DNA from: Formosa sp. Hel3_A1_48
Lineage (GTDB): Bacteria > Bacteroidota > Bacteroidia > Flavobacteriales > Flavobacteriaceae
DNA length: 64,000 bases
NCBI RefSeq assembly: GCF_001735715.1
Contig: NZ_CP017259.1
Span: 62,001 to 126,000 of the forward strand
Direction: 5' to 3'
The notes under the pieces were generated by a model that saw only the letters and a program-made list of their open reading frames with translations, did not search any database and was not told the origin of the DNA. Below, piece after piece: positions 1 through 64,000 of this stretch (its first letter is position 1; every line of letters begins with the position of its first letter). Made by a program: the position numbers and the translations under genes.

Positions 1-612
1 GAACCCCTTCACCACAAGGCTTATAAATTTATGTTTTCCGAAGTAGGCATCAAGGTTTCTGACGTTATGTATGAAGGGTTTACAGGGCAATCTACACATG
101 CTATTTGTTCGTTCCTCTGCAAAAATTTCAAGCTTAAACAAAGCCCAAAGGAATTGGTGCAGCTCAAGCGTGATCGTTTCACTAAACTCTTTCATGAAGA
201 TGATGCACTGCAACTATTGCATGGCGTAGAAGAACTTATAAAAGATTATCACGCCAGTGGACTTACCCTTGTTCTCGCCTCTTCAGCATCCATGTTCACC
301 ATAAATAATGTCACAAAGCGTTTTGGCTTAGACCAGTATTTTTCGACTAAATTGAGTGGTGCCGATTTAAACGCATCAAAACCTCATCCTGAAATTTTTA
401 TCAATGCAGCCAAAGCAGCTGATGCTTTGCCAAATGAATGTTTTGTAATCGAAGATTCAACCAATGGGATCAAAGCTGCAAAACGTGCAGGGATTTATTG
501 TGTGGCCTACAAAAGTGAGCACTCCAAAAACCAAGATTACACTTTGGCAGACATGCTTATTTCTGATTACAAAGAAATTACTTTTGAAAGGATGCACAAA
601 AAGTTTAATTAA
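1..612 (+). CDS. HAD-superfamily hydrolase, beta-phosphoglucomutase-like (5' end cut off)
   Basis: The frame is already open at base 1, reading EPLHHKAYKF. In beta-phosphoglucomutase-like HAD hydrolases this follows the N-terminal DxDGVxxDTE motif, so the nucleophilic Asp and the real start lie left of the window and the Met at base 31 is internal. The 203 visible residues hold the helical cap (about 1-75), motif II with its Ser (LASSAS, about 92-97), the motif III Lys (SKPHPEIF, about 126) and the acidic motif IV (IEDSTNGIKAA, about 150). Such enzymes dephosphorylate small phosphorylated metabolites such as sugar phosphates; the substrate cannot be told from sequence. Its last 4 bases overlap the convergent cytochrome c maturation gene. 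Family call is firm, substrate unknown. Confidence 0.85.
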   Translation, partial: EPLHHKAYKFMFSEVGIKVSDVMYEGFTGQSTHAICSFLCKNFKLKQSPKELVQLKRDRFTKLFHEDDALQLLHGVEELIKDYHASGLTLVLASSASMFTINNVTKRFGLDQYFSTKLSGADLNASKPHPEIFINAAKAADALPNECFVIEDSTNGIKAAKRAGIYCVAYKSEHSKNQDYTLADMLISDYKEITFERMHKKFN

Positions 613-3600
613 CTTTTCTGCGTATAGAACTTGCGGTGTTTAAAGTGTGCCATAACACTAGTTGCTGTAATGATAAAAAGGCTAGCTAAAATATATGTAA
701 CACTTATTTCTTGGTCATCTTTTGCGTAGGAATGTAATCCTGCAAGATAAAAGTTTACCCCAAAATAGGTCATCAATATACTTCCAAAGGCAAGAACAGA
801 AGCGATGTTGAATATCAAACGGTTTCTAAGACCAGGCACCAAACGCATATGGATAACGAAAGCATAAATCATGATGCTGATTAGCGCCCATGTTTCTTTG
901 GGGTCCCAACCCCAATAACGACCCCAGCTCTCATTAGCCCACATACCCCCTAAGAAATTTCCTATGGTTAACATAACTAAGCCAACAGTAAGTGCCATTT
1001 CATTAATGATGGTAAGTTCTTTGACGTTCAATGCCATCTTTTGCTTATTTTTTGAATTCGTAAGAATCATAAGCAATAAACTTATCACTCCTAATATCAT
1101 TCCCAAAGCAAAAGGGCCATAACTCCCCACTATGATAGCTACATGAATCATGAGCCAGTAACTGTTCAAAACAGGTTGTAAATTCCCAATAGAAGGATCC
1201 ATCCAATTCCAGTGTGCAATCATTAAAATCATAGCAGTTACAAAGGCTGTTGAGGCAAAAGTGAGGTTACTCTTCTGTCCGAGCATTATACCAAAAGCCA
1301 TGGTTGCCCAAGCCACATAGATCATAGACTCGTAAGCATCACTCCAAGGTGCATGTCCGGAAATATACCATCGAGCAATGAGTCCGGCTGTGTGTAAAGC
1401 AAAACAAACGTAAAGCAAAACCTTGAAAACACTAACTGAAATATTTAAGACTTTACTTTTATCTTTTAGTATTTGAACAATTAAAAGAACAAACATCAAA
1501 CTACTAGCATACATATACCAACTGAATAGCTTTTTGAAGATATCGTATTTATTGTACTTAATTTCAGTTTTTATTTTTTCCTCCGAGAGCATTGCATCTC
1601 CACCATAGCGTTGCTGGGTAGTTTTAAGTGCGCCAAGTAATTTTTGGCTTTGTGAAAAATCAGATTCTTGTAACTTATCGTTTTGCAAAGTAGCGAGATA
1701 AGCTAAAAAACCTGTTTTAATGAAATTCGCATATAACGAATCACCTACTGATAAGTTTTGTTGTACAAATTCTTTGGACGATACCCATTTATTATTTTCG
1801 TCCTCTGGGATTGGGAAAAGACGCAAAGCATCTCCCTCCAGCGTATTAAATAACAAGCTTACACGCTGGTCTGCTTCTTTAAACTCTTTTTGAATCGCTG
1901 TAGGCACTTGAGCACTGTAAGCTTCTTCTAAATATGGACCGAGTTTATAATTCAAGTTCTTGTCTAAAAAATCAATCAGAGCAGCATATTTTTGTTCTTT
2001 TGGAATTCCAATTAACTGGCGAATGGTATCTGCTTTTTTTGGCTTTAAATAGATTATTGGAACATTATACCACAGCTGCGGACTTTCTTGCATAGATAAA
2101 AACACCTGATTAGCAGAAAAGTCATTGTAAACATCCTTTTTAGATAATTTCCTCAATAGCTCTGAAGCGTAGGTGTTCACGGGTTTCATTCGTCCGTCAG
2201 AATCTTGTATAACAAGATGCCCAAATAGATCTGATTGCTCCTGAGGGGTTATATTGACCGATAAAATTGAATCTAGTTGCTGTGCTGTTGGACGCAACAT
2301 CTGATGATCAGAAGTATGAGTAGTTTGCGCATTGACACCCAAGGAAAAGAAAGCAAATGCTAGAATCGTAAGCTCGGCTTTCTTGCGTTTAATTTTATCT
2401 AACTGATTACGTAAAACTTCCATTCTTGCGCCCTTACTCAGCAAAATAGCAAGCAAACCAAAATACAATAAATAATACCCAAGATAAGTAAACCAAGTCC
2501 CCCAATAATCGTGGTTTACTGAAAGGATAGTTCCTTTCTCGTCGGGATCAAAAGAGGATTGAAAAAACTTATACCCCTTGTGGTTTAAAATATTATTCAT
2601 GTAAATATGAAAATCAAATGTGCCTTCTTGTTCATCATAAACGGTGACTTTGCTCTCAAAAGATGAATAGCTTTTTTCAGTTCCTGGATAACGCTCTGCA
2701 ATAAAATCATTAAGCTTGATATCAAATGGAAGATCAAGTATTTTAGAACCATATTTGAATGCAAAATCTAAACCTCCTACACTCAGTTCTTTAAAAGGGT
2801 TATTTACCCCCTGCCCACCAAGTAATTTCACTATTTTAGAATCTCCATTTGCAGTAACTTTAAGCACAACGCCATCTTCATCTCCTTTGAGTAATTTAGA
2901 TTTTTTCACCACATCAAAAACACCTTTTATCACAGGCTTTGGAAAAACAATGGCTTGATTTCCTATAATGTAACGCGACCTTAACGCTAAAGGTTGAATA
3001 CTGTCTTTGATAAGTCTACCTTGAAAGCCAGTAGCCATGGTCATATACTCACCTTCAAAAGGAGATTGAATCGTTAAACCCTCTTCAGAATAAGTTAAAT
3101 TTATGGCGCCTTCAGTAGGCTTATTGAGTGCATACAGCACATTGTGTATACTGCTGACTTCGCCAAGTTTCAAAAAATGATTGTGCGGAGCTCCACTTCC
3201 TGCCTCCACTAATTTCAAATAGTATTTCCCATTGTCATTAGGCACAATATCCTCTTCAGCACCCGGAATAAAGTTAATAAGCTCTAAAACAACTCGTGCA
3301 TCGCCGTAATTAGTTTCTCTTTTGTAGTCGTTTTCTAATCTTGGTGAAAAATCTACATCGTGGTTGAGAACACGACGCTGCAACTGACCATCAATTTTAT
3401 AATCCCCATCAATGTAGGTAGTTAAGTAAGTTTTTTGTGACAAAAAGGTGTTTTCAGTTGCACCCTCACGAATAGACATCATGCCTTCAAAACCATAATT
3501 TCGCGTTATAAAGGCACCAAGAAGAATGAAGATAAATGATAAATGAAGTACTAGGGTTGCCCATTTTTCTTTGCGCAACAATCGGTATCTGAAAATATTT

Positions 3601-3800
3601 CCAATAAAATTGACCATGAAAATAGCCATGATTGCCTCAAACCAAAGCGCATTATAAATTAAATTTCTAGAATATGGAGTTGGCGAAGTACTTTGCCCCT
3701 GATCTAAAAATGTCCCAACGGCCATTGCAACGGCGTAAACAATAAACAAAACTGCAGTGAGGCGTGTTGAAAAAAGAATATTGGCTATTTTTTTGAGCAT
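609..3800 (-). CDS. ccsBA: Cytochrome c biogenesis fusion protein CcsBA (ResB-CcsA)
   Basis: Inner-membrane system II cytochrome c maturation protein that moves heme and ligates it to apocytochromes. Two halves that are separate proteins in many bacteria are joined here. The N-terminal ResB/CcsB half has membrane segments near residues 10-30, 45-65 and 80-100, followed by a long periplasmic part. The CcsA half (about 760 to the end) is multi-spanning and carries the tryptophan-rich heme-binding motif WGRYWGWDPKETW near residue 960, plus conserved His in HTAGLIARWY and HSYAK. With the ATG at 3800 it has 1063 residues. An in-frame GTG at 3827 is rejected because it overlaps a good -7 promoter box (3827-3834) and would add an unlikely N-terminus. 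It converges on the HAD gene with a 4-base overlap. Its presence implies c-type cytochromes and respiration. Confidence 0.93.
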   Translation of the reverse strand: MLKKIANILFSTRLTAVLFIVYAVAMAVGTFLDQGQSTSPTPYSRNLIYNALWFEAIMAIFMVNFIGNIFRYRLLRKEKWATLVLHLSFIFILLGAFITRNYGFEGMMSIREGATENTFLSQKTYLTTYIDGDYKIDGQLQRRVLNHDVDFSPRLENDYKRETNYGDARVVLELINFIPGAEEDIVPNDNGKYYLKLVEAGSGAPHNHFLKLGEVSSIHNVLYALNKPTEGAINLTYSEEGLTIQSPFEGEYMTMATGFQGRLIKDSIQPLALRSRYIIGNQAIVFPKPVIKGVFDVVKKSKLLKGDEDGVVLKVTANGDSKIVKLLGGQGVNNPFKELSVGGLDFAFKYGSKILDLPFDIKLNDFIAERYPGTEKSYSSFESKVTVYDEQEGTFDFHIYMNNILNHKGYKFFQSSFDPDEKGTILSVNHDYWGTWFTYLGYYLLYFGLLAILLSKGARMEVLRNQLDKIKRKKAELTILAFAFFSLGVNAQTTHTSDHQMLRPTAQQLDSILSVNITPQEQSDLFGHLVIQDSDGRMKPVNTYASELLRKLSKKDVYNDFSANQVFLSMQESPQLWYNVPIIYLKPKKADTIRQLIGIPKEQKYAALIDFLDKNLNYKLGPYLEEAYSAQVPTAIQKEFKEADQRVSLLFNTLEGDALRLFPIPEDENNKWVSSKEFVQQNLSVGDSLYANFIKTGFLAYLATLQNDKLQESDFSQSQKLLGALKTTQQRYGGDAMLSEEKIKTEIKYNKYDIFKKLFSWYMYASSLMFVLLIVQILKDKSKVLNISVSVFKVLLYVCFALHTAGLIARWYISGHAPWSDAYESMIYVAWATMAFGIMLGQKSNLTFASTAFVTAMILMIAHWNWMDPSIGNLQPVLNSYWLMIHVAIIVGSYGPFALGMILGVISLLLMILTNSKNKQKMALNVKELTIINEMALTVGLVMLTIGNFLGGMWANESWGRYWGWDPKETWALISIMIYAFVIHMRLVPGLRNRLIFNIASVLAFGSILMTYFGVNFYLAGLHSYAKDDQEISVTYILASLFIITATSVMAHFKHRKFYTQKS

Positions 3801-3826
3801 AAAAAAGTGACAAATTTTATGGACCA

Positions 3827-3834
3827 CAAAGGTA
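3827..3834 (-). promoter_or_regulatory. -7 promoter box for ccsBA
   Basis: The complementary strand reads TACCTTTG, a full match to the Bacteroidota -7 consensus TAnnTTTG, 26 bases before the ATG at 3800. It rules out the in-frame GTG at 3827 as start. No clear TTG at the -33 position was seen. Confidence 0.6.
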
Positions 3835-3939
3835 GTTACTTTTTGTATTAAATTAATTTATAAACGCCGCTTTTAACACTAATTTTAATATTTATCTCAT
3901 AAAGCAGATTGTAAACTTTTAAAAGACCTTATTCTTGTG

Positions 3940-3947
3940 TAAATTAG
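3940..3947 (+). promoter_or_regulatory. Probable -7 box of the DUF2520 gene
   Basis: TAAATTAG matches TAnnTTTG with one mismatch and lies exactly 4 bases before the ATG at 3952, which would put the transcription start at or next to the start codon. The same 4-base spacing recurs at five other genes in the window. Confidence 0.45.
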
Positions 3948-3951
3948 CGCT

Positions 3952-4710
3952 ATGATTACTGTTGTTATTTTAGGAGCTGGAAATGTTGGTACGCATTTAT
4001 GTAAAGCCATACATGCTTCAGAGGGTATTAAGCTTGTTCAATGGTATAACAGGTCTAAAATTAATAGCATAAACCATATGACCGCTGCTGAGCAGTGCAA
4101 CAATCTAAGTAAGTTAGCTACTGCAGACGTATACATAATGGCAGTTAGTGATAATCATGTTGAAAGCCTATCTAATCAACTTCCTTTTGAAAATCGATTG
4201 GTGGTTCACACATCTGGAAGCGTCCCTATGCGCCATTTAAATAAAAAAAATAGACGTGGTGTATTTTACCCGCTGCAAACATTTTCAAAATCAGCAGAAT
4301 TAGATTTTAAAAATGTTCCGATATGTATAGAAACTACAATTAAAAAAGACCGAATTTTTTTGACGTCCCTAGCAAAAGCTATAGGAAGCCCTAGTTACAA
4401 GATCAACTCAGAACAACGCCAAACACTGCATTTATCAGCAGTTTTCGTTAATAATTTCACAAATCAATTATACCGAATTGCACACGAATTAGTGGATAAG
4501 CAGGGCTTAGATTTTGAAATTCTTAATCCCTTGATTCTTGAAACTGCAAAAAAAGTACAACTCCTCTCACCCTATATGGCCCAAACAGGCCCCGCAAAAA
4601 GACGCGATATCAAAACATTAAAAACTCATTTAAATCTTTTAGAAAAAAACCCGAATTACAAAGAATTATACGAGCAAATTACAAAATCAATCCAAAAAAC
4701 TCATGGCTAA
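3952..4710 (+). CDS. Rossmann-fold and DUF2520 domain protein
   Basis: 252 residues. The N-terminal Rossmann fold shows the nucleotide-binding motif GAGNVGTHL (about 8-16) and resembles pyrroline-5-carboxylate/6-phosphogluconate dehydrogenase-type reductases. The C-terminal all-helical DUF2520 part (about 125-250) has the family's HLSAVFVNNFTNQL and GPAKRRD stretches. The family is widespread but its substrate is unknown, so no reaction is assigned. In Flavobacteriia it is regularly found in front of a KdsC-like phosphatase and Maf, as here; it overlaps the next gene by 8 bases, indicating one operon. Start chosen at the ATG 4 bases after a -7-like box. Confidence 0.88.
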   Translation: MITVVILGAGNVGTHLCKAIHASEGIKLVQWYNRSKINSINHMTAAEQCNNLSKLATADVYIMAVSDNHVESLSNQLPFENRLVVHTSGSVPMRHLNKKNRRGVFYPLQTFSKSAELDFKNVPICIETTIKKDRIFLTSLAKAIGSPSYKINSEQRQTLHLSAVFVNNFTNQLYRIAHELVDKQGLDFEILNPLILETAKKVQLLSPYMAQTGPAKRRDIKTLKTHLNLLEKNPNYKELYEQITKSIQKTHG

Positions 4711-5233
4711 GAAAAATTACAAAGCATTATTAAACAACATTACAACACTCATTTTTGATATCGATGGGGTGCTTACAGATAGTTCATTGTTAGTTACATC
4801 TGATGGTGAACTGCTTCGTAAAATGCACACAAGAGATGGTTACGCGCTTCGCGCTGCTGTAGATTCAGGTTTGACAGTTTGTATCATTTCTGGTGGAAAA
4901 AATGAAGGAGTTCGTAAACGTCTAGAAGGTCTTGGGATAAAAGAGGTTATTTTAGGTGCCCATGACAAAGTAAAGCACTACGAAGAATTTATAAAGAAAT
5001 ACAGTCTTACTACTGACGAAATTGTATACATGGGTGATGATATCCCTGATGTACCCGTAATGAAACTCGTTGGATTACCTTGCTGCCCTCAAGATGCAGC
5101 GCCAGAAGTGAAAGCTATTTCAGAGTACATATCCCACGTAAACGGAGGCTGTGGTGCAGCTCGTGATATTATCGAACAGGTTATGAAAGTAAAGGGTTTA
5201 TGGATGAGAGATTTTGATGCTCAAAATGACTAA
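4703..5233 (+). CDS. kdsC: KdsC-like HAD phosphatase (3-deoxy-D-manno-octulosonate 8-phosphate phosphatase family)
   Basis: 176 residues, typical of the cap-less KdsC (subclass C0) HAD phosphatases that form tetramers. Motif I is IFDIDGVLTD (nucleophile D19, acid/base D21), motif II falls in CIISGGKN (about 62), and motif IV is MGDDIPDVPVM (about 112-122). KdsC removes the 8-phosphate from Kdo-8-P in the pathway to the Kdo of LPS inner core; relatives act on similar nonulosonate phosphates such as sialic acid 9-phosphate, so substrate is inferred. The start overlaps the DUF2520 gene by 8 bases and maf begins 6 bases after the stop, so the three are probably cotranscribed. Confidence 0.85.
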   Translation: MAKKNYKALLNNITTLIFDIDGVLTDSSLLVTSDGELLRKMHTRDGYALRAAVDSGLTVCIISGGKNEGVRKRLEGLGIKEVILGAHDKVKHYEEFIKKYSLTTDEIVYMGDDIPDVPVMKLVGLPCCPQDAAPEVKAISEYISHVNGGCGAARDIIEQVMKVKGLWMRDFDAQND

Positions 5234-5239
5234 ATTTTA

Positions 5240-5833
5240 ATGTTAAAAAATCGATTAAAATCTAAAAATTTAATTTTAGCATCAGGTTCTCCAAGACGAC
5301 AAGAATTGCTAAAGTCATTAGGCGTTCCCTTTGAAATTCGATTAAAAGAAATTAACGAAAACTATCCAAAACAGCTTAAGAACAGTGCGATTTCAGACTA
5401 TCTCGCTAAACATAAATCAAATGCATTTTCAAAGGAAATTAATCCAAATGACCTCCTCATTACTAGCGACACTATCGTTTGGCACCAAAACACAGCATTG
5501 GGCAAACCTAAATCTAAGGTCGAGGCCTTTCAAATGCTTCAAAAATTAAGTGGTAAAACACATGAGGTAATTACATCTGTTTGCTTGAGAAGTACAACAA
5601 ATGAAGATCTATTCAATTCCTCAACTAAAGTCACCTTTAAGATACTATCCGCCCTTGAAATTGAATATTATATTGATAACTACAATCCAATGGATAAGGC
5701 TGGAGCTTATGGGATACAAGATTGGATAGGTCAAATTGGAATCACAAAAATTGAAGGTTCATATTTTAACGTAATGGGCTTCCCATTGGATAAGATATAT
5801 ACCCAATTATTGAAATTTTCTGAAAAATTCTAA
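5240..5833 (+). CDS. maf: Maf-family nucleotide pyrophosphatase
   Basis: 197 residues. The Maf signature ILASGSPRRQELL lies near the N-terminus (about 12-24), the conserved acidic stretch ITSDTIVW at about 73-80, and the Maf-typical GKTHEVITSVCLR and DKAGAYGIQDW follow. Maf proteins hydrolyse non-canonical or modified nucleoside triphosphates (dTTP/UTP or m7GTP-type) to monophosphates, acting as house-cleaning enzymes, and their overproduction inhibits septation. Third gene of the DUF2520-kdsC-maf set, 6 bases after kdsC. Its last 27 bases overlap the convergent YheT-like gene. Confidence 0.92.
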   Translation: MLKNRLKSKNLILASGSPRRQELLKSLGVPFEIRLKEINENYPKQLKNSAISDYLAKHKSNAFSKEINPNDLLITSDTIVWHQNTALGKPKSKVEAFQMLQKLSGKTHEVITSVCLRSTTNEDLFNSSTKVTFKILSALEIEYYIDNYNPMDKAGAYGIQDWIGQIGITKIEGSYFNVMGFPLDKIYTQLLKFSEKF

Positions 5834-6766
5834 GGCTCTTTTTTCATTATAATAAACATAGCCCTTTTGAATAAATCCAACATGACCTCCTTTTTCAGGA
5901 GTTTCTAAATGTAAATATTTACTCTTTTTAGCCATCTCTAGCGGAAAACAAGAAGGCGTTAGAAATGAATCATTTTTGGCATTGAGTAATAAAACAGGGG
6001 TTTTTATAGAGGATAAAAAACCTAAGCTACTTGATTTTTCATAATAATCCGCCGCATTTGTAAAACCATTGGCTTTGGCAGTATATACCTCATCCAATTT
6101 TCGAAGAGTCCATACGGAGTACAGAGCTTTTCTCGAAATTTTATCTGGAAATTGCCGTTGTTTTTTCATCAATTTATATTTTAACCCTATCATGAAGTAA
6201 ATATGAAAAAGGATGTTTTTGAATTGATGCAAGGCTTTTGATGAAGCCGCCAAATCAACAGGAACTGAAACTGCCATTGCTGCTTTAAGTTCTTGAGGAA
6301 TGTTGTCGTTTTCCCCTAAATATTTCAAAATAATATTACCCCCTAAACTTATTCCTTTCAAAAAAATTGAAGTATAGTTGTAAGTCTTAATAACATGAGC
6401 AATTACGTCTTTAATATCATCGGTTTGCCCAGAGTGAAAGCTAGAGAACTTCTTATTTAATTCACCGCTACAACTTCTAAAATTAACACAAACAGCATCA
6501 ATACCATTGCTGTTGAAGTGCTTTGCTACTCCAGTCACATAGGGTCGTTGCCCATCGCCCTCCATGCCATGCAACAAAATGACAAGCTTATTTGATTGGC
6601 CAGCTGTGTAACTCCAGTCTAAGTCTAAAAAATCGCCATCACGCAAAATGATGCGTTCACGTTTTTGTTTGATATTTAATTGCCTAAACAAGCCAGAATA
6701 CACTGTTGAGATAAAGGCGTTTTTAAATACAAAAATAGGATTAAAGTAAGATTTAACTAAAGGCAT
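5807..6766 (-). CDS. YheT-family alpha/beta hydrolase
   Basis: 319 residues. Alpha/beta-hydrolase fold of the YheT/ABHD1-3 type: oxyanion region LLHGMEGDGQRPYVTG, nucleophile elbow GISLGGN (Ser), an acidic residue in LLLNAKNDSFL, and the C-terminal His in GGHVGFI. The VNFRSCSGE stretch is characteristic of this family. Substrates of bacterial YheT-like proteins are not well established; esterase or lipase activity is the usual guess. It lies downstream of tilS with a 14-base overlap, so it is probably cotranscribed, and overlaps maf tail to tail. Confidence 0.9.
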   Translation of the reverse strand: MPLVKSYFNPIFVFKNAFISTVYSGLFRQLNIKQKRERIILRDGDFLDLDWSYTAGQSNKLVILLHGMEGDGQRPYVTGVAKHFNSNGIDAVCVNFRSCSGELNKKFSSFHSGQTDDIKDVIAHVIKTYNYTSIFLKGISLGGNIILKYLGENDNIPQELKAAMAVSVPVDLAASSKALHQFKNILFHIYFMIGLKYKLMKKQRQFPDKISRKALYSVWTLRKLDEVYTAKANGFTNAADYYEKSSSLGFLSSIKTPVLLLNAKNDSFLTPSCFPLEMAKKSKYLHLETPEKGGHVGFIQKGYVYYNEKRALEFFRKFQ

Positions 6767-8081
6767 TTAATATATTGATTTTCAATAATTTGATTGTTTT
6801 TTTATCTGCTAAAAAACGAGCGTCTGAGCGCATTCCTAAAACCCAAATTACTGCATCATTAGAACACAGAAGCAAAACTTTAGATTTTTCTATTATTGAT
6901 AACTTTTGGTCTTTAAAAAACTTACTCATCTTCTTTTTACCAGACATCCCTGAAGGATAGAAATAATCACCTTCCTTCCAAGTACGCAATACCAGTGGAA
7001 ACTGAACTTTGTCAGCATCTAAAAACAATGTATTATGATTTGAAACACCCAATTCACTTGGGTTTTCAAGTTTTAATGAGATATCATATTCGTAGATACG
7101 CACTGTAGAGTTTTCAGCTTCAATTTTCTGGTAAAATTTTTTATTTAATGATTTTTTAGTAAGAATTAACACAGATCGATCTTTTAAAAGCGAGTGGGTT
7201 TTAGAATGAATCTGCTTCCCCGTCTGCGCATCAATCAAATTATAAAGCTCATCAAAATCCGTAAACCCATAACAGCGGAACAGAGGAAATATGTACGAAC
7301 GTAACGGATTAAGATTTTTTAAAGCGGATACTGAATAATGCTTCTCAGATGTATTCGAATATTCTATAACTTCATCAAAAACGGCTTTAATATGGTTATT
7401 TAGCAAGTCTTGGGATGATTTAAGGTAGTTTTGGGTACTTTGCAAGGCATTGATGATTGATGGGTAAATAGTCTTTAAAGCAGGCATCAATTCATGCCGT
7501 AGATGATTGCGCTGATAACACAAACTCGCATTGCTACTGTCTTCACGCCATTTGAGTTTATTTTCTGAAGCATATTCAAGAATTTGAGCTCTAGTAAACA
7601 ACAACAAAGGCCTGATAACATATTTATTTTTGTTGGGAATCCCAACCAATCCATCTAGTCCTGATCCTCGGCTTAAATTGATGAAGAAGGTTTCTAAATT
7701 ATCATCGGCGTGGTGAGCAGTAAGTACCGCATCAAAAAGGTATTCATCACGAAGCTTATCAAAAAAATCGTAGCGTAATTTTCGTGCTGCCATCTGTACA
7801 GACAACTTATTTCTTTCAACATAATCAGCTGTATCGAAATGGTCAGAATAGACTGTCAAATTATTATTTTTTGCATATTCTAGAACAAACCTTTCATCTG
7901 CATCACTTTCATCGCCTCGTAATTTGAAATTACAATGTGCGATTGAAATATTAAAATTTGATTTTAAACACAGATCAGCAAGAACCATACTATCCACCCC
8001 ACCTGAAACGGCCAACAAAATCTTTTGATTCGTTAATCCAGAAAAATTATTTTCTATATGTGTATTGAAAGCTGTTAGCAT
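6753..8081 (-). CDS. tilS: tRNA(Ile)-lysidine synthase TilS
   Basis: TilS joins lysine to C34 of the CAU-anticodon tRNA-Ile so that it reads AUA; it is essential in most bacteria. The N-terminal ATP-pyrophosphatase domain has the PP-loop SGGVDS at residues 26-31 and the family motif HCNFKLRGDESDADE; the later AHHADDNLET and RNHLRHELMP stretches are also TilS hallmarks. The C-terminal substrate-binding domain carries WKEGDYFYPSGMSGKKKMSKFFKD. 442 residues from the ATG at 8081; an upstream in-frame TTG at 8096 is rejected because it lies beside a perfect -7 box (8086-8093) ending 4 bases before the ATG. Sixteen bases downstream of pabB. Confidence 0.95.
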   Translation of the reverse strand: MLTAFNTHIENNFSGLTNQKILLAVSGGVDSMVLADLCLKSNFNISIAHCNFKLRGDESDADERFVLEYAKNNNLTVYSDHFDTADYVERNKLSVQMAARKLRYDFFDKLRDEYLFDAVLTAHHADDNLETFFINLSRGSGLDGLVGIPNKNKYVIRPLLLFTRAQILEYASENKLKWREDSSNASLCYQRNHLRHELMPALKTIYPSIINALQSTQNYLKSSQDLLNNHIKAVFDEVIEYSNTSEKHYSVSALKNLNPLRSYIFPLFRCYGFTDFDELYNLIDAQTGKQIHSKTHSLLKDRSVLILTKKSLNKKFYQKIEAENSTVRIYEYDISLKLENPSELGVSNHNTLFLDADKVQFPLVLRTWKEGDYFYPSGMSGKKKMSKFFKDQKLSIIEKSKVLLLCSNDAVIWVLGMRSDARFLADKKTIKLLKINILNAFS

Positions 8082-8085
8082 GCTG

Positions 8086-8093
8086 CAAAAATA
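8086..8093 (-). promoter_or_regulatory. -7 promoter box directly in front of tilS
   Basis: The complementary strand reads TATTTTTG (full TAnnTTTG match), then CAGC and the ATG of tilS. The 4-base gap implies a leaderless or nearly leaderless tilS message, in addition to any read-through from pabB. Confidence 0.55.
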
Positions 8094-8097
8094 CAAA

Positions 8098-9387
8098 TTA
8101 ATTCTCCAGAGCCTCTCTAAGCGCTTTTGCTTTTACAAGACACTCTTCATACTCAGATTCTGGACAACTTTTTGAGGTAATAGCACTGCCTACAGAAAAT
8201 GAAACATATGCCTTATCCTGATTATACAAGATACTCCTTATCACCACATTAAAGTCAAAATCTCCATATGGTGTAAAATATCCTATAGCTCCGGAATACA
8301 GACCTCGTTTAGAATCCTCTAGCTCCTCTATAAGTTTCATGGCTGCGATTTTTGGAGCACCAGTCATACTGCCCATGGGAAAAGTAGATCTTATAACATC
8401 AACCGACGAGTAGTCATCTTTAATTTTGGCAGTTACTGTAGAAATTAGGTGATGTACTTGCGCAAAAGTATAGGATCCACAAAGCTCATCCACCTGTACA
8501 GAACCTTTTTTGGCTATTCGAGACAAATCATTACGAACCAAATCGACAATCATGACATTTTCACTACGCTCTTTTGGATTAGACTCTAAGTCTTTTTTCA
8601 ACCTTGCATCTTCATTTAAATTAGCAGAGCGTTTCGACGTCCCTTTAATGGGTTGGGAAATAACTAGCTCACCTTCTTTCTTCAAATACCGCTCTGGTGA
8701 AGCTGAAAGACTGAATTGTTTTCCATTTTTCATGTAAGCTGAAAAGGGCGGTGTAGAGCGCTCTTGAAGCTTGTGGAAAGTAGCCAAAGGGTCGATGTTA
8801 GCATGCGCATAAAACTCCTGACAAAAATTAGCTTCATAAACATCCCCTCTATTGATATGGCTTTGAAGTATGTTTACCTTTGTTAAATAAGATTCTTTGG
8901 AGGTTCTAGGCACGATATTAATCTTATAACTTGTATGATTTGTATAGCCTAAATGTTGATTATTGATTTTCTCGATATCAGAATGAATTAAATGAGAAAA
9001 TTCATTGAGGTATCGAACAATAACTTCATCTCCATGAAACATAAATATTTTTTTGGGTTGGAAAAAAACCAAGTCTGAAAAACCAAGACCATCAAAATTT
9101 GAAGAATATAACGCTTCAATATCATTTTTCAAATCATAGGAGAGATAACCAAAGACCCAGTCGGACGTCTCCTTGATAAAATCCTCTAATACTTGAAAGC
9201 CTTGATCTACGCCTACTTGGATGCTAGACAATCCTTCGACAGCCAAAACCGCATCAAAACTACTATGGGCTTGATTATATTCATTCGAATCAAGCCAAAC
9301 AACTTTATCAAAAGCGTTTGCCCATTGCAAAAGTTTCTTCTTGAATTCCTTTATATTATCTAACTTGATGTGATGGTCTGTTCTCAA
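8098..9387 (-). CDS. pabB: Aminodeoxychorismate/anthranilate synthase component I (PabB-like)
   Basis: Chorismate-utilising enzyme that makes 4-amino-4-deoxychorismate for folate. The C-terminal chorismate-binding domain is complete: RGDVYEANFCQEF, SPERYLKK, PIKGTSKR, ERSENVMIVDLVRNDL, GSMTGAPK and the final GSAITSKSCPESEYEE. The Lys of PIKGTSKR is the PabB/TrpE-type active-site Lys, and PIKGT rather than PIAGT favours PabB. Family similarity begins at LRTDHHIKLDNIKEF, so a TTG start at 9387 (429 residues, usual length) is preferred. An ATG at 9462 would add about 25 Phe/Tyr/Lys-rich residues that look like translated promoter DNA. Divergent from the helicase gene; tilS follows. Confidence 0.85.
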   Translation of the reverse strand: MRTDHHIKLDNIKEFKKKLLQWANAFDKVVWLDSNEYNQAHSSFDAVLAVEGLSSIQVGVDQGFQVLEDFIKETSDWVFGYLSYDLKNDIEALYSSNFDGLGFSDLVFFQPKKIFMFHGDEVIVRYLNEFSHLIHSDIEKINNQHLGYTNHTSYKINIVPRTSKESYLTKVNILQSHINRGDVYEANFCQEFYAHANIDPLATFHKLQERSTPPFSAYMKNGKQFSLSASPERYLKKEGELVISQPIKGTSKRSANLNEDARLKKDLESNPKERSENVMIVDLVRNDLSRIAKKGSVQVDELCGSYTFAQVHHLISTVTAKIKDDYSSVDVIRSTFPMGSMTGAPKIAAMKLIEELEDSKRGLYSGAIGYFTPYGDFDFNVVIRSILYNQDKAYVSFSVGSAITSKSCPESEYEECLVKAKALREALEN

Positions 9388-9462
9388 AAAATGAAACAAC
9401 TTATATTGAAATGTAAATTTAAACAGATATTTGAAATATACTCCTACTTTCTTAGAATACAT

Positions 9463-9470
9463 TACCTTTG
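9463..9470 (+). promoter_or_regulatory. -7 promoter box of the DEAD-box helicase gene
   Basis: TACCTTTG, a full match to TAnnTTTG, ending 10 bases before the TTG at 9481. A TTG at 9431-9433 is 29 bases upstream, farther than usual, so the -33 element is unclear. Confidence 0.5.
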
Positions 9471-9480
9471 AGAAAACATT

Positions 9481-10836
9481 TTGTACTTGGAACACTTTAG
9501 TGAATTTAATTTAACACCAGAGCTATACAGAGCTATTGAACGTTTGGGGTATTCGAAACCAACGCCGATTCAACAAAGCTCATTTTCTAAAATTTGTTCA
9601 GGAAGAGACTTAGTGGGTATTGCACAAACAGGGACTGGAAAAACAATGGCATACACCCTACCCTTACTTAGAAACCTAAGTAAACCAACACAAAATTTGC
9701 CACGAATACTTATTATAGTCCCCACAAGAGAATTGGTTCTTCAAGTAGTAGAAAGTGTAAACAACTTATGCACTGAACTTTCGTTTAAAACTATTGGAGT
9801 TTTTGGAGGAACAAACATTAACACACAAAAAAGAGAAGTTGAAGCAGGTGCAGATATAATTGTTGCTACACCTGGGCGTTTGTATGATTTGGCATTAAGC
9901 AGGGCTCTGCGCCTGAAGGGGATTCAGAAACTGGTCATAGATGAAGTCGATGTAATGCTCGATCTAGGATTTAGGCATCAATTAATAAACATCTTTGATG
10001 TGTTGCCTGAACAACGCCAAAACATCATGTTTTCTGCTACTATGACAACTGATGTAGATGAACTAATTACTTCATTTTTCAAAGCGCCCAACAAAGTCTC
10101 TACCGCAATTTCGGGTACTCCCTTGAAAAATATTAAGCAATATCGTTTTGATGTAGCAAACTACAATACTAAAGTGAATCTATTAAATTTTTTATTGAGG
10201 GAAAAAGAACATTATAATAAGGTTCTTGTTTTTGTAGATCAAAAACGTATTGCAGATCGCTTATTTAATCAAATAGCTCTTAACTTTGCCAATGAATGTA
10301 CCGTTCTGCATTCTAACAAATCTCAAAATTATAGAACTAATGCCATCGAAGAATTCAAAACTGGCTGCAGTCGAATTTTAATTACTACAGATATAATGGC
10401 ACGCGGAATTGATATCAACGATATATCGCATGTAATTAGCTTCAATACGCCTGCTTTTCCTGAAAATTATATGCACAGAATTGGGAGAACAGGAAGAGCA
10501 GAAAAAAAAGGGGAAAGCATCTTATTCTCTACAAAAACAGAACAAGATCAAAGAATGGGAATTGAGACCTACATGGACTTTAAAATTGAATGCTTGGTAT
10601 GGCCCGATGATGTTGATGTTTCGAACGAACTAATGCCTGAGGAAAAAAACAGCAAGGAACACTACAACCCCCACAAAAATAGAAATGATGATATTCCAGG
10701 TCCAGCATTTCACGAAAAGAAAGAAAAAAATAAAAAAGTAAATTTAGGAGGATCGTATAGAAAAACTATTGCAAAAAAATACAAAAAACCTAAAACAAGA
10801 GGAGACAAAAATTTTAATCGGCGGAAAAGAAAGTAG
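9481..10836 (+). CDS. DEAD-box RNA helicase (DEVD variant)
   Basis: 451 residues. All superfamily 2 motifs are visible in order: Q motif GYSKPTPIQQ (23-32), motif I AQTGTGKT (48-55), Ia PTRELV, Ib TPGR, motif II DEVD (154-157, Ala replaced by Val), motif III SAT, motif V TDIMARGID and motif VI HRIGRTGR. A Lys/Arg/Asn-rich tail (about 390-451) probably binds RNA. Such helicases unwind structured RNA in ribosome assembly or cold adaptation; the exact target is unknown. No ATG exists at the expected N-terminus; TTG at 9481 or 9487 is the likely start, 10 or 16 bases after a -7 box. Ten bases before the convergent sigma factor gene. Confidence 0.92.
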   Translation: MYLEHFSEFNLTPELYRAIERLGYSKPTPIQQSSFSKICSGRDLVGIAQTGTGKTMAYTLPLLRNLSKPTQNLPRILIIVPTRELVLQVVESVNNLCTELSFKTIGVFGGTNINTQKREVEAGADIIVATPGRLYDLALSRALRLKGIQKLVIDEVDVMLDLGFRHQLINIFDVLPEQRQNIMFSATMTTDVDELITSFFKAPNKVSTAISGTPLKNIKQYRFDVANYNTKVNLLNFLLREKEHYNKVLVFVDQKRIADRLFNQIALNFANECTVLHSNKSQNYRTNAIEEFKTGCSRILITTDIMARGIDINDISHVISFNTPAFPENYMHRIGRTGRAEKKGESILFSTKTEQDQRMGIETYMDFKIECLVWPDDVDVSNELMPEEKNSKEHYNPHKNRNDDIPGPAFHEKKEKNKKVNLGGSYRKTIAKKYKKPKTRGDKNFNRRKRK

Positions 10837-10846
10837 TATTCTTAAC

Positions 10847-11434
10847 TTAAAGTCTTTCCAAGTTTAGTTCGTTGTAGCTTTTCATTAACTTAACTTTGAT
10901 GCGTTTCAACTTCATTTTCACCGCACTTTCGCCTAATTCAAATATCCGTGCAAGCTCTTTAATTGTTATCTGCCTACAATATTTCATCAAAACAAGTTGT
11001 TGTTCTTGCTTAGAAAGCAAACTTACAGCATAATTAAGCCTTAAGTGCTGTTGTTGGTCTACTCCACTTGAATCGTAATTATAGTTTAAATAATAAGCAC
11101 TTAATTCTTCTGGATCGACATAACGATTTTCAAGTTTTCTATACTTTAGCTGTCTAGTGTGATTAATACAATAATTTCGTGTAAAACTATAAAGCCAAGT
11201 TGAGAACTTAGATTTGAATGAAAAAGCACTAAGCTTGAGAAAAACCTTGAAAAAGATTTCTTGAGATAAATCCTCAGCATCTTGTTTGTTTTTGAAAAAC
11301 CGCAAACAATGCCTATATACTGATCCATAATGACGGTCATATAAAGTTTCAAAAAGCTGTGTGTCTTCTTTTTCGATGATAGCACGTACTAGTGCTTCGT
11401 CTGATATTTTCAGGTGTTGTTTTTTTAAGTTCAA
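10847..11434 (-). CDS. ECF-type RNA polymerase sigma factor
   Basis: 195 residues with the two ECF domains only. Sigma-2 (about 25-95) contains LYDRHYGSVYRHCLRFF, the DAEDLSQEIFFKVF core-binding segment and FSTWLYSFTRNYCIN for -10 recognition. Sigma-4 (about 130-190) has SKQEQQLVLMKYCRQITIKELARIFELGESAVKMKLKRI, a helix-turn-helix for -35 binding. No anti-sigma factor or TonB-receptor partner lies beside it, so what it senses is unknown. The start is uncertain: the TTG at 11434 overlaps a -7-like TCGCTTTG, and no ATG is available nearby. Confidence 0.88.
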   Translation of the reverse strand: MNLKKQHLKISDEALVRAIIEKEDTQLFETLYDRHYGSVYRHCLRFFKNKQDAEDLSQEIFFKVFLKLSAFSFKSKFSTWLYSFTRNYCINHTRQLKYRKLENRYVDPEELSAYYLNYNYDSSGVDQQQHLRLNYAVSLLSKQEQQLVLMKYCRQITIKELARIFELGESAVKMKLKRIKVKLMKSYNELNLERL

Positions 11435-11593
11435 AGCGATTGGGGTTGCTTTTGCTGATCATTTCTGAAAAGCCCAGTTAATATTTATAAAATTTGTTTA
11501 ATTACATAATTAAAATGTTAGACAATTCATTGTTTTTCAGTGATTTAAATATACATTTTTTTGAAAAATAAAAAAATAAATACTACTTAAAAT

Positions 11594-11625
11594 AAAAAAA
11601 CGATCAAAATTGATCGTTTTTTTAT
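11594..11625 (-). terminator. Rho-independent terminator after lpdA
   Basis: Inverted repeat with core CGATCAA (11601-11607) and TTGATCG (11610-11616), extended by A and T runs to a stem of about 14 bp with a 2-base loop. It lies 20 bases past the lpdA stop in its direction of transcription and ends in a T run on that strand. The rest of the 11435-11644 gap is AT-rich with nothing recognisable. Confidence 0.75.
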
Positions 11626-11644
11626 TGAAGAAAATACTTTTTCA

Positions 11645-13045
11645 TCAAACATGTAAAGCTCGGTCACCGGTGGCTGCCAGCGCAGCTTCTTTTATGGCTT
11701 CTGTAAAGGTTGGATGCGCATGAGATATTCTAGAAATATCCTCAGCAGATGCGCGAAACTCCATAGCCACAACAGCTTCTGCAATCAAATCAGCACAGCG
11801 AGCGCCAATCATATGTACGCCTAAAATTTCATCCGTTGCTTCGTCTGCGAGGACTTTTACGAAACCATCTAGGTCCATACTTGCACGGCTTCGCCCAAGG
11901 GCACGCATTGGAAATTGCCCACTTTTATAGGCTTTACCTTCACTGGTTAACTGCTCCTCTGTTTTACCCACAGAAGCAACCTCAGGCCAGGTGTAAACGA
12001 CGCCTGGTATTAAATTATAATTAATATGCGGTTTTTCGCCTGCAATGTGTTCTGCTACAAAAACCCCTTCTTCTTCTGCTTTATGCGCTAACATAGCACC
12101 TTTTACAACATCTCCAATGGCATAAATATTAGTCGCTGTAGTCTGCAAATGATCGTTCACTAATACCTGTCCACGCTCATTTAATTGAACTCCTGCAGCA
12201 TCAGAATTTAAACCAACAGTGTAGGCGCTTCGCCCTACTGAAACCAAGCAGTAATCCCCTTCAAATGTTACTGTTTCCCCTTTTTTATTTTCAGCCTGAA
12301 CACTAACACGATCGTCAACGCGTTTTACCGAAGCTACTTTATGAGAGGTGTTGATTTTAAACTTTTGCTTTTTGAGGACTTTAGCCAATTCTTTAGATAA
12401 GCCCTTATCCATTGAGGGAATGATACGATCCATGTACTCCACCACTGTAACTTCGGAACCTAGCCGCTTGTATACTTGACCAAGTTCTAACCCGATCACT
12501 CCTCCTCCAATAATAATTAGGTGTTTAGGAATTTCTTTTAACTTCAAGGCTTCTGTTGACGTTATTACACGTTCTTTATCAATCTTTGCGAAAGGCAAAG
12601 TTGAAGGCTTGCTTCCTGTAGCGATGATGGTGTACTTCGCTTCAATTTCTTCATTTTCAGTACCGCTAATAGTAATGTGTGTCGCATCTTTGAACGCACC
12701 AACACCCTGAAAAACGTCAATTTTATTTTTCTTCATTAAAAACTCAATCCCAACTGTAGTCTGATCTACAACCGATTGCTTTCGCGCCATCATTTTCTCT
12801 AAATTGACCTTAACCTCTGATGGTATTTCTATGCCATGTGTATCAAAATGCTTCACAGCGTCTTCAAAATGATGAGACGAATCCAATAAAGCTTTACTAG
12901 GTATACATCCTACATTGAGGCATGTACCACCCATGGTGCTATATTTTTCAATGATTGCGACCTTCATACCAAGCTGTGCGCAGCGAATGGCCGAAACATA
13001 TCCTCCAGGTCCAGAACCAATTACAGCAACATCAAACGATTTCAT
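11645..13045 (-). CDS. lpdA: Dihydrolipoyl dehydrogenase (E3)
   Basis: 466-residue flavoprotein that reoxidises dihydrolipoamide in the pyruvate and 2-oxoglutarate dehydrogenase complexes and the glycine cleavage system. Motifs: FAD-binding GSGPGGYVSA (10-19), redox-active disulfide CLNVGC (Cys42/Cys47), NAD-binding GGGVIGLELG, second FAD site NIYAIGDVV, and the C-terminal catalytic HAHPTFTE. No E1 or E2 gene is near. The ATG at 13045 is used; an upstream in-frame start at 13090 would place 15 residues across the -7 box at 13068-13075. A terminator follows at 11594-11625. It lies downstream of the lrp-like gene on the same strand but has its own promoter box. Confidence 0.96.
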   Translation of the reverse strand: MKSFDVAVIGSGPGGYVSAIRCAQLGMKVAIIEKYSTMGGTCLNVGCIPSKALLDSSHHFEDAVKHFDTHGIEIPSEVKVNLEKMMARKQSVVDQTTVGIEFLMKKNKIDVFQGVGAFKDATHITISGTENEEIEAKYTIIATGSKPSTLPFAKIDKERVITSTEALKLKEIPKHLIIIGGGVIGLELGQVYKRLGSEVTVVEYMDRIIPSMDKGLSKELAKVLKKQKFKINTSHKVASVKRVDDRVSVQAENKKGETVTFEGDYCLVSVGRSAYTVGLNSDAAGVQLNERGQVLVNDHLQTTATNIYAIGDVVKGAMLAHKAEEEGVFVAEHIAGEKPHINYNLIPGVVYTWPEVASVGKTEEQLTSEGKAYKSGQFPMRALGRSRASMDLDGFVKVLADEATDEILGVHMIGARCADLIAEAVVAMEFRASAEDISRISHAHPTFTEAIKEAALAATGDRALHV

Positions 13046-13067
13046 AATTATATATTTTAAGTAGCAA

Positions 13068-13075
13068 CAAAAATA
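13068..13075 (-). promoter_or_regulatory. -7 promoter box of lpdA
   Basis: Complementary strand TATTTTTG, a full TAnnTTTG match, 22 bases before the lpdA ATG. It sits in the 62-base gap between lrp and lpdA. Confidence 0.55.
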
Positions 13076-13107
13076 CAAACTTCCAATCAATAGAAGTGAA
13101 GAAAATT

Positions 13108-13566
13108 CTAAATATTTAGGGCAGTTGTGTGCTTCACTTCATTGATCATGAACATACTGTGTGTACTCCCAATATGATTTAAATTTGTGAGTTTTTCAAT
13201 CATAAATTTTCGATAAGATTCCATGTCTTTTACATGAACCTTGAGCAAGTAATCATAATCACCACTTAGGTGATAACATTCCAAAACCTCATCAATAGCA
13301 ATCACTTCACGTTCAAATTGCTTTACGTTATCTTGGGTGTGCTGTACAAGTTTCACATGACAGAATGCTACAAAAGATTTATCTACTTTTTCTTTAGAGA
13401 CTAAAGCAACATATCCTTGAATAAAGCCCGTTTTTTCAAGTTTTTTGATACGTTCGTACACAGCGGTTACAGAAAGTGCTAAATTTGCAGAAAGCGCTTT
13501 ATTTGTTAATTTAGCGTCTTTTTGTAAGAGGCGTAAAATTTTCAAGTCTATTTCGTCGAGTTTCAT
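13108..13566 (-). CDS. Lrp/AsnC-family transcriptional regulator
   Basis: 152 residues, the standard Lrp length. The N-terminal winged helix-turn-helix (LDEIDLKILRLLQKDAKLTNKALSANLALSVTAVYERIKKLEKTGFI, about 2-50) binds DNA, and the RAM domain (about 65-145) with LSGDYDYLLKVHVKDMESYRKF binds an amino acid and forms octamers. It is divergent from the PLP-dependent Cys/Met lyase gene, the same layout as Pseudomonas mdeR-mdeA, so the inferred role is amino-acid-responsive control of that lyase and of itself. A perfect 17-bp inverted repeat overlaps its -7 box. Confidence 0.92.
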   Translation of the reverse strand: MKLDEIDLKILRLLQKDAKLTNKALSANLALSVTAVYERIKKLEKTGFIQGYVALVSKEKVDKSFVAFCHVKLVQHTQDNVKQFEREVIAIDEVLECYHLSGDYDYLLKVHVKDMESYRKFMIEKLTNLNHIGSTHSMFMINEVKHTTALNI

Positions 13567-13600
13567 ATTGAAAAAAAATCATGATTAAGTTAAATATTGT

Positions 13601-13608
13601 CAAAAATA
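13601..13608 (-). promoter_or_regulatory. -7 promoter box of the lrp-like gene
   Basis: Complementary strand TATTTTTG, 34 bases before the ATG at 13566. It is embedded in one arm of the 17-bp inverted repeat, so a protein bound to the repeat would cover it. Confidence 0.5.
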
Positions 13609-13639
13609 TAAATTTTTTGTCTAAAAAATTTATATTTTT
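13602..13639. promoter_or_regulatory. Perfect 17-bp inverted repeat, candidate Lrp operator
   Basis: The left arm (13602-13618) and right arm (13623-13639) are exact reverse complements over 17 bases, separated by GTCT. It lies midway between the divergent lrp-like and lyase genes. The left arm contains the lrp -7 box on the minus strand, and the right arm contains TATTTTTA, a one-mismatch -7 box facing the lyase gene. The position suits an operator controlling both genes. It is built only of A and T, so chance and DNA-bending roles must be kept in mind. A terminator role is unlikely because it stands upstream of both genes. Confidence 0.6.
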
Positions 13640-13722
13640 AGATTTATTTTCTATTTAAATAAATATTCATTGTTTTTATGTCATAATTTTTAGTTATTTG
13701 ACTTAAAATAATCATAATTATT

Positions 13723-14916
13723 ATGAAACCAGCAGACTTCATTCAAGACTTACAGTATTTCGGTGAATTTGGAGGAATAAATCCTTCCATTTCTGATTCT
13801 TCAACCTACACCTTTCTGTCCGCTAAAACCATGTTTGACACTTTTGAAGGCAACGCAGACGGTTGTTATTTGTATTCAAGACATAGCTCCCCGTCAAACC
13901 TTTACTTAGGAGAAGCATTGGCTGCAATGGAAGGAACAGAGACTTCAAATGTATCAGCTTCAGGAATGGGCGCAATAACAGCCGTACTCATGCAGCTGTG
14001 TGCGGCTGGAGATCATATCGTATCGAGCCGAACAATATACGGAGGCACCTACGCTTTTCTAAAAAACTTTACACCTAAACTTAATATTAAAACAAGTTTT
14101 GTTGATATTACAAGTCTTAAATCAGTTGAAGCCGCGATTACAAGTCAAACAAAAGTGCTTTACTGTGAGTCTGTAAGCAATCCGCTTCTTGAAGTCGCTG
14201 ATATTGAAGCCCTTTCAGTAATTGCTAAAAAACACAACCTTCAACTTGTTGTTGACAACACCTTCTCCCCTTTATCCATTTCGCCAAAACAGCTTGGTGC
14301 AGATATAATTATTCATAGCCTAACAAAATTTATCAATGGCGCAAGTGATACAATTGGAGGTGTGGTATGTGGCACACAGGAGCTCGTAGATAACTTACGT
14401 AATGTAAACGATGGAGCTGCAATGCTTTTCGGAGCTACAATGGACAGTCTACGCGCGGCGTCTATTCTTAAAAACTTAAGAACTTTACATATAAGAATGA
14501 AACAACACAGTGCCAACGCCATGTATTTAGCAAAGCAATTTGAATCTTTAGGCGTCAAAACTGTATATCCTGGACTAGACACACACCCTTCACATAATGT
14601 GTTTAAACGCCAAATGAATACAGAATTTGGGTATGGCGGCATGCTAACTATTGACGTTGGAACACTTGAAAAAGCCAATGCCTTGATGGAGTTAATGCAA
14701 GGGAAAAATTTAGGGTATTTAGCGGTTAGTCTTGGTTTTTATAAAACGCTCTTCAGCGCACCAGGATCGTCTACATCTTCCGAAATTCCTGAGGATGAGC
14801 AAAAGGAAATGGGCTTAAGCCCAGGACTGATTCGCTTTTCTGTTGGATTGGATAATGATATTAAGCGAACATTCAAATCAATGAGCGCTTGTATGAAATC
14901 TGTGGGCGTACTTTAA
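13723..14916 (+). CDS. Cys/Met-metabolism PLP-dependent lyase (methionine gamma-lyase type)
   Basis: 397 residues, the normal length for the family. The PLP-binding Lys is K202 in IHSLTKFINGASDT; the other family landmarks are the SRHSSPSNLYLGEALAAMEGTE stretch, the SASGMGAI phosphate-binding turn, the VDNTFSP aspartate that pairs with the pyridine nitrogen, and LIRFSVGLD near the C-terminus. Members cleave or form C-S bonds (methionine gamma-lyase, cystathionine gamma-synthase/lyase, O-acetylhomoserine sulfhydrylase). The divergent Lrp gene suggests a catabolic methionine gamma-lyase, but the Cys of the YGCT motif of classic methionine gamma-lyases is Gly here (YGGTY), so specificity is open. 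Confidence 0.85.
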   Translation: MKPADFIQDLQYFGEFGGINPSISDSSTYTFLSAKTMFDTFEGNADGCYLYSRHSSPSNLYLGEALAAMEGTETSNVSASGMGAITAVLMQLCAAGDHIVSSRTIYGGTYAFLKNFTPKLNIKTSFVDITSLKSVEAAITSQTKVLYCESVSNPLLEVADIEALSVIAKKHNLQLVVDNTFSPLSISPKQLGADIIIHSLTKFINGASDTIGGVVCGTQELVDNLRNVNDGAAMLFGATMDSLRAASILKNLRTLHIRMKQHSANAMYLAKQFESLGVKTVYPGLDTHPSHNVFKRQMNTEFGYGGMLTIDVGTLEKANALMELMQGKNLGYLAVSLGFYKTLFSAPGSSTSSEIPEDEQKEMGLSPGLIRFSVGLDNDIKRTFKSMSACMKSVGVL

Positions 14917-14920
14917 GTAT

Positions 14921-15943
14921 CTAAATTCCTTTAATACGGTTCCAGAAATTTAAAACGTCCTCTTCGTCAGGATTCACTGGGTAAAATGGCGCTGCAATCC
15001 AACGCTCATTTACCTTTTCAATTGAAAAACTAAAAACAGATGAATTTGGATCGTTTTCATCCATCAATGGATATCTTAAATCTTTAAAAATAAAAACTCC
15101 TCGCTCAGCAGACTCTGTTACACTGTAAAACCCATTACTAAACCAAATTAAGGTTTGAATATCTTTGTCATTTGTAGGAATTAGGTTGTGATTTTTTGGA
15201 ATGCGCTGCCATTTCTTTGGATAATCCGACTCATCGAATATGGAATAAAGGGCTACATAATAATCAGATTTAGATTCAGCAATACCATACCAAAGTACAT
15301 TATTCAGGATCGTTGGCTGGCACCTAAACCGACTATATACAATCTTTTGATTTTCTAATGAAGATTTAAATACAGTGGAGATGTATGTCTTATTAATAAA
15401 GGTTGTCAGCATATATAACGAACTTACCACTATACCAAAGTTTAATATGGTACGCCTTGGCTTTGAATTGCGTTTGAAAAACAACAACAAAACAAGACTC
15501 AACAAAAACGGAACAGTATATAAAGGATCTGCAACAGAAATATTATCAAAAGCTACTCTATAAGATGAGAAAGGAGCAAATAACTGTGTACCATAGGCGG
15601 TAAAACAATCCAAAATAGGATGTGTGAAAATCGACCAAAAAAATAAGCTAATCCAATTTTTTCTTGTAGTAAGCCCTTTTCGACTTCCGCGATCAAAAGA
15701 CCAAAACAGAAAATAGCCTAAAAGAATACTTGAAATAACTGCAAACGGAATAGAATGCATAAACCCTCTATGGAAGGCCATAGCCTGAATTTCATTACTG
15801 TAAAGCCATTTTCCTACAAAAACGTCAAGATCAGGGAGCGTACCTCCTATAGCACCAAAAAAAAGGGCTTTATTGCCAATTTTTTTTCCCAAAACTACTT
15901 CACCGCAGGCGGCACCCAAAACAATTTGTGTAAGTGAATCCAT
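14921..15943 (-). CDS. YdjM-like metal-dependent membrane hydrolase (DUF457)
   Basis: 340 residues. The N-terminal half shows the DUF457/YdjM pattern: MDSLTQIVLGAACGE, the metal-ligand-like GGTLPDLDVFVG, HRGFMHSIPFA and FTHPILDCFTAYGTQLFAPFS, between about four membrane spans. The C-terminal 130 residues look soluble. YdjM in E. coli belongs to the LexA regulon; the family is annotated as a hydrolase from its metal site, but no substrate is known. The ATG at 15943 is chosen over an in-frame TTG at 15955 that overlaps a -7 box. It ends 4 bases from the convergent lyase gene. Confidence 0.85.
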   Translation of the reverse strand: MDSLTQIVLGAACGEVVLGKKIGNKALFFGAIGGTLPDLDVFVGKWLYSNEIQAMAFHRGFMHSIPFAVISSILLGYFLFWSFDRGSRKGLTTRKNWISLFFWSIFTHPILDCFTAYGTQLFAPFSSYRVAFDNISVADPLYTVPFLLSLVLLLFFKRNSKPRRTILNFGIVVSSLYMLTTFINKTYISTVFKSSLENQKIVYSRFRCQPTILNNVLWYGIAESKSDYYVALYSIFDESDYPKKWQRIPKNHNLIPTNDKDIQTLIWFSNGFYSVTESAERGVFIFKDLRYPLMDENDPNSSVFSFSIEKVNERWIAAPFYPVNPDEEDVLNFWNRIKGI

Positions 15944-15952
15944 AAATAAAGA

Positions 15953-15960
15953 CAAAAGTA
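15953..15960 (-). promoter_or_regulatory. -7 promoter box of the YdjM-like gene
   Basis: Complementary strand TACTTTTG, a full TAnnTTTG match, with only 9 bases between it and the ATG at 15943, so the message would have a leader of a few bases. Confidence 0.5.
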
Positions 15961-16059
15961 CATATCTGTTGTAGTTTCTGTTGTGGTTTTAACTAAATTT
16001 TATTTAAAAAAAATGAAAAAAATAAAATTCAACATCTTTTTGTGATAATTTCTTAAAAA

Positions 16060-16073
16060 TTGTAATATTACAA
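16060..16073. promoter_or_regulatory. 14-bp perfect palindrome just before a hypothetical gene
   Basis: TTGTAATATTACAA is its own reverse complement and ends 5 bases before the ATG at 16079. A TTG about 20 bases upstream could serve as a -33 element. The palindrome could be an operator; no regulator is identified. Confidence 0.35.
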
Positions 16074-16078
16074 CACAT

Positions 16079-16555
16079 ATGAAAGCAGCTAGTGTCGTAG
16101 AAATTAGAAAAGAGTTAGCGGGTTTGGATAAAGAAAGTATAAAACAACTTTGTTTACGTCTGGCGCGCTTCAAACTTGAAAACAAGGAACTACTAACATA
16201 CCTCCTGTTTGAAGCTGACAATGAGGAAGGTTACATAAACAGCATTAAAACTCAACTAGACGATCATTTTAATGAGATCAATACCAACAGCTATTTTTAC
16301 ATTAAAAAGAGTGTACGAAAAATTTTACGTCGTGTCAGAAAGTTTTCTCGTTATTCAAACTGCCCTGAAACAGAAGTTGAGCTACTCCTCTATGTTTGTC
16401 ATCAAATGCTAAAAATAAAACCCTCAGTTTTGAAGAACAAAACATTAACAAATATATTTAATCGCCAGATTGAATTGATTCAAAAAAAGACATCAAAACT
16501 TCATGAAGATTTACAATACGAGTACAATCTTCAGATTGAAGATTTAAAATCATAA
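16079..16555 (+). CDS. Hypothetical protein upstream of polyphosphate glucokinase
   Basis: 158 residues, not recognised. It is predicted soluble and mostly helical, with a Lys/Arg-rich middle (SVRKILRRVRKFSRYSN, about 78-94) and no signal peptide or membrane segment. It starts with an ATG just after a 14-bp palindrome and stops 3 bases before the glucokinase gene, so the two are almost surely cotranscribed. Base composition and codon use look like the neighbours, giving no sign of recent transfer. Proteins of this kind appear to be common conserved hypotheticals in Flavobacteriia (recollection, not searched). Confidence 0.8.
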   Translation: MKAASVVEIRKELAGLDKESIKQLCLRLARFKLENKELLTYLLFEADNEEGYINSIKTQLDDHFNEINTNSYFYIKKSVRKILRRVRKFSRYSNCPETEVELLLYVCHQMLKIKPSVLKNKTLTNIFNRQIELIQKKTSKLHEDLQYEYNLQIEDLKS

Positions 16556-16558
16556 ACA

Positions 16559-17302
16559 ATGAATATATTAGGAATAGATATTGGTGGGTCTGGGATAAAA
16601 GGCGCTATTGTAGACACAAAAAAAGGAGAATTAATTAGTGATCGTATTCGTATACCCACACCAAAACCTGCCACACCTGAAGCTATTTCCGAAGTTATAA
16701 AAACCATCTGTCAACAACTTCAATGGAGCAATATTGTTGGGGTTTCGTTTCCGACGATCATAAAGAAAGGTCGAGCGATGCATTTCGGAAATTTAGATAA
16801 ATCTTGGAAAGGGACACAAGTGGATAAATTGTTTGAACAACACTCCAATAATCCTTTTTTTGTGGTGAATGATGCCGATGCTGCCGCTATGGGAGTTATG
16901 GAATTTGGCGTAGGGAAAGCAGAAAAAGGGTTAGTGATCACCATAACGCTTGGAACTGGTATTGGATCTGGAGTATTTTTTAATGGAGAGTTACTATCAA
17001 ATTTTGAATTGGGGAGGCTTTACGGTAAAAAAGGGGATATAATGGAACTATTTGCTTCAGATGCCGCTCGAAAACGCAACGATTGGGATTTTAAAAAATG
17101 GGGTAAACGTCTGAATTTTTTCCTATCACATATTGAAAAAAGCTTTAATCCAGATTTAATAATCATAGGAGGTGGTGTTAGTAAAAAAATAGATCATTTC
17201 AAACGCTATATTGACATTGAAACCCCTTTTAAATCTGCAGAACTAAAAAATAATGCTGGTATTGTGGGCGCTGCACTCTTTGCCAAAAGGAGCAGCCTCT
17301 GA
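16559..17302 (+). CDS. ppgK: Polyphosphate glucokinase-like ROK-family kinase
   Basis: 247 residues. The phosphate-1 motif DIGGSGIKGAIVD (6-18), the catalytic Asp region VVNDADAAAMG (about 100-110) and the second phosphate motif ITLGTGIGSGVFFNGEL are the ROK/ASKHA kinase signature. The short length, the GVSFPTIIKKGRAMHFGNLDKSWKG stretch and FELGRLYGKKG match polyphosphate glucokinases, which phosphorylate glucose using polyphosphate and/or ATP. The classical ROK zinc-binding CxCG cluster is absent, as expected for this subgroup. It would feed glucose into glycolysis. Second gene of a pair with a hypothetical protein 3 bases upstream; ends 12 bases from convergent holA. Confidence 0.82.
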   Translation: MNILGIDIGGSGIKGAIVDTKKGELISDRIRIPTPKPATPEAISEVIKTICQQLQWSNIVGVSFPTIIKKGRAMHFGNLDKSWKGTQVDKLFEQHSNNPFFVVNDADAAAMGVMEFGVGKAEKGLVITITLGTGIGSGVFFNGELLSNFELGRLYGKKGDIMELFASDAARKRNDWDFKKWGKRLNFFLSHIEKSFNPDLIIIGGGVSKKIDHFKRYIDIETPFKSAELKNNAGIVGAALFAKRSSL

Positions 17303-17314
17303 ATTCAGAAAGAA

Positions 17315-18316
17315 TTAACTTAAAATTCGAAAAATAAGTTCTTGGTACAAATCTAATGGTTTTAGATTCGCACCAACCCCTTTGCTTTTGACATCTATGG
17401 TGCGTAAGGTCTGAAAAACGCTACTGATGCGGCGCATAGGGAAGTTTTTAGCAGCAGCTGTGTAATCATTTAAAAAATAAGGGTTCACTCCAATAGCCCT
17501 AGAAAGCACTTTAGGATTGCGGTCATTTACAGTGTGAAGAATCATTAATTTTGAAAAAAAGCTGTATAAAGTAGCCACCGTAAGGACCATAGGGTGCTGA
17601 TTTGGATTTTCTGAAAAATAGCGTACAATTTGGTAGGCTTTCTTTTGGTCGAGTTGCGCTATGGCTTTTTGCAATTCAAAATTATTAAAGTCTTTAGAAA
17701 TTCCAATATTGATTTGAATAAGCTCTGGCGTAATTAAATCATTATCGCCCATGACCAATTGAAGCTTGGATAATTCATTTGAAATTTTAGCTAAATCATT
17801 TCCTAGAAACTCACTTAGCAAATAGCTGGCCTTTGGCGTAATCTTAAGATTCATTTTCTGCAATTCTCCACTTATCCAAGAAGGAATTTTACTGTCATAT
17901 ATTTTTTTACTTTCAAAAACAACATGTGCTTTAGATAATGCCTTGTACAAAGCTTTTCTTTTATCAATCGATTTATACTTGTAGCAAATAACCAAAGTAG
18001 TTGTGTGTTGAGGGTTTTTAACATAAGGCAGTAAATCCTCTATGGTTCTGCTTAAATTTTGAGCCTCTTTAACAACAATCACTTGACGCTCAGCCAGCAT
18101 AGGGAAACGCTTTGCACTAGATACAATAGCGTCTATTGAAGTATCTTTACCATAGATTGTCGTCTGATCAAAACCACGTTGTGTCTCATCCAATACAGAA
18201 GTTTCAATAAATGTTGAAATTTGATCAATAAAAAATGCTTCCTCACCCATTAAAAAATACAGCGGACGAATATCCCCGGCTTTTATTTCATTTAAAATTG
18301 ATTGAACGGTATGCAT
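17315..18316 (-). CDS. holA: DNA polymerase III delta subunit HolA
   Basis: 333 residues, the usual HolA length. Features of the clamp-loader delta subunit are visible: PLYFLMGEEAFFIDQI near the N-terminus (the degenerate Walker A region), FDQTTIYGKDTSIDAIVSSAKRFPMLAERQVIVVKEAQNL, the LSEFLGNDLAKISNELSKL helix and the C-terminal collar domain. Delta opens the beta sliding clamp when the loader complex sets it on primed DNA. The ATG at 18316 is 15 bases after a -7-like box shared with the divergent nuclease-like gene. Confidence 0.93.
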   Translation of the reverse strand: MHTVQSILNEIKAGDIRPLYFLMGEEAFFIDQISTFIETSVLDETQRGFDQTTIYGKDTSIDAIVSSAKRFPMLAERQVIVVKEAQNLSRTIEDLLPYVKNPQHTTTLVICYKYKSIDKRKALYKALSKAHVVFESKKIYDSKIPSWISGELQKMNLKITPKASYLLSEFLGNDLAKISNELSKLQLVMGDNDLITPELIQINIGISKDFNNFELQKAIAQLDQKKAYQIVRYFSENPNQHPMVLTVATLYSFFSKLMILHTVNDRNPKVLSRAIGVNPYFLNDYTAAAKNFPMRRISSVFQTLRTIDVKSKGVGANLKPLDLYQELIFRILS

Positions 18317-18331
18317 TTAGAAAAAATTTAG

Positions 18332-18339
18332 CAAATTTG
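18332..18339. promoter_or_regulatory. Palindromic -7-like box between divergent genes
   Basis: CAAATTTG is its own reverse complement and matches TAnnTTTG at 5 of the 6 fixed positions (7 of 8 against TAAATTTG) on both strands. On the plus strand it ends exactly 4 bases before the GTG at 18344; on the minus strand it ends 15 bases before the holA ATG. It could serve as one shared element for both genes. Confidence 0.4.
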
Positions 18340-18343
18340 TATT

Positions 18344-18805
18344 GTGAAAAAACTCAATTTTCCATCTTACAAATTTAGGTTCAAAAATAGCGAAAATAAT
18401 ATGCAAATCTTTGATGAAGTGCGTAAAAAATTTGTAGTGCTACAACCTGAAGAATGGGTTCGCCAACATTGTTTGCACTTTATTTTGAAAGAAAAAAAGT
18501 ACCCCATTTCACTTGTTAGCATTGAAAAACAACTACTTGTTCACGGGCAAAAGAAGCGTTACGATATTGTTGTTTACAATAAGGACGGCAGCGTGCACTG
18601 TATTGTTGAATGCAAAGCGCCTAATATTGAAATCAATCAAGAGGCCTTTGATCAAATTGCGCAATACAATATTAGCTTGAACACCACCTACATGATGATC
18701 ACTAATGGGGTAAATCATTATTATTGTACGATGCATAAACCATCCAAAACATATCGTTTTTTAGAATCTCTTCCTGAATATTCACAACAACACAAACGTA
18801 TTTGA
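18344..18805 (+). CDS. Orphan type I restriction HsdR N-terminal domain protein
   Basis: 153 residues equivalent to only the N-terminal nuclease domain of HsdR. The PD-(D/E)xK core is intact: RYDIVVYNKDGSVHCIVECKAP gives the Asp and the E-x-K pair, preceded by VSIEKQLLVHGQKKRYD. It has no helicase region and no HsdM or HsdS gene nearby, so this is not a restriction system. Such stand-alone proteins are common in Bacteroidota with unknown role, perhaps DNA repair near replication genes. The GTG start is supported by a -7-like box 4 bases upstream. Divergent from holA and overlapping the glycosyltransferase by 4 bases. Confidence 0.85.
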   Translation: MKKLNFPSYKFRFKNSENNMQIFDEVRKKFVVLQPEEWVRQHCLHFILKEKKYPISLVSIEKQLLVHGQKKRYDIVVYNKDGSVHCIVECKAPNIEINQEAFDQIAQYNISLNTTYMMITNGVNHYYCTMHKPSKTYRFLESLPEYSQQHKRI

Positions 18806-19779
18806 AATTAGCGATTATCATACTAAATTGGAATGGAAAAAAACTTTTAAACGAGTTTTTACCCTCTGTGATTGAATTCAGCAAAGGCCACGATATATAT
18901 GTAGTTGACAATGCCTCAAAAGACGACTCAGTTAAATTTCTTCAACAGAACTTTCCCAACGTCAATGCGATTGAGCTAAGCAAGAATTATGGCTACGCTG
19001 GTGGTTACAATAGAGCTGTACAACAAATTGATGCTGAATTATTGTGTTTCCTAAACTCAGATGTTAGGGTAAGTGAAAATTGGCTTAAACCAATTATAAA
19101 ATCTTTCAAAAAAGACAGGACTATTGCTATTGCACAACCGAAGATACTAGATCAAAAAAATCCAGATCTCTTCGAATATGCTGGAGCAGCCGGAGGTTTT
19201 ATTGACCAACTTGGATACCCTTATTGTCGCGGTCGGATTTTTGATACCATCGAAGCTGATCATGGACAATACAACGACGAATGTCCTATATTTTGGGCTT
19301 CAGGCGCTTGTTTTTTTATCCGAAAAAATATTTTTGTAGATCTTGACGGATTTGATGAGACCTTTTTCGCCCACATGGAAGAGATAGATTTGTGTTGGCG
19401 TGCACATAACTTAAAACAAAATGTAAAATACATAGGATGTTCAACGGTTTTTCATTTAGGGGGTGCTAGTTTATCAAAAAACAATCCCAAGAAAACATTT
19501 TACAACTTTAGGAACAGTCTTTTCGCCCTAACAAAAAATTCAAATCGTCCCCTATTCACTACTATTTTGTTGCGTTTGATACTAGATGGTTTTGCTGGTA
19601 TTTATTTTTTACTTTCTGGAAAAATTACACACACACTAGCCATCATTAAGGCCCATGTAAGTTTTTACACTTCAATTCCAGATCTTTTAAAATTTAGAAA
19701 TAAGCAACAACGCAGCTCATATGATAGCCATTCCTCAATTGTTTGGCGTTATTTTGTCAGAAAAAGAAAAATATTTTAA
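18802..19779 (+). CDS. Family 2 glycosyltransferase
   Basis: 325 residues. The GT-A fold begins IIILNWNGKKLLNEFLPSV, followed by VVDNASKDDS (nucleotide-sugar binding), GYAGGYNRAVQQI, the DxD-type metal site LNSDVRVSENW and the acceptor-side FDETFFAHMEEIDLCWRAH. A hydrophobic segment near the C-terminus (LLRLILDGFAGIYFLL) may tether it to the membrane. It resembles rhamnosyltransferase-like enzymes that build cell-surface polysaccharide; donor and acceptor are unknown. The start is a TTG whose last two bases belong to the upstream TGA, so it is coupled to the HsdR-N gene. Confidence 0.9.
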   Translation: MKLAIIILNWNGKKLLNEFLPSVIEFSKGHDIYVVDNASKDDSVKFLQQNFPNVNAIELSKNYGYAGGYNRAVQQIDAELLCFLNSDVRVSENWLKPIIKSFKKDRTIAIAQPKILDQKNPDLFEYAGAAGGFIDQLGYPYCRGRIFDTIEADHGQYNDECPIFWASGACFFIRKNIFVDLDGFDETFFAHMEEIDLCWRAHNLKQNVKYIGCSTVFHLGGASLSKNNPKKTFYNFRNSLFALTKNSNRPLFTTILLRLILDGFAGIYFLLSGKITHTLAIIKAHVSFYTSIPDLLKFRNKQQRSSYDSHSSIVWRYFVRKRKIF

Positions 19780-19836
19780 AGCTACACAAATCGTTAATTA
19801 ATTTAAATTCTATATAATTTAGAACGTTATTTTTTT

Positions 19837-19844
19837 TAAATTTG
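19837..19844 (+). promoter_or_regulatory. -7 promoter box of the OmpA-family gene
   Basis: TAAATTTG, full match to TAnnTTTG, 26 bases before the ATG at 19871. No exact TTG at the right -33 distance. Confidence 0.5.
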
Positions 19845-19870
19845 TAAAAGAACTTTTAATATATTTCAAG

Positions 19871-20725
19871 ATGAAAAAGCTATGTACTCTGGGACTAATG
19901 TCCGCCCTGATTTTATCCTCCTGTGGACCTAATAAAGAACTTTTGGCAGCACAAGAAGAGCTAAAACAAACTAAAGATTTACTCAATACTACCGCTCTTA
20001 AACTAAATGTTTGTCTTTCTGACAAGGCAGCAGCTGATGCTAGTTTATCTGCGCTAAGAGAGCAACTAAAGGATCTTAGGAAAACAAATGACGCCCTTTT
20101 TAGCAGCACAAAAGACATGACTGTATTGACCACTAAAGGAGCTGAGAATCTTGAAAAAACTCTTGAAAGCCTTAAAGAAAGAGACCTGAAAATTAGTCGT
20201 TTACAAGACGCTGTAAGTAAAAAAGATAGCGTAACATTAGCCTTAATCTCTAGCCTAAAAAAATCAGTTGGTATAGATGATCCAGATATTGAGATTAATG
20301 TCGAGAAAGGCGTTGTCTTTATTTCTATTTCCGATAAGCTCTTATTTAAAAGCGGTAGCTATGTTGTCACCGAAAAAGCAAAAACAGTTTTAGGTAAAGT
20401 TGCAAAAGTTATTTCCGATAAACCTGATTTTGAAGCGATGATTGAGGGACACACCGACAGCAGAACGTTCAGCGATGGTGTGCTATTAGACAACTGGGAT
20501 TTGAGTGTTAAACGTTCAACTTCAATAATTCGTGAACTTGAAAAACTAGGCGTTAACTCAGCTCAACTTATCGCCGCTGGAAGGAGTAGCTTCGTTCCAC
20601 TAGTGGATAATGAAACAGCTGAAAACAGAGCAAAAAATAGACGTACTCGCGTAGTTGTTATGCCAAAAATAGACCAATTTTATGATATGATTGAAAAAGA
20701 AATGAAACAACTTTCAGGACAATAA
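19871..20725 (+). CDS. OmpA-family lipoprotein with coiled coil
   Basis: 284 residues. A lipoprotein signal peptide MKKLCTLGLMSALILSSC ends at lipobox Cys18. A long heptad-like coiled coil (about 25-120, rich in E/K/L) follows, then a C-terminal OmpA/MotB peptidoglycan-binding domain (about 155-270) with IEGHTDSRTF, NWDLSVKRSTSIIREL and ENRAKNRRTRVVVMP. It probably anchors the outer membrane to the cell wall. Single gene between its own -7 box and a strong terminator. Confidence 0.92.
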   Translation: MKKLCTLGLMSALILSSCGPNKELLAAQEELKQTKDLLNTTALKLNVCLSDKAAADASLSALREQLKDLRKTNDALFSSTKDMTVLTTKGAENLEKTLESLKERDLKISRLQDAVSKKDSVTLALISSLKKSVGIDDPDIEINVEKGVVFISISDKLLFKSGSYVVTEKAKTVLGKVAKVISDKPDFEAMIEGHTDSRTFSDGVLLDNWDLSVKRSTSIIRELEKLGVNSAQLIAAGRSSFVPLVDNETAENRAKNRRTRVVVMPKIDQFYDMIEKEMKQLSGQ

Positions 20726-20743
20726 TATATCCAATAAAACCAC

Positions 20744-20775
20744 AAAAAAAGCCCGCCTTTTGGATGGGCTTTTTA
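20744..20775 (+). terminator. Rho-independent terminator after the OmpA-family gene
   Basis: AAAAAGCCC and GGGCTTTTT arms with a short interrupted inner stem (GCC/GGA) and TTTT loop, ending in a T run, about 20 bases after the stop at 20725. Confidence 0.8.
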
Positions 20776-20776
20776 T

Positions 20777-20806
20777 TTGAAAGCTAATTCGATTGATTTA
20801 TCTTTG
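20777..20806 (+). promoter_or_regulatory. Consensus Bacteroidota promoter of pheT
   Basis: TTG at 20777-20779, a 19-base spacer, then TATCTTTG at 20799-20806, a full match to the TTG-N17-23-TAnnTTTG consensus. The ATG of pheT is 19 bases downstream. Confidence 0.7.
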
Positions 20807-20825
20807 CAATGAATAAAACAAGTTT

Positions 20826-23252
20826 ATGAAAATTTCTTACAACTGGATCAAGCAATATGTTAATACAGAATGGTCGCCCGAAAAAACATCTGAATTACTC
20901 ACCGACTTAGGTCTCGAAGTTGAGGGTACTGAAGTGTTCCAATCGGTAAAAGGAGGCTTAGAGGGGATTGTTGTTGGAGAAGTTTTGGATTGCACACAAC
21001 ACCCCAATGCAGATCGATTAAAACTAACTAGCGTAAACGTTGGTGACAATGAACCTCTGAAAATTGTTTGTGGCGCTCCAAATGTAGCTAAAGGACAAAA
21101 AGTTGCTGTTGCTACAATAGGAGCAACTTTGTACACTGCTGAAGGTGAGCTATGGAAAATCAAAAAAGGGAAAATAAGAGGAGAAGAAAGTCATGGAATG
21201 CTCTGTGCAGAGGATGAACTTGGACTCGGGACAGGCCATGAAGGTATACTCGTATTAGACAATGATTTAAAAGTAGGAACAGCATTGTCAGATTATTTTG
21301 AAGTAGAAGACGACATTGTTTTTGAAATTGGATTAACTCCCAACAGAGCCGATGCAATGAGTCATTTTGGAACAGCAAGAGATTTACGCGCTGGCCTTAT
21401 TCAAAATGGCCTCAATCCAGAACTAATGAGCCCGTCAGTTTCTGGATTTCACGTCAATAGCCGTACACTTAAAATAGATATTGATGTCAAAGATAAAATT
21501 AAAGCTCCTCGCTACTGTGGCGTGACAATTTCTGGAGTGAAAGTAGACAACTCCCCTACCTGGCTTCAAAATAAGCTAAAAGCTATTGGTTTAGTGCCAA
21601 TCAATAACATTGTAGATATCACTAACTTTGTATTACATGGCTTAGGACAACCGCTACATGCTTTTGATGCGGATAAAATTACTGACAAAAAGGTGATAGT
21701 CCGAACGGCACACAAAAATGAAAAATTTACTACTTTGGATAATGTAGAACGTAAACTACACCAAGATGATTTAGTGATTTGTAATTCAAAACAACCCATG
21801 TGTATTGCTGGAGTCTTTGGTGGTTTAAACTCTGGTATTAGTACGACAACTACAAACATTTTTCTAGAATCTGCATACTTTGATCCTGTAAGTATTCGAA
21901 AAACTGCCAAAAGACATGGATTAAGCACAGATGCCTCATTTCGATTTGAACGCGGCATAGATCCTAACATTACAAAATATGCGCTAAAGTATGCCGCACT
22001 TCTTATTACTGAAATTGCTGGCGGTGAAATATCTAGTGATATTAGGGATGAATATCCCAGCAAAATTGAAGATACTCAAGTACTTTTAAGTTATAAAAAC
22101 ATCACCAATATCATTGGTCAGGAAATCCCTAAGGAGACCATTAAACAGATTTTAACTTCCTTAGAAATAAAAGTCAATAGCGTAACAGAAGCTGGATTAG
22201 GACTAACTATTCCTGCCTACAGAAATGATGTACAAAGGGAAATTGATGTAATTGAAGAAATCCTGCGTGTTTATGGTTACAATACTATTGAATTTACAAA
22301 TAAACTAAATGCTTCCATTTCAAATTCTACAAAAAAAGAACAACATCTTGTAGAAAACAAAATTGCAGATCATTTAGTTAGTCTAGGATTTTATGAAATC
22401 ATGACTAATTCTCTTACTGCTGAAAAACATATTGGATTAAGTTCCGAATTGGCTGAGGATAATTATGTAAAGATTTTAAACCCGCTGAGCAATGATTTAT
22501 CCTTGCTGCGTAGATCTGTGTTGTTTTCAGGACTTGAAGCCTTGGCGTTTAATTTGAACCGTCAACAGGCAAACCTCAAGATGTTTGAATTCGCTAAAAC
22601 ATATCATCGATTTGATGACAAACGCGAGGAGTTTAAGCATTTGGGGCTTTTTATGTCTGGTAGCAAAACTACAGAAAGCTGGACCACTTCTCCTTCAAGT
22701 ATTGATTTCTTTTACCTTAAGGGAATAATATCCTCAATTTTTGAAAAAATAGGCCTCAAAAATTTGAAAGCAAAACCGACAAAAAATGACGTATTTGAAG
22801 AAAGTTTAGCATTGGCAATTGGTAAGACTAATGCCGTTGAGTTTGGGATCGTAAAGCAAAGTATATGTAAAGCCTTCGGAATTGAACAGCAAGTACTTTT
22901 TGCAGATTTCAATTGGGATTTGGTTTTCAGTTGTATTAAATCAAACAAAGTAAAGTTTAAACCTATTTCTAAATTTCCAGAAGTACGTCGCGATTTTGCT
23001 TTACTCATCAACGAGGATATTACTTTTGATACGATTTATCAAATTGCAAAAAAAACGGATAGTAAAATCCTTACAGATATAAACTTATTTGATGTTTATA
23101 AAGGAAAGAATCTTCCAGAAGGGAAGAAAAGCTATGCTGTAAGTTTTATGCTAAAAGACGACTCTAAAACGCTTACAGATAAACAAATTGACAAGCTCAT
23201 GAGTAAACTTCTTAAAAAGTTTGAAAGTGAAATTGGAGCCGTTTTGCGTTAG
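20826..23252 (+). CDS. pheT: Phenylalanine-tRNA ligase beta subunit
   Basis: 808 residues, normal bacterial length. Domains in order: N-terminal MKISYNWIKQYVN; EMAP-II-like tRNA-binding domain (about 40-150, with LDCTQHPNADRLKLTSVNVG and IVCGAPN); B3/B4 editing domain (about 210-390, LGQPLHAFDADKI, ASFRFERGID); B5 domain (QREIDVIEEILRVYGYN); catalytic-like module; and the C-terminal FDX-ACB anticodon-binding domain (KFPEVRRDFALLINEDI). It pairs with PheS to charge tRNA-Phe; pheS is not next to it, a split seen in many Bacteroidota. Perfect promoter upstream; convergent with trxB. Confidence 0.97.
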   Translation: MKISYNWIKQYVNTEWSPEKTSELLTDLGLEVEGTEVFQSVKGGLEGIVVGEVLDCTQHPNADRLKLTSVNVGDNEPLKIVCGAPNVAKGQKVAVATIGATLYTAEGELWKIKKGKIRGEESHGMLCAEDELGLGTGHEGILVLDNDLKVGTALSDYFEVEDDIVFEIGLTPNRADAMSHFGTARDLRAGLIQNGLNPELMSPSVSGFHVNSRTLKIDIDVKDKIKAPRYCGVTISGVKVDNSPTWLQNKLKAIGLVPINNIVDITNFVLHGLGQPLHAFDADKITDKKVIVRTAHKNEKFTTLDNVERKLHQDDLVICNSKQPMCIAGVFGGLNSGISTTTTNIFLESAYFDPVSIRKTAKRHGLSTDASFRFERGIDPNITKYALKYAALLITEIAGGEISSDIRDEYPSKIEDTQVLLSYKNITNIIGQEIPKETIKQILTSLEIKVNSVTEAGLGLTIPAYRNDVQREIDVIEEILRVYGYNTIEFTNKLNASISNSTKKEQHLVENKIADHLVSLGFYEIMTNSLTAEKHIGLSSELAEDNYVKILNPLSNDLSLLRRSVLFSGLEALAFNLNRQQANLKMFEFAKTYHRFDDKREEFKHLGLFMSGSKTTESWTTSPSSIDFFYLKGIISSIFEKIGLKNLKAKPTKNDVFEESLALAIGKTNAVEFGIVKQSICKAFGIEQQVLFADFNWDLVFSCIKSNKVKFKPISKFPEVRRDFALLINEDITFDTIYQIAKKTDSKILTDINLFDVYKGKNLPEGKKSYAVSFMLKDDSKTLTDKQIDKLMSKLLKKFESEIGAVLR

Positions 23253-23268
23253 AATACAATTATTTTAA

Positions 23269-24219
23269 TTAAACCTCTTTGGCAGCTAAGTAACGCTCTG
23301 CATCTAAAGCAGCCATACAGCCTGTTCCGGCAGCTGTAACCGCCTGTCTGTATACATGATCTGCTGCATCGCCGCTTACAAAAACGCCAGGAATATTTGT
23401 TTTCGAAGTGCCGGGCTCATTTATAATGTATCCTGTTTCATCAAGTTTTAAGAAATCTTTAAAAATATCAGTATTTGGCTTGTGACCTATAGCTACAAAA
23501 AACCCAGTTGCTTCAATATCCACTTCTGATCCGGTTTTATTGTTACGCACTTTTACTCCTGTCACCAATTGACCATCTCCAATGACTTCTACAGTTTCAG
23601 TATTGAACATTATATCTATATTTTCTGTGTTGATCACCCGGTTAGCCATAATTTTTGAAGCTCTAAATACATCGCGACGAACCAACATTGTAACTTTTGA
23701 ACATAACTTGGATAAATAATGAGCTTCTTCGCAAGCAGAATCACCTGCACCAACAATAACAACTTCTTGGTTTCGATAAAAGAAACCATCACAAACCGCA
23801 CAGGCCGAAACCCCTCCACCAAGCTTTAAGTATTTCTGCTCAGACTCAAGGCCTAAATATTTTGCAGAGGCACCTGTTGATATAATAACTGTTTCACAAT
23901 GGATCTCTTTAGTACCATTAACCCAGACTTTGTGAATATCACCAGAAAAATCAACTTTTGTGATCCAACCATCACGCACGTCAGAGCCAAAACGTTCGGC
24001 TTGAGCCTTCAATTCAAGCATCATTTCAGGGCCTGTAACTCCCTCAGGATAACCTGGAAAATTTTCGACTTCGTTTGTAGTGGTTAATTGTCCTCCTGGC
24101 TGAGTCCCTTGATACAATACCGGATTCATATTGGCGCGAGCGGCATAAATGGCAGCTGTATAACCCGCAGGTCCAGAGCCAATAATTAAACATTTTAGAG
24201 ATTCTATAGTTTCAGACAT
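23269..24219 (-). CDS. trxB: Thioredoxin-disulfide reductase
   Basis: 316 residues, class I low-molecular-weight TrxR. FAD motif GSGPAGYTAAIYAARA (13-28), GGQLTTTNEVENFPG, redox-active CAVC in SACAVCDGFF (about 135), NADPH motif VGAGDSACEEAHYL and the second FAD site GVFVSGDAAD. It reduces thioredoxin with NADPH for ribonucleotide reduction and oxidative-stress defence. Own -7 box 18 bases upstream. Convergent with pheT, 16 bases apart. Confidence 0.97.
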   Translation of the reverse strand: MSETIESLKCLIIGSGPAGYTAAIYAARANMNPVLYQGTQPGGQLTTTNEVENFPGYPEGVTGPEMMLELKAQAERFGSDVRDGWITKVDFSGDIHKVWVNGTKEIHCETVIISTGASAKYLGLESEQKYLKLGGGVSACAVCDGFFYRNQEVVIVGAGDSACEEAHYLSKLCSKVTMLVRRDVFRASKIMANRVINTENIDIMFNTETVEVIGDGQLVTGVKVRNNKTGSEVDIEATGFFVAIGHKPNTDIFKDFLKLDETGYIINEPGTSKTNIPGVFVSGDAADHVYRQAVTAAGTGCMAALDAERYLAAKEV

Positions 24220-24237
24220 GGTTCAAAATTTAGAGTA

Positions 24238-24245
24238 CAAAAATA
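24238..24245 (-). promoter_or_regulatory. -7 promoter box of trxB
   Basis: Complementary strand TATTTTTG, full TAnnTTTG match, 18 bases before the trxB ATG at 24219. Confidence 0.55.
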
Positions 24246-24302
24246 GATGTTTTATCCATAAATAAAACCTTAAGTTATCAACAGAATTCACAAACTTATT
24301 AA

Positions 24303-24331
24303 TTGTGATGAAGTAAAAAATCTTAACTTTG
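24303..24331 (+). promoter_or_regulatory. Consensus promoter of the udk-divIC-mutA-mutB operon
   Basis: TTG at 24303-24305, an 18-base spacer, then TAACTTTG at 24324-24331. The udk ATG follows 23 bases later. No other good promoter was seen before the end of mutB. Confidence 0.7.
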
Positions 24332-24354
24332 TTCAAATAGCAAATTGGATTATT

Positions 24355-24963
24355 ATGATTACTATTGGAGTTTATGGGGGTACTGGAAGTGGAAAAACTA
24401 CCATTGTATCAAAAATTATTTCTGAGTTCCCAACAAACGAAATTCAGGTGATATCTCAAGATTCCTATTATAAAGACACCTCACACCTTACTTTCGAGGA
24501 ACGTTGTGCCCTTAATTTTGACCATCCTGATGCAATAGATTTCCCATTGCTTTATCAACATGTAAACTCACTCAAAAATGGGGACAACATAGAACAACCG
24601 GTTTATTCTTTTGAAACACATAACCGAACAAAAGAGACTGTAACTGTTGTGCCAAAAAAAATATTGATTATTGAAGGCATTCTGATATTGAATTACCCAA
24701 AACTTAGAAGTTTATTTGATCTGAAAATTTATATAGATGCAGACAGTGATATGCGTATGGAAAGGCGAGTAAGTAGAGATATTTCTGAACGTGGAAGAAC
24801 ACCAGAAGAAGTTCTAAATCGATACCTAAATACCCTAAAGCCTATGCATAAACAGTTTATCGAACCCATGAAAGTGCATGCTGATATAACTTTAGAAAAT
24901 CATCAAAATACTCCACTAAACCTCTCTGAGCTCATTGATAAAATAAAAACATTATCCAAATGA
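24355..24963 (+). CDS. udk: Uridine kinase
   Basis: 202 residues. P-loop GGTGSGKTT (9-17), the uridine-kinase motifs SQDSYYKD, NFDHPDAIDFPLL and PVYSFETHNRT, then EGILIL and the lid region RRVSRDISERGRTPEEVL. It phosphorylates uridine and cytidine in pyrimidine salvage. First gene of an operon in which the next start overlaps its stop (ATGA). Confidence 0.95.
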   Translation: MITIGVYGGTGSGKTTIVSKIISEFPTNEIQVISQDSYYKDTSHLTFEERCALNFDHPDAIDFPLLYQHVNSLKNGDNIEQPVYSFETHNRTKETVTVVPKKILIIEGILILNYPKLRSLFDLKIYIDADSDMRMERRVSRDISERGRTPEEVLNRYLNTLKPMHKQFIEPMKVHADITLENHQNTPLNLSELIDKIKTLSK

Positions 24964-25283
24964 AATCAACTTTAAAATTACTTAAGAATACGCTTAAACC
25001 CTTCCGAAATATATTTTTAGTAGTTACTGTTATTTTTATAGTCTGGATGCTTTTTTTTGATGCTAATTCTTGGCTAATTCATAGAGAATTAAACAAAGAA
25101 ATTGAGGCTTTAAATACCAAAAAAGAATTTTATAAGCGTGAAATTAAATCCGACACCAAGGAAATAAAAAAACTTCAAACTCCTCAGGGTATTGAAAAAT
25201 ATGCCCGTGAAAATTACAATATGAAAAAGGAAAATGAAGACATTTATATCATTGCCAGAGACACATTAAAACAATCTGAATGA
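24960..25283 (+). CDS. FtsB/DivIC-family septum formation initiator
   Basis: 107 residues. Short cytoplasmic N-terminus, one membrane span (about 18-37, IFLVVTVIFIVWMLFF), a coiled coil (about 45-75) and the family motif YARENYNMKKENEDIYII. FtsB/DivIC joins FtsL and FtsQ/DivIB at the division septum. It sits between uridine kinase and methylmalonyl-CoA mutase genes, with ATGA overlaps on both sides, an arrangement without obvious functional logic. Confidence 0.88.
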   Translation: MKSTLKLLKNTLKPFRNIFLVVTVIFIVWMLFFDANSWLIHRELNKEIEALNTKKEFYKREIKSDTKEIKKLQTPQGIEKYARENYNMKKENEDIYIIARDTLKQSE

Positions 25284-26638
25284 AATTTGACGAGTTTGAA
25301 AGCCAATCTTCAAAAGCATGGAAACAGCGTATTCAATATGAGCTTGACGGTGCGGATTTCAATACCAATCTCGTTTGGAATTCACTAGAAGGCATTGATG
25401 TCAAGCCATTTTACCACGCAGATTCAAGCGAACAGCCCCTAGCGATACCTCATCAATCAGACGGATGGAAAATTGGAGAATACATCTATGTTCAAAACAC
25501 AAAATCAGCAAATAAAAAAGCTCTAAAGTGCTTAAGTAAAGGAACTGAAAGTATTTATTTTATACTTCCAAAAGCATCTATTTGCATTGATGAGCTCCTC
25601 AATGGTATCGTTGATTTTACAGTAAGAATTTATCTAGAATTAAATTTTTCTACTGCAGATTTTTTAACAAAAATTGACACTAAATTATTTAAATCTCATT
25701 CAACTATTTTTCTTGTAAACGACTCTATCGGACACTTATGTAAAAGCGGAAATTGGTATAAAAATAAGCTTAAAGACTTCAGTGATACATTAGGATTATG
25801 CAATGCGACTGAAGGAGTGAACTCTGTGTTTTCTGTTGATATAGCACTATATCAAAATGCAGGTGCGTCAATGGTACAACAACTCGCATATGGACTTGCA
25901 CATGCACATGAGTATATTCTTGAGTATAAAGATGTTATGCCTGATCAAGTAGTATTTAAAGTTGCTGTTGGGGGAAATTATTTCTTTGAAATTGCGAAGC
26001 TTCAAGCCTTGAGATGGTTATGGGATAGCTTAATCAAAGACTACGATTTGAGCGCTAGATGTCATATTATCGCTGAACCGAGTAAACGCAACAAGACAAT
26101 TTATGAATACAATATGAATATGTTGCGTACAACGACCGAAATCATGAGCGCAGCATTGGGTAGTAGTGATACCATCATAAATTTACCCTATGATGTACTT
26201 TACCACAAAGACAATGAATTTGGCAGACGCATCTCCAGAAATCAACTACTGATTTTAAAGCACGAGAGTAAATTTAGTGCTGTAACCAACCCAACGATGG
26301 GTGCTTATTACATTGAAGAACTTACTAATCAGTTCGCAGAAAAGGCCTTAGCACTCTTTAAAGACATAGAAAAACAAGGCGGGTTTCTGAAGCAATTAAT
26401 TGATGGGACAATACAAAAAAAAATAAAGGAATATGCTAAAAAAGAACAAGATAGTTTTGACAACAATAATCAAGAGCTGGTAGGCATACATATTCAACAA
26501 AACATCGATGAAAAAATAAAAGCACAACTTGAACTTTATCCCTTTGTTAAACATCAACCGCGCAAAACATTGATTGAGCCTATCATTGCTAAAAGAATTG
26601 CAGAATCCATAGAGAAAAAGCGTTTGGGTAATGAGTAG
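25280..26638 (+). CDS. mutA: Methylmalonyl-CoA mutase small subunit
   Basis: 452 residues, resembling the (beta/alpha)8 barrel half of methylmalonyl-CoA mutase but without the cobalamin-binding domain, as usual for the small, structural subunit. Recognisable stretches are [14 protein letters not shown] near the N-terminus, [27 protein letters not shown]-like [12 protein letters not shown] and [21 protein letters not shown]. The subunit supports MutB in interconverting succinyl-CoA and (R)-methylmalonyl-CoA. Start overlaps divIC by 4 bases, end overlaps mutB by 8 bases. Confidence 0.93.
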
Positions 26639-28724
26639 AAAAAATATACAACATATAAAACTCTCCTCCAATCTGAATGTCAAGAACAGTAACAGAGCAA
26701 ATACAAATATTTATTCAAAGGAAGATTTAGATCACACAAAACATTTGGGTTTTGGCGCAGGAAGCCCGCCGTTCTTGAGAGGGCCCTATTCCACAATGTA
26801 TGTAAGACGACCTTGGACCATACGTCAATATGCTGGGTTTTCTACAGCTGAGGACTCCAACAACTTCTATAAAAAAAACCTTGCAGCAGGCCAGAAAGGT
26901 CTGTCTGTGGCCTTTGATCTACCTACGCATAGAGGTTATGATAGTGATCATGAACGAGTAATTGGAGATGTTGGAAAAGCTGGAGTGGCAATTGACTCCG
27001 TTGAAGATATGAAAATTCTTTTTGATCAAATTCCATTGGACAAAATGAGTGTATCAATGACAATGAATGGTGCAGTTTTACCCATCATGGCTTTTTACAT
27101 TGTAGCAGCACAAGAACAAGGAGTAAATCTCGATGAGCTTAGTGGCACAATACAAAATGACATTCTCAAGGAATTTATGGTTCGCAACACCTACATATAC
27201 CCTCCAACTCCTTCGATGCATATTATTGGTGAGATTTTTGAATACTGCAGCAAAAACATGCCAAAATTCAACAGCATCAGTATCTCTGGTTACCATATGC
27301 AGGAAGCAGGTGCACCGCCAGAAATTGAACTGGCATATACGCTTGCTAATGGCTTAGAATATTTGAAAAAAGGGCTCGAAATCGGATTGGATATTGATAA
27401 ATTCGCTCCGCGTTTGTCGTTTTTTTGGGGTATTGGAATGGATCATTTTATGGAAATTGCTAAAATGCGTGCCGCTAGGGTATTATGGGCTAAGATTGTT
27501 AAACAATTTAATCCTAAAAACCCGAAGTCTATGGCTTTGAGAACCCATTGTCAAACAAGTGGCTGGAGTCTTACAGAACAAGATCCCTTTAACAATGTTG
27601 CAAGAACATGTATAGAAGCTACTTCAGCAGTGTTTGGCGGAACTCAAAGCTTACATACTAATGCACTAGATGAAGCTATTGCATTACCTACAGACTTTTC
27701 TGCACGAATCGCGAGAAACACTCAATTGTACCTCCAAAAAGAGACCCAAATCATCAAAACTGTTGATCCTTGGGCTGGCAGTTATTACGTAGAGTCATTG
27801 ACACATCAAATCATTGAAAAAGCTTGGGAGATAATCCAAGATATTGAACAACAAGGTGGAATGACTAAAGCTATTGAAGTTGGAATACCAAAGTTAAAAA
27901 TTGAAGAAGAAGCCGCTAAAAAACAAGCCCATATTGACTCTGGGCAAAATATAATTGTGGGGGTCAATAAGTTTAAACTAGAAAACGAGGACCCCTTACA
28001 TATATTGGAAGTCGACAATGACTTGGTAAGAAAGCAGCAAATTAATCGTTTAAAACAGATTAAAGCCAAACGAAATCAAGAGGAAGTAGATCTATGGTTG
28101 AATAAACTTAGTACTGCAGCGAGGGATAAAGGAGAAAATTTATTAGCTTTAGCAGTGGAAGCTGCAAGAGTTCGAGCAACTTTGGGCGAAATTAGTACAG
28201 CGCTTGAAACAGTATTTGGGCGGTATCAAGCAAAAATTAAATCTATTTCAGGGGTGTATAAAAAAGAATTAAAAAATGATGAGTCTTTTGAAAAAGCCAA
28301 GCTATTAGCTGATCAGTTTGCAGAGAGTGAAGGCAGGAGACCGCGCATCATGATCGCTAAAATGGGGCAAGACGGACACGACAGAGGTGCTAAAGTTGTT
28401 GCTACTGGCTATGCAGATCTTGGTTTCGATGTTGATATAGGTCCTTTGTTCCAAACAGCAGAAGAAGCAGCAAAACAAGCAGTAGAAAATGATGTGCATA
28501 TATTGGGTATATCTACATTAGCAGGAGGACATAAGACACTGGTCCCTAAAGTAATAAATCATTTAAGAAAAATGAACCGTGAAGATATTATGGTCATTGT
28601 TGGTGGCGTTATTCCCAAACAAGATTATCAAGTACTTTTCGATGCAGGCGCAGTTGCAATATTTGGACCTGGAACAAAAATAAGTGATGCTGCAATAGCT
28701 GTTTTGGAAATATTGATTAATTAG
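26631..28724 (+). CDS. mutB: Methylmalonyl-CoA mutase large subunit
   Basis: 697 residues, catalytic subunit. The N-terminal barrel has [46 protein letters not shown], the substrate loop [13 protein letters not shown] and [19 protein letters not shown]. The C-terminal adenosylcobalamin domain has [10 protein letters not shown] with the base-off lower-ligand His583, then [11 protein letters not shown] and [12 protein letters not shown]. It links propionyl-CoA from odd-chain fatty acids and branched amino acids to the TCA cycle, and shows the cell makes or takes up B12. The chaperone MeaB and the epimerase are not in the window. Confidence 0.97.
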
Positions 28725-28733
28725 CTATATTTA
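28704..28733 (+). promoter_or_regulatory. Possible promoter of the ParA-like fusion gene
   Basis: TTG at 28704-28706 (inside the end of mutB), a 19-base spacer, then TATATTTA at 28726-28733, one mismatch from TAnnTTTG. It would give a leader of about 60 bases before the ATG at 28800. Confidence 0.4.
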
Positions 28734-28799
28734 CAAGCCTTTACCTACCAATTTCTTCGTCTCAAGATTTTAAAGTGCAAGTTGATCCCCAAATCGATT

Positions 28800-29894
28800 A
28801 TGCTGAAATCAAAAACAATTGCAATTGCAAACCAGAAAGGTGGTGTAGGTAAAACCACCACGGCTATTAACCTGGCCTCTGCCTTAGGTATTCTCAACCA
28901 TAAAGTCCTCTTGATTGACGCTGATCCACAAGCTAATACAAGTTTAGGATTGGGAACAAAAATTCCGTGTGAAAAATCCTTGGTCCATCTTTTTGACGAA
29001 AAGAGCAGTGCACTACAACAAATCACGCAAACACATAGCCCAAACCTAGACCTAATCCCCAGTTCAGTGAACTTGGCGGATTTGGAAATCAATAACATAA
29101 ACAAAAATGTCTTTAAGCTAAAAAAAGCGCTTGATGGAATAAAAAACAAATACGATTACCTAATAATAGACTGTTCCCCTTCACTTGGTTATATATCGGT
29201 TAACTCATTTATTGCTGCAGATTCTATTTTAATTCCTATCCAATGCGAATATTTAGCGATGGAGGGTCTAAACAAACTATTGAAAACCATCAAAGAAATA
29301 AAAGTAAATTTTAATAAAGAGCTCGAAATAGAAGGCTTTTTGATTACTATGTACGATAAACGCTTAAAACACAATCAACACATCATAAACGAACTCAAAG
29401 CGTATTTTGATGATTTAGTTTTCAAAACTGTCATCAAAAGAAACGTAAGTTTGAGTGAAGCTCCAAGCTTCGGAACCAACATTTTTGACTATAAAATTGA
29501 AAGTATTGGTTCTGAAGATTACCTAAATCTATCCCGTGAAATAATTACAAACCGAAATAAGATGAAAAACACAACAAAAACACTCGGAAAAACAATCCAG
29601 CAAATCATGAACGACAACAAAGAAACTAATGTTGTTGAAACGTCAATACGTAAGAACCATTTAAAACACTTTGAACCTTTTGACGTAAAAAAGAAAAACT
29701 TTAATAAACTTAAAAATTTGACCAAGGAAGAGGTTATAAAACGTCTAGGACTAGTTTACAACGACATACACTCAAATATCTGGATGTACCGCGTTTCGGA
29801 AAGAGCTACGGTTTTTAGAAAGAATTTCCTATACTTAACTTTCATCAATAATCGAGTTCACTCGATAGAACTAAGACGCTTCAGACGTGGGTAA
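28800..29894 (+). CDS. ParA-like ATPase with C-terminal BamE/SmpA-like domain
   Basis: 364 residues. The first about 250 form a complete ParA/Soj ATPase: deviant Walker A ANQKGGVGKTTTAINLA, Walker A' region LIDADPQANTSLGLG, Walker B IIDCSPSLGY, IQCEYLAMEGLNKLL and RNVSLSEAPSFG, close to the ParA encoded next door. A Lys/Asn-rich linker (about 255-305) leads to about 58 extra residues beginning LTKEEVIKRLG, with WMYRV and YLTFINNRVHSI. This resembles the BamE/SmpA pattern (MTxxxVxxxLG ... WxY ... LxFxxGxV); the match is by eye. The ATG at 28800 is preferred over a TTG at 28782. It lies just upstream of parA-parB, so a partition-related role is plausible but unproven. Confidence 0.85.
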   Translation: MLKSKTIAIANQKGGVGKTTTAINLASALGILNHKVLLIDADPQANTSLGLGTKIPCEKSLVHLFDEKSSALQQITQTHSPNLDLIPSSVNLADLEINNINKNVFKLKKALDGIKNKYDYLIIDCSPSLGYISVNSFIAADSILIPIQCEYLAMEGLNKLLKTIKEIKVNFNKELEIEGFLITMYDKRLKHNQHIINELKAYFDDLVFKTVIKRNVSLSEAPSFGTNIFDYKIESIGSEDYLNLSREIITNRNKMKNTTKTLGKTIQQIMNDNKETNVVETSIRKNHLKHFEPFDVKKKNFNKLKNLTKEEVIKRLGLVYNDIHSNIWMYRVSERATVFRKNFLYLTFINNRVHSIELRRFRRG

Positions 29895-29958
29895 AATTCA
29901 AAGATAAAAATTGTTGAAAACCTTATAAATATTGATTTTAATTCCACGTAAATAATTG

Positions 29959-29966
29959 TATTTTTG
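29959..29966 (+). promoter_or_regulatory. -7 promoter box of parA-parB
   Basis: TATTTTTG, full match to TAnnTTTG, 23 bases before the parA ATG. A TTG at 29932-29934 is 24 bases upstream, one more than the usual spacing. Confidence 0.6.
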
Positions 29967-29989
29967 AAGGTACAAAAGGTCTAAACTCC

Positions 29990-30772
29990 ATGGGTAAAAT
30001 CATAGCAATTGCAAATCAAAAAGGCGGCGTAGGAAAAACTACAACAACGGTCAACTTAGCAGCTTGCCTAGGAGTTCTTGAAAAAAAAGTTTTACTCATC
30101 GATGCCGATCCTCAGGCCAATGCTAGCTCAGGACTTGGTATTAATGTTGAAACTGTTGAAAAAGGGACTTATCAATTATTAGAACACGATTGTACAGCAA
30201 CAGAGGCCATACAAAAAACTACAGCAGCTAATGTTGACATCATACCAGCCCACATAGATCTTGTAGCCTCAGAAATAGAACTCGTTCAAGTTGAGAAACG
30301 CGAATATATGCTCCAGAGCGCACTCAACTCTGTAAAAGATCAATACGATTTTATTCTAATCGATTGTGCTCCATCTTTGGGATTGCTAACCTTAAACGCA
30401 CTGACAGCAGCAGATTCAATTATTATACCCATTCAATGTGAGTACTTCGCTTTAGAAGGCTTGGGAAAACTACTCAACACCATAAAAAGTGTACAAAGAA
30501 TCCACAACGCTAATTTAGACATTGAAGGCCTTTTGCTTACTATGTATGATTCTAGGCTAAGATTGTCAAACCAAGTAGTTGAAGAAGTTCAAAATCACTT
30601 TCATGATATGGTGTTCAAAACTATTATACAACGAAATGTGCGGCTGAGCGAAGCTCCAAGCTTTGGAGAAAGTATAATTAATTACGATGTTAATAGTAAA
30701 GGTGCTTCAAATTACTTAAGTTTGGCCAAGGAAATCATCAGTAAAACATTAGCTAATGGCAAAGGCGATTAA
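29990..30772 (+). CDS. parA: Chromosome partitioning ATPase ParA (Soj)
   Basis: 260 residues, the standard chromosomal ParA. Deviant Walker A QKGGVGKTTTTVNLA with the signature Lys (K..GKT), LIDADPQANASSGLG, Walker B LIDCAPSLGLLTLNA, IQCEYFALEGLGKLL and RNVRLSEAPSFGESI. It dimerises on DNA with ATP and drives segregation of ParB-parS complexes. It overlaps parB by 17 bases. No convincing parS was seen in the window. Confidence 0.97.
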   Translation: MGKIIAIANQKGGVGKTTTTVNLAACLGVLEKKVLLIDADPQANASSGLGINVETVEKGTYQLLEHDCTATEAIQKTTAANVDIIPAHIDLVASEIELVQVEKREYMLQSALNSVKDQYDFILIDCAPSLGLLTLNALTAADSIIIPIQCEYFALEGLGKLLNTIKSVQRIHNANLDIEGLLLTMYDSRLRLSNQVVEEVQNHFHDMVFKTIIQRNVRLSEAPSFGESIINYDVNSKGASNYLSLAKEIISKTLANGKGD

Positions 30773-31655
30773 AAAACAAGCTCTGGGACGCGGACTTTCT
30801 GCACTCTTGAACGAATCTACAAATGATTTTTCAAAAGTTGACCAAAAGGTAGCTAAAACTGCTGTAGGCTCCATCACAGAAATTGAACTAAATTCAATTG
30901 AAGTCAACCCTTTCCAACCGCGTTCAAAATTTAATGACGAGCAACTAAAAGAACTTGCAGCATCTATTCAAGAATTAGGGGTTATTCAACCGATTACTGT
31001 TCGTAAAATAAATGAAAATAAATTCCAACTACTTTCAGGCGAACGCCGTTTTAGGGCTTCAAAAATATTAAACAAAACAAGTATTCCTGCATACATTCGT
31101 CTAGCAAATGATCAAGAGGCTTTGGAAATGGCATTGGTGGAAAATATCCAAAGACAAGATCTTGACCCTATCGAAATTGCTATGAGCTATCAACGACTCA
31201 TGGAGGAAGTAAAGCTAACTCAAGATCAGATGAGCCAAAGAGTTGGAAAAAAACGATCAACGATTGCCAACTACCTTCGTTTGCTAAAACTTGATCCTAT
31301 TATTCAAACAGGAATGCGGGACGGCTTTATAAGTATGGGCCATGGTCGTGCCATAATAAACGTTCTAAAATCAACAGACCAACTTTCTATTTACGAACAA
31401 ATTATCGCCAAAAAATTATCTGTTCGTGCCACAGAAGACCTCGTTAAAAGTCTAAACAATCCCAAATCATTTCCAAATAAAAACGCTCCAAATACTCCAA
31501 GCTTTGTCAAAAACGGAATCGCTGTAATATCTGATTTCTTTGGTAAAAAAATTAATATAAAAATGGGGAAAAAGGATAATGGCACCATAAGCATTCCTTT
31601 TCATTCCAAAGAAGATTATAAGCGTATTTTAAAACTTTTGAAGGGTGATCAATAG
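30756..31655 (+). CDS. parB: Chromosome partitioning protein ParB (Spo0J)
   Basis: 299 residues. N-terminal ParA-interacting GRGLSALLNE, ParB/sulfiredoxin CTP-binding domain with IEVNPFQPR, LKELAASIQELGVIQPITVR, LLSGERRFRAS and the family box MALVENIQRQDLDPIE, then a helix-turn-helix (TQDQMSQRVGKKRSTIANYLRLLKL) that reads parS. The C-terminal part is the dimerisation domain. It clamps onto DNA around parS and is moved by ParA. The end overlaps the DUF5683 gene by 11 bases. Confidence 0.96.
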   Translation: MAKAIKKQALGRGLSALLNESTNDFSKVDQKVAKTAVGSITEIELNSIEVNPFQPRSKFNDEQLKELAASIQELGVIQPITVRKINENKFQLLSGERRFRASKILNKTSIPAYIRLANDQEALEMALVENIQRQDLDPIEIAMSYQRLMEEVKLTQDQMSQRVGKKRSTIANYLRLLKLDPIIQTGMRDGFISMGHGRAIINVLKSTDQLSIYEQIIAKKLSVRATEDLVKSLNNPKSFPNKNAPNTPSFVKNGIAVISDFFGKKINIKMGKKDNGTISIPFHSKEDYKRILKLLKGDQ

Positions 31656-32229
31656 ATTTAATGCTACATTATTTTGCCTTTTTATTTGCCTGGCAACTCT
31701 AGCGCAGAGCAACAAGGACGAACTAAATGAAACTGTCAGTCAAAACAAAAAAAACACATCTAGAGCATTAGACCCACTTCGGCCTGCTAAAGCAGCATTT
31801 TACTCAGCTGTTTTGCCTGGTCTTGGCCAAGCCTATAACAAAAAATTTTGGAAAATCCCTATTGTATATGGAGCAATAGGAACTGGATTGTATTTCTATT
31901 TAGACAACAATAAATTATACAAACAATACCGAAATGCGTATAAACGGCGCTTAGCTGGATTTACAGATGATGAATTTTATGGCCCTGGGGATACACCTTT
32001 TTTGTCGGACGAAGCCCTTATAAGGGCACAACGCACCCTTAAAAGAAATAAAGAACTTTCTATGTTGGTAACTGTTGGCCTTTATGTATTGAATATTATT
32101 GAAGCCAATGTTGATGCACATTTACTGCAATATAATTTAGATGAAAATTTAGCCCTAAAACCTTTTATGGATTTCAATAATCCAAATTATACAACTCAAA
32201 TAGGTCTTTCCTTAGATATTAAATTTTAA
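31645..32229 (+). CDS. DUF5683 domain protein, exported
   Basis: 194 residues. N-terminal signal-like segment ending near LATLAQS, then the DUF5683 core PAKAAFYSAVLPGLGQAYNKKFWKIPIVYGAIGTGLYFYLDNNKLYKQYRNAYKRRL (about 50-105), followed by two more hydrophobic helices. The LPGLGQAYN stretch recalls TM2-type membrane proteins. The function is unknown; the family is confined mainly to Bacteroidota and regularly sits between parB and dapB. The start is probably the GTG at 31645, overlapping parB. Confidence 0.82.
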   Translation: MINRFNATLFCLFICLATLAQSNKDELNETVSQNKKNTSRALDPLRPAKAAFYSAVLPGLGQAYNKKFWKIPIVYGAIGTGLYFYLDNNKLYKQYRNAYKRRLAGFTDDEFYGPGDTPFLSDEALIRAQRTLKRNKELSMLVTVGLYVLNIIEANVDAHLLQYNLDENLALKPFMDFNNPNYTTQIGLSLDIKF

Positions 32230-32232
32230 GTT

Positions 32233-32937
32233 ATGAAAATTGCTTTATTAGGCTATGGTAAAATGGGAAAAGTAATTGAAAAAATTGCAATTGACAGAGG
32301 ACACGATGTGGTATTGAAAATTGACAAAAATGACAAGTCATTTGATATTAGTAAAGCTGACGTTGCTATAGACTTTAGTGTGCCTGCTGCTGCAGTAGGA
32401 AACATTAGTATGGCCTTAAACAACAAAGTCCCTGTTATTTCCGGAACAACAGGCTGGCTGGATCAGTTTGAAGAAATAAAAACCCTATGTAAAAAAACAA
32501 ATGGAGCATTTATATACGCTTCTAATTTTAGTTTAGGAGTAAATTTATTTTTTGAACTCAACAAAGTTTTAGCAAAAATAATCACACCATTTGACGATTA
32601 TAATGTACAAATTGAAGAAACACACCACACTCAAAAACAGGATGCTCCATCTGGAACAGCCATTACATTGGCTGAAGGCATCGCAGATGTATCTAATTAC
32701 AAAGGATGGACATTAAGCCCTAAAAATGAGCCTAATAAAATTGAAATTGAAGCCAAACGTATAGAAAATGTTCCAGGCACCCACAAAATCAATTATGGTT
32801 CTGAAATCGATTCAATAGAAATTATTCATACAGCACATAATAGAAATGGTTTTGGATTGGGTGCAGTTGTAGCAGCCGAATGGATAGTAGGTAAAAAAGG
32901 GATATTTTCAATGAAAGACGTGTTAAATATTAAATAA
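32233..32937 (+). CDS. dapB: 4-hydroxy-tetrahydrodipicolinate reductase
   Basis: 234 residues. N-terminal NAD(P)-binding GYGKMGK (7-13), the DFSVP and SGTTGW stretches, ASNFSLGVNLFFEL, and the catalytic/substrate motif EETHHTQKQDAPSGTAITLAE. It makes tetrahydrodipicolinate for lysine and meso-diaminopimelate, hence peptidoglycan. It is somewhat shorter than proteobacterial DapB (about 270) in the nucleotide domain, as is usual in this clade. Three bases after the DUF5683 gene. Confidence 0.95.
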   Translation: MKIALLGYGKMGKVIEKIAIDRGHDVVLKIDKNDKSFDISKADVAIDFSVPAAAVGNISMALNNKVPVISGTTGWLDQFEEIKTLCKKTNGAFIYASNFSLGVNLFFELNKVLAKIITPFDDYNVQIEETHHTQKQDAPSGTAITLAEGIADVSNYKGWTLSPKNEPNKIEIEAKRIENVPGTHKINYGSEIDSIEIIHTAHNRNGFGLGAVVAAEWIVGKKGIFSMKDVLNIK

Positions 32938-32987
32938 GTTTGTAACAAATTTTAAAGCCTTACAACAAATATTAAAACTAAAAGAAT

Positions 32988-34589
32988 ATGACATCAGTAC
33001 AGTGGTTTAATTTTATTTTGATTCTGCAACTAATACACGGGCTTGGGACATGGAAGTTATACCAAAAAGCTGGACGAAAAGCCTGGGAGGCCTATGTACC
33101 AGTTTACAATGCGCTCGTCCTTTTCAAAATATTAAACAGACCATGGTACTGGATATTCTTTATTTTCTTACCAGTGATTAATTGTGTGATGTTCCCTGTG
33201 ATTTGGGTTGAAACAGCAAGAAGCTTCGGCAAAAACACAACAAAAGACACTGTATTAGCTGTGCTCTCCCTAGGTTTTTACAACTACTATCTAAATTATT
33301 TCTTAGACCTAAATCATATAAAAGATAGAGAACCTGAACCAAAATCAACTGCTGGCCAGTTTGTCAATTCTATTCTTTATGCTATTGTAGTAGCAAGCAC
33401 AGTTCATATCTATTTTTTACAACCCTTTATAATACCATCCTCTTCTCTAGAAAAATCGCTTTTAGTTGGTGATTTTCTTATAGTGAGTAAAATGCATTAC
33501 GGACCGAGAATACCAATGACAACTGTTAGTTTTCCGATGGTACACGATACAATTCCTTTAACTGGAAAAAAATCTTATTTGTTTAGTGACAAAATTGAGG
33601 AAAAAAACACGTCCTGGAAAAATATGTTTCAACTCCCCTATCTGCGAATTCCAGGGTGGGAAAAAATAAAACGCAATGAAATTGTAGTATTCAATCAGCC
33701 CGCTGACACACTTTTGGATATGAACGACTTTACACCTGATCGAAATTATTACAAACCCATAGATAAAAAAACTAATCTAGTTAAGCGCTGCGTTGGTATT
33801 TCTGGAGATACACTTCAAATTATTGATGGCTATGTTTACATAAACGGAATAAAGAATGAGCTTCCTGGACGTGCGCGCTTGCAGTTTTCATACAAAGGCA
33901 AAATTAAGGAAGGAAAACGCTTTAGTAGATCTATCTATAACCGCTTAAAAACATATTACGATATAACTGATGGTTTTGGCAACAACAGTACTGATTTTGA
34001 AGTTTCAGCAGCAACAAAGGAATCTATAGAATTATTAAAAAAGCACCCAAGTGTAGCTAGCATAGAACGAAAAATAAGAGCTAAAGAAGAAATCGATAGA
34101 GACATGTTCCCACACGACCCTGAATTCAATTGGAATATGGATCAATTTGGGCCAATTTACATTCCTAAAAAAGGAGCGACCATTGAAGTAAACACATCCA
34201 ATTTGCCTTTATACAAACGCCTCATCTCAGAATACGAAGGAAACTCTATTTACGCTAAAGGGAATGTGGTATACATAAATGGAATAGAAGCTACATCATA
34301 TACATTTAATCAAAATTACTACTGGATGATGGGGGACAACAGAAATGGTTCACTTGATGCACGTCGTTGGGGATTTGTTCCAGAAAATCATGTGGTGGGT
34401 AAGCCAGTATTTATTTGGATGAGTTGGAATACACATGGCAAAGGACTTAATAAAATAAGATGGGATCGTGTCTTTACTACGGTGCATGCCGATGGTCCAA
34501 GAAGATCCTACCTAATTCCTTTTGTTATACTCTTACTCATCAACTACGGCTACAAAAAATGGAAGAACTATAAAAACACAGCGGCCTAA
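32988..34589 (+). CDS. lepB: Signal peptidase I
   Basis: 533 residues, long for LepB but typical of Flavobacteriia. An N-terminal set of membrane segments (about 1-130) precedes the catalytic domain. The nucleophile Ser is in FIIPSSSLEKSLLVGDFLIV, with Leu in place of the usual Met after it. The general-base Lys is in NLVKRCVGISGD. A roughly 150-residue insert lies between this part and the conserved C-terminal box MMGDNRNGSLDARRWGFVPENHVVG. It removes signal peptides of exported proteins, including the several exported proteins in this window. Five to nine bases upstream of the WbqC-like gene. Confidence 0.95.
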   Translation: MTSVQWFNFILILQLIHGLGTWKLYQKAGRKAWEAYVPVYNALVLFKILNRPWYWIFFIFLPVINCVMFPVIWVETARSFGKNTTKDTVLAVLSLGFYNYYLNYFLDLNHIKDREPEPKSTAGQFVNSILYAIVVASTVHIYFLQPFIIPSSSLEKSLLVGDFLIVSKMHYGPRIPMTTVSFPMVHDTIPLTGKKSYLFSDKIEEKNTSWKNMFQLPYLRIPGWEKIKRNEIVVFNQPADTLLDMNDFTPDRNYYKPIDKKTNLVKRCVGISGDTLQIIDGYVYINGIKNELPGRARLQFSYKGKIKEGKRFSRSIYNRLKTYYDITDGFGNNSTDFEVSAATKESIELLKKHPSVASIERKIRAKEEIDRDMFPHDPEFNWNMDQFGPIYIPKKGATIEVNTSNLPLYKRLISEYEGNSIYAKGNVVYINGIEATSYTFNQNYYWMMGDNRNGSLDARRWGFVPENHVVGKPVFIWMSWNTHGKGLNKIRWDRVFTTVHADGPRRSYLIPFVILLLINYGYKKWKNYKNTAA

Positions 34590-34597
34590 TAGCATTG

Positions 34598-35209
34598 ATG
34601 AGTCTGATTTATCCTTCTTATATTCCAAGTATTGCAAACTATATCATTTTTGTACAAAACAAAAATATCGTTTTTGAGATGCATGATAATTATCAAAAAC
34701 AAACTCTTAGAAATCGATGCTACATCTATGGAGCAAATGGCCAATTAGGACTACACATTCCTGTGCATTACTCACAATTAAATAGACAGAAAACGAGTGA
34801 GATCCGTATAGATAACAGTACAAATTGGAAAAGTATACATTGGAAATCTATAGAAAGTGCATATCGAACTTCACCCTTTTTTGAATTTTATGAGGATGAA
34901 TTAAAACCTCTTTTTAGCAAAAAAAGTGACGAATTGACGTTCTTTAACCTTGAATGCATCAGTCGAATTAATGAGTGTTTAGATTTTAAACTCAATTATA
35001 GTATGTCAAAAACTTTTAAAAAAAAATACGATGGTAAAGACTATAGATTTTTAATTGAAACAAAAAATAATAATTCGATTAAAACCGAAGCTTACATCCA
35101 AGTATTTGAAAACAAACATGGTTATTTACAAAACCTAAGTATCTTAGATTTATTATTTAATTTAGGACCAGAAACACTTCTTTACATCAAAAATCATCCT
35201 GCAGTTTAG
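34598..35209 (+). CDS. WbqC-like family protein
   Basis: 203 residues. WbqC-family stretches: YPSYIPSIANYIIFVQ near the N-terminus, KQTLRNRCYIYGANGQLGLHIPV, and WKSIHWKSIESAYRTSPFFEFYEDELKPLF. Family members occur in O-antigen or other surface-sugar clusters, but the reaction is unknown. The gene is regularly found right after lepB in Flavobacteriia, as here. The ATG at 34598 is preferred to the TTG one codon before it. Confidence 0.85.
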   Translation: MSLIYPSYIPSIANYIIFVQNKNIVFEMHDNYQKQTLRNRCYIYGANGQLGLHIPVHYSQLNRQKTSEIRIDNSTNWKSIHWKSIESAYRTSPFFEFYEDELKPLFSKKSDELTFFNLECISRINECLDFKLNYSMSKTFKKKYDGKDYRFLIETKNNNSIKTEAYIQVFENKHGYLQNLSILDLLFNLGPETLLYIKNHPAV

Positions 35210-35211
35210 AG

Positions 35212-36234
35212 CTAATCGCTTTGTACTAATGTCGAAATTGGGAAATGATCGGAATACTTAACATTATGATTTTTGAAACTTGAAACCTTTAACCCTTCAT
35301 CGACTAAAATAAAATCGATGCGCAAAGGAAAGTATTGAAATGCAAATGTAGAACCAAAACCACTACCAGCTACTTCAAAAGCGTCGTTTAAATTTGATTT
35401 CAAAAGGCGGTATACATAAGAATGAGCAGTATTGTTAAAATCACCACTTAAAATGGTTTTATAAGGAGAGTTGAGCAGGTGATTAGAAACCAACTCGGCC
35501 TGGTCTTGTTGAGCTTCAAACGTTTTGCTTAGGCGTTTAAAAAGCCGGTCGGATGTTTTTGAATCTAATCTTTTTACATTTGGGTTTACGCCCGAAGATT
35601 GAAGATGAATGTTATAAATTCTGAGTGTATCGGAGTTAATCAGAATATCAGCGTATATTGCCGAGTTCGCAGAATTTGAAAACTTTATAATCCCCTTATC
35701 CAAAAAAGGATATTTTGAAAAAATCACTAACTCAGATTTAGTTTTTGAAGCTGAGCTGAACACATATGGGTAATCCAATGGTAGAGCTTCGCTACTGTTG
35801 TATTCTTGAACTGATAATATATCTGGTGATTGTTTTTCAATAAAAGCTTGTATTTTTTCTGGGATAGCCTGATCGTTGATCCAATTGTAAAAATTCAGTA
35901 AACGAACATTATAACTCATGAGGGTTAGGCCTTCTTCTTCAGCCGAAGTTTCACTACCCGAAAAGTTATATAATGACAATAAATGATTGTATCCAAGACC
36001 TAAAACTAGTGCTGATAATAAAAATTGCCGTCTAATTTTAACTAACCAATAGACACAAAATAAAATATTAATGAGAATCAAAAAAGGTACGGTAAGACTC
36101 AAAACGGCCAAATGTGAAAATGTTTTAGGTGGTAAAAAAGGTAGAAAATAAGAAAGGAGTAATAGTGTAGAAACTAAACTGTTTAGAAGAAATAAAATTT
36201 TATCAAAAAAGTTTAAACGTTTCAAAATAATCAC
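35212..36234 (-). CDS. Membrane-anchored endonuclease/exonuclease/phosphatase-family protein
   Basis: 340 residues. Three hydrophobic N-terminal helices (about 10-90) anchor a C-terminal EEP domain on the periplasmic or cytoplasmic side. Catalytic motifs: SYNVR, ILSVQEYN (metal-binding Glu), YNIHLQSSG, the SGDFNNTAHSYVYRLL motif (Asp, Asn) and the final KYSDHFPIST with the catalytic Asp-His. Substrate could be DNA, RNA or a phospholipid head group. Its start overlaps the upstream rhomboid gene by 4 bases, so it belongs to the leftward mutL-rhomboid operon. Confidence 0.87.
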   Translation of the reverse strand: MIILKRLNFFDKILFLLNSLVSTLLLLSYFLPFLPPKTFSHLAVLSLTVPFLILINILFCVYWLVKIRRQFLLSALVLGLGYNHLLSLYNFSGSETSAEEEGLTLMSYNVRLLNFYNWINDQAIPEKIQAFIEKQSPDILSVQEYNSSEALPLDYPYVFSSASKTKSELVIFSKYPFLDKGIIKFSNSANSAIYADILINSDTLRIYNIHLQSSGVNPNVKRLDSKTSDRLFKRLSKTFEAQQDQAELVSNHLLNSPYKTILSGDFNNTAHSYVYRLLKSNLNDAFEVAGSGFGSTFAFQYFPLRIDFILVDEGLKVSSFKNHNVKYSDHFPISTLVQSD

Positions 36235-37079
36235 TTTTTTCCTGCACGAAATAAAAAATCTTTTTCCGCTTGTGTTAAACTATCATATCCACTTTTACTA
36301 ATCTTATCTAATATCAAATCTATTTGTTTTTGCTGTGGGAATGCATTAAACTCTTTTTTTTGTTTTCCGCCCATGGTAGGTGACTTAGATTTGTGAACAG
36401 TTTTTAACTTATTTACCGATTTTAAATAATCTAAAACAACATCAAGAAAAGAACCTAAGTCCTTTCCAATTTTAAGTTGTTTTGCATACAAAAAGCCCGA
36501 AAGATAACCCCCAATATGAGCAACTGTTCCACCAGAATTCAACGACATCAAACCTGGCAAATCTAAAAGGACCATAGCTATTCCCAAATACTTCAAAGGA
36601 AACCTAAAAGAGAAAAATCCTATGGGTTTATTTGGCCAATACACACAAAGGAATAAAATACAAGCACGAACTCCTGCTGACGCACCAACTAAAGGGCCAT
36701 TTATGCGCAGTAAATCTGGGATGAGCATAGAAACAAATACAAATGCTAAACCGCCAAAAATAACGCCCAAAATGTAAATTTTAAATGAAAGACGAGGTTT
36801 AAATAAATTAGCAAAAGATTGCGCTATAAAATACAAGACTAACATATTAAAAAAGAGGTGCCCAAGGCTATGGTGCAAAAACCCATATGTAATTATGCTC
36901 CATGGATGTGAAAGAACTTCTGAAAACCTGTATGGTAACGAAAACCAGTCTAAAAGATTGATACCCAATAAATTCAGGATTATTCCTAAAAAAAATAGAC
37001 TTGTATTTAATACAATTATTTTTTCTAAAACGTGTAAGTGCAAAAACTTTGTTTTTATATCTTGTTTCAGGCTACTCAT
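36231..37079 (-). CDS. Rhomboid-family intramembrane serine protease
   Basis: 282 residues, about six membrane helices. The catalytic Ser is in LVGASAGVRACILF (GxSx motif) and the catalytic His in GGTVAHIGGYLSGFLYA; the HHSLGHLFFNMLVLYF helix is also a family hallmark. A soluble C-terminal tail (about 210-282) is rich in Lys. Rhomboids cut membrane proteins within or near transmembrane helices; the substrate is unknown. Second of two adjacent rhomboid genes; the ATG directly follows the stop of the upstream rhomboid. Confidence 0.93.
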   Translation of the reverse strand: MSSLKQDIKTKFLHLHVLEKIIVLNTSLFFLGIILNLLGINLLDWFSLPYRFSEVLSHPWSIITYGFLHHSLGHLFFNMLVLYFIAQSFANLFKPRLSFKIYILGVIFGGLAFVFVSMLIPDLLRINGPLVGASAGVRACILFLCVYWPNKPIGFFSFRFPLKYLGIAMVLLDLPGLMSLNSGGTVAHIGGYLSGFLYAKQLKIGKDLGSFLDVVLDYLKSVNKLKTVHKSKSPTMGGKQKKEFNAFPQQKQIDLILDKISKSGYDSLTQAEKDFLFRAGKK

Positions 37080-37901
37080 TTAATTCCAACGGTATTTGTC
37101 AAATTGATTTTTTTTCCAAAAGTACATAAGTAAGAATCCAGTAAGCGCACCACCAATATGGGCTATATAAGCCGTATTGCTTGGGCTAAAAATTGAAACT
37201 CCAGAGATGGCAGAAAACAAATCCAAAGCAATAATTCCAGGGATAAAATATTTTGCTTTTATCGGAATAGGCAGAAAAATCATCATCAGTTCAGCATTGG
37301 GATTCATCATACCAAAAGCCACTAAAATACCCATTATTGCACCAGAAGCACCAACCATGGATGAATTGCTTTTTACATTTAAATCAAATATACTACTAAA
37401 GGTGTTTTGATCTATTTGACTCAAGCTGTAGCCAAAATTATCAAGAATAACCTGCATTTTTTGAACTAAAATCTCCCCCTTAAACATATTGTTTTGCAGA
37501 ATATTTAAACGAGAAGTTTCTTTTATAAATTCGAAAGTAAATCCACGCCCTTCTAATTCGGTTATTAAAGGATAAATCTGAATATAATAAACTAAAAAAG
37601 TAAGTGCTACTGCGCCCAAGCCACAACTGATGTAAAATACAATAAACTTTTTTTGACCAAAATAATGCTCGACAGCAGTTCCAAACATCCAGAGCGCAAA
37701 CATATTGAATAACAAATGCTGAAAACTCCCGTGCATAAACATATGCGAAATAATTTGCCAGGGCTCAAAGTAGCTACTCAATGGATAAAAAAGAGCTAAC
37801 AGATTGAAAAATAAGTCTTCATTACCCATAAGGTATGTGCCCAGAAATATAATAACATTCAAGATTACTAGGTGTTTGACAGTAGGAGTAATTCTAAGCA
37901 T
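37080..37901 (-). CDS. Rhomboid-family intramembrane serine protease
   Basis: 273 residues. HMFMHGSFQHLLFNMFALWMFG, the Ser of SSMVGASGAIMGILVAFG and the His of AYIAHIGGALTGFLLMYFW give a complete rhomboid active site. Between the early helices and the Ser helix lies an unusual polar insert of about 60 residues (about 110-180) that probably forms a periplasmic loop. One base separates it from the mutL stop upstream and its own stop abuts the next rhomboid start, so all are cotranscribed. Confidence 0.93.
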   Translation of the reverse strand: MLRITPTVKHLVILNVIIFLGTYLMGNEDLFFNLLALFYPLSSYFEPWQIISHMFMHGSFQHLLFNMFALWMFGTAVEHYFGQKKFIVFYISCGLGAVALTFLVYYIQIYPLITELEGRGFTFEFIKETSRLNILQNNMFKGEILVQKMQVILDNFGYSLSQIDQNTFSSIFDLNVKSNSSMVGASGAIMGILVAFGMMNPNAELMMIFLPIPIKAKYFIPGIIALDLFSAISGVSIFSPSNTAYIAHIGGALTGFLLMYFWKKNQFDKYRWN

Positions 37902-37902
37902 A

Positions 37903-39729
37903 TTAATTAAATTTAGATTCTATTTCTGTAATTTCTATGGTCTTAAAAATAGCCTTATTATTCAGAGAGAGCGTCGGTTCTTTACAAGCAAATAATGAGT
38001 TAACAATAAACTCTTGCTCAGTCACATTTAGCTTTTTTCCGTTTTTGATTGCAAGACTTTTAGCAAATGTTTTAGCCAATAAATCACTAGAACTGAAATT
38101 AAAATCAGGAACTTCATTATGCACATCATCAATAAGCTGGTTAAATACTTTTGCAACATCACTTTCCTTTAACGCTGCGGGTATAGCAGAAATTGTGACC
38201 TGTTTATTACTCAATTCATCAAATACAAAACCAGAATGTTCCAATTGCTCCTTTAAGGTTTGAAATACCTCGGAATCTTTTGTTGAAAACTCAAAACTTA
38301 GCGGAAACATCAGCTGCTGACGAACCGTACCTTTCAAGGTAATTTGTTTTAAAAAATCTTCATATAAAATACGTTGGTGAGCTCTGTTTTGGTCGATAAC
38401 AACCATGCCAGATTTAATGGTACTGATAATGTACTTATGTTGTAATTGAAAGGTGTTTTGGACCTTTTTGCTTTCATCTTCGTCAAAAATTGAGGATTGC
38501 AGCTCATCAGACTCAAATTGCACTTCGCTAAAATCATTAGTATTGTTCACTGCCGATTTTATGCCCGTATAAAGACTTTCCCATGCAGGTGCACTTGGTG
38601 TACTTTTGTTAGGCTTAGAACTAGAAAATGGATTAAAATCTGGATCAACCTCAACTCTTGGGGTTGATACGTTATCGCTTTGTTGATGGTACGGAGTATC
38701 TAGAGCCGCATTCCGCTGAAAATCAAGGATAGGTGCAACACTAAATTGTCCTAAACTGTGCTTTACGGCAGCACGTAACAAGGCATAAATAGTGGGCTCG
38801 TCGTCAAATTTAATTTCTGTTTTAGTGGGGTGAATATTAATATCAATAGACTTTGGGTCAACTGTCAAATTCAAAAAATAGCTTGGATATTTATTTGGAG
38901 CTAATAAACCTTCAAAAGCCGCTTGAATAGAGTGATTCAAATAAGGACTTTTGATGAAGCGCTGATTAACAAAGAAAAATTGTTCTCCCCTTGATTTTTT
39001 CGCAAACTCAGGTTTTCCGACAAAACCACTTATTTTTAACAACTCCGTATCCTCATCGACGGGTACTAACTTCTCATTTGTTTTTTTTCCAAAGGTATGT
39101 ACAATACGTTGTCTAAAATTTTCGGATCGCAAGTCAAATAAATTATTGTCGTTGTGGTACATTGAAAAATTTATTTGGGGATGTGCTAAAACTACTCGAT
39201 GAAATTCATCGATTATATGGCGCAATTCTACAGCATCAGATTTGAGGAAATTTCGCCGGGCAGGTATATTAAAAAACAAATTTTTGACAGCTATAGATGT
39301 TCCTTTTGAAGTAGCAGTAGTCTCTTGTTTTTTTACTATACTTCCTTCTATGGTGATAGCGGTTCCTAACTCGTCATTTTCTTGTTTAGTTTTGAGCTCT
39401 ACATGTGCAATAGCGGCAATGCTGGCCAAAGCCTCTCCACGAAATCCTTTTGTGTTTAAGGAAAATAAATCTTCCGCAGAATTAATTTTAGAGGTTGCAT
39501 GACGCTCGAAACTTAATCGTGCGTCAGTATCACTCATCCCCTTACCATCGTCAATAACTTGAATACGAGTTTTTCCAGCATTTTTGATGAATAACTTTAC
39601 AGTAGTGGATCCGGCATCGATAGCGTTTTCTAGTAATTCCTTTACGACTGAAGAAGGCCGTTGAACAACTTCTCCAGCAGCAATCTGATTGGCTACGTGA
39701 TCTGGTAAAAGGTTTATGATGTCTGCCAT
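37903..39729 (-). CDS. mutL: DNA mismatch repair protein MutL
   Basis: 608 residues. N-terminal GHKL ATPase: IAAGEVVQRPSSVVKELLENAIDAG, DDGKGM, RHATSKI and FRGEALASIAAI. The transducer domain (about 210-330) contains INIHPTKTEIKF, then a linker and the C-terminal dimerisation domain. The endonuclease motif DQHA(x)2E(x)4E found in MutL of many bacteria is altered to DQNRAHQRILYE (446-457), and no clear C-terminal zinc motif CPHGRP is seen. MutL couples MutS mismatch recognition to strand removal. The start overlaps the stop of the small membrane-protein gene (TAATG). Confidence 0.96.
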   Translation of the reverse strand: MADIINLLPDHVANQIAAGEVVQRPSSVVKELLENAIDAGSTTVKLFIKNAGKTRIQVIDDGKGMSDTDARLSFERHATSKINSAEDLFSLNTKGFRGEALASIAAIAHVELKTKQENDELGTAITIEGSIVKKQETTATSKGTSIAVKNLFFNIPARRNFLKSDAVELRHIIDEFHRVVLAHPQINFSMYHNDNNLFDLRSENFRQRIVHTFGKKTNEKLVPVDEDTELLKISGFVGKPEFAKKSRGEQFFFVNQRFIKSPYLNHSIQAAFEGLLAPNKYPSYFLNLTVDPKSIDINIHPTKTEIKFDDEPTIYALLRAAVKHSLGQFSVAPILDFQRNAALDTPYHQQSDNVSTPRVEVDPDFNPFSSSKPNKSTPSAPAWESLYTGIKSAVNNTNDFSEVQFESDELQSSIFDEDESKKVQNTFQLQHKYIISTIKSGMVVIDQNRAHQRILYEDFLKQITLKGTVRQQLMFPLSFEFSTKDSEVFQTLKEQLEHSGFVFDELSNKQVTISAIPAALKESDVAKVFNQLIDDVHNEVPDFNFSSSDLLAKTFAKSLAIKNGKKLNVTEQEFIVNSLFACKEPTLSLNNKAIFKTIEITEIESKFN

Positions 39730-40001
39730 TAGCTAAAAAATAATGAAAGGTCAAAATCAATGATCCACAAAGCGATAAAAACAAGAACCATAATAATAAA
39801 CCCTATTCGTCTGCTGGTCGCACGATCTGTGTGCTTAGCATCATTAAGCGCATTTTTCAAAGTACCTTTTAAGTTAGTTTTTTGAACGGTCACTCGCTGG
39901 TCATCGAACTTGTGTTTCATTTCAAAAGGATTTGAATCCCCTTTATAATAACGTGGCTCGTAATTGAATTTTTTATTTTTTCTGAGTTTAAATAACCCCA
40001 T
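39729..40001 (-). CDS. Small membrane protein upstream of mutL
   Basis: 90 residues from the ATG at 40001. A charged, soluble N-terminal part (MGLFKLRKNKKFNYEPRYYKG) is followed by one membrane span near the C-terminus (about 69-88, IGFIIMVLVFIALWIIDF). An upstream in-frame start at 40070 is rejected because it runs through another small gene. No known function. Genes of this type lie between ribH and mutL in many Flavobacteriia and are sometimes labelled riboflavin synthase subunit beta, which the sequence does not support. Confidence 0.75.
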   Translation of the reverse strand: MGLFKLRKNKKFNYEPRYYKGDSNPFEMKHKFDDQRVTVQKTNLKGTLKNALNDAKHTDRATSRRIGFIIMVLVFIALWIIDFDLSLFFS

Positions 40002-40003
40002 AT

Positions 40004-40120
40004 CTAAATATATTTCAAATCCAAAACAAACATTCCAATTAAAATTACAATGACAACTACCACTAACCATGATACTGAGAAGGTTTTTTTACGTTGAGTT
40101 CTTGGTCTGAATTTTACCAT
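40004..40120 (-). CDS. 38-residue single-span membrane protein
   Basis: Small gene read directly from the complementary strand: ATG at 40118-40120, stop TAG at 40004-40006, 38 codons. The product begins MVKFRPRTQRKKTFSVSWL, a strongly basic N-terminus, followed by a run of Val/Ile/Leu (about 18-33) and a short charged tail. The positive-inside pattern fits a single-span inner-membrane protein. Its stop lies 2 bases before the next ATG at 40001, suggesting translational coupling. Too short for standard gene calling in many pipelines. No function can be assigned. Confidence 0.55.
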   Translation of the reverse strand: MVKFRPRTQRKKTFSVSWLVVVVIVILIGMFVLDLKYI

Positions 40121-40198
40121 AAAAAATGTAAGTTCGATTAAATCAAAAATACTTAAAAATTACAGTATAAAAAAGAGGAGTCTAAAATTTAAACTAAA

Positions 40199-40684
40199 TT
40201 ATATAGATCTGTTAAAATCAATCATTTTTAGAGCGGTTACTGCGGCTTCAACGCCTTTGTTTCCATACTTTCCTCCAGATCGATCTAGTGATTGCTGAAG
40301 ATTATTATCAGTCAAAACACAGAAAATCACCGGAATTGAATGGTTTATATTTAAATCCTTAATTCCTTGTGTTACCCCTGCACAAACGTAATCAAAGTGT
40401 TTTGTTTCTCCTTGAACTACACAGCCTATGGTAATTACAGCATCGACTCCCGAAGTTTGCAGTTTTTTTGCACCAAAAATAAGTTCAAAACTACCAGGAA
40501 CTTTATGAACAGAAATATTATGATCCAAAACACCACAATCTAACAATGTTTTTAGAGCACCCTGAAGAAGCCCATTGGTAACCTCAGCATTCCACTCCGA
40601 AACAACAATACCCAGTTTGAAACTAGATGCATCTGGAAGTGCTGATTTATCGTAATTAGAAAGATTTGTATTTGCCGTTGCCAT
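40199..40684 (-). CDS. ribH: 6,7-dimethyl-8-ribityllumazine synthase
   Basis: 161 residues, standard RibH length. Conserved substrate-binding stretches: VVSEWNAEVTNGLLQGA, VHKVPGSFELIFGAKKL, ITIGCVVQGETKHFDYVCAGVTQGI with the catalytic His, and GGKYGNKGVEAAVTALKMI. It condenses the ribitylamino-uracil with a butanone phosphate in riboflavin synthesis and forms icosahedral or pentameric shells. It lies 7 bases after the TPR gene. No FMN riboswitch fits in that gap. Confidence 0.96.
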   Translation of the reverse strand: MATANTNLSNYDKSALPDASSFKLGIVVSEWNAEVTNGLLQGALKTLLDCGVLDHNISVHKVPGSFELIFGAKKLQTSGVDAVITIGCVVQGETKHFDYVCAGVTQGIKDLNINHSIPVIFCVLTDNNLQQSLDRSGGKYGNKGVEAAVTALKMIDFNRSI

Positions 40685-40691
40685 GCGTTTT

Positions 40692-41459
40692 TTAGTTAAG
40701 CGCTGCTTGTGCTTTTCCTATGAAAACATCAATATCTTTGGCTTCTGTACTATTGGGGAAATCGGATTTTATAGTATTAAAAAAGCTCAAAGCATTTGAG
40801 TTTTTACCCAATTTTAAACCGATTACACCTGCTTTATACAAGTACATTGGTGTTGTGTAATTATTAGTTCTGTCATTTGCAGCTTGAACATAATAATCAT
40901 AGGCCTCGTCAAGTTGTTCGAGTTGAACAAATGCATCTCCAATACCTCCTTTGGCGATTGGTCCCAAAACATCATCCGTGGACTCGAAAGCATTTAAATA
41001 CTCTATTGCGTTAACGTAGTCCTTCATATTTAGATAAGCCATGCCAACATAATAATTAGCTAAATTCCCAGCTTTTGTTCCGCTGTATGTGTCCACAATA
41101 TCTAGCATACCGTATTTCCCATCAGCACCATTCAAAGAAAGAGAAAACAATGAATCTTGTTCTGTACCATTGACCGCCTCATTGAAATGTTTTTGCGCAG
41201 AATACATATCGTTCATTGCCAAGCGTTCATTGGGTTGTTGTATGTATTTATCATACCCCAAAAAACCTAAAACTAAAACCGCTACAATGCCAACAATAGC
41301 AAAAATATATTTTTGATTTGAGGCAACCCATTGCTCAGTTTTGGAAGCATTTTCATCTAGTGATTTGAAGACCTCTGCAGTTGTTGAACCTTCCTCGATT
41401 GAGCTTTGTTTTTCTGCTTTTGTTTTTGGCTTCCCGCCGCGTTTCTTATATGTAGCCAT
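40692..41459 (-). CDS. Membrane-anchored tetratricopeptide-repeat protein (YfgM-like)
   Basis: 255 residues. Lys-rich cytoplasmic N-terminus (about 1-48), one membrane span (about 50-70, IFAIVGIVAVLVLGFLGYDKYI), then TPR units (about 100-250) containing NLANYYVGMAYLNMKDYVNAIEYL, GIGDAFVQLEQLDEAYDYY and YKAGVIGLKLGKNSNALSFF. The layout matches YfgM-type proteins that work with the periplasmic side of the secretion machinery, but that role is inferred. -7 box 21 bases upstream; heads the leftward operon with ribH and mutL. Confidence 0.85.
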   Translation of the reverse strand: MATYKKRGGKPKTKAEKQSSIEEGSTTAEVFKSLDENASKTEQWVASNQKYIFAIVGIVAVLVLGFLGYDKYIQQPNERLAMNDMYSAQKHFNEAVNGTEQDSLFSLSLNGADGKYGMLDIVDTYSGTKAGNLANYYVGMAYLNMKDYVNAIEYLNAFESTDDVLGPIAKGGIGDAFVQLEQLDEAYDYYVQAANDRTNNYTTPMYLYKAGVIGLKLGKNSNALSFFNTIKSDFPNSTEAKDIDVFIGKAQAALN

Positions 41460-41480
41460 AATGTTCTAAAATATGAGGGG

Positions 41481-41488
41481 CAAAAATA
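41481..41488 (-). promoter_or_regulatory. -7 promoter box of the TPR-ribH-mutL block
   Basis: Complementary strand TATTTTTG, full TAnnTTTG match, 21 bases before the ATG at 41459. No TTG at the usual -33 distance. Confidence 0.5.
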
Positions 41489-41597
41489 TAATTTTATTCT
41501 TAAATTAATGATAATTTATTTGTTATTTTTCAATATTTTGCACCATTAATAGTCTAGTTCCTATCAAAAATATAATTTTAAACCAATTTAAATCCAA

Positions 41598-42677
41598 ATG
41601 ATCCTAAAGTCACTAAATTTAGTAAACTATAAAAATTTTGACAGCAGATCATTTGAATTTAACAAAAAGGTGAATTGCTTTGTTGGACCTAACGGGATTG
41701 GTAAAACCAATATTTTGGACGCCATATATCATTTATCGTTTGGGAAGAGCTACTTCAACCCCATCGCGTCTCAAAACATAAAACACGGAGAAGAGTTTTT
41801 TGTTGTAGACGGCAATTACTCTAAAGAAGATCGTGAAGAAAAAATAATTGTTTCGCTCAAAAAAGGGCACAAAAAAATCATCAAACGTAATGCTAAAGCA
41901 TATGAACGCTTTAGTGATCACATAGGGTTTTTACCTCTTGTCATTATATCTCCAGCAGACCGTGATTTAATTACAGAAGGTAGCGACATGAGACGGAAAT
42001 TTATTGATGGGGTAATTTCGCAAAGCGACAAAATCTATCTTGAGCATTTGATTCAATACAACAAAATTTTAGGTCAACGCAATGCCTTATTAAAGTATTT
42101 TTCAAACCAAAATACTTTTGATATTAATGCGTTAGAAGTGTACAATGAACAACTATCCGATTTGGGGGCTAAAATCCATCAAAAAAGAAAGGTATTTATC
42201 GAGGCTTTTATTCCAGTTTTCCTAAAACAATACAAGGCAATTAGTAATCAAAATGAAATGGTAAGCTTGGAATATAAAAGTCAATTAAATAATCAGTCAC
42301 TTGAAATATTACTAAAATCACATATTAATAAAGACCGTGTACTACAATACACTAGTGTAGGCATTCACAAAGATGATATTGAATTAAATATTGGGGAATA
42401 TCCAATTAAGAAATTTGGAAGTCAAGGGCAACAAAAATCATTTTTAATTGCGCTGAAACTGGCACAATTTGACTTTATAAAATCGCAAAGCGGAACTACT
42501 CCCATTTTGCTTTTGGATGATATTTTTGATAAATTGGACGAACAACGTGTAGAGCGTATCATTGGCATGGTCAATGACGATAGTTTTGGGCAGCTATTCA
42601 TTTCTGACACCCATGCTGAGCGCACCGAAAAGGCCGTGAAAAATGTCCATCAATCTTTTGAAATTTTCCAGTTATGA
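41598..42677 (+). CDS. recF: DNA replication and repair protein RecF
   Basis: 359 residues. Walker [25 protein letters not shown] (30-53), the RecF family stretches [26 protein letters not shown] and [13 protein letters not shown], the ABC signature [19 protein letters not shown], and Walker [16 protein letters not shown]. RecF guides RecA loading at single-strand gaps with RecO and RecR. Its stop overlaps the next start (ATGA). Confidence 0.96.
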
Positions 42678-43090
42678 AAAACTTAATCTGCTTTTCTTTA
42701 CTTATGATCATGAGTTGTAAAACGGATCCAGCACAATACCTCAGTTTTGTGGAGGGCTATTGGGAAATTGATCAAGTCCATAAGAACGGGGCAAAAATTA
42801 AAGCATTCAAAATCAGTACAGGAATTGATTATTTTAAAATCAATTCAGATCGTTCGGGTTTTCGTAAAAAGCTAAAACCAAATTTTCAAGGAACTTTTGA
42901 AACCTCTGATGATGTGCTTAATTTTGAAATTAAAACAGAACACAATAGCTTGTTTTTGATATATAATGATAATGCAACTACATACAGTGAAGAAATTATT
43001 TCGGCAAGTACCACAGCACTGGTATTAGCCAATACCGAGGGTTTTGTATACACCTATAAACCTTACAAACCTTTAAACTTAGAGGAATGA
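42674..43090 (+). CDS. Small lipoprotein of unknown function
   Basis: 138 residues. A short lipoprotein signal [15 protein letters not shown] (Cys15) is followed by a mature region beginning [20 protein letters not shown], whose beta-rich pattern with [12 protein letters not shown] and [16 protein letters not shown] recalls lipocalin-like beta barrels; this resemblance is weak. It overlaps recF by 4 bases and the DciA-like gene by 4 bases, so it is cotranscribed with two DNA-metabolism genes despite its envelope location. Confidence 0.8.
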
Positions 43091-43383
43091 GTAAACGCCA
43101 CAACGACCATCAAAAAATAAACGAAGTTTTGGCTTCATTTGTTGAAAATAACAAATTAGAGAAAGGATTGGACAGTGTAAACGTAGCCAATGCCTGGCGC
43201 GAACTTATGGGCAATGGTGTAAACAACTACACCAGCAGCATCAAACTACATAAAGGTACTTTGTATGTAGCTTTAAGCTCATCTGTGTTGCGCGAAGAAT
43301 TGGCCTATGGAAAAGACAAAATCATCGCTATGATCAACGAAGAATTGGGTAAAGAAGTTATTAAAAAAGTGATTTTAAGATAA
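43087..43383 (+). CDS. DUF721/DciA-family protein
   Basis: 98 residues. DUF721 pattern: INEVLASFVENNKLEKGLDSVNVANAWRELMGNGVNNYTSSIKLHKGTLYVALSSSVLREELAYGKDKIIAMINEELG. DciA proteins of this family interact with the replicative helicase DnaB and help load it where DnaC/DnaI is absent. This short form keeps only the DUF721 core. Downstream of recF in the same operon, consistent with a role in replication or repair. A strong two-way terminator follows. Confidence 0.88.
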   Translation: MSKRHNDHQKINEVLASFVENNKLEKGLDSVNVANAWRELMGNGVNNYTSSIKLHKGTLYVALSSSVLREELAYGKDKIIAMINEELGKEVIKKVILR

Positions 43384-43387
43384 CAAA

Positions 43388-43410
43388 AAACCACACCTGT
43401 GGTGTGGTTT
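43388..43410. terminator. Bidirectional terminator between the DciA-like gene and ndk
   Basis: Perfect 10-bp stem AAACCACACC / GGTGTGGTTT with a TGT loop, flanked by A and T runs. It lies between two convergent genes and can serve both. Confidence 0.8.
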
Positions 43411-43432
43411 AATTTTGAATTTGAGAAAAGTT

Positions 43433-43852
43433 TTAAAACATCTCGCGTCCTGAAAAGTGAAAAGCACCTTCAATAGCGGCATTCTCATCACTATCACTTC
43501 CATGGACAGCATTTTCGCTAATAGAATCAGCGAACATATTGCGGATGGTGCCATCAGCAGCCTCTGCTGGATTTGTTGCGCCAATCAGTGCTCTAAAGTC
43601 TTCAACAGCATTATCCTTTTCCAAGATTGCAGCAACGATGGGACCTCGAGTCATATACGTTACTAAATCTCCAAAAAATGGACGTTCTTTATGAATGTCG
43701 TAAAAAGCCTCAGCATCGGCTGTAGTCAATTGAGTTAACTTCATCGCTACAATACGAAATCCGGAAGAGGTTATTTTTTCTAAAATTGGGCCGATGTTTC
43801 CCTTTTCAACTGAGTCAGGCTTAAGCATCGTAAAAGTTCTATTGTTTGCCAT
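43433..43852 (-). CDS. ndk: Nucleoside-diphosphate kinase
   Basis: 139 residues. [23 protein letters not shown] at the N-terminus, [27 protein letters not shown] and the phospho-accepting His in [13 protein letters not shown]. It transfers gamma phosphate between nucleoside di- and triphosphates. Own -7 box 19 bases upstream and shared terminator downstream, so monocistronic. Confidence 0.97.
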
Positions 43853-43871
43853 ATTTAAAATTTAATTCGTG

Positions 43872-43879
43872 CAAAAGTA
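43872..43879 (-). promoter_or_regulatory. -7 promoter box of ndk
   Basis: Complementary strand TACTTTTG, full TAnnTTTG match, 19 bases before the ndk ATG at 43852. Confidence 0.55.
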
Positions 43880-43926
43880 ATGATTTTGAAATGAAAACAG
43901 ACTGCAGAGCTATTTATAAAAAGTTG

Positions 43927-43934
43927 TATCTTTG
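43927..43934 (+). promoter_or_regulatory. -7 promoter box of the nrnA-gldI operon
   Basis: TATCTTTG, full TAnnTTTG match, only 6 bases before the ATG at 43941, implying an extremely short leader. An alternative TTG start at 43932 falls inside the box and is rejected. Confidence 0.55.
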
Positions 43935-43940
43935 TTTCTT

Positions 43941-44954
43941 ATGAAAAGTTTAACTTTTAACGATGTAAAGTCCTTATTACAATCGCCAAAAAACATAGTG
44001 ATTGTTTGCCATGTTAACCCAGATGGTGATGCTATTGGTTCATCTTTGGGCCTTTATCACTATCTCATACAAAAAGGACACGTTGCAGATGTTATTGTAC
44101 CCAATGACTATCCCAATTTTTTAAAATGGATACCAGGAACATCATCAGTGATTCAATTTGAGAAAAATATAAAAAAAGCTCAAAAAAAGTTAGAAGTTGC
44201 AGATCTTGTATTTACCCTTGATTTTAACACTTTACACCGCAGTGGATCAATGCAAAAGGTGTTGACTGAAAATACTGCTTTGAAAATTATGATCGATCAT
44301 CACCAACAACCAGATAATTACGCAGCTTACACCTATTCTGATGTGAATATGTGTTCTACTGCTGAAATGGTTTATAATTTTATCGATCAGCTAGGAGATA
44401 TAGCTTTGATTAATAAAGCAATCGGGAGTGCACTTTACACTGGTATTATGACGGATACAGCATCGTTCCGTTTTCCAAAAACAACAAGCACAACACATCG
44501 TATAGCGGCACATCTAATTGAGATTGGAGTTGAACACTCCGAAATTCACAGCAAAGTGTATGACGCTAATCGTTTTGAACGCATAAAATTGTTGGGGACT
44601 GCTCTTAACAACCTCACTGTTATCGCACCATTGCATACAGCCTACATAACATTATCGCAAAAAGAACTCGATAAAATTGGTCAACAAAAAGGAGATACTG
44701 AAGGGTTGGTTAATTACGGCTTATCCGTAGAAGGTGTGAAATTAGCGGCAATTTTTATTGAAAATAAAGAAGAAGGAATCATTAAAATATCGTTGCGTTC
44801 CAAAGGCGATTTTGATGTCAATCTATTGGCTCGTGAACATTTTAGTGGTGGTGGGCATAAAAATGCAGCTGGTGGCAAAAGCACGCTTTCTTTAGAAAAG
44901 ACAGTTGAAGAATTTAAAAAATTAGTAAAAGCATTAGCATCAAAATTAAAATAA
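43941..44954 (+). CDS. nrnA: DHH-family phosphoesterase, NrnA-like oligoribonuclease/pAp phosphatase
   Basis: 337 residues. DHH domain motifs CHVNPDGDAIGSSLGLYHYL, FTLDFNTLHR and IMIDHHQQPDN, with GIMTDTASFRFPKTT and the DHHA1 substrate-binding GGGHKNAAGG near the C-terminus. NrnA-type enzymes degrade nanoRNAs and, in some species, dephosphorylate pAp or hydrolyse cyclic dinucleotide products. The start at 43941 follows a -7 box by 6 bases. It ends on the first base of the gldI-like start. Confidence 0.93.
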   Translation: MKSLTFNDVKSLLQSPKNIVIVCHVNPDGDAIGSSLGLYHYLIQKGHVADVIVPNDYPNFLKWIPGTSSVIQFEKNIKKAQKKLEVADLVFTLDFNTLHRSGSMQKVLTENTALKIMIDHHQQPDNYAAYTYSDVNMCSTAEMVYNFIDQLGDIALINKAIGSALYTGIMTDTASFRFPKTTSTTHRIAAHLIEIGVEHSEIHSKVYDANRFERIKLLGTALNNLTVIAPLHTAYITLSQKELDKIGQQKGDTEGLVNYGLSVEGVKLAAIFIENKEEGIIKISLRSKGDFDVNLLAREHFSGGGHKNAAGGKSTLSLEKTVEEFKKLVKALASKLK

Positions 44955-45481
44955 TGTCTGTTTTTCGTTTACTTACCGTAATTATTTTGTTTCTAGGCTG
45001 TAAGCCCTCAAATGCTCGACTGCCAGTTCAGCAAAATTCAGGAAGTTTTATTGATACTTCTATTCAAATCAACAAATCCCGAAACGAAAGAGAATACAAA
45101 CTAATTAAGCAACTTGTAGATAAAGACAATACCTTTATTGCCTCAGATTATGGGTTTTGGTATAAATATAACTTCAAAAACGATAAAGAATTATACACTC
45201 CGAAGTTTGGTGATCAGGTCATTTACACCTACAGTATCAAAAATTTATTTGGTGAATGGATTTATTCCATGAATGAAACCAACTTAAAAACATATTTTGT
45301 AGATCAAGAAGAATTGTTTTCTGGGCTTAGAGAGGGTATAAAATTAATGCGAAAAGGCGAAAAAATTACCTTTATTTTTCCATCTCAAATGGCGTATGGT
45401 TACTATGGAGATGATAATAAAATAGATGCAAATACCCCACTAATATGTGAGGTTATTGTACGCGATATAATTAAAAATTAA
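44954..45481 (+). CDS. gldI: GldI-like FKBP-type peptidyl-prolyl isomerase lipoprotein
   Basis: 175 residues. Lipoprotein signal MSVFRLLTVIILFLGC with lipobox Cys16, then a spacer and an FKBP domain (about 75-173) with FGDQVIYTYSIKNLFGEWIYS, LFSGLREGIKLMRKGEKITFIFPSQMAYGYYGD and NTPLICEVIVRDI. This matches GldI, a gliding-motility-associated lipoprotein isomerase of Flavobacteriia, thought to fold envelope proteins needed for motility. Whether this organism glides cannot be told from one gene; non-gliding relatives also keep it. Directly after nrnA and before a second isomerase. Confidence 0.82.
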   Translation: MSVFRLLTVIILFLGCKPSNARLPVQQNSGSFIDTSIQINKSRNEREYKLIKQLVDKDNTFIASDYGFWYKYNFKNDKELYTPKFGDQVIYTYSIKNLFGEWIYSMNETNLKTYFVDQEELFSGLREGIKLMRKGEKITFIFPSQMAYGYYGDDNKIDANTPLICEVIVRDIIKN

Positions 45482-45506
45482 TAACGACACACTAAACAAA
45501 AACATC

Positions 45507-46676
45507 ATGAAAATCACTAAATCTATAACTACCCTATTTGGTATTCTATTATTACTAAGCAGCTCCTCTTGTCAAAACAAATACCCAGAACTAGGTGATG
45601 GCGTATTTGCAGAATTTGCCACCACAAAAGATACTATGGTTGTTCAATTATTTTACAAAAAAGCCCCACTTACAGTAGCGAATTTTGTAGGACTAGCAGA
45701 AGGAACACATCCACTACTAGCAGATTCGTTAAAAGGTAAACCATATTACAATGGTACTATATTTCACAGAGTCATTGATCAATTTATGATTCAGGGCGGT
45801 GATCCAACTGCTACTGGTATGGGTGATCCAGGTTATAAATTTGGGGATGAATTTGATGAAACGTTAAAACATGATAAACCAGGTGTATTGTCTATGGCCA
45901 ACTCTGGTCCATCAACCAATGGTAGTCAGTTTTTTATTACAGAAGTGCCTACACCTCACCTCGATAATCGACACGCAGTTTTTGGGCAAGTTGTAAAAGG
46001 AATGGAAGTACAAGATTCGATTTCGAATGTAGCAGTCGCTCCAGGAAGCAATAAACCTCTTGAAGATGTTGAAATTTTATCAATCAATATTATTCGTCAA
46101 GGTTTCAGTGCCAAAGGTTTTGATGCCGCAAAAACTTGGGAAAAAGAATTACCACTTCTTGAAAAAAAACGTCTTAAAAAAATAGAAGAAGCCAAAAAGG
46201 AAGCCGAACGTCAAAAGAAAATCGCTGAAGAAAAAATGGAAGCTGCTGCAGCTTCGATTCTTCCTGTTTTAGAAGACTACAAAAGCAAAGCCAAACCTAC
46301 AGATTCTGGTCTCCTCTCCTACACTATTGTTGAAGGTAATGGCCAAAAACCAGCATTGGGATCTGTTGTAAAACTATATTATGAAGGATATTTTACCGAT
46401 GGAAAACTCTTTAGTACCAACGTAAAAGATGTTGATGTAAAGTGTGGCACTTACGACCCTCAGAAAGAACAACGAGGGTTATACAACCAAATGCCAATGA
46501 AATTTAGTGCCGATGCACAAATGATTCCTGGTTTTAAAGAAGGTGTATTGGCCATGACTAGAGGACAAAAATCATTCTTTTACCTGCCCTCTCACCTTGC
46601 TTATGGCGAAAATGGCCGAGGCCCTATAAAACCAAATTCAGATTTGATTTTTATTGTGGAACTTGGTACTGAATAA
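45507..46676 (+). CDS. Cyclophilin-FKBP fusion peptidyl-prolyl isomerase, lipoprotein
   Basis: 389 residues with two different proline-isomerase folds in one chain. After a lipoprotein signal (LLLLSSSSC, Cys23) comes a cyclophilin domain (about 38-205): YNGTIFHRVIDQFMIQGGDPT, GVLSMANSGPSTNGSQFFITEVPTPHLDNRHAVFG. A Lys/Glu-rich helical linker (about 215-250) leads to an FKBP domain (about 265-389) with GSVVKLYYEGYFTDGKLF, MIPGFKEGVLAMTRGQKSFFYLPSHLAYGENGRG and LIFIVEL. It probably helps fold periplasmic or outer-membrane proteins. 25 bases after the gldI-like gene; strong terminator follows. Confidence 0.93.
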   Translation: MKITKSITTLFGILLLLSSSSCQNKYPELGDGVFAEFATTKDTMVVQLFYKKAPLTVANFVGLAEGTHPLLADSLKGKPYYNGTIFHRVIDQFMIQGGDPTATGMGDPGYKFGDEFDETLKHDKPGVLSMANSGPSTNGSQFFITEVPTPHLDNRHAVFGQVVKGMEVQDSISNVAVAPGSNKPLEDVEILSINIIRQGFSAKGFDAAKTWEKELPLLEKKRLKKIEEAKKEAERQKKIAEEKMEAAAASILPVLEDYKSKAKPTDSGLLSYTIVEGNGQKPALGSVVKLYYEGYFTDGKLFSTNVKDVDVKCGTYDPQKEQRGLYNQMPMKFSADAQMIPGFKEGVLAMTRGQKSFFYLPSHLAYGENGRGPIKPNSDLIFIVELGTE

Positions 46677-46701
46677 CGCAACAAGTTAAATCATTAAGAC
46701 A

Positions 46702-46725
46702 CCCCCGCTAATGCGGGGTTTTTTT
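46702..46725 (+). terminator. Rho-independent terminator after the isomerase fusion gene
   Basis: CCCCGC (46703-46708), TAAT loop, GCGGGG (46713-46718), then seven T. The T run overlaps the pepD stop codon on the other strand. It closes the nrnA-gldI-isomerase operon and may also stop pepD transcripts. Confidence 0.88.
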
Positions 46726-48187
46726 ATAGCTTTTCTGGAATAGCTGCTAAAATCGCCTTAAGAAATACCCAGAATTTCTGTACAGAAGAAATTTGTGCAC
46801 GTTCGTCTGGAGAGTGTGCGCCTTTTATATTAGGCCCGAAACTAATCATTTCCATACTGGGATAATGTGTGCCCAATATGCCACACTCCAGCCCTGCATG
46901 ACAAGCAGCAACATGAGGTTCAGAACCATTAAGTTGAACATACAAATCTTTTAAAACTTTTAAAATTGAGGCCTTCATATTGGGCGTCCAACCTGGATAA
47001 TCTCCAGAAAATTCTACGGCGCATCCAGCCAATTCAAAGGTTGCTTTAAGAGTCTGTGCCAAATCCATTTTGGAACTATCCACAGACGAACGAGTAAGAC
47101 AGCCTATATGAATTTGTCCATTTTCTATAAGCACACGCGCTACATTATTGGATGTTTCCACCAAATCCTCAATATCAGGGCTCATACGGTATACACCATT
47201 GTGCGCCGCACGTAGAGCTTTAAGCAAAGGCTGTTGTACTCCAAGCTCCATCACTGCTTCAGGCAAATTGGTGGGGTTTAGTACAATTTTAAGTTCTGGT
47301 TCGATAGTGTCAAATTCTTTTTCAATTGCAGAAATTAAATGTTCTGTATCGCTTTCAAAAGCATCTTTATGCACTGCATCGACCACCACAACAGCCCTGC
47401 TCTCTCGCGGAATAGCATTACGTAAACTACCACCATCAATTTTTGAAATGCGAAGTCCATAACGGTCAAAACCATCGTACAACAAACGGCTTATAAGTTT
47501 GTTGGCATTGCCAAATCCTTTGTGGATGTCCATACCTGAGTGTCCACCTTGTAGTCCTTTAACGGAAAGATCATAAGCAACTGTGGATTGAGGCCTTGGC
47601 TCTTCGCTGTAAGAGCCTGTTGCGGTTATATCAATTCCTCCAGCACAACCCACACCAATTTCATCATCCTCTTCAGTGTCTAGGTTCAAAAGAATTTCTC
47701 CTTTTAACAGTCCGGGCTGGAGTCCCATAGCTCCAGTCATTCCGGTTTCTTCATCTACAGTAAATAATGCTTCTAGCGCTGGATGAGGTATGTCAGTACT
47801 TTGCAATACGGCCATGATAGTGGCTACTCCCAAACCATTATCAGCTCCAAGTGTTGTGCCATTGGCTTTTACCCAATCACCATCAACATACATCTGGATG
47901 CCTTGGGTTAGAAAATCAAAATCTGTATCCATATTTTTTTGATGAACCATATCCAAGTGTGATTGCAAAACCACTGCTTTTCGATCTTCCATTCCTGGAG
48001 TGGCTGGTTTTTTGATGATAACATTACCAACTTCGTCCTCTATGGTCTCAAGGTTTAGACCAACACCAAAATCTTTAATAAATGTAATAACGCGCTCTTC
48101 TTTTTTGGATGGACGGGGTACCGTATTTAAATCGGCAAAATTTGACCAAATTGCTACAGGGCTCAATTGTCTGATTGTTGTATTCAT
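46724..48187 (-). CDS. pepD: Cytosolic aminoacyl-histidine dipeptidase (peptidase D)
   Basis: 487 residues, M20 metallopeptidase family, PepD branch. Zinc ligands and catalytic residues are visible in VLQSHLDMVHQK (His, Asp), TLGADNGLGVA (bridging Asp), FTVDEETGMTGA (catalytic Glu), LNLDTEEDDEIGVGCAGG, and the final ISFGPNIKGAHSPDERAQI (His). The lid/dimerisation domain (about 190-380) contains VKGLQGGHSGMDIHKGFGNA. It hydrolyses Xaa-His and other dipeptides such as carnosine. -7 box 18 bases upstream. Confidence 0.95.
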   Translation of the reverse strand: MNTTIRQLSPVAIWSNFADLNTVPRPSKKEERVITFIKDFGVGLNLETIEDEVGNVIIKKPATPGMEDRKAVVLQSHLDMVHQKNMDTDFDFLTQGIQMYVDGDWVKANGTTLGADNGLGVATIMAVLQSTDIPHPALEALFTVDEETGMTGAMGLQPGLLKGEILLNLDTEEDDEIGVGCAGGIDITATGSYSEEPRPQSTVAYDLSVKGLQGGHSGMDIHKGFGNANKLISRLLYDGFDRYGLRISKIDGGSLRNAIPRESRAVVVVDAVHKDAFESDTEHLISAIEKEFDTIEPELKIVLNPTNLPEAVMELGVQQPLLKALRAAHNGVYRMSPDIEDLVETSNNVARVLIENGQIHIGCLTRSSVDSSKMDLAQTLKATFELAGCAVEFSGDYPGWTPNMKASILKVLKDLYVQLNGSEPHVAACHAGLECGILGTHYPSMEMISFGPNIKGAHSPDERAQISSVQKFWVFLKAILAAIPEKL

Positions 48188-48205
48188 GGTGTAAAATTAG
48201 AGCTA

Positions 48206-48213
48206 CAAAGGTA
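48206..48213 (-). promoter_or_regulatory. -7 promoter box of pepD
   Basis: Complementary strand TACCTTTG, full TAnnTTTG match, 18 bases before the pepD ATG at 48187; divergent from the DUF3810 promoter. Confidence 0.55.
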
Positions 48214-48245
48214 CGGATATCGTCTTAAACCTAAATATAATTTTC

Positions 48246-48253
48246 TATTTTTG
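48246..48253 (+). promoter_or_regulatory. -7 promoter box directly in front of the DUF3810 gene
   Basis: TATTTTTG, full TAnnTTTG match, then AACT and the ATG at 48258. The 4-base gap implies a leaderless message. Confidence 0.55.
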
Positions 48254-48257
48254 AACT

Positions 48258-49328
48258 ATGTCGAAAACTTTAAGACTATTTATTGCATTTAGTATTTTGC
48301 CTCAAATATTCTTCGTCAAAATTTTGTCGAGTTACCCCTATTGGGTAGAGGAAAATTACAGCAACATAGTTTATCCTAAGATTTCAAATGCCTTGCGACT
48401 ATTGTATGGCTGGGTGCCCTTCTCGGTAGGAGATTTACTGTACATTACAGTTATTGGGTACGTTCTTTGGTGGTTTTTTACACATAGGAAAAAAGTACTA
48501 AAAAGTCCAAGAAAAACTATTGTCGATCTGCTTTCAACTGCATCCATTTTATATTTTGTGTTTCATGTGTTTTGGGGGTTAAACTATTACCGTTTACCCC
48601 TTCATAAAAAACAAAATATCAATCCAATTTATACTACTGAACAACTAATTCAAACAACAAGAAAAATTACAGCATTTACAAACAAAGTTCATTTAAAATT
48701 AGTAAAAGATAGCAGTGCAATCGTCATAATTCCAAATGATTTTGATGTACTGAAAAAAAAATCTGTTAAGGGCTATCTAAACAGCGCTAGAATATATCCT
48801 TATTTAAAGTACAAAAATCCAAGTCAAAAATTATCTTTACTTAGCATGCCTCTTACTTATATGGGGTTTAGTGGTTATTTGAACCCCTTTACCAACGAAG
48901 CACAAGTAAATTATAAAGCGCCAACTAATTCCTTAGCGTTAACACTTGCCCATGAACAAGCCCATCAATTGGGTTATGCTGCTGAGAGTGAAGCTAATTT
49001 TATAGCCTTTTTAGCGACCTATCAACACAGCGATCTACATATTAAGTATGCTGCGTATTCTTTTGCACTGCGCTATTGCCTAGTTGAATTGTCCAATAGA
49101 AATAAAAAAGTGTTCGAAGAAATAAAAGAGGAGGTAAATCCGGGAATTTTAACTGATTTTGAAAACCGAAGTATGCACTGGGCCCAATATAAAAACCCTT
49201 TAGAACCTTTATTTAAATCGATTTACAATAACTTTTTAAAAGCAAACGCCCAAGACAAAGGCATTAAGAGCTACAGCTATGTTGTTGGTCTAATTGTGGG
49301 GCATTTTGAAGCGCAGACTGATCAATAA
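48258..49328 (+). CDS. DUF3810 family membrane protein with metalloprotease-like motif
   Basis: 356 residues. Three membrane helices near the N-terminus (about 7-25, 55-75, 88-108) followed by a soluble part. LALTLAHEQAHQLGYAAESEANFIAFLATYQH contains HExxH-like HEQAH plus a downstream Glu in ESEANF, as in gluzincin-type zinc metallopeptidases, so a membrane-bound peptidase is plausible. YYRLPLHKKQN and MPLTYMGFSGYLNPFTNEAQVN are further family stretches. No substrate known. Divergent from pepD. Confidence 0.85.
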   Translation: MSKTLRLFIAFSILPQIFFVKILSSYPYWVEENYSNIVYPKISNALRLLYGWVPFSVGDLLYITVIGYVLWWFFTHRKKVLKSPRKTIVDLLSTASILYFVFHVFWGLNYYRLPLHKKQNINPIYTTEQLIQTTRKITAFTNKVHLKLVKDSSAIVIIPNDFDVLKKKSVKGYLNSARIYPYLKYKNPSQKLSLLSMPLTYMGFSGYLNPFTNEAQVNYKAPTNSLALTLAHEQAHQLGYAAESEANFIAFLATYQHSDLHIKYAAYSFALRYCLVELSNRNKKVFEEIKEEVNPGILTDFENRSMHWAQYKNPLEPLFKSIYNNFLKANAQDKGIKSYSYVVGLIVGHFEAQTDQ

Positions 49329-49397
49329 GAACAACAAAGATTTATGATTTTTTTTAGATAGTTTATTCATATATTTAGCATTGCTAAATTTAAGAAG

Positions 49398-52370
49398 ATG
49401 AAAAAAATCAAATTGCTACTTTTTGGGCTCATTTGTTCATTTATTGCACATGCTCAAGATTATTTCCCAAAAAATGATGGTGTAAAAACAAAAGCTTCAA
49501 ATTACACTGCTATCACTAATGCTAAAATTTTTATTACACCCAACAGTATAATTGAAAATGGCACACTTTTAATAAAAGACGGCATAGTCGTGAAAAGCGG
49601 AGCGCATATTGAAATTCCGGAAAACACAGAGGTCATTGACGTAAAGGGCAGTAGCATATATCCCTCATTTATTGATTTGTATTCAACTTTTGGTGTGGAT
49701 AAACCTAAACGGGAAAGCAATGGCAATAGTCCACAATATGGCCCCTCTAGAGAAGGTTTTTATTGGAATGATCACATTCGTCCAGAACAAAATGCACTCA
49801 CTGCTTTCAAGTTTAATAAAAAAACTGCCAAATCGATGCTGCAACAGGGTTTTGGAGTGGTTAATACACACATAGAAGATGGAATTGTCCGAGGTAATGG
49901 AGCACTGATAGCTCTGGATGTAAATGGCTCAGATGCCAAGAGAATACTTTCTGGTCGCTCAGCGCAATATATTTCGTTCTCGAAAAGTGTAAAATCCCAA
50001 CAATCCTATCCGACCTCCATCATGGGAGCAATGGCACTATTGCGCCAATTGTACCAAGATGCCGATTGGTACAAAAAAGAAAATAGAACGACGATAGATC
50101 GATCAATAGAAGCATTTAACAACAATTCGGATTTAGTTCAAATTATGGCAGCTGGAAGTAGAGCAAATGCGCTTCGAGCAGACGCTGTTGGTGATCAATT
50201 TGGAGTTCAATACATTATATTGGGTGGTGGAGATGAATATGAACGCATAAGTACCATAAAAAACACAAATGCAGCATTCATTATACCGGTCAATTTTCCA
50301 AAATCGTATGATGTCGAAAATAGTTTTTTAGCCAACAAACTGGAGTTAGAAAGCATGAAAGAGTGGAACCAAAGGCCGACAAATCCTAAAATTTTAAATG
50401 ATAATGATGTTCCTTTTGCACTAACCACATATGGATTGAAATCAATAAGTGAATTCAAAAATCATGTTAAAAATGCAATTGAACACGGATGGAGTGCTAG
50501 CAAAGCACTCGAAGCGCTTACTACAGTTCCCGCACAATTATTAAACAACAATAAAATTGGAAACCTCAAAAATGGCAGTTATGCTAATTTCACCATTACA
50601 TCTGGAGCATTTTTTGATTCAGACACCTCAATCTTCGAGCACTGGATTCGAGGATCGAGAACAATTTTTAAAGAGTTTAACCAAAAAGATTTAAATGGAT
50701 CTTACACTTTTAACCTAGACAAGCAAAAATATAAACTTGATATTTCTGGTAAAAGAGGAAATCACAAGGCGAAATTAAAGTCAGACAGCTTAAACCTCAG
50801 TTGTTCAATCAAGCAGAATCAAGACTGGGTTCACCTACTATTCACAACAAAGGACACTGTCAATCAACAATTTATGCGCTTTAGCGCTAAACTTGATTCC
50901 AATGCTCCGGATTTGAATGGAACTGTTGATTTCTTTGATGGGACAATCAAAAAATTGACCTTAACAAAAAGCAGTTCTAAAAACACAATAAAAACTGAGA
51001 AAGATAAAAAAGAAGCTGAAGCCAAAACAGTTTTAGCAGTTAGTTATCCAAATGGTGCATACGGCTCTTTACAATTGCCTGAGTCTGAAACTATTCTTTT
51101 TCAAAATGCAACAGTTTGGACTAACGAAAGCGAAGGAATACTACAAAACACTGATGTCTTGGTAAAAGATGGAAAAATTGTAGAAATTGGCCGTAATCTA
51201 AAATCTCGTAAGGCAAGAATAATAGATGCAACAGGAAAACACCTCACGTCTGGTATTGTTGACGAGCACTCACATATCGCAGCAGCAAGTATAAACGAAG
51301 CTGGGCAAAATTCGTCTGCTGAAGTTAGCATTGAAGATGTAGTTGATGCCGATGATGTTAATATTTACAGAAATTTATCTGGCGGGGTTACTACAATTCA
51401 AATATTACACGGATCTGCAAATCCGATTGGAGGGCGTTCTGCACTCATCAAATTGAAATGGGGTGAGTCAGCGCAAAATTTGCTTTACAAAAATGCACCA
51501 AAGTTTATCAAATTTGCATTAGGAGAAAATGTAAAGCAATCCAACTGGGGCAGCTACAGTCGTTTTCCTCAAACAAGAATGGGTGTAGAACAAATGTATA
51601 TTGATTACTTTTCGCGTGCCAAAGCCTATGATCAAAAAAAGAAAAGCGGTCAAGCTTTTAGAGTCGACACTGAGATGGAAGTCCTAGCAGAAATCCTTAA
51701 TAAAGAACGCTTTATTAGTTGTCATTCTTATATCCAAAGTGAAATCAATATGCTGATGAAAGTAGCAGAAAAATTCGATTTCAATATCAACACCTTTACG
51801 CATATTTTAGAGGGTTATAAAGTAGCAGATAAAATGAAAACGCACGGAGTTGGCGCCTCAACATTTAGCGATTGGTGGGCCTACAAATATGAAGTAAACG
51901 ATGCCATCCCATACAACGCAGCAATTCTAAACGCTGTGGGTGTTGTTACAGCAATAAACAGTGATGATGCTGAAATGTCTCGGCGCCTTAATCAAGAAGC
52001 TGCAAAAGCGGTCAAGTACGGAGGAGCTTCTGAGGAAGATGCATGGAAAATGGTGACACTAAATCCAGCAAAACTACTTCATATTGATGATAAAGTTGGA
52101 AGCATAAAAATAGGTAAAGATGCAGATCTAGTGCTTTGGAATGAACACCCCCTTTCTGTATATGCAAAAGCTGAACAAACCATAATTGAAGGTGCTGTAT
52201 ATTTTGATATTGAACGTGACCAACAACTTCGAAAAAGTATTCAAAAAGAGCGAAATATATTGATTCAAATGATGCTTAAAGAAAAAAATAAGGGAATGAA
52301 AACCCAAGCTGTAAAAGTAGAAACAAAACAGGATATGCATTGTGACACTCTAGATCACGATCAAATTTAA
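49398..52370 (+). CDS. Exported two-module amidohydrolase, N-terminal module degenerate
   Basis: 990 residues with signal peptide MKKIKLLLFGLICSFIAHAQ. Two amidohydrolase-type modules are arranged in tandem. Module 1 (about 30-430) has the flanking beta sandwich (TPNSIIENGTLLIKDG) but its metal site reads PSFIDLYST (89-97), without the HxH pair. Module 2 (about 560-970) is intact: VDEHSHIAAAS (His624, His626), ISCHSYIQSEI, TFTHILEGYK and INSDDAEMSRR, then GKDADLVLWNEHP. It resembles imidazolonepropionase-like and prolidase-like exported hydrolases. Substrate unknown, perhaps peptides or cyclic amides in the periplasm. Ten bases before a second related gene. Confidence 0.9.
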   Translation: MKKIKLLLFGLICSFIAHAQDYFPKNDGVKTKASNYTAITNAKIFITPNSIIENGTLLIKDGIVVKSGAHIEIPENTEVIDVKGSSIYPSFIDLYSTFGVDKPKRESNGNSPQYGPSREGFYWNDHIRPEQNALTAFKFNKKTAKSMLQQGFGVVNTHIEDGIVRGNGALIALDVNGSDAKRILSGRSAQYISFSKSVKSQQSYPTSIMGAMALLRQLYQDADWYKKENRTTIDRSIEAFNNNSDLVQIMAAGSRANALRADAVGDQFGVQYIILGGGDEYERISTIKNTNAAFIIPVNFPKSYDVENSFLANKLELESMKEWNQRPTNPKILNDNDVPFALTTYGLKSISEFKNHVKNAIEHGWSASKALEALTTVPAQLLNNNKIGNLKNGSYANFTITSGAFFDSDTSIFEHWIRGSRTIFKEFNQKDLNGSYTFNLDKQKYKLDISGKRGNHKAKLKSDSLNLSCSIKQNQDWVHLLFTTKDTVNQQFMRFSAKLDSNAPDLNGTVDFFDGTIKKLTLTKSSSKNTIKTEKDKKEAEAKTVLAVSYPNGAYGSLQLPESETILFQNATVWTNESEGILQNTDVLVKDGKIVEIGRNLKSRKARIIDATGKHLTSGIVDEHSHIAAASINEAGQNSSAEVSIEDVVDADDVNIYRNLSGGVTTIQILHGSANPIGGRSALIKLKWGESAQNLLYKNAPKFIKFALGENVKQSNWGSYSRFPQTRMGVEQMYIDYFSRAKAYDQKKKSGQAFRVDTEMEVLAEILNKERFISCHSYIQSEINMLMKVAEKFDFNINTFTHILEGYKVADKMKTHGVGASTFSDWWAYKYEVNDAIPYNAAILNAVGVVTAINSDDAEMSRRLNQEAAKAVKYGGASEEDAWKMVTLNPAKLLHIDDKVGSIKIGKDADLVLWNEHPLSVYAKAEQTIIEGAVYFDIERDQQLRKSIQKERNILIQMMLKEKNKGMKTQAVKVETKQDMHCDTLDHDQI

Positions 52371-52380
52371 TAAAAATATT

Positions 52381-53682
52381 ATGAGAACATTTAAGGTACT
52401 GATTATAGTAATTCTTGCCGTTTGTTTCACGCTTAATGCGCAACAAACGCCAGCAAAAAAACAGATGAAAACTATAGCAATTAGCGGTGCTACAGCACAT
52501 CTTGGAAATGGAAGTTTAATAAAAAATAGTCTTGTTGTATTCGACAATGGTACTATTCAATATGTTGGTAAAATGGATGCTAGCAAACTAAACTCAGAAA
52601 TAGAAATTATAGATGCCAAAGGAAAACATGTTTACCCTGGTTTTATCATTCCAAACTCAACCCTTGGACTTATTGAAATTGATGCCGTACGCGCTTCAGA
52701 TGATGATGAAGAAATTGGAACTTGGAACCCCCACATAAGAAGTATAATTGCCTATAATACAGAATCAAGGGTTGTGGAAACAATGCGCCCGAATGGTGTA
52801 TTAATGGCGCAAATTACTCCACGAGGTGGTCGAATATCAGGCACCTCCTCTGTAGTTCAACTTGACGCTTGGAATTGGGAGGACGCCGTTGTAAAAATAG
52901 ATGATGGCATTCATATGAATTGGCCTAACACCTTTTCTAGAGGACGTTGGTGGATGGGTGAAGAGCCTGGACTAAAAATCAATAAAAAATATGCTGATGA
53001 GCTGCAGGAATTAAACGCATACTTTAATAACGCTAAAGTACACAACATTAAAGCTAGTCCTGGCCTCAATTTGCCATTTGAAGCCATGAAAGGCGTGTTT
53101 TCGGGACATCAAACACTATTTATCCATGTAGACGATGAAAAAGGTATCATTGATGCAATAAACTTTACAAAACAATACAAAATCGAAAACGTCGTTTTGG
53201 TTGGTGCTTATGAAGCCTACAAACAAACGGAGTTGATCAAAGAAAATGATGTTTCTGTATTGTTAAGACGCGTGCATTCAAGGCCTAGCAAATCCGATGA
53301 AGACTATGATCTACCTTTCAAACTTGCCAAGAAGCTAGTTGATGCGGGGGTGACTGTTGCGCTTGAAGCCAGTGGTGATATGGAGCGAATGAATTCCAGA
53401 AACTTACCCTTTTACGCTGGAACTACAGTTGCGTATGGGCTTGATAAAGAACAAGCCTTGCAACTTATTACTTTGAATGCTGCAAAAATCCTTGGAATAG
53501 ATGCGCAATACGGTAGTTTAGAAACCGGAAAAAGCGCTACCCTTTTTATTAGTCAAGGAGACGCTTTGGACATGCGTACAAACCAATTAGAGCATGCTTT
53601 CATAGACGGGCGAAATATAAGTCTTGAGAGTCATCAAACAAAGCTATGGAAAAGATATACAGAGAAATATAAAGATCAATAA
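52381..53682 (+). CDS. Exported amidohydrolase-like protein lacking the metal-binding HxH
   Basis: 433 residues, signal peptide MRTFKVLIIVILAVCFTLNAQ. Overall amidohydrolase layout: GATAHLGNGSLIKNSLVVFDNGTIQYVGK, IIDAKGKHVYPGF and the C-terminal LITLNAAKILGIDAQYGSLETGKSATLFI. At the place of PGxIDxHxH it reads PGFIIPNST (86-94), so the Asp and both His are gone, and no SCH or THxxE His motifs are evident. It is probably inactive as a metal hydrolase and may instead bind substrate or partner the two-module protein encoded 10 bases upstream. Followed by a terminator. Confidence 0.88.
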   Translation: MRTFKVLIIVILAVCFTLNAQQTPAKKQMKTIAISGATAHLGNGSLIKNSLVVFDNGTIQYVGKMDASKLNSEIEIIDAKGKHVYPGFIIPNSTLGLIEIDAVRASDDDEEIGTWNPHIRSIIAYNTESRVVETMRPNGVLMAQITPRGGRISGTSSVVQLDAWNWEDAVVKIDDGIHMNWPNTFSRGRWWMGEEPGLKINKKYADELQELNAYFNNAKVHNIKASPGLNLPFEAMKGVFSGHQTLFIHVDDEKGIIDAINFTKQYKIENVVLVGAYEAYKQTELIKENDVSVLLRRVHSRPSKSDEDYDLPFKLAKKLVDAGVTVALEASGDMERMNSRNLPFYAGTTVAYGLDKEQALQLITLNAAKILGIDAQYGSLETGKSATLFISQGDALDMRTNQLEHAFIDGRNISLESHQTKLWKRYTEKYKDQ

Positions 53683-53695
53683 AAACCTATCTGAG

Positions 53696-53721
53696 GCCCA
53701 AATAAAAGTTTGGGCTTTATT
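53696..53721 (+). terminator. Terminator after the amidohydrolase pair
   Basis: GCCCAAA (53696-53702), loop TAAAAG, TTTGGGC (53709-53715), then a T-rich tail, beginning 13 bases after the stop at 53682. Confidence 0.75.
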
Positions 53722-53740
53722 TATGCATGCAAAATAAACC

Positions 53741-53748
53741 TATTTTTG
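53741..53748 (+). promoter_or_regulatory. -7 promoter box directly in front of the RNA methyltransferase gene
   Basis: TATTTTTG, full TAnnTTTG match, then TACC and the ATG at 53753; a 4-base gap as at tilS, DUF3810 and spoT. Confidence 0.55.
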
Positions 53749-53752
53749 TACC

Positions 53753-54550
53753 ATGGTAAGAGAGATTAATAGCTTAAAAAACCCTAGAATAAAAAACCTC
53801 TTTCAACTGAAGGAAAAATCAAAACAGCGGCGCGCACAAGGACTCTTTATTATTGAAGGCAAGCGTGAGGTTCTTTTAGCGGTTAATAGTGGGTACACAA
53901 TAAAAACTATTTATTTTGACCCTCTTTTATTTGATCTACAAAAACTTAAGCAATTAGAAAATCATCAAATTGAATGGGTAAAAATTAATACAAAGATTTA
54001 TGAAAAAGTAGCTTATCGAGGTAGCACAGAGGGAGTTTTTGCTGTTGCACAATCCAAAAATTTAACTTTGGATGAATTAAAAATCGACTCCAAAACCCCA
54101 TTGATCTTAGTAGCTGAATCGCCTGAAAAACCTGGAAATATCGGAGCATTGCTAAGAACTGCAGATGCTGCAAATGTTGATGCTGTTTTTATAGCGGACC
54201 CCAAAACCGATGTGTATAACCCAAATGTGATAAGATCTAGTGTCGGTGGCCTATTTTGCACCCAAGTTGTGGTAGGATCATCCGCTGAACTTATTGATTA
54301 TTTAAGCGCACAAAAAATTGAAATTTACAGTGCTATTTTACAAGATTCTAAACCCTACACAGCGCTAAATTACAAAAAGCCAACTGCTTTGGTAGTAGGC
54401 ACTGAATCTGATGGACTTACTGAACAATGGCGTGTTGCTGCAAATCAATGTATACACATACCTATGCTAGGTAAAGTTGATTCTATGAATGTTTCTGTAG
54501 CGGCTGGTATTCTTATGTTTGAAGCAAAACGTCAACGTGGATTTAACTAA
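53753..54550 (+). CDS. TrmH/SpoU-family RNA 2'-O-methyltransferase
   Basis: 265 residues. N-terminal RNA-binding substrate domain (about 1-90) with SLKNPRIKNLFQLKEKSKQRRAQGLFIIEGKREV, then the knotted SPOUT methyltransferase domain: motif 1 AESPEKPGNIGALLRTADAANVD, motif 2 ALVVGTESDGLTEQW and motif 3 IPMLGKVDSMNVSVAAGILMFE. It methylates ribose in 23S rRNA or tRNA with S-adenosylmethionine; exact site unknown. Monocistronic between a terminator and spoT. Confidence 0.93.
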   Translation: MVREINSLKNPRIKNLFQLKEKSKQRRAQGLFIIEGKREVLLAVNSGYTIKTIYFDPLLFDLQKLKQLENHQIEWVKINTKIYEKVAYRGSTEGVFAVAQSKNLTLDELKIDSKTPLILVAESPEKPGNIGALLRTADAANVDAVFIADPKTDVYNPNVIRSSVGGLFCTQVVVGSSAELIDYLSAQKIEIYSAILQDSKPYTALNYKKPTALVVGTESDGLTEQWRVAANQCIHIPMLGKVDSMNVSVAAGILMFEAKRQRGFN

Positions 54551-54603
54551 TTCTAGCAGTACAAATTGTTTATACATTTTTTATTAAAAAGTATAAATCA
54601 CGG

Positions 54604-54634
54604 TTGTTTGTTACAAATGTTTGTTTTAGATTTA
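54604..54634 (+). promoter_or_regulatory. Promoter of spoT
   Basis: TTG at 54604-54606, a 20-base spacer, then TAGATTTA at 54627-54634 (one mismatch to TAnnTTTG), followed by GGGT and the ATG at 54639. A leaderless geometry with a correctly spaced -33 element. Confidence 0.55.
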
Positions 54635-54638
54635 GGGT

Positions 54639-56855
54639 ATGACTGCAGAAGATATTAAAAAAGAAAATGCCGCTATAGCTAAGGAGTACAAAGAACTTCT
54701 AAAGATCAGCTACCGCAATTTATCTGCTGCTGATAAAAAAATGATAAGAAAGGCTTTTGATGTTGCAGTTGATGCGCACAAAGACCAGCGTAGAAAATCA
54801 GGAGAAGCCTATATTTTTCACCCTATTTCTGTAGCTAAAATTGTAGCATCTGAGATTGGATTAGATGCAACTTCTATTGCTGCTGCCCTTCTCCACGATG
54901 TTGTAGAAGATTGTGAAGACTATTCTATCAGTGATATTGAGCAGTTGTTTGGGGAAACTGTAGCACGAATTGTCAATGGGCTTACCAAAATTTCTAGCTT
55001 AAAAAAAGATAAGGATATTTCGCTTCAAGCAGAGAATTTTAGAAAAATGCTGCTAACGCTAAATGATGATGTTCGTGTTATTATTATCAAAATAGCGGAC
55101 CGTATGCACAACATGCAAACAATTCAATCGCTGCGGGAAGATAAACAAATCAAAATTGCCTCTGAAACCCTATATATTTATGCGCCATTAGCCCATAAAA
55201 TAGGACTGTACAATATTAAATCAGAGCTTGAAGATTTGGCTTTAAAATACACTGAACCAGAAGTTTATGAGTCTATTTTACTAAAACTAAAAGAAAGTAA
55301 AGAAGATCAAGACAATTATATAAGTGAAATTAGTACGATTTTAGAAGGAGCCCTGACTAAAGAAAAAATTAGATACGAAATAAAAGGTCGTCCAAAGTCT
55401 ATTTTTTCCATTCGGCGCAAAATGCAAAAGCAAGGGGTTTCATTTGAAGAAGTATATGACAAGTTTGCTGTCCGAATAATATATAAATCCGGACTAAAAA
55501 ACGAAAAGTTTTTAGCTTGGAAAATTTACTCCATTGTTACCGATTTTTTCAGGCCAAATCCAACGCGTTTAAGAGACTGGATTTCATCACCAAAATCAAC
55601 GGGCTATGAAGCGCTTCATATCACAGTAATGGGTCCTAAGGGGCGCTGGGTAGAAGTTCAAATTAGGAGCGAACGAATGAACGAAATTGCAGAAAAAGGG
55701 TATGCAGCACACTACAAGTACAAAGAAGGTGAAATTAACAATGATGAAAACCTAGAAAGTTGGATCGGTAAACTGCAAGAGGTAATGGACAATCCAGGTG
55801 CAAATGCGGTAGATTTTGTAGAAGAATTTAAACTAAATCTATATGCTAAAGAGATTTTTGTATTTACGCCCGAGGGTGATTTAAAATCCCTACCCAAAGA
55901 AGCCACACCATTAGATTTTGCGTTTAGTATTCATACCGAGGTTGGCCTAAAAACAAGAGGTGCAAAAGTCAATGGTAAGCTCGTTCCTCTAAGTCATACT
56001 CTAAATAGCGGCGATCAAGTCAGCATTATCACTTCCGAAAATGCCACACCAAATTCGAACTGGTTGGACTATGCAACGACAGCGCGAGCACGCAGTAAAA
56101 TAAAATCATCGCTCAAGGCAGAAAAGAAGCTTATTGCCCAAGAAGGAAAAGAGATTTTGAGACGAAAACTCAAGCAACTCAAAATCAATTTGGATGAGCG
56201 CTCTGTAAATGAATTGGTTAACCATTTTAAGTTGCAAACTAGCCTTGATTTGTTTTACAGGATCGGTATAGGAAGTATTGACAACCCTATGTTGAAAAAG
56301 TTTGCCGCATCTAGAAGTAACGTTTTGGTTAGTTTTATTAAAAGTAAAATCCAAAGAAAAAAAGCTACACCTTCAGAAACTATTGATAACGATGAGATTA
56401 CCTCAAAGTATGACATGCTTGTTTTTGGTAAAGAGGAAGAAAAACTTAACTATAAAGTAGCTTCGTGTTGCAATCCAATTCCTGGTGATAAAGTGTTTGG
56501 ATTTTTAAGTATCAAAGAAGGAATAAAAGTGCACAAAAAAAACTGTCCAAATGCTGTGAGTCTACAATCCAACTATGCATACAGAATTATATTAGCCAAA
56601 TGGATTGATTCTTCACAACAAGTATTTAGAGCTGTAATCAAGCTTACTGGTATTGACGAAAAAGGACTCGTTAGTGATATTACAAAATTAATTTCTTCTA
56701 ACATGAATGTGAACATTAAAAGCATCAAATTTGATTCGGATAGTGGTACATTTTATGGGGAGATAGCCGTAGAAGTCAACAACACAAGCTTTGTAACTAA
56801 ACTCATGAATCGACTAAAAAAAATAAATGGCATTGAAAAGGTTTCCAGAGTCTAA
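54639..56855 (+). CDS. spoT: Bifunctional (p)ppGpp synthetase/hydrolase (SpoT/Rel)
   Basis: 738 residues, full-length long RSH protein. Hydrolase HD domain (about 45-200) is intact with YIFHPISVAKI, LLHDVVEDCE (His86, Asp87) and KIADRMHNMQT. The synthetase domain (about 245-360) has GRPKSIFSIRRKMQ, DKFAVRIIY and TGYEALHITVMGPKG. TGS (about 405-465), helical/zinc-finger-like CCNPIPGDKVFGF and a C-terminal ACT domain (about 665-738) follow. Both catalytic halves appear functional, so it should both make and degrade the stringent alarmone. It is followed by fur and purA, an arrangement common in this clade. Confidence 0.96.
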   Translation: MTAEDIKKENAAIAKEYKELLKISYRNLSAADKKMIRKAFDVAVDAHKDQRRKSGEAYIFHPISVAKIVASEIGLDATSIAAALLHDVVEDCEDYSISDIEQLFGETVARIVNGLTKISSLKKDKDISLQAENFRKMLLTLNDDVRVIIIKIADRMHNMQTIQSLREDKQIKIASETLYIYAPLAHKIGLYNIKSELEDLALKYTEPEVYESILLKLKESKEDQDNYISEISTILEGALTKEKIRYEIKGRPKSIFSIRRKMQKQGVSFEEVYDKFAVRIIYKSGLKNEKFLAWKIYSIVTDFFRPNPTRLRDWISSPKSTGYEALHITVMGPKGRWVEVQIRSERMNEIAEKGYAAHYKYKEGEINNDENLESWIGKLQEVMDNPGANAVDFVEEFKLNLYAKEIFVFTPEGDLKSLPKEATPLDFAFSIHTEVGLKTRGAKVNGKLVPLSHTLNSGDQVSIITSENATPNSNWLDYATTARARSKIKSSLKAEKKLIAQEGKEILRRKLKQLKINLDERSVNELVNHFKLQTSLDLFYRIGIGSIDNPMLKKFAASRSNVLVSFIKSKIQRKKATPSETIDNDEITSKYDMLVFGKEEEKLNYKVASCCNPIPGDKVFGFLSIKEGIKVHKKNCPNAVSLQSNYAYRIILAKWIDSSQQVFRAVIKLTGIDEKGLVSDITKLISSNMNVNIKSIKFDSDSGTFYGEIAVEVNNTSFVTKLMNRLKKINGIEKVSRV

Positions 56856-56863
56856 AAATTAGT

Positions 56864-56871
56864 TAAATTTG
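56864..56871 (+). promoter_or_regulatory. -7 promoter box of the Fur-family gene
   Basis: TAAATTTG, full TAnnTTTG match, in the short gap after spoT and 11 bases before the ATG at 56883. It would let fur-purA be expressed apart from spoT. Confidence 0.5.
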
Positions 56872-56882
56872 GAGTTTCGATT

Positions 56883-57338
56883 ATGAATATAAAATCAAAA
56901 AATAGCGATCAGGAAATTGTAAAAAATGTTTTTACAACTTATCTCGAAGAAAATAGTCAGCGTAAAACGCCTGAGCGTTTTGCCATACTGCAAGAAATCT
57001 ATGATAATGATGAACATTTCGATATTGAATCTCTGTACATCAAAATGAAAAATAAAAAGTATCGTGTTTCGCGTGCAACTTTATACAACACCATTGAATT
57101 ATTGTTGGAATGTGGGCTTGTACGTAAACATCAGTTTGGTCTCAACCAGGCGCAGTATGAAAAATCTTATTTTGACAAACAACATGATCACGTGATTTTA
57201 ACAGATACTGGAGAAGTTATCGAGTTTTGTGATCCAAGAATTCAAACCATAAAAAAAACCATTGAAGAAGTATTTGACATTGACATACAAAACCATTCTC
57301 TTTACTTCTACGGAACAAAAAAAAACACTAAAAACTAA
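56883..57338 (+). CDS. Fur-family transcriptional regulator without CxxC zinc site
   Basis: 151 residues. N-terminal winged helix (about 10-90): [58 protein letters not shown]. The C-terminal dimer/metal domain has [46 protein letters not shown]. The first CxxC of typical Fur proteins is replaced (ILTDTGE) and the second pair is absent, so it lacks the structural zinc cluster but keeps His/Glu ligands of a regulatory metal site. It may sense iron, zinc or peroxide (Fur, Zur, PerR types cannot be separated here). Eight bases before purA. Confidence 0.9.
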
Positions 57339-57346
57339 CATAACAC

Positions 57347-58618
57347 ATGGCTGTAGATTTGCTATTAGGACTCCAGTGGGGCGATGAAGGAAAAGGGAAA
57401 ATTGTTGATGTACTAACCAAAAATTACTATATAATAGCACGATTTCAAGGAGGGCCAAATGCAGGCCACACTCTTGTTTTCAATGGGATGAAACACGTTT
57501 TACACACTATCCCATCAGGAATTTTTCACGAAGATGTTAAAAACCTTGTAGGAAATGGAGTTGTTATTGATCCTGTAATTTTCAAAAAAGAATTAGATAA
57601 ACTAACAGATCAAAATGTAGATTACAGAAAAACACTATTGATTTCTCGTAAAGCACATCTTATTCTTCCTACTCACCGATTGTTAGATGCTGCATCTGAA
57701 GCGTCAAAAGGCAAAGCCAAAATTGGGTCTACCCTCAAAGGAATTGGACCAACATACATGGATAAAACTGGAAGGAATGGTATTCGCGTTGGAGATCTAG
57801 AATTAGAAAACTGGAAAGCAAAATACAGGCAACTCGCTAATAAACACCAAGCGATGATTGATTTTTACAATATTGAGCTTGAATACGATTTGGATGAATT
57901 AGAGATTGAGTTTTTTAAAGCTGTTGAGACTTTAAAATCTTTAGAATTCATTGATTCAGAGGAGTATTTACATCAAGCCCAACGCGATCAAAAATCTGTG
58001 TTAGCTGAAGGTGCTCAAGGCTCCTTGTTGGATATTGACTTTGGTACATACCCATTTGTCACTTCGTCTAATACAACTGCTGCTGGCGCTTGTACCGGTT
58101 TAGGAGTTGCACCGAACTCCATAAAGGATGTTTTTGGAATTTTTAAGGCCTACACCACACGTGTAGGATCTGGCCCCTTCCCTACTGAACTTTTTGATGA
58201 AAATGGTGAAACCATGAGTCGTGTAGGTCATGAATTTGGGGCCACTACAGGAAGAGCTAGACGATGTGGATGGTTAGATCTAGTTGCACTTCGTTATGCT
58301 TGTCAGGTCAATGGTGTAACACAACTTATGATGATGAAAGCTGACGTGCTCTCAGGATTTAAAACTTTAAAAGTTTGCACTGCATACAACTACAAAGGCA
58401 AAGAAATAAAACATCTGCCCTATAACATAGAGTCAGAAAGTGTTAGTCCAGTATATACTGATTTTAAAGGATGGGAAGAAGATTTGACCAGCATGGACAG
58501 TGCCAAAACACTTCCTGAATCACTCATTAACTATATTGAATTTCTTGAGGACGAACTACAAATCCCTATAAAAATTGTTTCTGTAGGCCCTGACCGAAAG
58601 CAAACGATTTTTAGGTAA
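57347..58618 (+). CDS. purA: Adenylosuccinate synthetase
   Basis: 423 residues, standard length. GTP-binding GLQWGDEGKGKIVD (8-21), GPNAGHTLVFNG, the family signature near SFLPIHRLL-like ILPTHRLLDAASE, KGIGPTYMDKTGR, AEGAQGSLLDIDFGTYPFVTSSNT and GATTGRARRCGWLDLVALRYA. It joins aspartate to IMP with GTP in AMP synthesis. Eight bases after the fur-like gene, so purine synthesis is cotranscribed with a metal-type regulator and lies behind the alarmone gene. Confidence 0.97.
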   Translation: MAVDLLLGLQWGDEGKGKIVDVLTKNYYIIARFQGGPNAGHTLVFNGMKHVLHTIPSGIFHEDVKNLVGNGVVIDPVIFKKELDKLTDQNVDYRKTLLISRKAHLILPTHRLLDAASEASKGKAKIGSTLKGIGPTYMDKTGRNGIRVGDLELENWKAKYRQLANKHQAMIDFYNIELEYDLDELEIEFFKAVETLKSLEFIDSEEYLHQAQRDQKSVLAEGAQGSLLDIDFGTYPFVTSSNTTAAGACTGLGVAPNSIKDVFGIFKAYTTRVGSGPFPTELFDENGETMSRVGHEFGATTGRARRCGWLDLVALRYACQVNGVTQLMMMKADVLSGFKTLKVCTAYNYKGKEIKHLPYNIESESVSPVYTDFKGWEEDLTSMDSAKTLPESLINYIEFLEDELQIPIKIVSVGPDRKQTIFR

Positions 58619-58689
58619 AAATACCGTCCCTAGCTCCAGAGTGCTCTTTTATTTTATATTGATTTAAGCATAAAATTTTAGAGATTCCC

Positions 58690-58697
58690 TATTTTTG
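58690..58697 (+). promoter_or_regulatory. -7 promoter box of the OstA-like gene
   Basis: TATTTTTG, full TAnnTTTG match, 21 bases before the GTG at 58719. It overlaps an in-frame TTG at 58695, which is therefore rejected as start. Confidence 0.55.
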
Positions 58698-58718
58698 TTG
58701 AAATTCGAATCCAAAGCC

Positions 58719-60518
58719 GTGAACATAAAGCACATCATATTTGTTTATTTTATTTCAATGCCATTCTTCACAAGTGCGCAAGAAAGAAAGCAAATAGAAA
58801 TTGAATATGCTCCATATATGGACATAGTTGAAGATAAACCAGGGGCGACAATTTTAACGCGTAATAATTCAAGCCAAGTACATGTCAAGCACAAAGGAAT
58901 CGAACTTTGGTGCAATGAGGCAATTTATTATGGTAATGAGGATTTTATCGAAGCTTATGGTAATGTGCGCGTCAAACAAGGCGATAGCATCAATATGACT
59001 TCTAAGTATGTTGAATATAGTGGTAAAACACAATTAGCTTACGCTAGTGGCGATGTCATTTTGATCGATCCCAACTCAAAGTTATATACTGATGTTTTGC
59101 ATTTTGATCGTATCAGGCAACAGGCGTACTACAATCAAAAAGGTAAGGTAGTTCGCGACACTTCGGGAACGATTACGAGTACAAGAGGTAGATACTACAT
59201 GACATCAAAAAAATATCAATTTGTAGACAATGTAAAGCTTGTAAACCCAGAATATATTATAGATACTGAACAGTTAGATTTTTACACTGAATCTGGATTT
59301 GCATTTTTATACGGACCTACAACTATAACGAGTGAAGCAAGTGTAATTTACTGTGAACGTGGATATTACAACACTAATAACGACACTGGGTATTTTGTTA
59401 AGAAATCGAAAATCAATTACAATGACCGCATTGTTGAGGGTGATAGTCTCTATTTTGACCGCAATAAAAGCTTTGCTTCAGCTACAAACAACATCACTGT
59501 CACGGACACACTAAACAACAGTATAATCAAAGGGCACTACGCAGAGATTTTTAGAGAAAAGGACTCAGTTTTTATTACCAAAAGAGCACTTGCTATTACT
59601 GAACAAGAAAATGACTCTATATTCATGCACAGTGATACATTGATGGTAACTGGCCCAGCTGATAATCGAATTATCCGTGGATACTACAATGCTAAAATGT
59701 TTAAGTCTAATCTGAGTGGAAAAGCAGATTCTATTCACATGAATCAAAAATCAGGATTAACGCAACTCATTAATTTCTACGATCTTGATTCAGATGTATT
59801 CACAAAGAAAAAACACCCTATTTTATGGCACTTTGAAAGTCAAATTACAGGTGATTCTATCCACTTGATTTCAAATTCTAAGAACGAAACACTTGATTCA
59901 CTTAAAGTGTTTAACAATGCATTTGTGATAAATAAAGATAGTTTAGGTGAAGGTTATAATCAAATTTCGGGCAAACGCCTAAATGGTTTATTTGTTGATA
60001 ATGCGTTGGAAACCATTGATGTAATTAAAAATGCAGAAACAATATATTATCTACGTAATAGTGAAGATGAGTTGATTGGCATCGATAAATCAAAATCTGG
60101 TGCCATAAAAATATGGATTTCGGAAAATGAGATTGACGAATTAAGGAAGCTTAATCAAATTGGTGGGATGACCTATCCTGAAGAAGATTTTCCTGAAAAA
60201 GAACGAAAATTAAAAGGGTTTATTTGGCGGAACGATGAGCGACCAAAAAGTATAGAGGATTTGTTTGCTGATGATCCTCCATTAAATTTACCTAAAATTA
60301 AAGGGTTGGAGGAATATAAGCCTCAAAAAGAATTTTTCGATGAAGAACTTCGAAAGCGTATTGATGATGCTGCAACATCAAAAAAGAATAAAAAATCAAA
60401 TACGGTCAAAAAAGATCAGCCAGTTTTGAAGCCAATCAACAAAGCCGCTCGAAACCTTCCCCCAAAGAAATTAAATCTTGTAAAGAATAAAAAACTTAAA
60501 ACTATTAAAGAAAATTGA
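58719..60518 (+). CDS. OstA/LptA-like LPS transport protein, exported
   Basis: 599 residues from a GTG that gives a clean signal peptide (about 1-20, ending FFTSAQ). The mature part holds an LptA/OstA_N-type repeated beta structure over about 450 residues. Stretches such as HKGIELWCNEAIYYGNEDFIEAYGNVRVKQGDSINMTSKYVEYSG recur in related form (DTEQLDFYTESG, VEGDSLYFDRNKSF, IKGHYAEIF). LptA forms the periplasmic bridge that carries LPS to the outer membrane. This version is roughly three times the length of proteobacterial LptA and ends in a Lys-rich tail (about 555-599). Overlaps the aminotransferase gene by 4 bases. Confidence 0.85.
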   Translation: MNIKHIIFVYFISMPFFTSAQERKQIEIEYAPYMDIVEDKPGATILTRNNSSQVHVKHKGIELWCNEAIYYGNEDFIEAYGNVRVKQGDSINMTSKYVEYSGKTQLAYASGDVILIDPNSKLYTDVLHFDRIRQQAYYNQKGKVVRDTSGTITSTRGRYYMTSKKYQFVDNVKLVNPEYIIDTEQLDFYTESGFAFLYGPTTITSEASVIYCERGYYNTNNDTGYFVKKSKINYNDRIVEGDSLYFDRNKSFASATNNITVTDTLNNSIIKGHYAEIFREKDSVFITKRALAITEQENDSIFMHSDTLMVTGPADNRIIRGYYNAKMFKSNLSGKADSIHMNQKSGLTQLINFYDLDSDVFTKKKHPILWHFESQITGDSIHLISNSKNETLDSLKVFNNAFVINKDSLGEGYNQISGKRLNGLFVDNALETIDVIKNAETIYYLRNSEDELIGIDKSKSGAIKIWISENEIDELRKLNQIGGMTYPEEDFPEKERKLKGFIWRNDERPKSIEDLFADDPPLNLPKIKGLEEYKPQKEFFDEELRKRIDDAATSKKNKKSNTVKKDQPVLKPINKAARNLPPKKLNLVKNKKLKTIKEN

Positions 60519-61705
60519 GTAAAAGCGATTTTTTAAGGTTTCAAGCACAAACAACGCCACACCCTATAGCGATGGAAATTTCTCATGCTGAAGGGTGTTA
60601 TATATATGATAAAGATCAAAAAGGATATCTTGACTTTGTAGCTGGGGTGTCAGCCTGTAGTTTAGGCCATAGACATCCAAAAGTTGTTGAGGCTATAAAG
60701 AATCAATTGGATCGCTACATGCATGTAATGGTATATGGTGAGTACATTCAAAAGCCAGCTTTAGAACTCACTCGTCTATTGGCACAACACCTGCCTAAAC
60801 ATATTGATAAAACTTACCTCACAAATTCAGGAACAGAAGCCATTGATGGAGCCTTGAAATTAGCTAGGCGTTTTACAGGAAGATCTGAACTTATTGCAGC
60901 ACATAGAGCCTACCACGGAAACACCATGGGAGCACTAAGTGTGATGGGGTATGAAGAACGTAAGCAGCCTTTTAGACCCCTGCTCCCAGATATTCGTTTT
61001 ATTCATTTTAACGAAGAATCCGAACTAAAAAAAATAACTACAAAAACTGCAGCTGTCATTTTAGAAACTATTCAAGGTGGTGCAGGGTTTATAGAACCCC
61101 AAAATGATTATTTACATAAAGTTGAAAAAAGATGTAAAGCCATGGGGGCATTATTGATTTTAGATGAAATCCAACCCGGCTTTGGACGAACAGGGAAAGT
61201 TTTTGGTTTTGAAAACTACAATTGTACTCCTGATGTTGTAGTGGTAGGAAAAGGACTTGGCGGAGGGATGCCTATTGGTGCATTTTCGGCTTCGGCAAAA
61301 CTAATGGATAGCTTATCCGATGCGCCAAAATTAGGTCATATTACTACTTTTGGTGGACATCCTGTTATTGCAGCAGCAGCTTTGGCTACGCTCAAAGAAA
61401 TTACTCAAAGTTCGCTAATGCAAGAAGTTTTGGAAAAAGAGAAAATTATCCGTAAGTCTTTGAAACACCCGCTCATTAAAGAAATCCGTGGCAAAGGATT
61501 GATGTTAACACTGATTACACCAAATGCTGAAATTACAAATACAGTTGTTGTAAAAGCAATGGAAGAAGGACTTATTTTATTTTGGCTTCTATATGAACCC
61601 AAGGCTATACGAATAACTCCTCCATTGACGATAAGTACTGAAGAATTGGCATTGGGATGTACTACAATATTAAAAATATTAGATTCTGTTTTAGAAGACT
61701 GTTAA
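60515..61705 (+). CDS. Class III PLP-dependent aminotransferase
   Basis: 396 residues. Motifs of the acetylornithine/ornithine/GABA aminotransferase family: YLDFVAGVSACSLGHRHPKVVEAI, TNSGTEAIDGALKLARR, HRAYHGNTMGALSVMG, LLILDEIQPGFGRTGKVFGFE (Asp pairing with PLP) and VVVGKGLGGGMPIGAFSAS with the Schiff-base Lys. The family call is secure; the amino donor is not determined by these motifs and there is no arginine, GABA or biotin gene beside it. The TTG start at 60515 overlaps the TGA of the OstA-like gene, which implies translational coupling. Confidence 0.9.
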   Translation: MSKSDFLRFQAQTTPHPIAMEISHAEGCYIYDKDQKGYLDFVAGVSACSLGHRHPKVVEAIKNQLDRYMHVMVYGEYIQKPALELTRLLAQHLPKHIDKTYLTNSGTEAIDGALKLARRFTGRSELIAAHRAYHGNTMGALSVMGYEERKQPFRPLLPDIRFIHFNEESELKKITTKTAAVILETIQGGAGFIEPQNDYLHKVEKRCKAMGALLILDEIQPGFGRTGKVFGFENYNCTPDVVVVGKGLGGGMPIGAFSASAKLMDSLSDAPKLGHITTFGGHPVIAAAALATLKEITQSSLMQEVLEKEKIIRKSLKHPLIKEIRGKGLMLTLITPNAEITNTVVVKAMEEGLILFWLLYEPKAIRITPPLTISTEELALGCTTILKILDSVLEDC

Positions 61706-61785
61706 TTAATTTGTTGAAAACATTAAGCAAGACAGTTAAAGCCAGCCTGATATAGCCCTAAATTTATTATAACAAAAATTACTCT

Positions 61786-63189
61786 ATGGAGTTAAGCCCT
61801 TCTAACGACAGTCAAAAATTCTCATTGAAAAAATTTGAGTCAATGTTAAAAACAAACAATGTTTTTTTCTTTGATTCAAGTGAATTTGAAAACATCATCC
61901 ATCATTACCTAGAAATTGGAAAAGTTGCCTTAGCAAAGAAAGCCATCAATTTAGGGTTAGACCAGCATCCCTCATCAATAAATTTAAGGTTATTTCGTGT
62001 CGAAATTTTAATTTTTGAAAATGACTTTAATGCTGCCGAAAAGTTATTAAACTCACTTTTCGAACTAGAACCAAACAACGAGGAGCTTTTTATACAACGC
62101 GCTAATATTTACTCCAAAAAAGACCAACACCACGAGGCTATTGAAACTTTCAAGGAAGCCCTTAAAATTGCTGATGATTGTTCTGAAATTCATTCTTTAA
62201 TAGGAATGGAACACCTCTTCTTAAATCAACATGAACAAGCTAAGACACATTTTATGAAATGTGTTAATTTAGACATAGAAGATTACTCCTCTTTGTACAA
62301 CATTATCTATTGTTACGAATTTTTGAACCAAACAAAAGAAGCTATAAAATATTTGAATTGGTATTTGGATCAAAACCCATACTGTGAGGTAGCTTGGCAT
62401 CAGTTGGGAAAACAATATTTGGAGGAACAGGAACTAAAAAAAGCACTTACTGCTTTTGATTTTGCAATTATTTCTGATGATACATTTGTTGGAGCGTATT
62501 TAGAAAAAGCAAAAGTCTTAGAACGCTTAGACCGCCATGAAGAAGCCATAGAGCAATACACTATTGCGATGGGCATTGAAGGAACTACAGCCTTTACACT
62601 GCTTAAAATCGGTTTTTGTTATGAACAAATCAAAAAAAATGATTTAGCTCTTAAGTTTTATAATAAATCAATTGAGGAAGATCCTGCTTTTGATAAAGGT
62701 TGGATGAGTATTTCATTGTTTTATTTTACAAAAAAAGATTATTTAAAATCTTTATTCTACATAAACAAAGCCATTGATATTGACAGTGAAAATGCTAATT
62801 ATTGGTTGTTTTACTCTAAAATTAATGAACGCTTGAACTATCTTGAAGAAGCCGAGCGTGGGTACAAACGAACTCTCGAGCTTGGAGAATGTAGTCTTGA
62901 AACCTGGATTTCTAGAGGAGATATACTACTTAAGTTAGGAGAATTAGAAGCTGCGAAATATAATTTTGTTCAAGCTTTAGAGCAGCATCCTAAGAGTGAA
63001 GAATTGGAATTTAGAATTGCTGGTATTTGCTTTAAGCTGAATGAGCCAGAAACTGGATATACACACTTACTCACAGCACTTCACTTCAATGCTGAACATG
63101 TTTTTATTTTAGAAGAATTATTTCCTGAAATTTACACGCAAAAAGCAGTTTCGCATTTCATTAAAAGCTACAATAAAGCGTCCAACTAA
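61786..63189 (+). CDS. Tetratricopeptide-repeat protein
   Basis: 467 residues, soluble, no signal peptide. About ten TPR units from about residue 40 onward, with typical stretches VALAKKAINLGLDQHPSSINL, EELFIQRANIYSKKDQHHEAIETFKEALKI, AWHQLGKQYLEEQELKKALTAFDFAI, AFTLLKIGFCYEQIKKNDLALKFYNKSI and SLETWISRGDILLKLGELEAAKYNF. TPR solenoids bind partner proteins; the partner is unknown. It is 34 bases upstream of the DUF368 gene and 80 bases after the aminotransferase gene. Confidence 0.92.
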   Translation: MELSPSNDSQKFSLKKFESMLKTNNVFFFDSSEFENIIHHYLEIGKVALAKKAINLGLDQHPSSINLRLFRVEILIFENDFNAAEKLLNSLFELEPNNEELFIQRANIYSKKDQHHEAIETFKEALKIADDCSEIHSLIGMEHLFLNQHEQAKTHFMKCVNLDIEDYSSLYNIIYCYEFLNQTKEAIKYLNWYLDQNPYCEVAWHQLGKQYLEEQELKKALTAFDFAIISDDTFVGAYLEKAKVLERLDRHEEAIEQYTIAMGIEGTTAFTLLKIGFCYEQIKKNDLALKFYNKSIEEDPAFDKGWMSISLFYFTKKDYLKSLFYINKAIDIDSENANYWLFYSKINERLNYLEEAERGYKRTLELGECSLETWISRGDILLKLGELEAAKYNFVQALEQHPKSEELEFRIAGICFKLNEPETGYTHLLTALHFNAEHVFILEELFPEIYTQKAVSHFIKSYNKASN

Positions 63190-63223
63190 TTTATTTATCT
63201 TTATCGTTTACTAATCTATTGAC

Positions 63224-64000
63224 ATGAAACGTAATTTCGTTGATTATTTCATTCTTGTGTTCAAAGGAATGGCTATGGGTGCTGCGGATGTTGTTCCAGG
63301 CGTATCTGGTGGTACAATTGCATTTATTTCGGGGGTTTATGAGGAATTAATAGCTACACTTAACTCCATTAATTTAAATAGTTTAAAAACTTTAAAGTTG
63401 CAGGGAGTATCTGCTACATGGAAAAGGATTAATGGTAATTTTTTGCTTGCGCTGTTTGGAGGTATACTTTTAAGCATTCTCTCACTTTCCAAATTAGTTG
63501 CTTGGCTTCTTCATGAAGAGCCAGTATTACTCTGGGCCTTTTTTTTCGGTCTTGTGCTTGCAAGTATAATATTTGTACTTAAGAAAATCAATCAATGGAA
63601 TTCTGCTGTATTCTTAGGCTTGATCTTAGGCGGGGTTTTTGCTTACCAACTCACACAATTGAATGCTTTGGGAAATTCCGACAGCAACTGGTACTTGTTT
63701 TTATCTGGAGCTATCGCTATTTGTGCTATGATTCTTCCTGGAATTTCTGGCGCTTTTATCTTGGTTATTTTAGGGAGTTACGCCAATGTTCTACAAGCAC
63801 TAAATGACAAAGACATAGCGAAAATAACAATATTCATGACTGGTGCTTTAATTGGTATTTTATCATTTTCCAGGTTACTTAAATGGTTATTCAAAAGATT
63901 CAAAAATATGACTTTAGCCGTACTGACAGGGTTCATGATTGGCGCGCTTTCAAAAATATGGCCATGGAAAAAAACACTTAGTTTTAGAGAAAACTCAGAC
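63224..64000 (+). CDS. DUF368 family membrane protein (3' end cut off)
   Basis: Starts at an ATG at 63224 and stays open for 259 codons to the right edge, so the C-terminus lies outside. The N-terminus MKRNFVDYFILVFKGMAMGAADVVPGVSGGTIAFISGVYEELI carries the DUF368 signature GAADVVPGVSGGTIAF; a second related signature, MILPGISGAFILVILGSY, lies about residue 168. This internal repeat and about seven membrane spans in the visible part match DUF368, a family linked in recent work on other bacteria to undecaprenyl-phosphate recycling (PopT); that role is inferred here. Confidence 0.9.
   Translation, partial: MKRNFVDYFILVFKGMAMGAADVVPGVSGGTIAFISGVYEELIATLNSINLNSLKTLKLQGVSATWKRINGNFLLALFGGILLSILSLSKLVAWLLHEEPVLLWAFFFGLVLASIIFVLKKINQWNSAVFLGLILGGVFAYQLTQLNALGNSDSNWYLFLSGAIAICAMILPGISGAFILVILGSYANVLQALNDKDIAKITIFMTGALIGILSFSRLLKWLFKRFKNMTLAVLTGFMIGALSKIWPWKKTLSFRENSD

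Follow-up and report, generated by a model that had tools for sequence, protein, structure and literature searches.

The window, by which we mean the whole 64,000-nt stretch of Formosa sp. Hel3_A1_48 DNA that was analyzed, belongs to a genome of one 2.0-Mb contig and contains two divergent genes separated by a 156-bp gap. The gene on the minus strand encodes an Lrp/AsnC regulator, with domain matches to PF01037 (5.3e-23), PF13412 and PF13404 and a best PDB match to 2gqq, the leucine-responsive regulatory protein (8.5e-32). The gene on the plus strand encodes a PLP enzyme of Cys/Met metabolism. These matches agree with the first-pass annotation, which had named the neighbors as an Lrp regulator and a Cys/Met lyase, and which had described in the gap between them a perfect inverted repeat.

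13108-13566, minus strand: Lrp/AsnC regulator, 152 aa, HTH and RAM domains (domain and structure matches)
13602-13639 (arms 13602-13618 and 13623-13639), no strand: perfect inverted repeat (dyad), present, not conserved
13723-14916, plus strand: Cys/Met metabolism PLP enzyme, 397 aa (family match)

The PLP enzyme matched 59 NCBIfam models and stayed below the curated cut-off in every one of the 25 shown, and against the methionine gamma-lyase (MGL) equivalog TIGR01328 it scored 290.4 bits, short of the cut-off of 549.7. Its YGGT motif carries a Gly where the four compared structure chains have other letters; wild-type MGL has Cys115/116 at this position. Because the enzyme lies below the MGL cut-off and has Gly in YGGT, the part given to methionine in the earlier proposal is not supported by these two tests.

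A perfect A/T-only repeat between divergent genes

The sequence bears out the exact reverse-complement arms around GTCT that were first described: each arm is 17 nt, the two are 100% complementary, the spacer is 4 nt (GTCT), and the arms consist of A and T with no G or C. First-order shuffles of the intergenic region gave a perfect repeat with arms of at least 17 and a loop of at most 8 in 3 of 20,000 cases. Three such repeats were present in a 444-kb genome sample that included the window, namely the dyad and two others (near 11607 and in locus L159), in which A and T runs enclose a core containing G and C and which resemble terminators by eye. The dyad is more than local composition predicts, but it was picked by a reader scanning the whole window.

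We rejected the dyad as an intrinsic terminator on account of its arms without G or C and its position between divergent starts. It is also absent from the output of the terminator scan, a weak argument since that output does not include the likely lpd terminator either. The perfect repeat near 11607 (11590-11627) directly follows the end of the minus-strand lpd gene and has a CGATCAAAATTGATCG core with A and T runs on either side; it is probably the lpd terminator, and the scan, which covered the region, does not list it.

Conserved sites and putative promoters in the gap

The regulator had a match at E ≤ 0.001 in 49 of 60 relatives and at E ≤ 1e-45 in 263 of 397 genomes of the family; within the genus, 8 of 11 genomes had one, the window's own included. 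We examined 135 regulator loci, of which 30 (own included) came from the search of 60 relatives and 25 and 80 from the family search, the 80 being picked, with some skipped, from the best-scoring matches listed. A divergent lyase was found automatically in 116 of the 135 and was also present in 7 more, whose short Lrp fragment had initially scored too low to pass, for a total of 123. The remaining 12 were L005, which ends with its contig, six loci with other neighbors (L015, L047, L053, L063, L115 and L127), and the paralogues L029-L033. After 4 of the 116 were dropped beforehand for longer gaps, 112 gaps of 140-195 bp from 82 genera were aligned. Two of these (L025 and L027) are from another family of the order, and the alignment background is 42% A and 41% T.

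The alignment revealed sites of a common form, G-N9-C around an AT-rich center, with three full sites and one weaker half-site, together with a putative promoter of the lyase. A -7 box of lrp is listed with them.

13568-13582, center 13575, no strand: Lrp-type site 1, G13570-N9-C13580 (family form GAAAAwTTTTC); G and C both in 100 of 112
13608-13601, minus strand: lrp -7 box, TATTTTTG, in the left arm of the dyad
13609-13623, center 13616, no strand: Lrp-type site 2, weaker, half-site TCTA with C13621; C in 103 of 112
13639-13653, center 13646, no strand: Lrp-type site 3, TAGATTTATTTTCTA, strongest palindrome, G13641/C13651; G and C both in 99 of 112
13670-13684, center 13677, no strand: Lrp-type site 4, G13672-N9-C13682; G and C both in 106 of 112
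13670-13700, plus strand: putative lyase promoter, -33 TTG (13670-13672), 20-bp spacer, -7 box GTTATTTG at 13693-13700 (112-gap alignment)

Site 1 lies just upstream of the lrp start codon. Site 2 lies inside the dyad, and its partner G, ten bases before the C, occurs in 30 of 112 relatives and is A in the window. When one genome per genus was counted, both G and C were present at sites 1, 3 and 4 in 73, 73 and 76 of 82, and at site 2 in 16 of 82. The spacing from C to C was 41 in 88 of 96 (sites 1-2), 31 in 93 of 95 (sites 2-3), and 31 in 98 of 98 (sites 3-4), or about four, three and three whole helical turns. The window itself has spacings of 41, 30 and 31, the stretch between sites 2 and 3 (13621-13651) being one base shorter than in most relatives.

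We scored the array with a profile that was trained on the family it scores, except in the half-versus-half, outside-genus and named-genome tests. With held-out halves, 111 of 112 gaps exceeded the best of 2,000 shuffles; L027, when held out, scored -2.3, below the shuffle maximum. A profile trained outside the genus gave the window 39.3 in total, with site 3 alone at 18.3 bits. Enough upstream DNA was available at 76 of 80 loci from named genomes, 20 of which had been used before and 56 of which had not been used for the profile. Each of the 56 unused loci beat the shuffle maximum (3.4), with a lowest score of 6.1 and a median of 42.9; many of them are near relatives of used loci. The Lrp relatives in the named genomes were 66-98% identical, plus one at 64 and one at 63, and belonged to Flavobacteriaceae (Winogradskyella, Lacinutrix, Bizionia, Formosa etc.) or to unclassified Bacteroidetes/Flavobacteriales.

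A model search of the genome from which the window comes returned one clear match, the lrp-lyase gap (E 2.5e-5), with the next at E 0.027; 150 of 3,173 first-look candidates were scored, and single sites would be missed by this search. Four of the five next matches were inside ORFs, and the other was weak (13.2 bits, E 0.19) and lay between long ORFs, upstream of one. Because there is only one clear array in this genome, the regulator looks local rather than global.

In Bacteroidota, sigma-A promoters have a -33 TTG that is separated from the -7 box by 17-23 bp. Both the TTG and the 20-bp spacer of the lyase promoter were conserved in 112 of 112 gaps, while the -7 box followed nAnnTTTG in 76 and the strict TAnnTTTG, a box given in PMC9723704, in 2. 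The main text of that paper makes no mention of Lrp or AsnC. The window's lyase -7 box (13693-13700) departs from the relatives at one position, where 93% of them carry A and it carries T. Site 4 and the -33 element overlap, the G of the site being the G of TTG. On the other side of the gap, the lrp -7 box lies between sites 1 and 2, where CAAAnnTA occurs in 30 of 112 relatives, at several offsets, against 7.0 expected. The evidence for the lrp -7 box appears weaker than that for the lyase promoter.

The first-pass annotation had placed the lrp -7 box in one arm of the dyad, where we also find it, and in the other a near -7 box directed toward the lyase. The letters of the latter are present in the right arm but show no conservation; the conserved putative lyase promoter lies 31-61 bp downstream of that arm. 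It had also suggested that, if the dyad were the operator, both arms should be kept among relatives while the flanks vary. We ran this comparison and the arms did not behave in this way. The dyad was broken in 7 of 7 genus relatives that were readable there, the six full members keeping 4-10 of 17 pairs and the seventh being the closest sister, L005. Over the 111 aligned relatives the mean was 6.95 of 17 pairs (the median of all 112 rows was 7), about the same as in a control with six slid axes (means 5.6-6.8, medians 6-7); the best relative, L062, kept 14 of 17. In L005, whose Lrp is 98% identical and whose contig is cut, the left arm is letter-identical and the right arm is different. No locus fetched from any other genome contained the exact dyad, and as far as seen it appears private to the Formosa sp. 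Hel3_A1_48 species.

Since the dyad is broken in the genus relatives, the sister and the other fetched loci, we rejected it as the operator. It could be argued that the repeat is rarer than local composition predicts and sits between both promoters, and that it acts as the operator itself, perhaps as a species-specific improvement of site 2. We give this little credence, as the repeat extends over site 2 and shares one base, the first, with site 3 while its axis (13620.5) centers neither, and its arms lack the G and C that the conserved sites have. Most probably the dyad arose in this species alone, as a by-product of drift in the A/T tracts that span site 2 and the spacer leading to site 3. 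We also considered whether the right arm might be a template-made copy of the left. The left arm persists in the sister, and the right arm in the window's species is one base short, but by eye the two species differ over the remainder of the gap as well and outgroups match neither right arm.

Association of the array with the regulator

The array score reached a maximum of 3.4 in 1,000 shuffles, with a 99% limit of -7.0. A close Lrp stands beside the lyase in 123 loci, and every one of them scored above 3.4 (minimum 8.1), both the 116 automatic pairs and the 7 loci with an initially missed Lrp fragment (37.5-58.4). As a control, we looked for the lyase where a close Lrp match was lacking, in 103 genomes (23 and 80), and obtained 25 loci (9 and 16). 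The 18 lyase orthologues that had no Lrp in the locus and usable upstream DNA were all at shuffle level (-51.1 to -7.6). Two control loci, L177 and L181, were set aside because they had too little upstream DNA. In a further one, L169, a 73% identical Lrp is cut by the contig end and the array scored 54.7. Where a more distant Lrp (39-44%) stands beside the lyase, the scores were 2.7 (L170), -6.6 (L171), -21.6 (L178) and -4.9 (L191), a poor fit, as if regulator and sites had diverged together.

Six close Lrp genes have no adjacent lyase, and five of them keep the array (L015 34.4, L047 54.2, L053 63.4, L063 52.5, L115 17.6). In L015, L047, L053 and L063 the Lrp adjoins an operon whose genes encode an FMO-like flavoprotein, an additional PLP lyase and an OsmC-like protein, the families of which were tested on the copy in L194 (L063 genome); L047, L053 and L063 thus keep the array despite another partner operon. 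We observed this operon, with its second Cys/Met PLP lyase, behind the same Lrp array in family genomes (L192-L195). The FMO-like flavoprotein was not found in the window's genome. In two genomes, genes lie between Lrp and lyase and there are two arrays, one at the Lrp and one at the lyase: 16.7 and 34.4 bits in the L015 genome (L195), and 24.6 and 36.1 bits in the L115 genome (L197). The sixth gene, the 64% Lrp orthologue of L127, has no array beside it (-31.5), and in its genome the array is found upstream of the FMO-like gene only (L196, 20.4 bits). Because this orthologue lacks an array at its own gene, the predicted autoregulation is not universal.

These data bear on whether the conserved islands represent promoter and start-region sequence rather than regulator sites. 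Site 4 does share its TTG with the -33 element and site 1 is right at the lrp start codon; yet sites 1-3 lie outside the lyase promoter and still have the common G-N9-C geometry (site 2 in part) and helical spacing, the array is missing from 18 of 18 lyase orthologues without Lrp, and two arrays occur where genes separate Lrp and lyase. We therefore regard a promoter-only origin as improbable.

The window's genome has three further Lrp-like proteins, and the sites have a general Lrp shape, so another regulator, either a paralogous Lrp or a global factor, might bind the array and just happen to go along with the locus. This too seems unlikely. Genus relative G001 has distant Lrp paralogues, yet its lyase has no array (L173, -7.6), and the regions upstream of the three paralogues in the window's genome scored -11.5, -31.0 and -24.0. 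Paralogous Lrps elsewhere (L029-L033, 44-47%) had no or weak arrays (-21.1 to 6.9). Two of them, L030 and L031 (about 45%), gave weak array-like scores of 6.9 and 0.8 in the same register near the start codons. Taken together, the loci in which the array is absent, has swapped partners, or is present twice provide the strongest evidence that the sites would belong to the neighboring Lrp and that the enzyme genes would be its targets.

A predicted Lrp operator and its place in the family

We consider it highly likely that the neighboring Lrp has its compact operator, a four-site array, in the lrp-lyase gap, so that the gap would very probably serve as a shared switch of a familiar type. The outline of the original proposal, a shared operator for autoregulation and lyase control, very probably holds in this form, with four sites that go with the Lrp; the dyad as its element does not. 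Our reading is that a dedicated local Lrp would control the lyase and usually itself, and we infer both its binding and the repression from the arrangement of the sites. Four dimer sites would face the same side of the helix, and one octamer (four dimers) or four cooperating dimers may wrap about 115 bp (13568-13684). Binding of the neighboring Lrp to the four sites would block both promoters: site 4 lies on the lyase -33 TTG and sites 1 and 2 lie around the lrp -7 box, which points to repression of both, the overlap of site 4 with the -33 element suggesting it for the lyase. A small amino acid at the RAM domain might then alter the complex so that the lyase promoter is released. Activation by rearranged binding in one ligand state is also possible.

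Lrp dimers are described in the review PMC2995911 as binding imperfect palindromes of 13-17 bp that are clustered two or three helical turns apart, with wrapping of the DNA. The archaeal FL11 and Ss-LrpB complexes covered there likewise have clustered imperfect palindromes in helical phase, with DNA wrapped around dimers or an octamer. In the array described here, by contrast, the site sequence differs, the spacing is 41, 31 and 31 in most relatives (41, 30 and 31 in the window), sites 1 and 2 being about four turns apart rather than the two or three of the review, and wrapping is a proposal. The E. coli Lrp consensus sequences, yAGhAwATTwTdCTr and AGAATwwwATTCT (quoted in PMC5554404), have the same G-N9-C dyad with an AT-rich center; by eye, site 3 fits 12 of 15 positions of the first, although its center differs (TTTAT). 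Unlike E. coli Lrp, which is a global regulator, the Formosa regulator has only one clear array in its genome.

Local Lrp/AsnC regulators often control a divergent gene, as stated in PMC8707732, which names AsnC of E. coli, BkdR and MdeR of P. putida, PutR, and PA2577 of P. aeruginosa as regulators likewise divergent from their targets across a shared intergenic control region. The Formosa locus differs from these in its fixed-spacing four-site array, kept across many Flavobacteriaceae, and in its predicted target, either a Cys/Met PLP enzyme or, as some genomes have it, the FMO-like/PLP-lyase/OsmC operon. Within the literature on Lrp/AsnC, methionine gamma-lyase, Flavobacterium promoters and mdeR-mdeA, taken largely from outside subscription journals and seen in part, no paper on this operator was apparent.

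A striking private repeat is thus replaced by a testable operator kept in the 82 genera of our sample, and the repeat serves as a warning that perfect symmetry in a promoter very rich in A and T does not have to mark an operator. The predicted operator is ordinary in kind, well supported by the comparison of genomes, and useful for testing. A site consensus is now available for an Lrp-type regulator of Flavobacteriaceae, and the loci with absence, partner swap or two arrays serve as natural experiments that tie the sites to the regulator. We lean, by a small measure, toward the broader view that this is an undescribed, dedicated sulfur-amino-acid Lrp of Flavobacteriaceae that would act through one main switch per genome by way of an octamer-sized four-site array. 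Such a switch would be a portable module, duplicated or handed to another operon (FMO-like oxidase, second PLP lyase, OsmC-like protein) upon rearrangement and lost together with its regulator.
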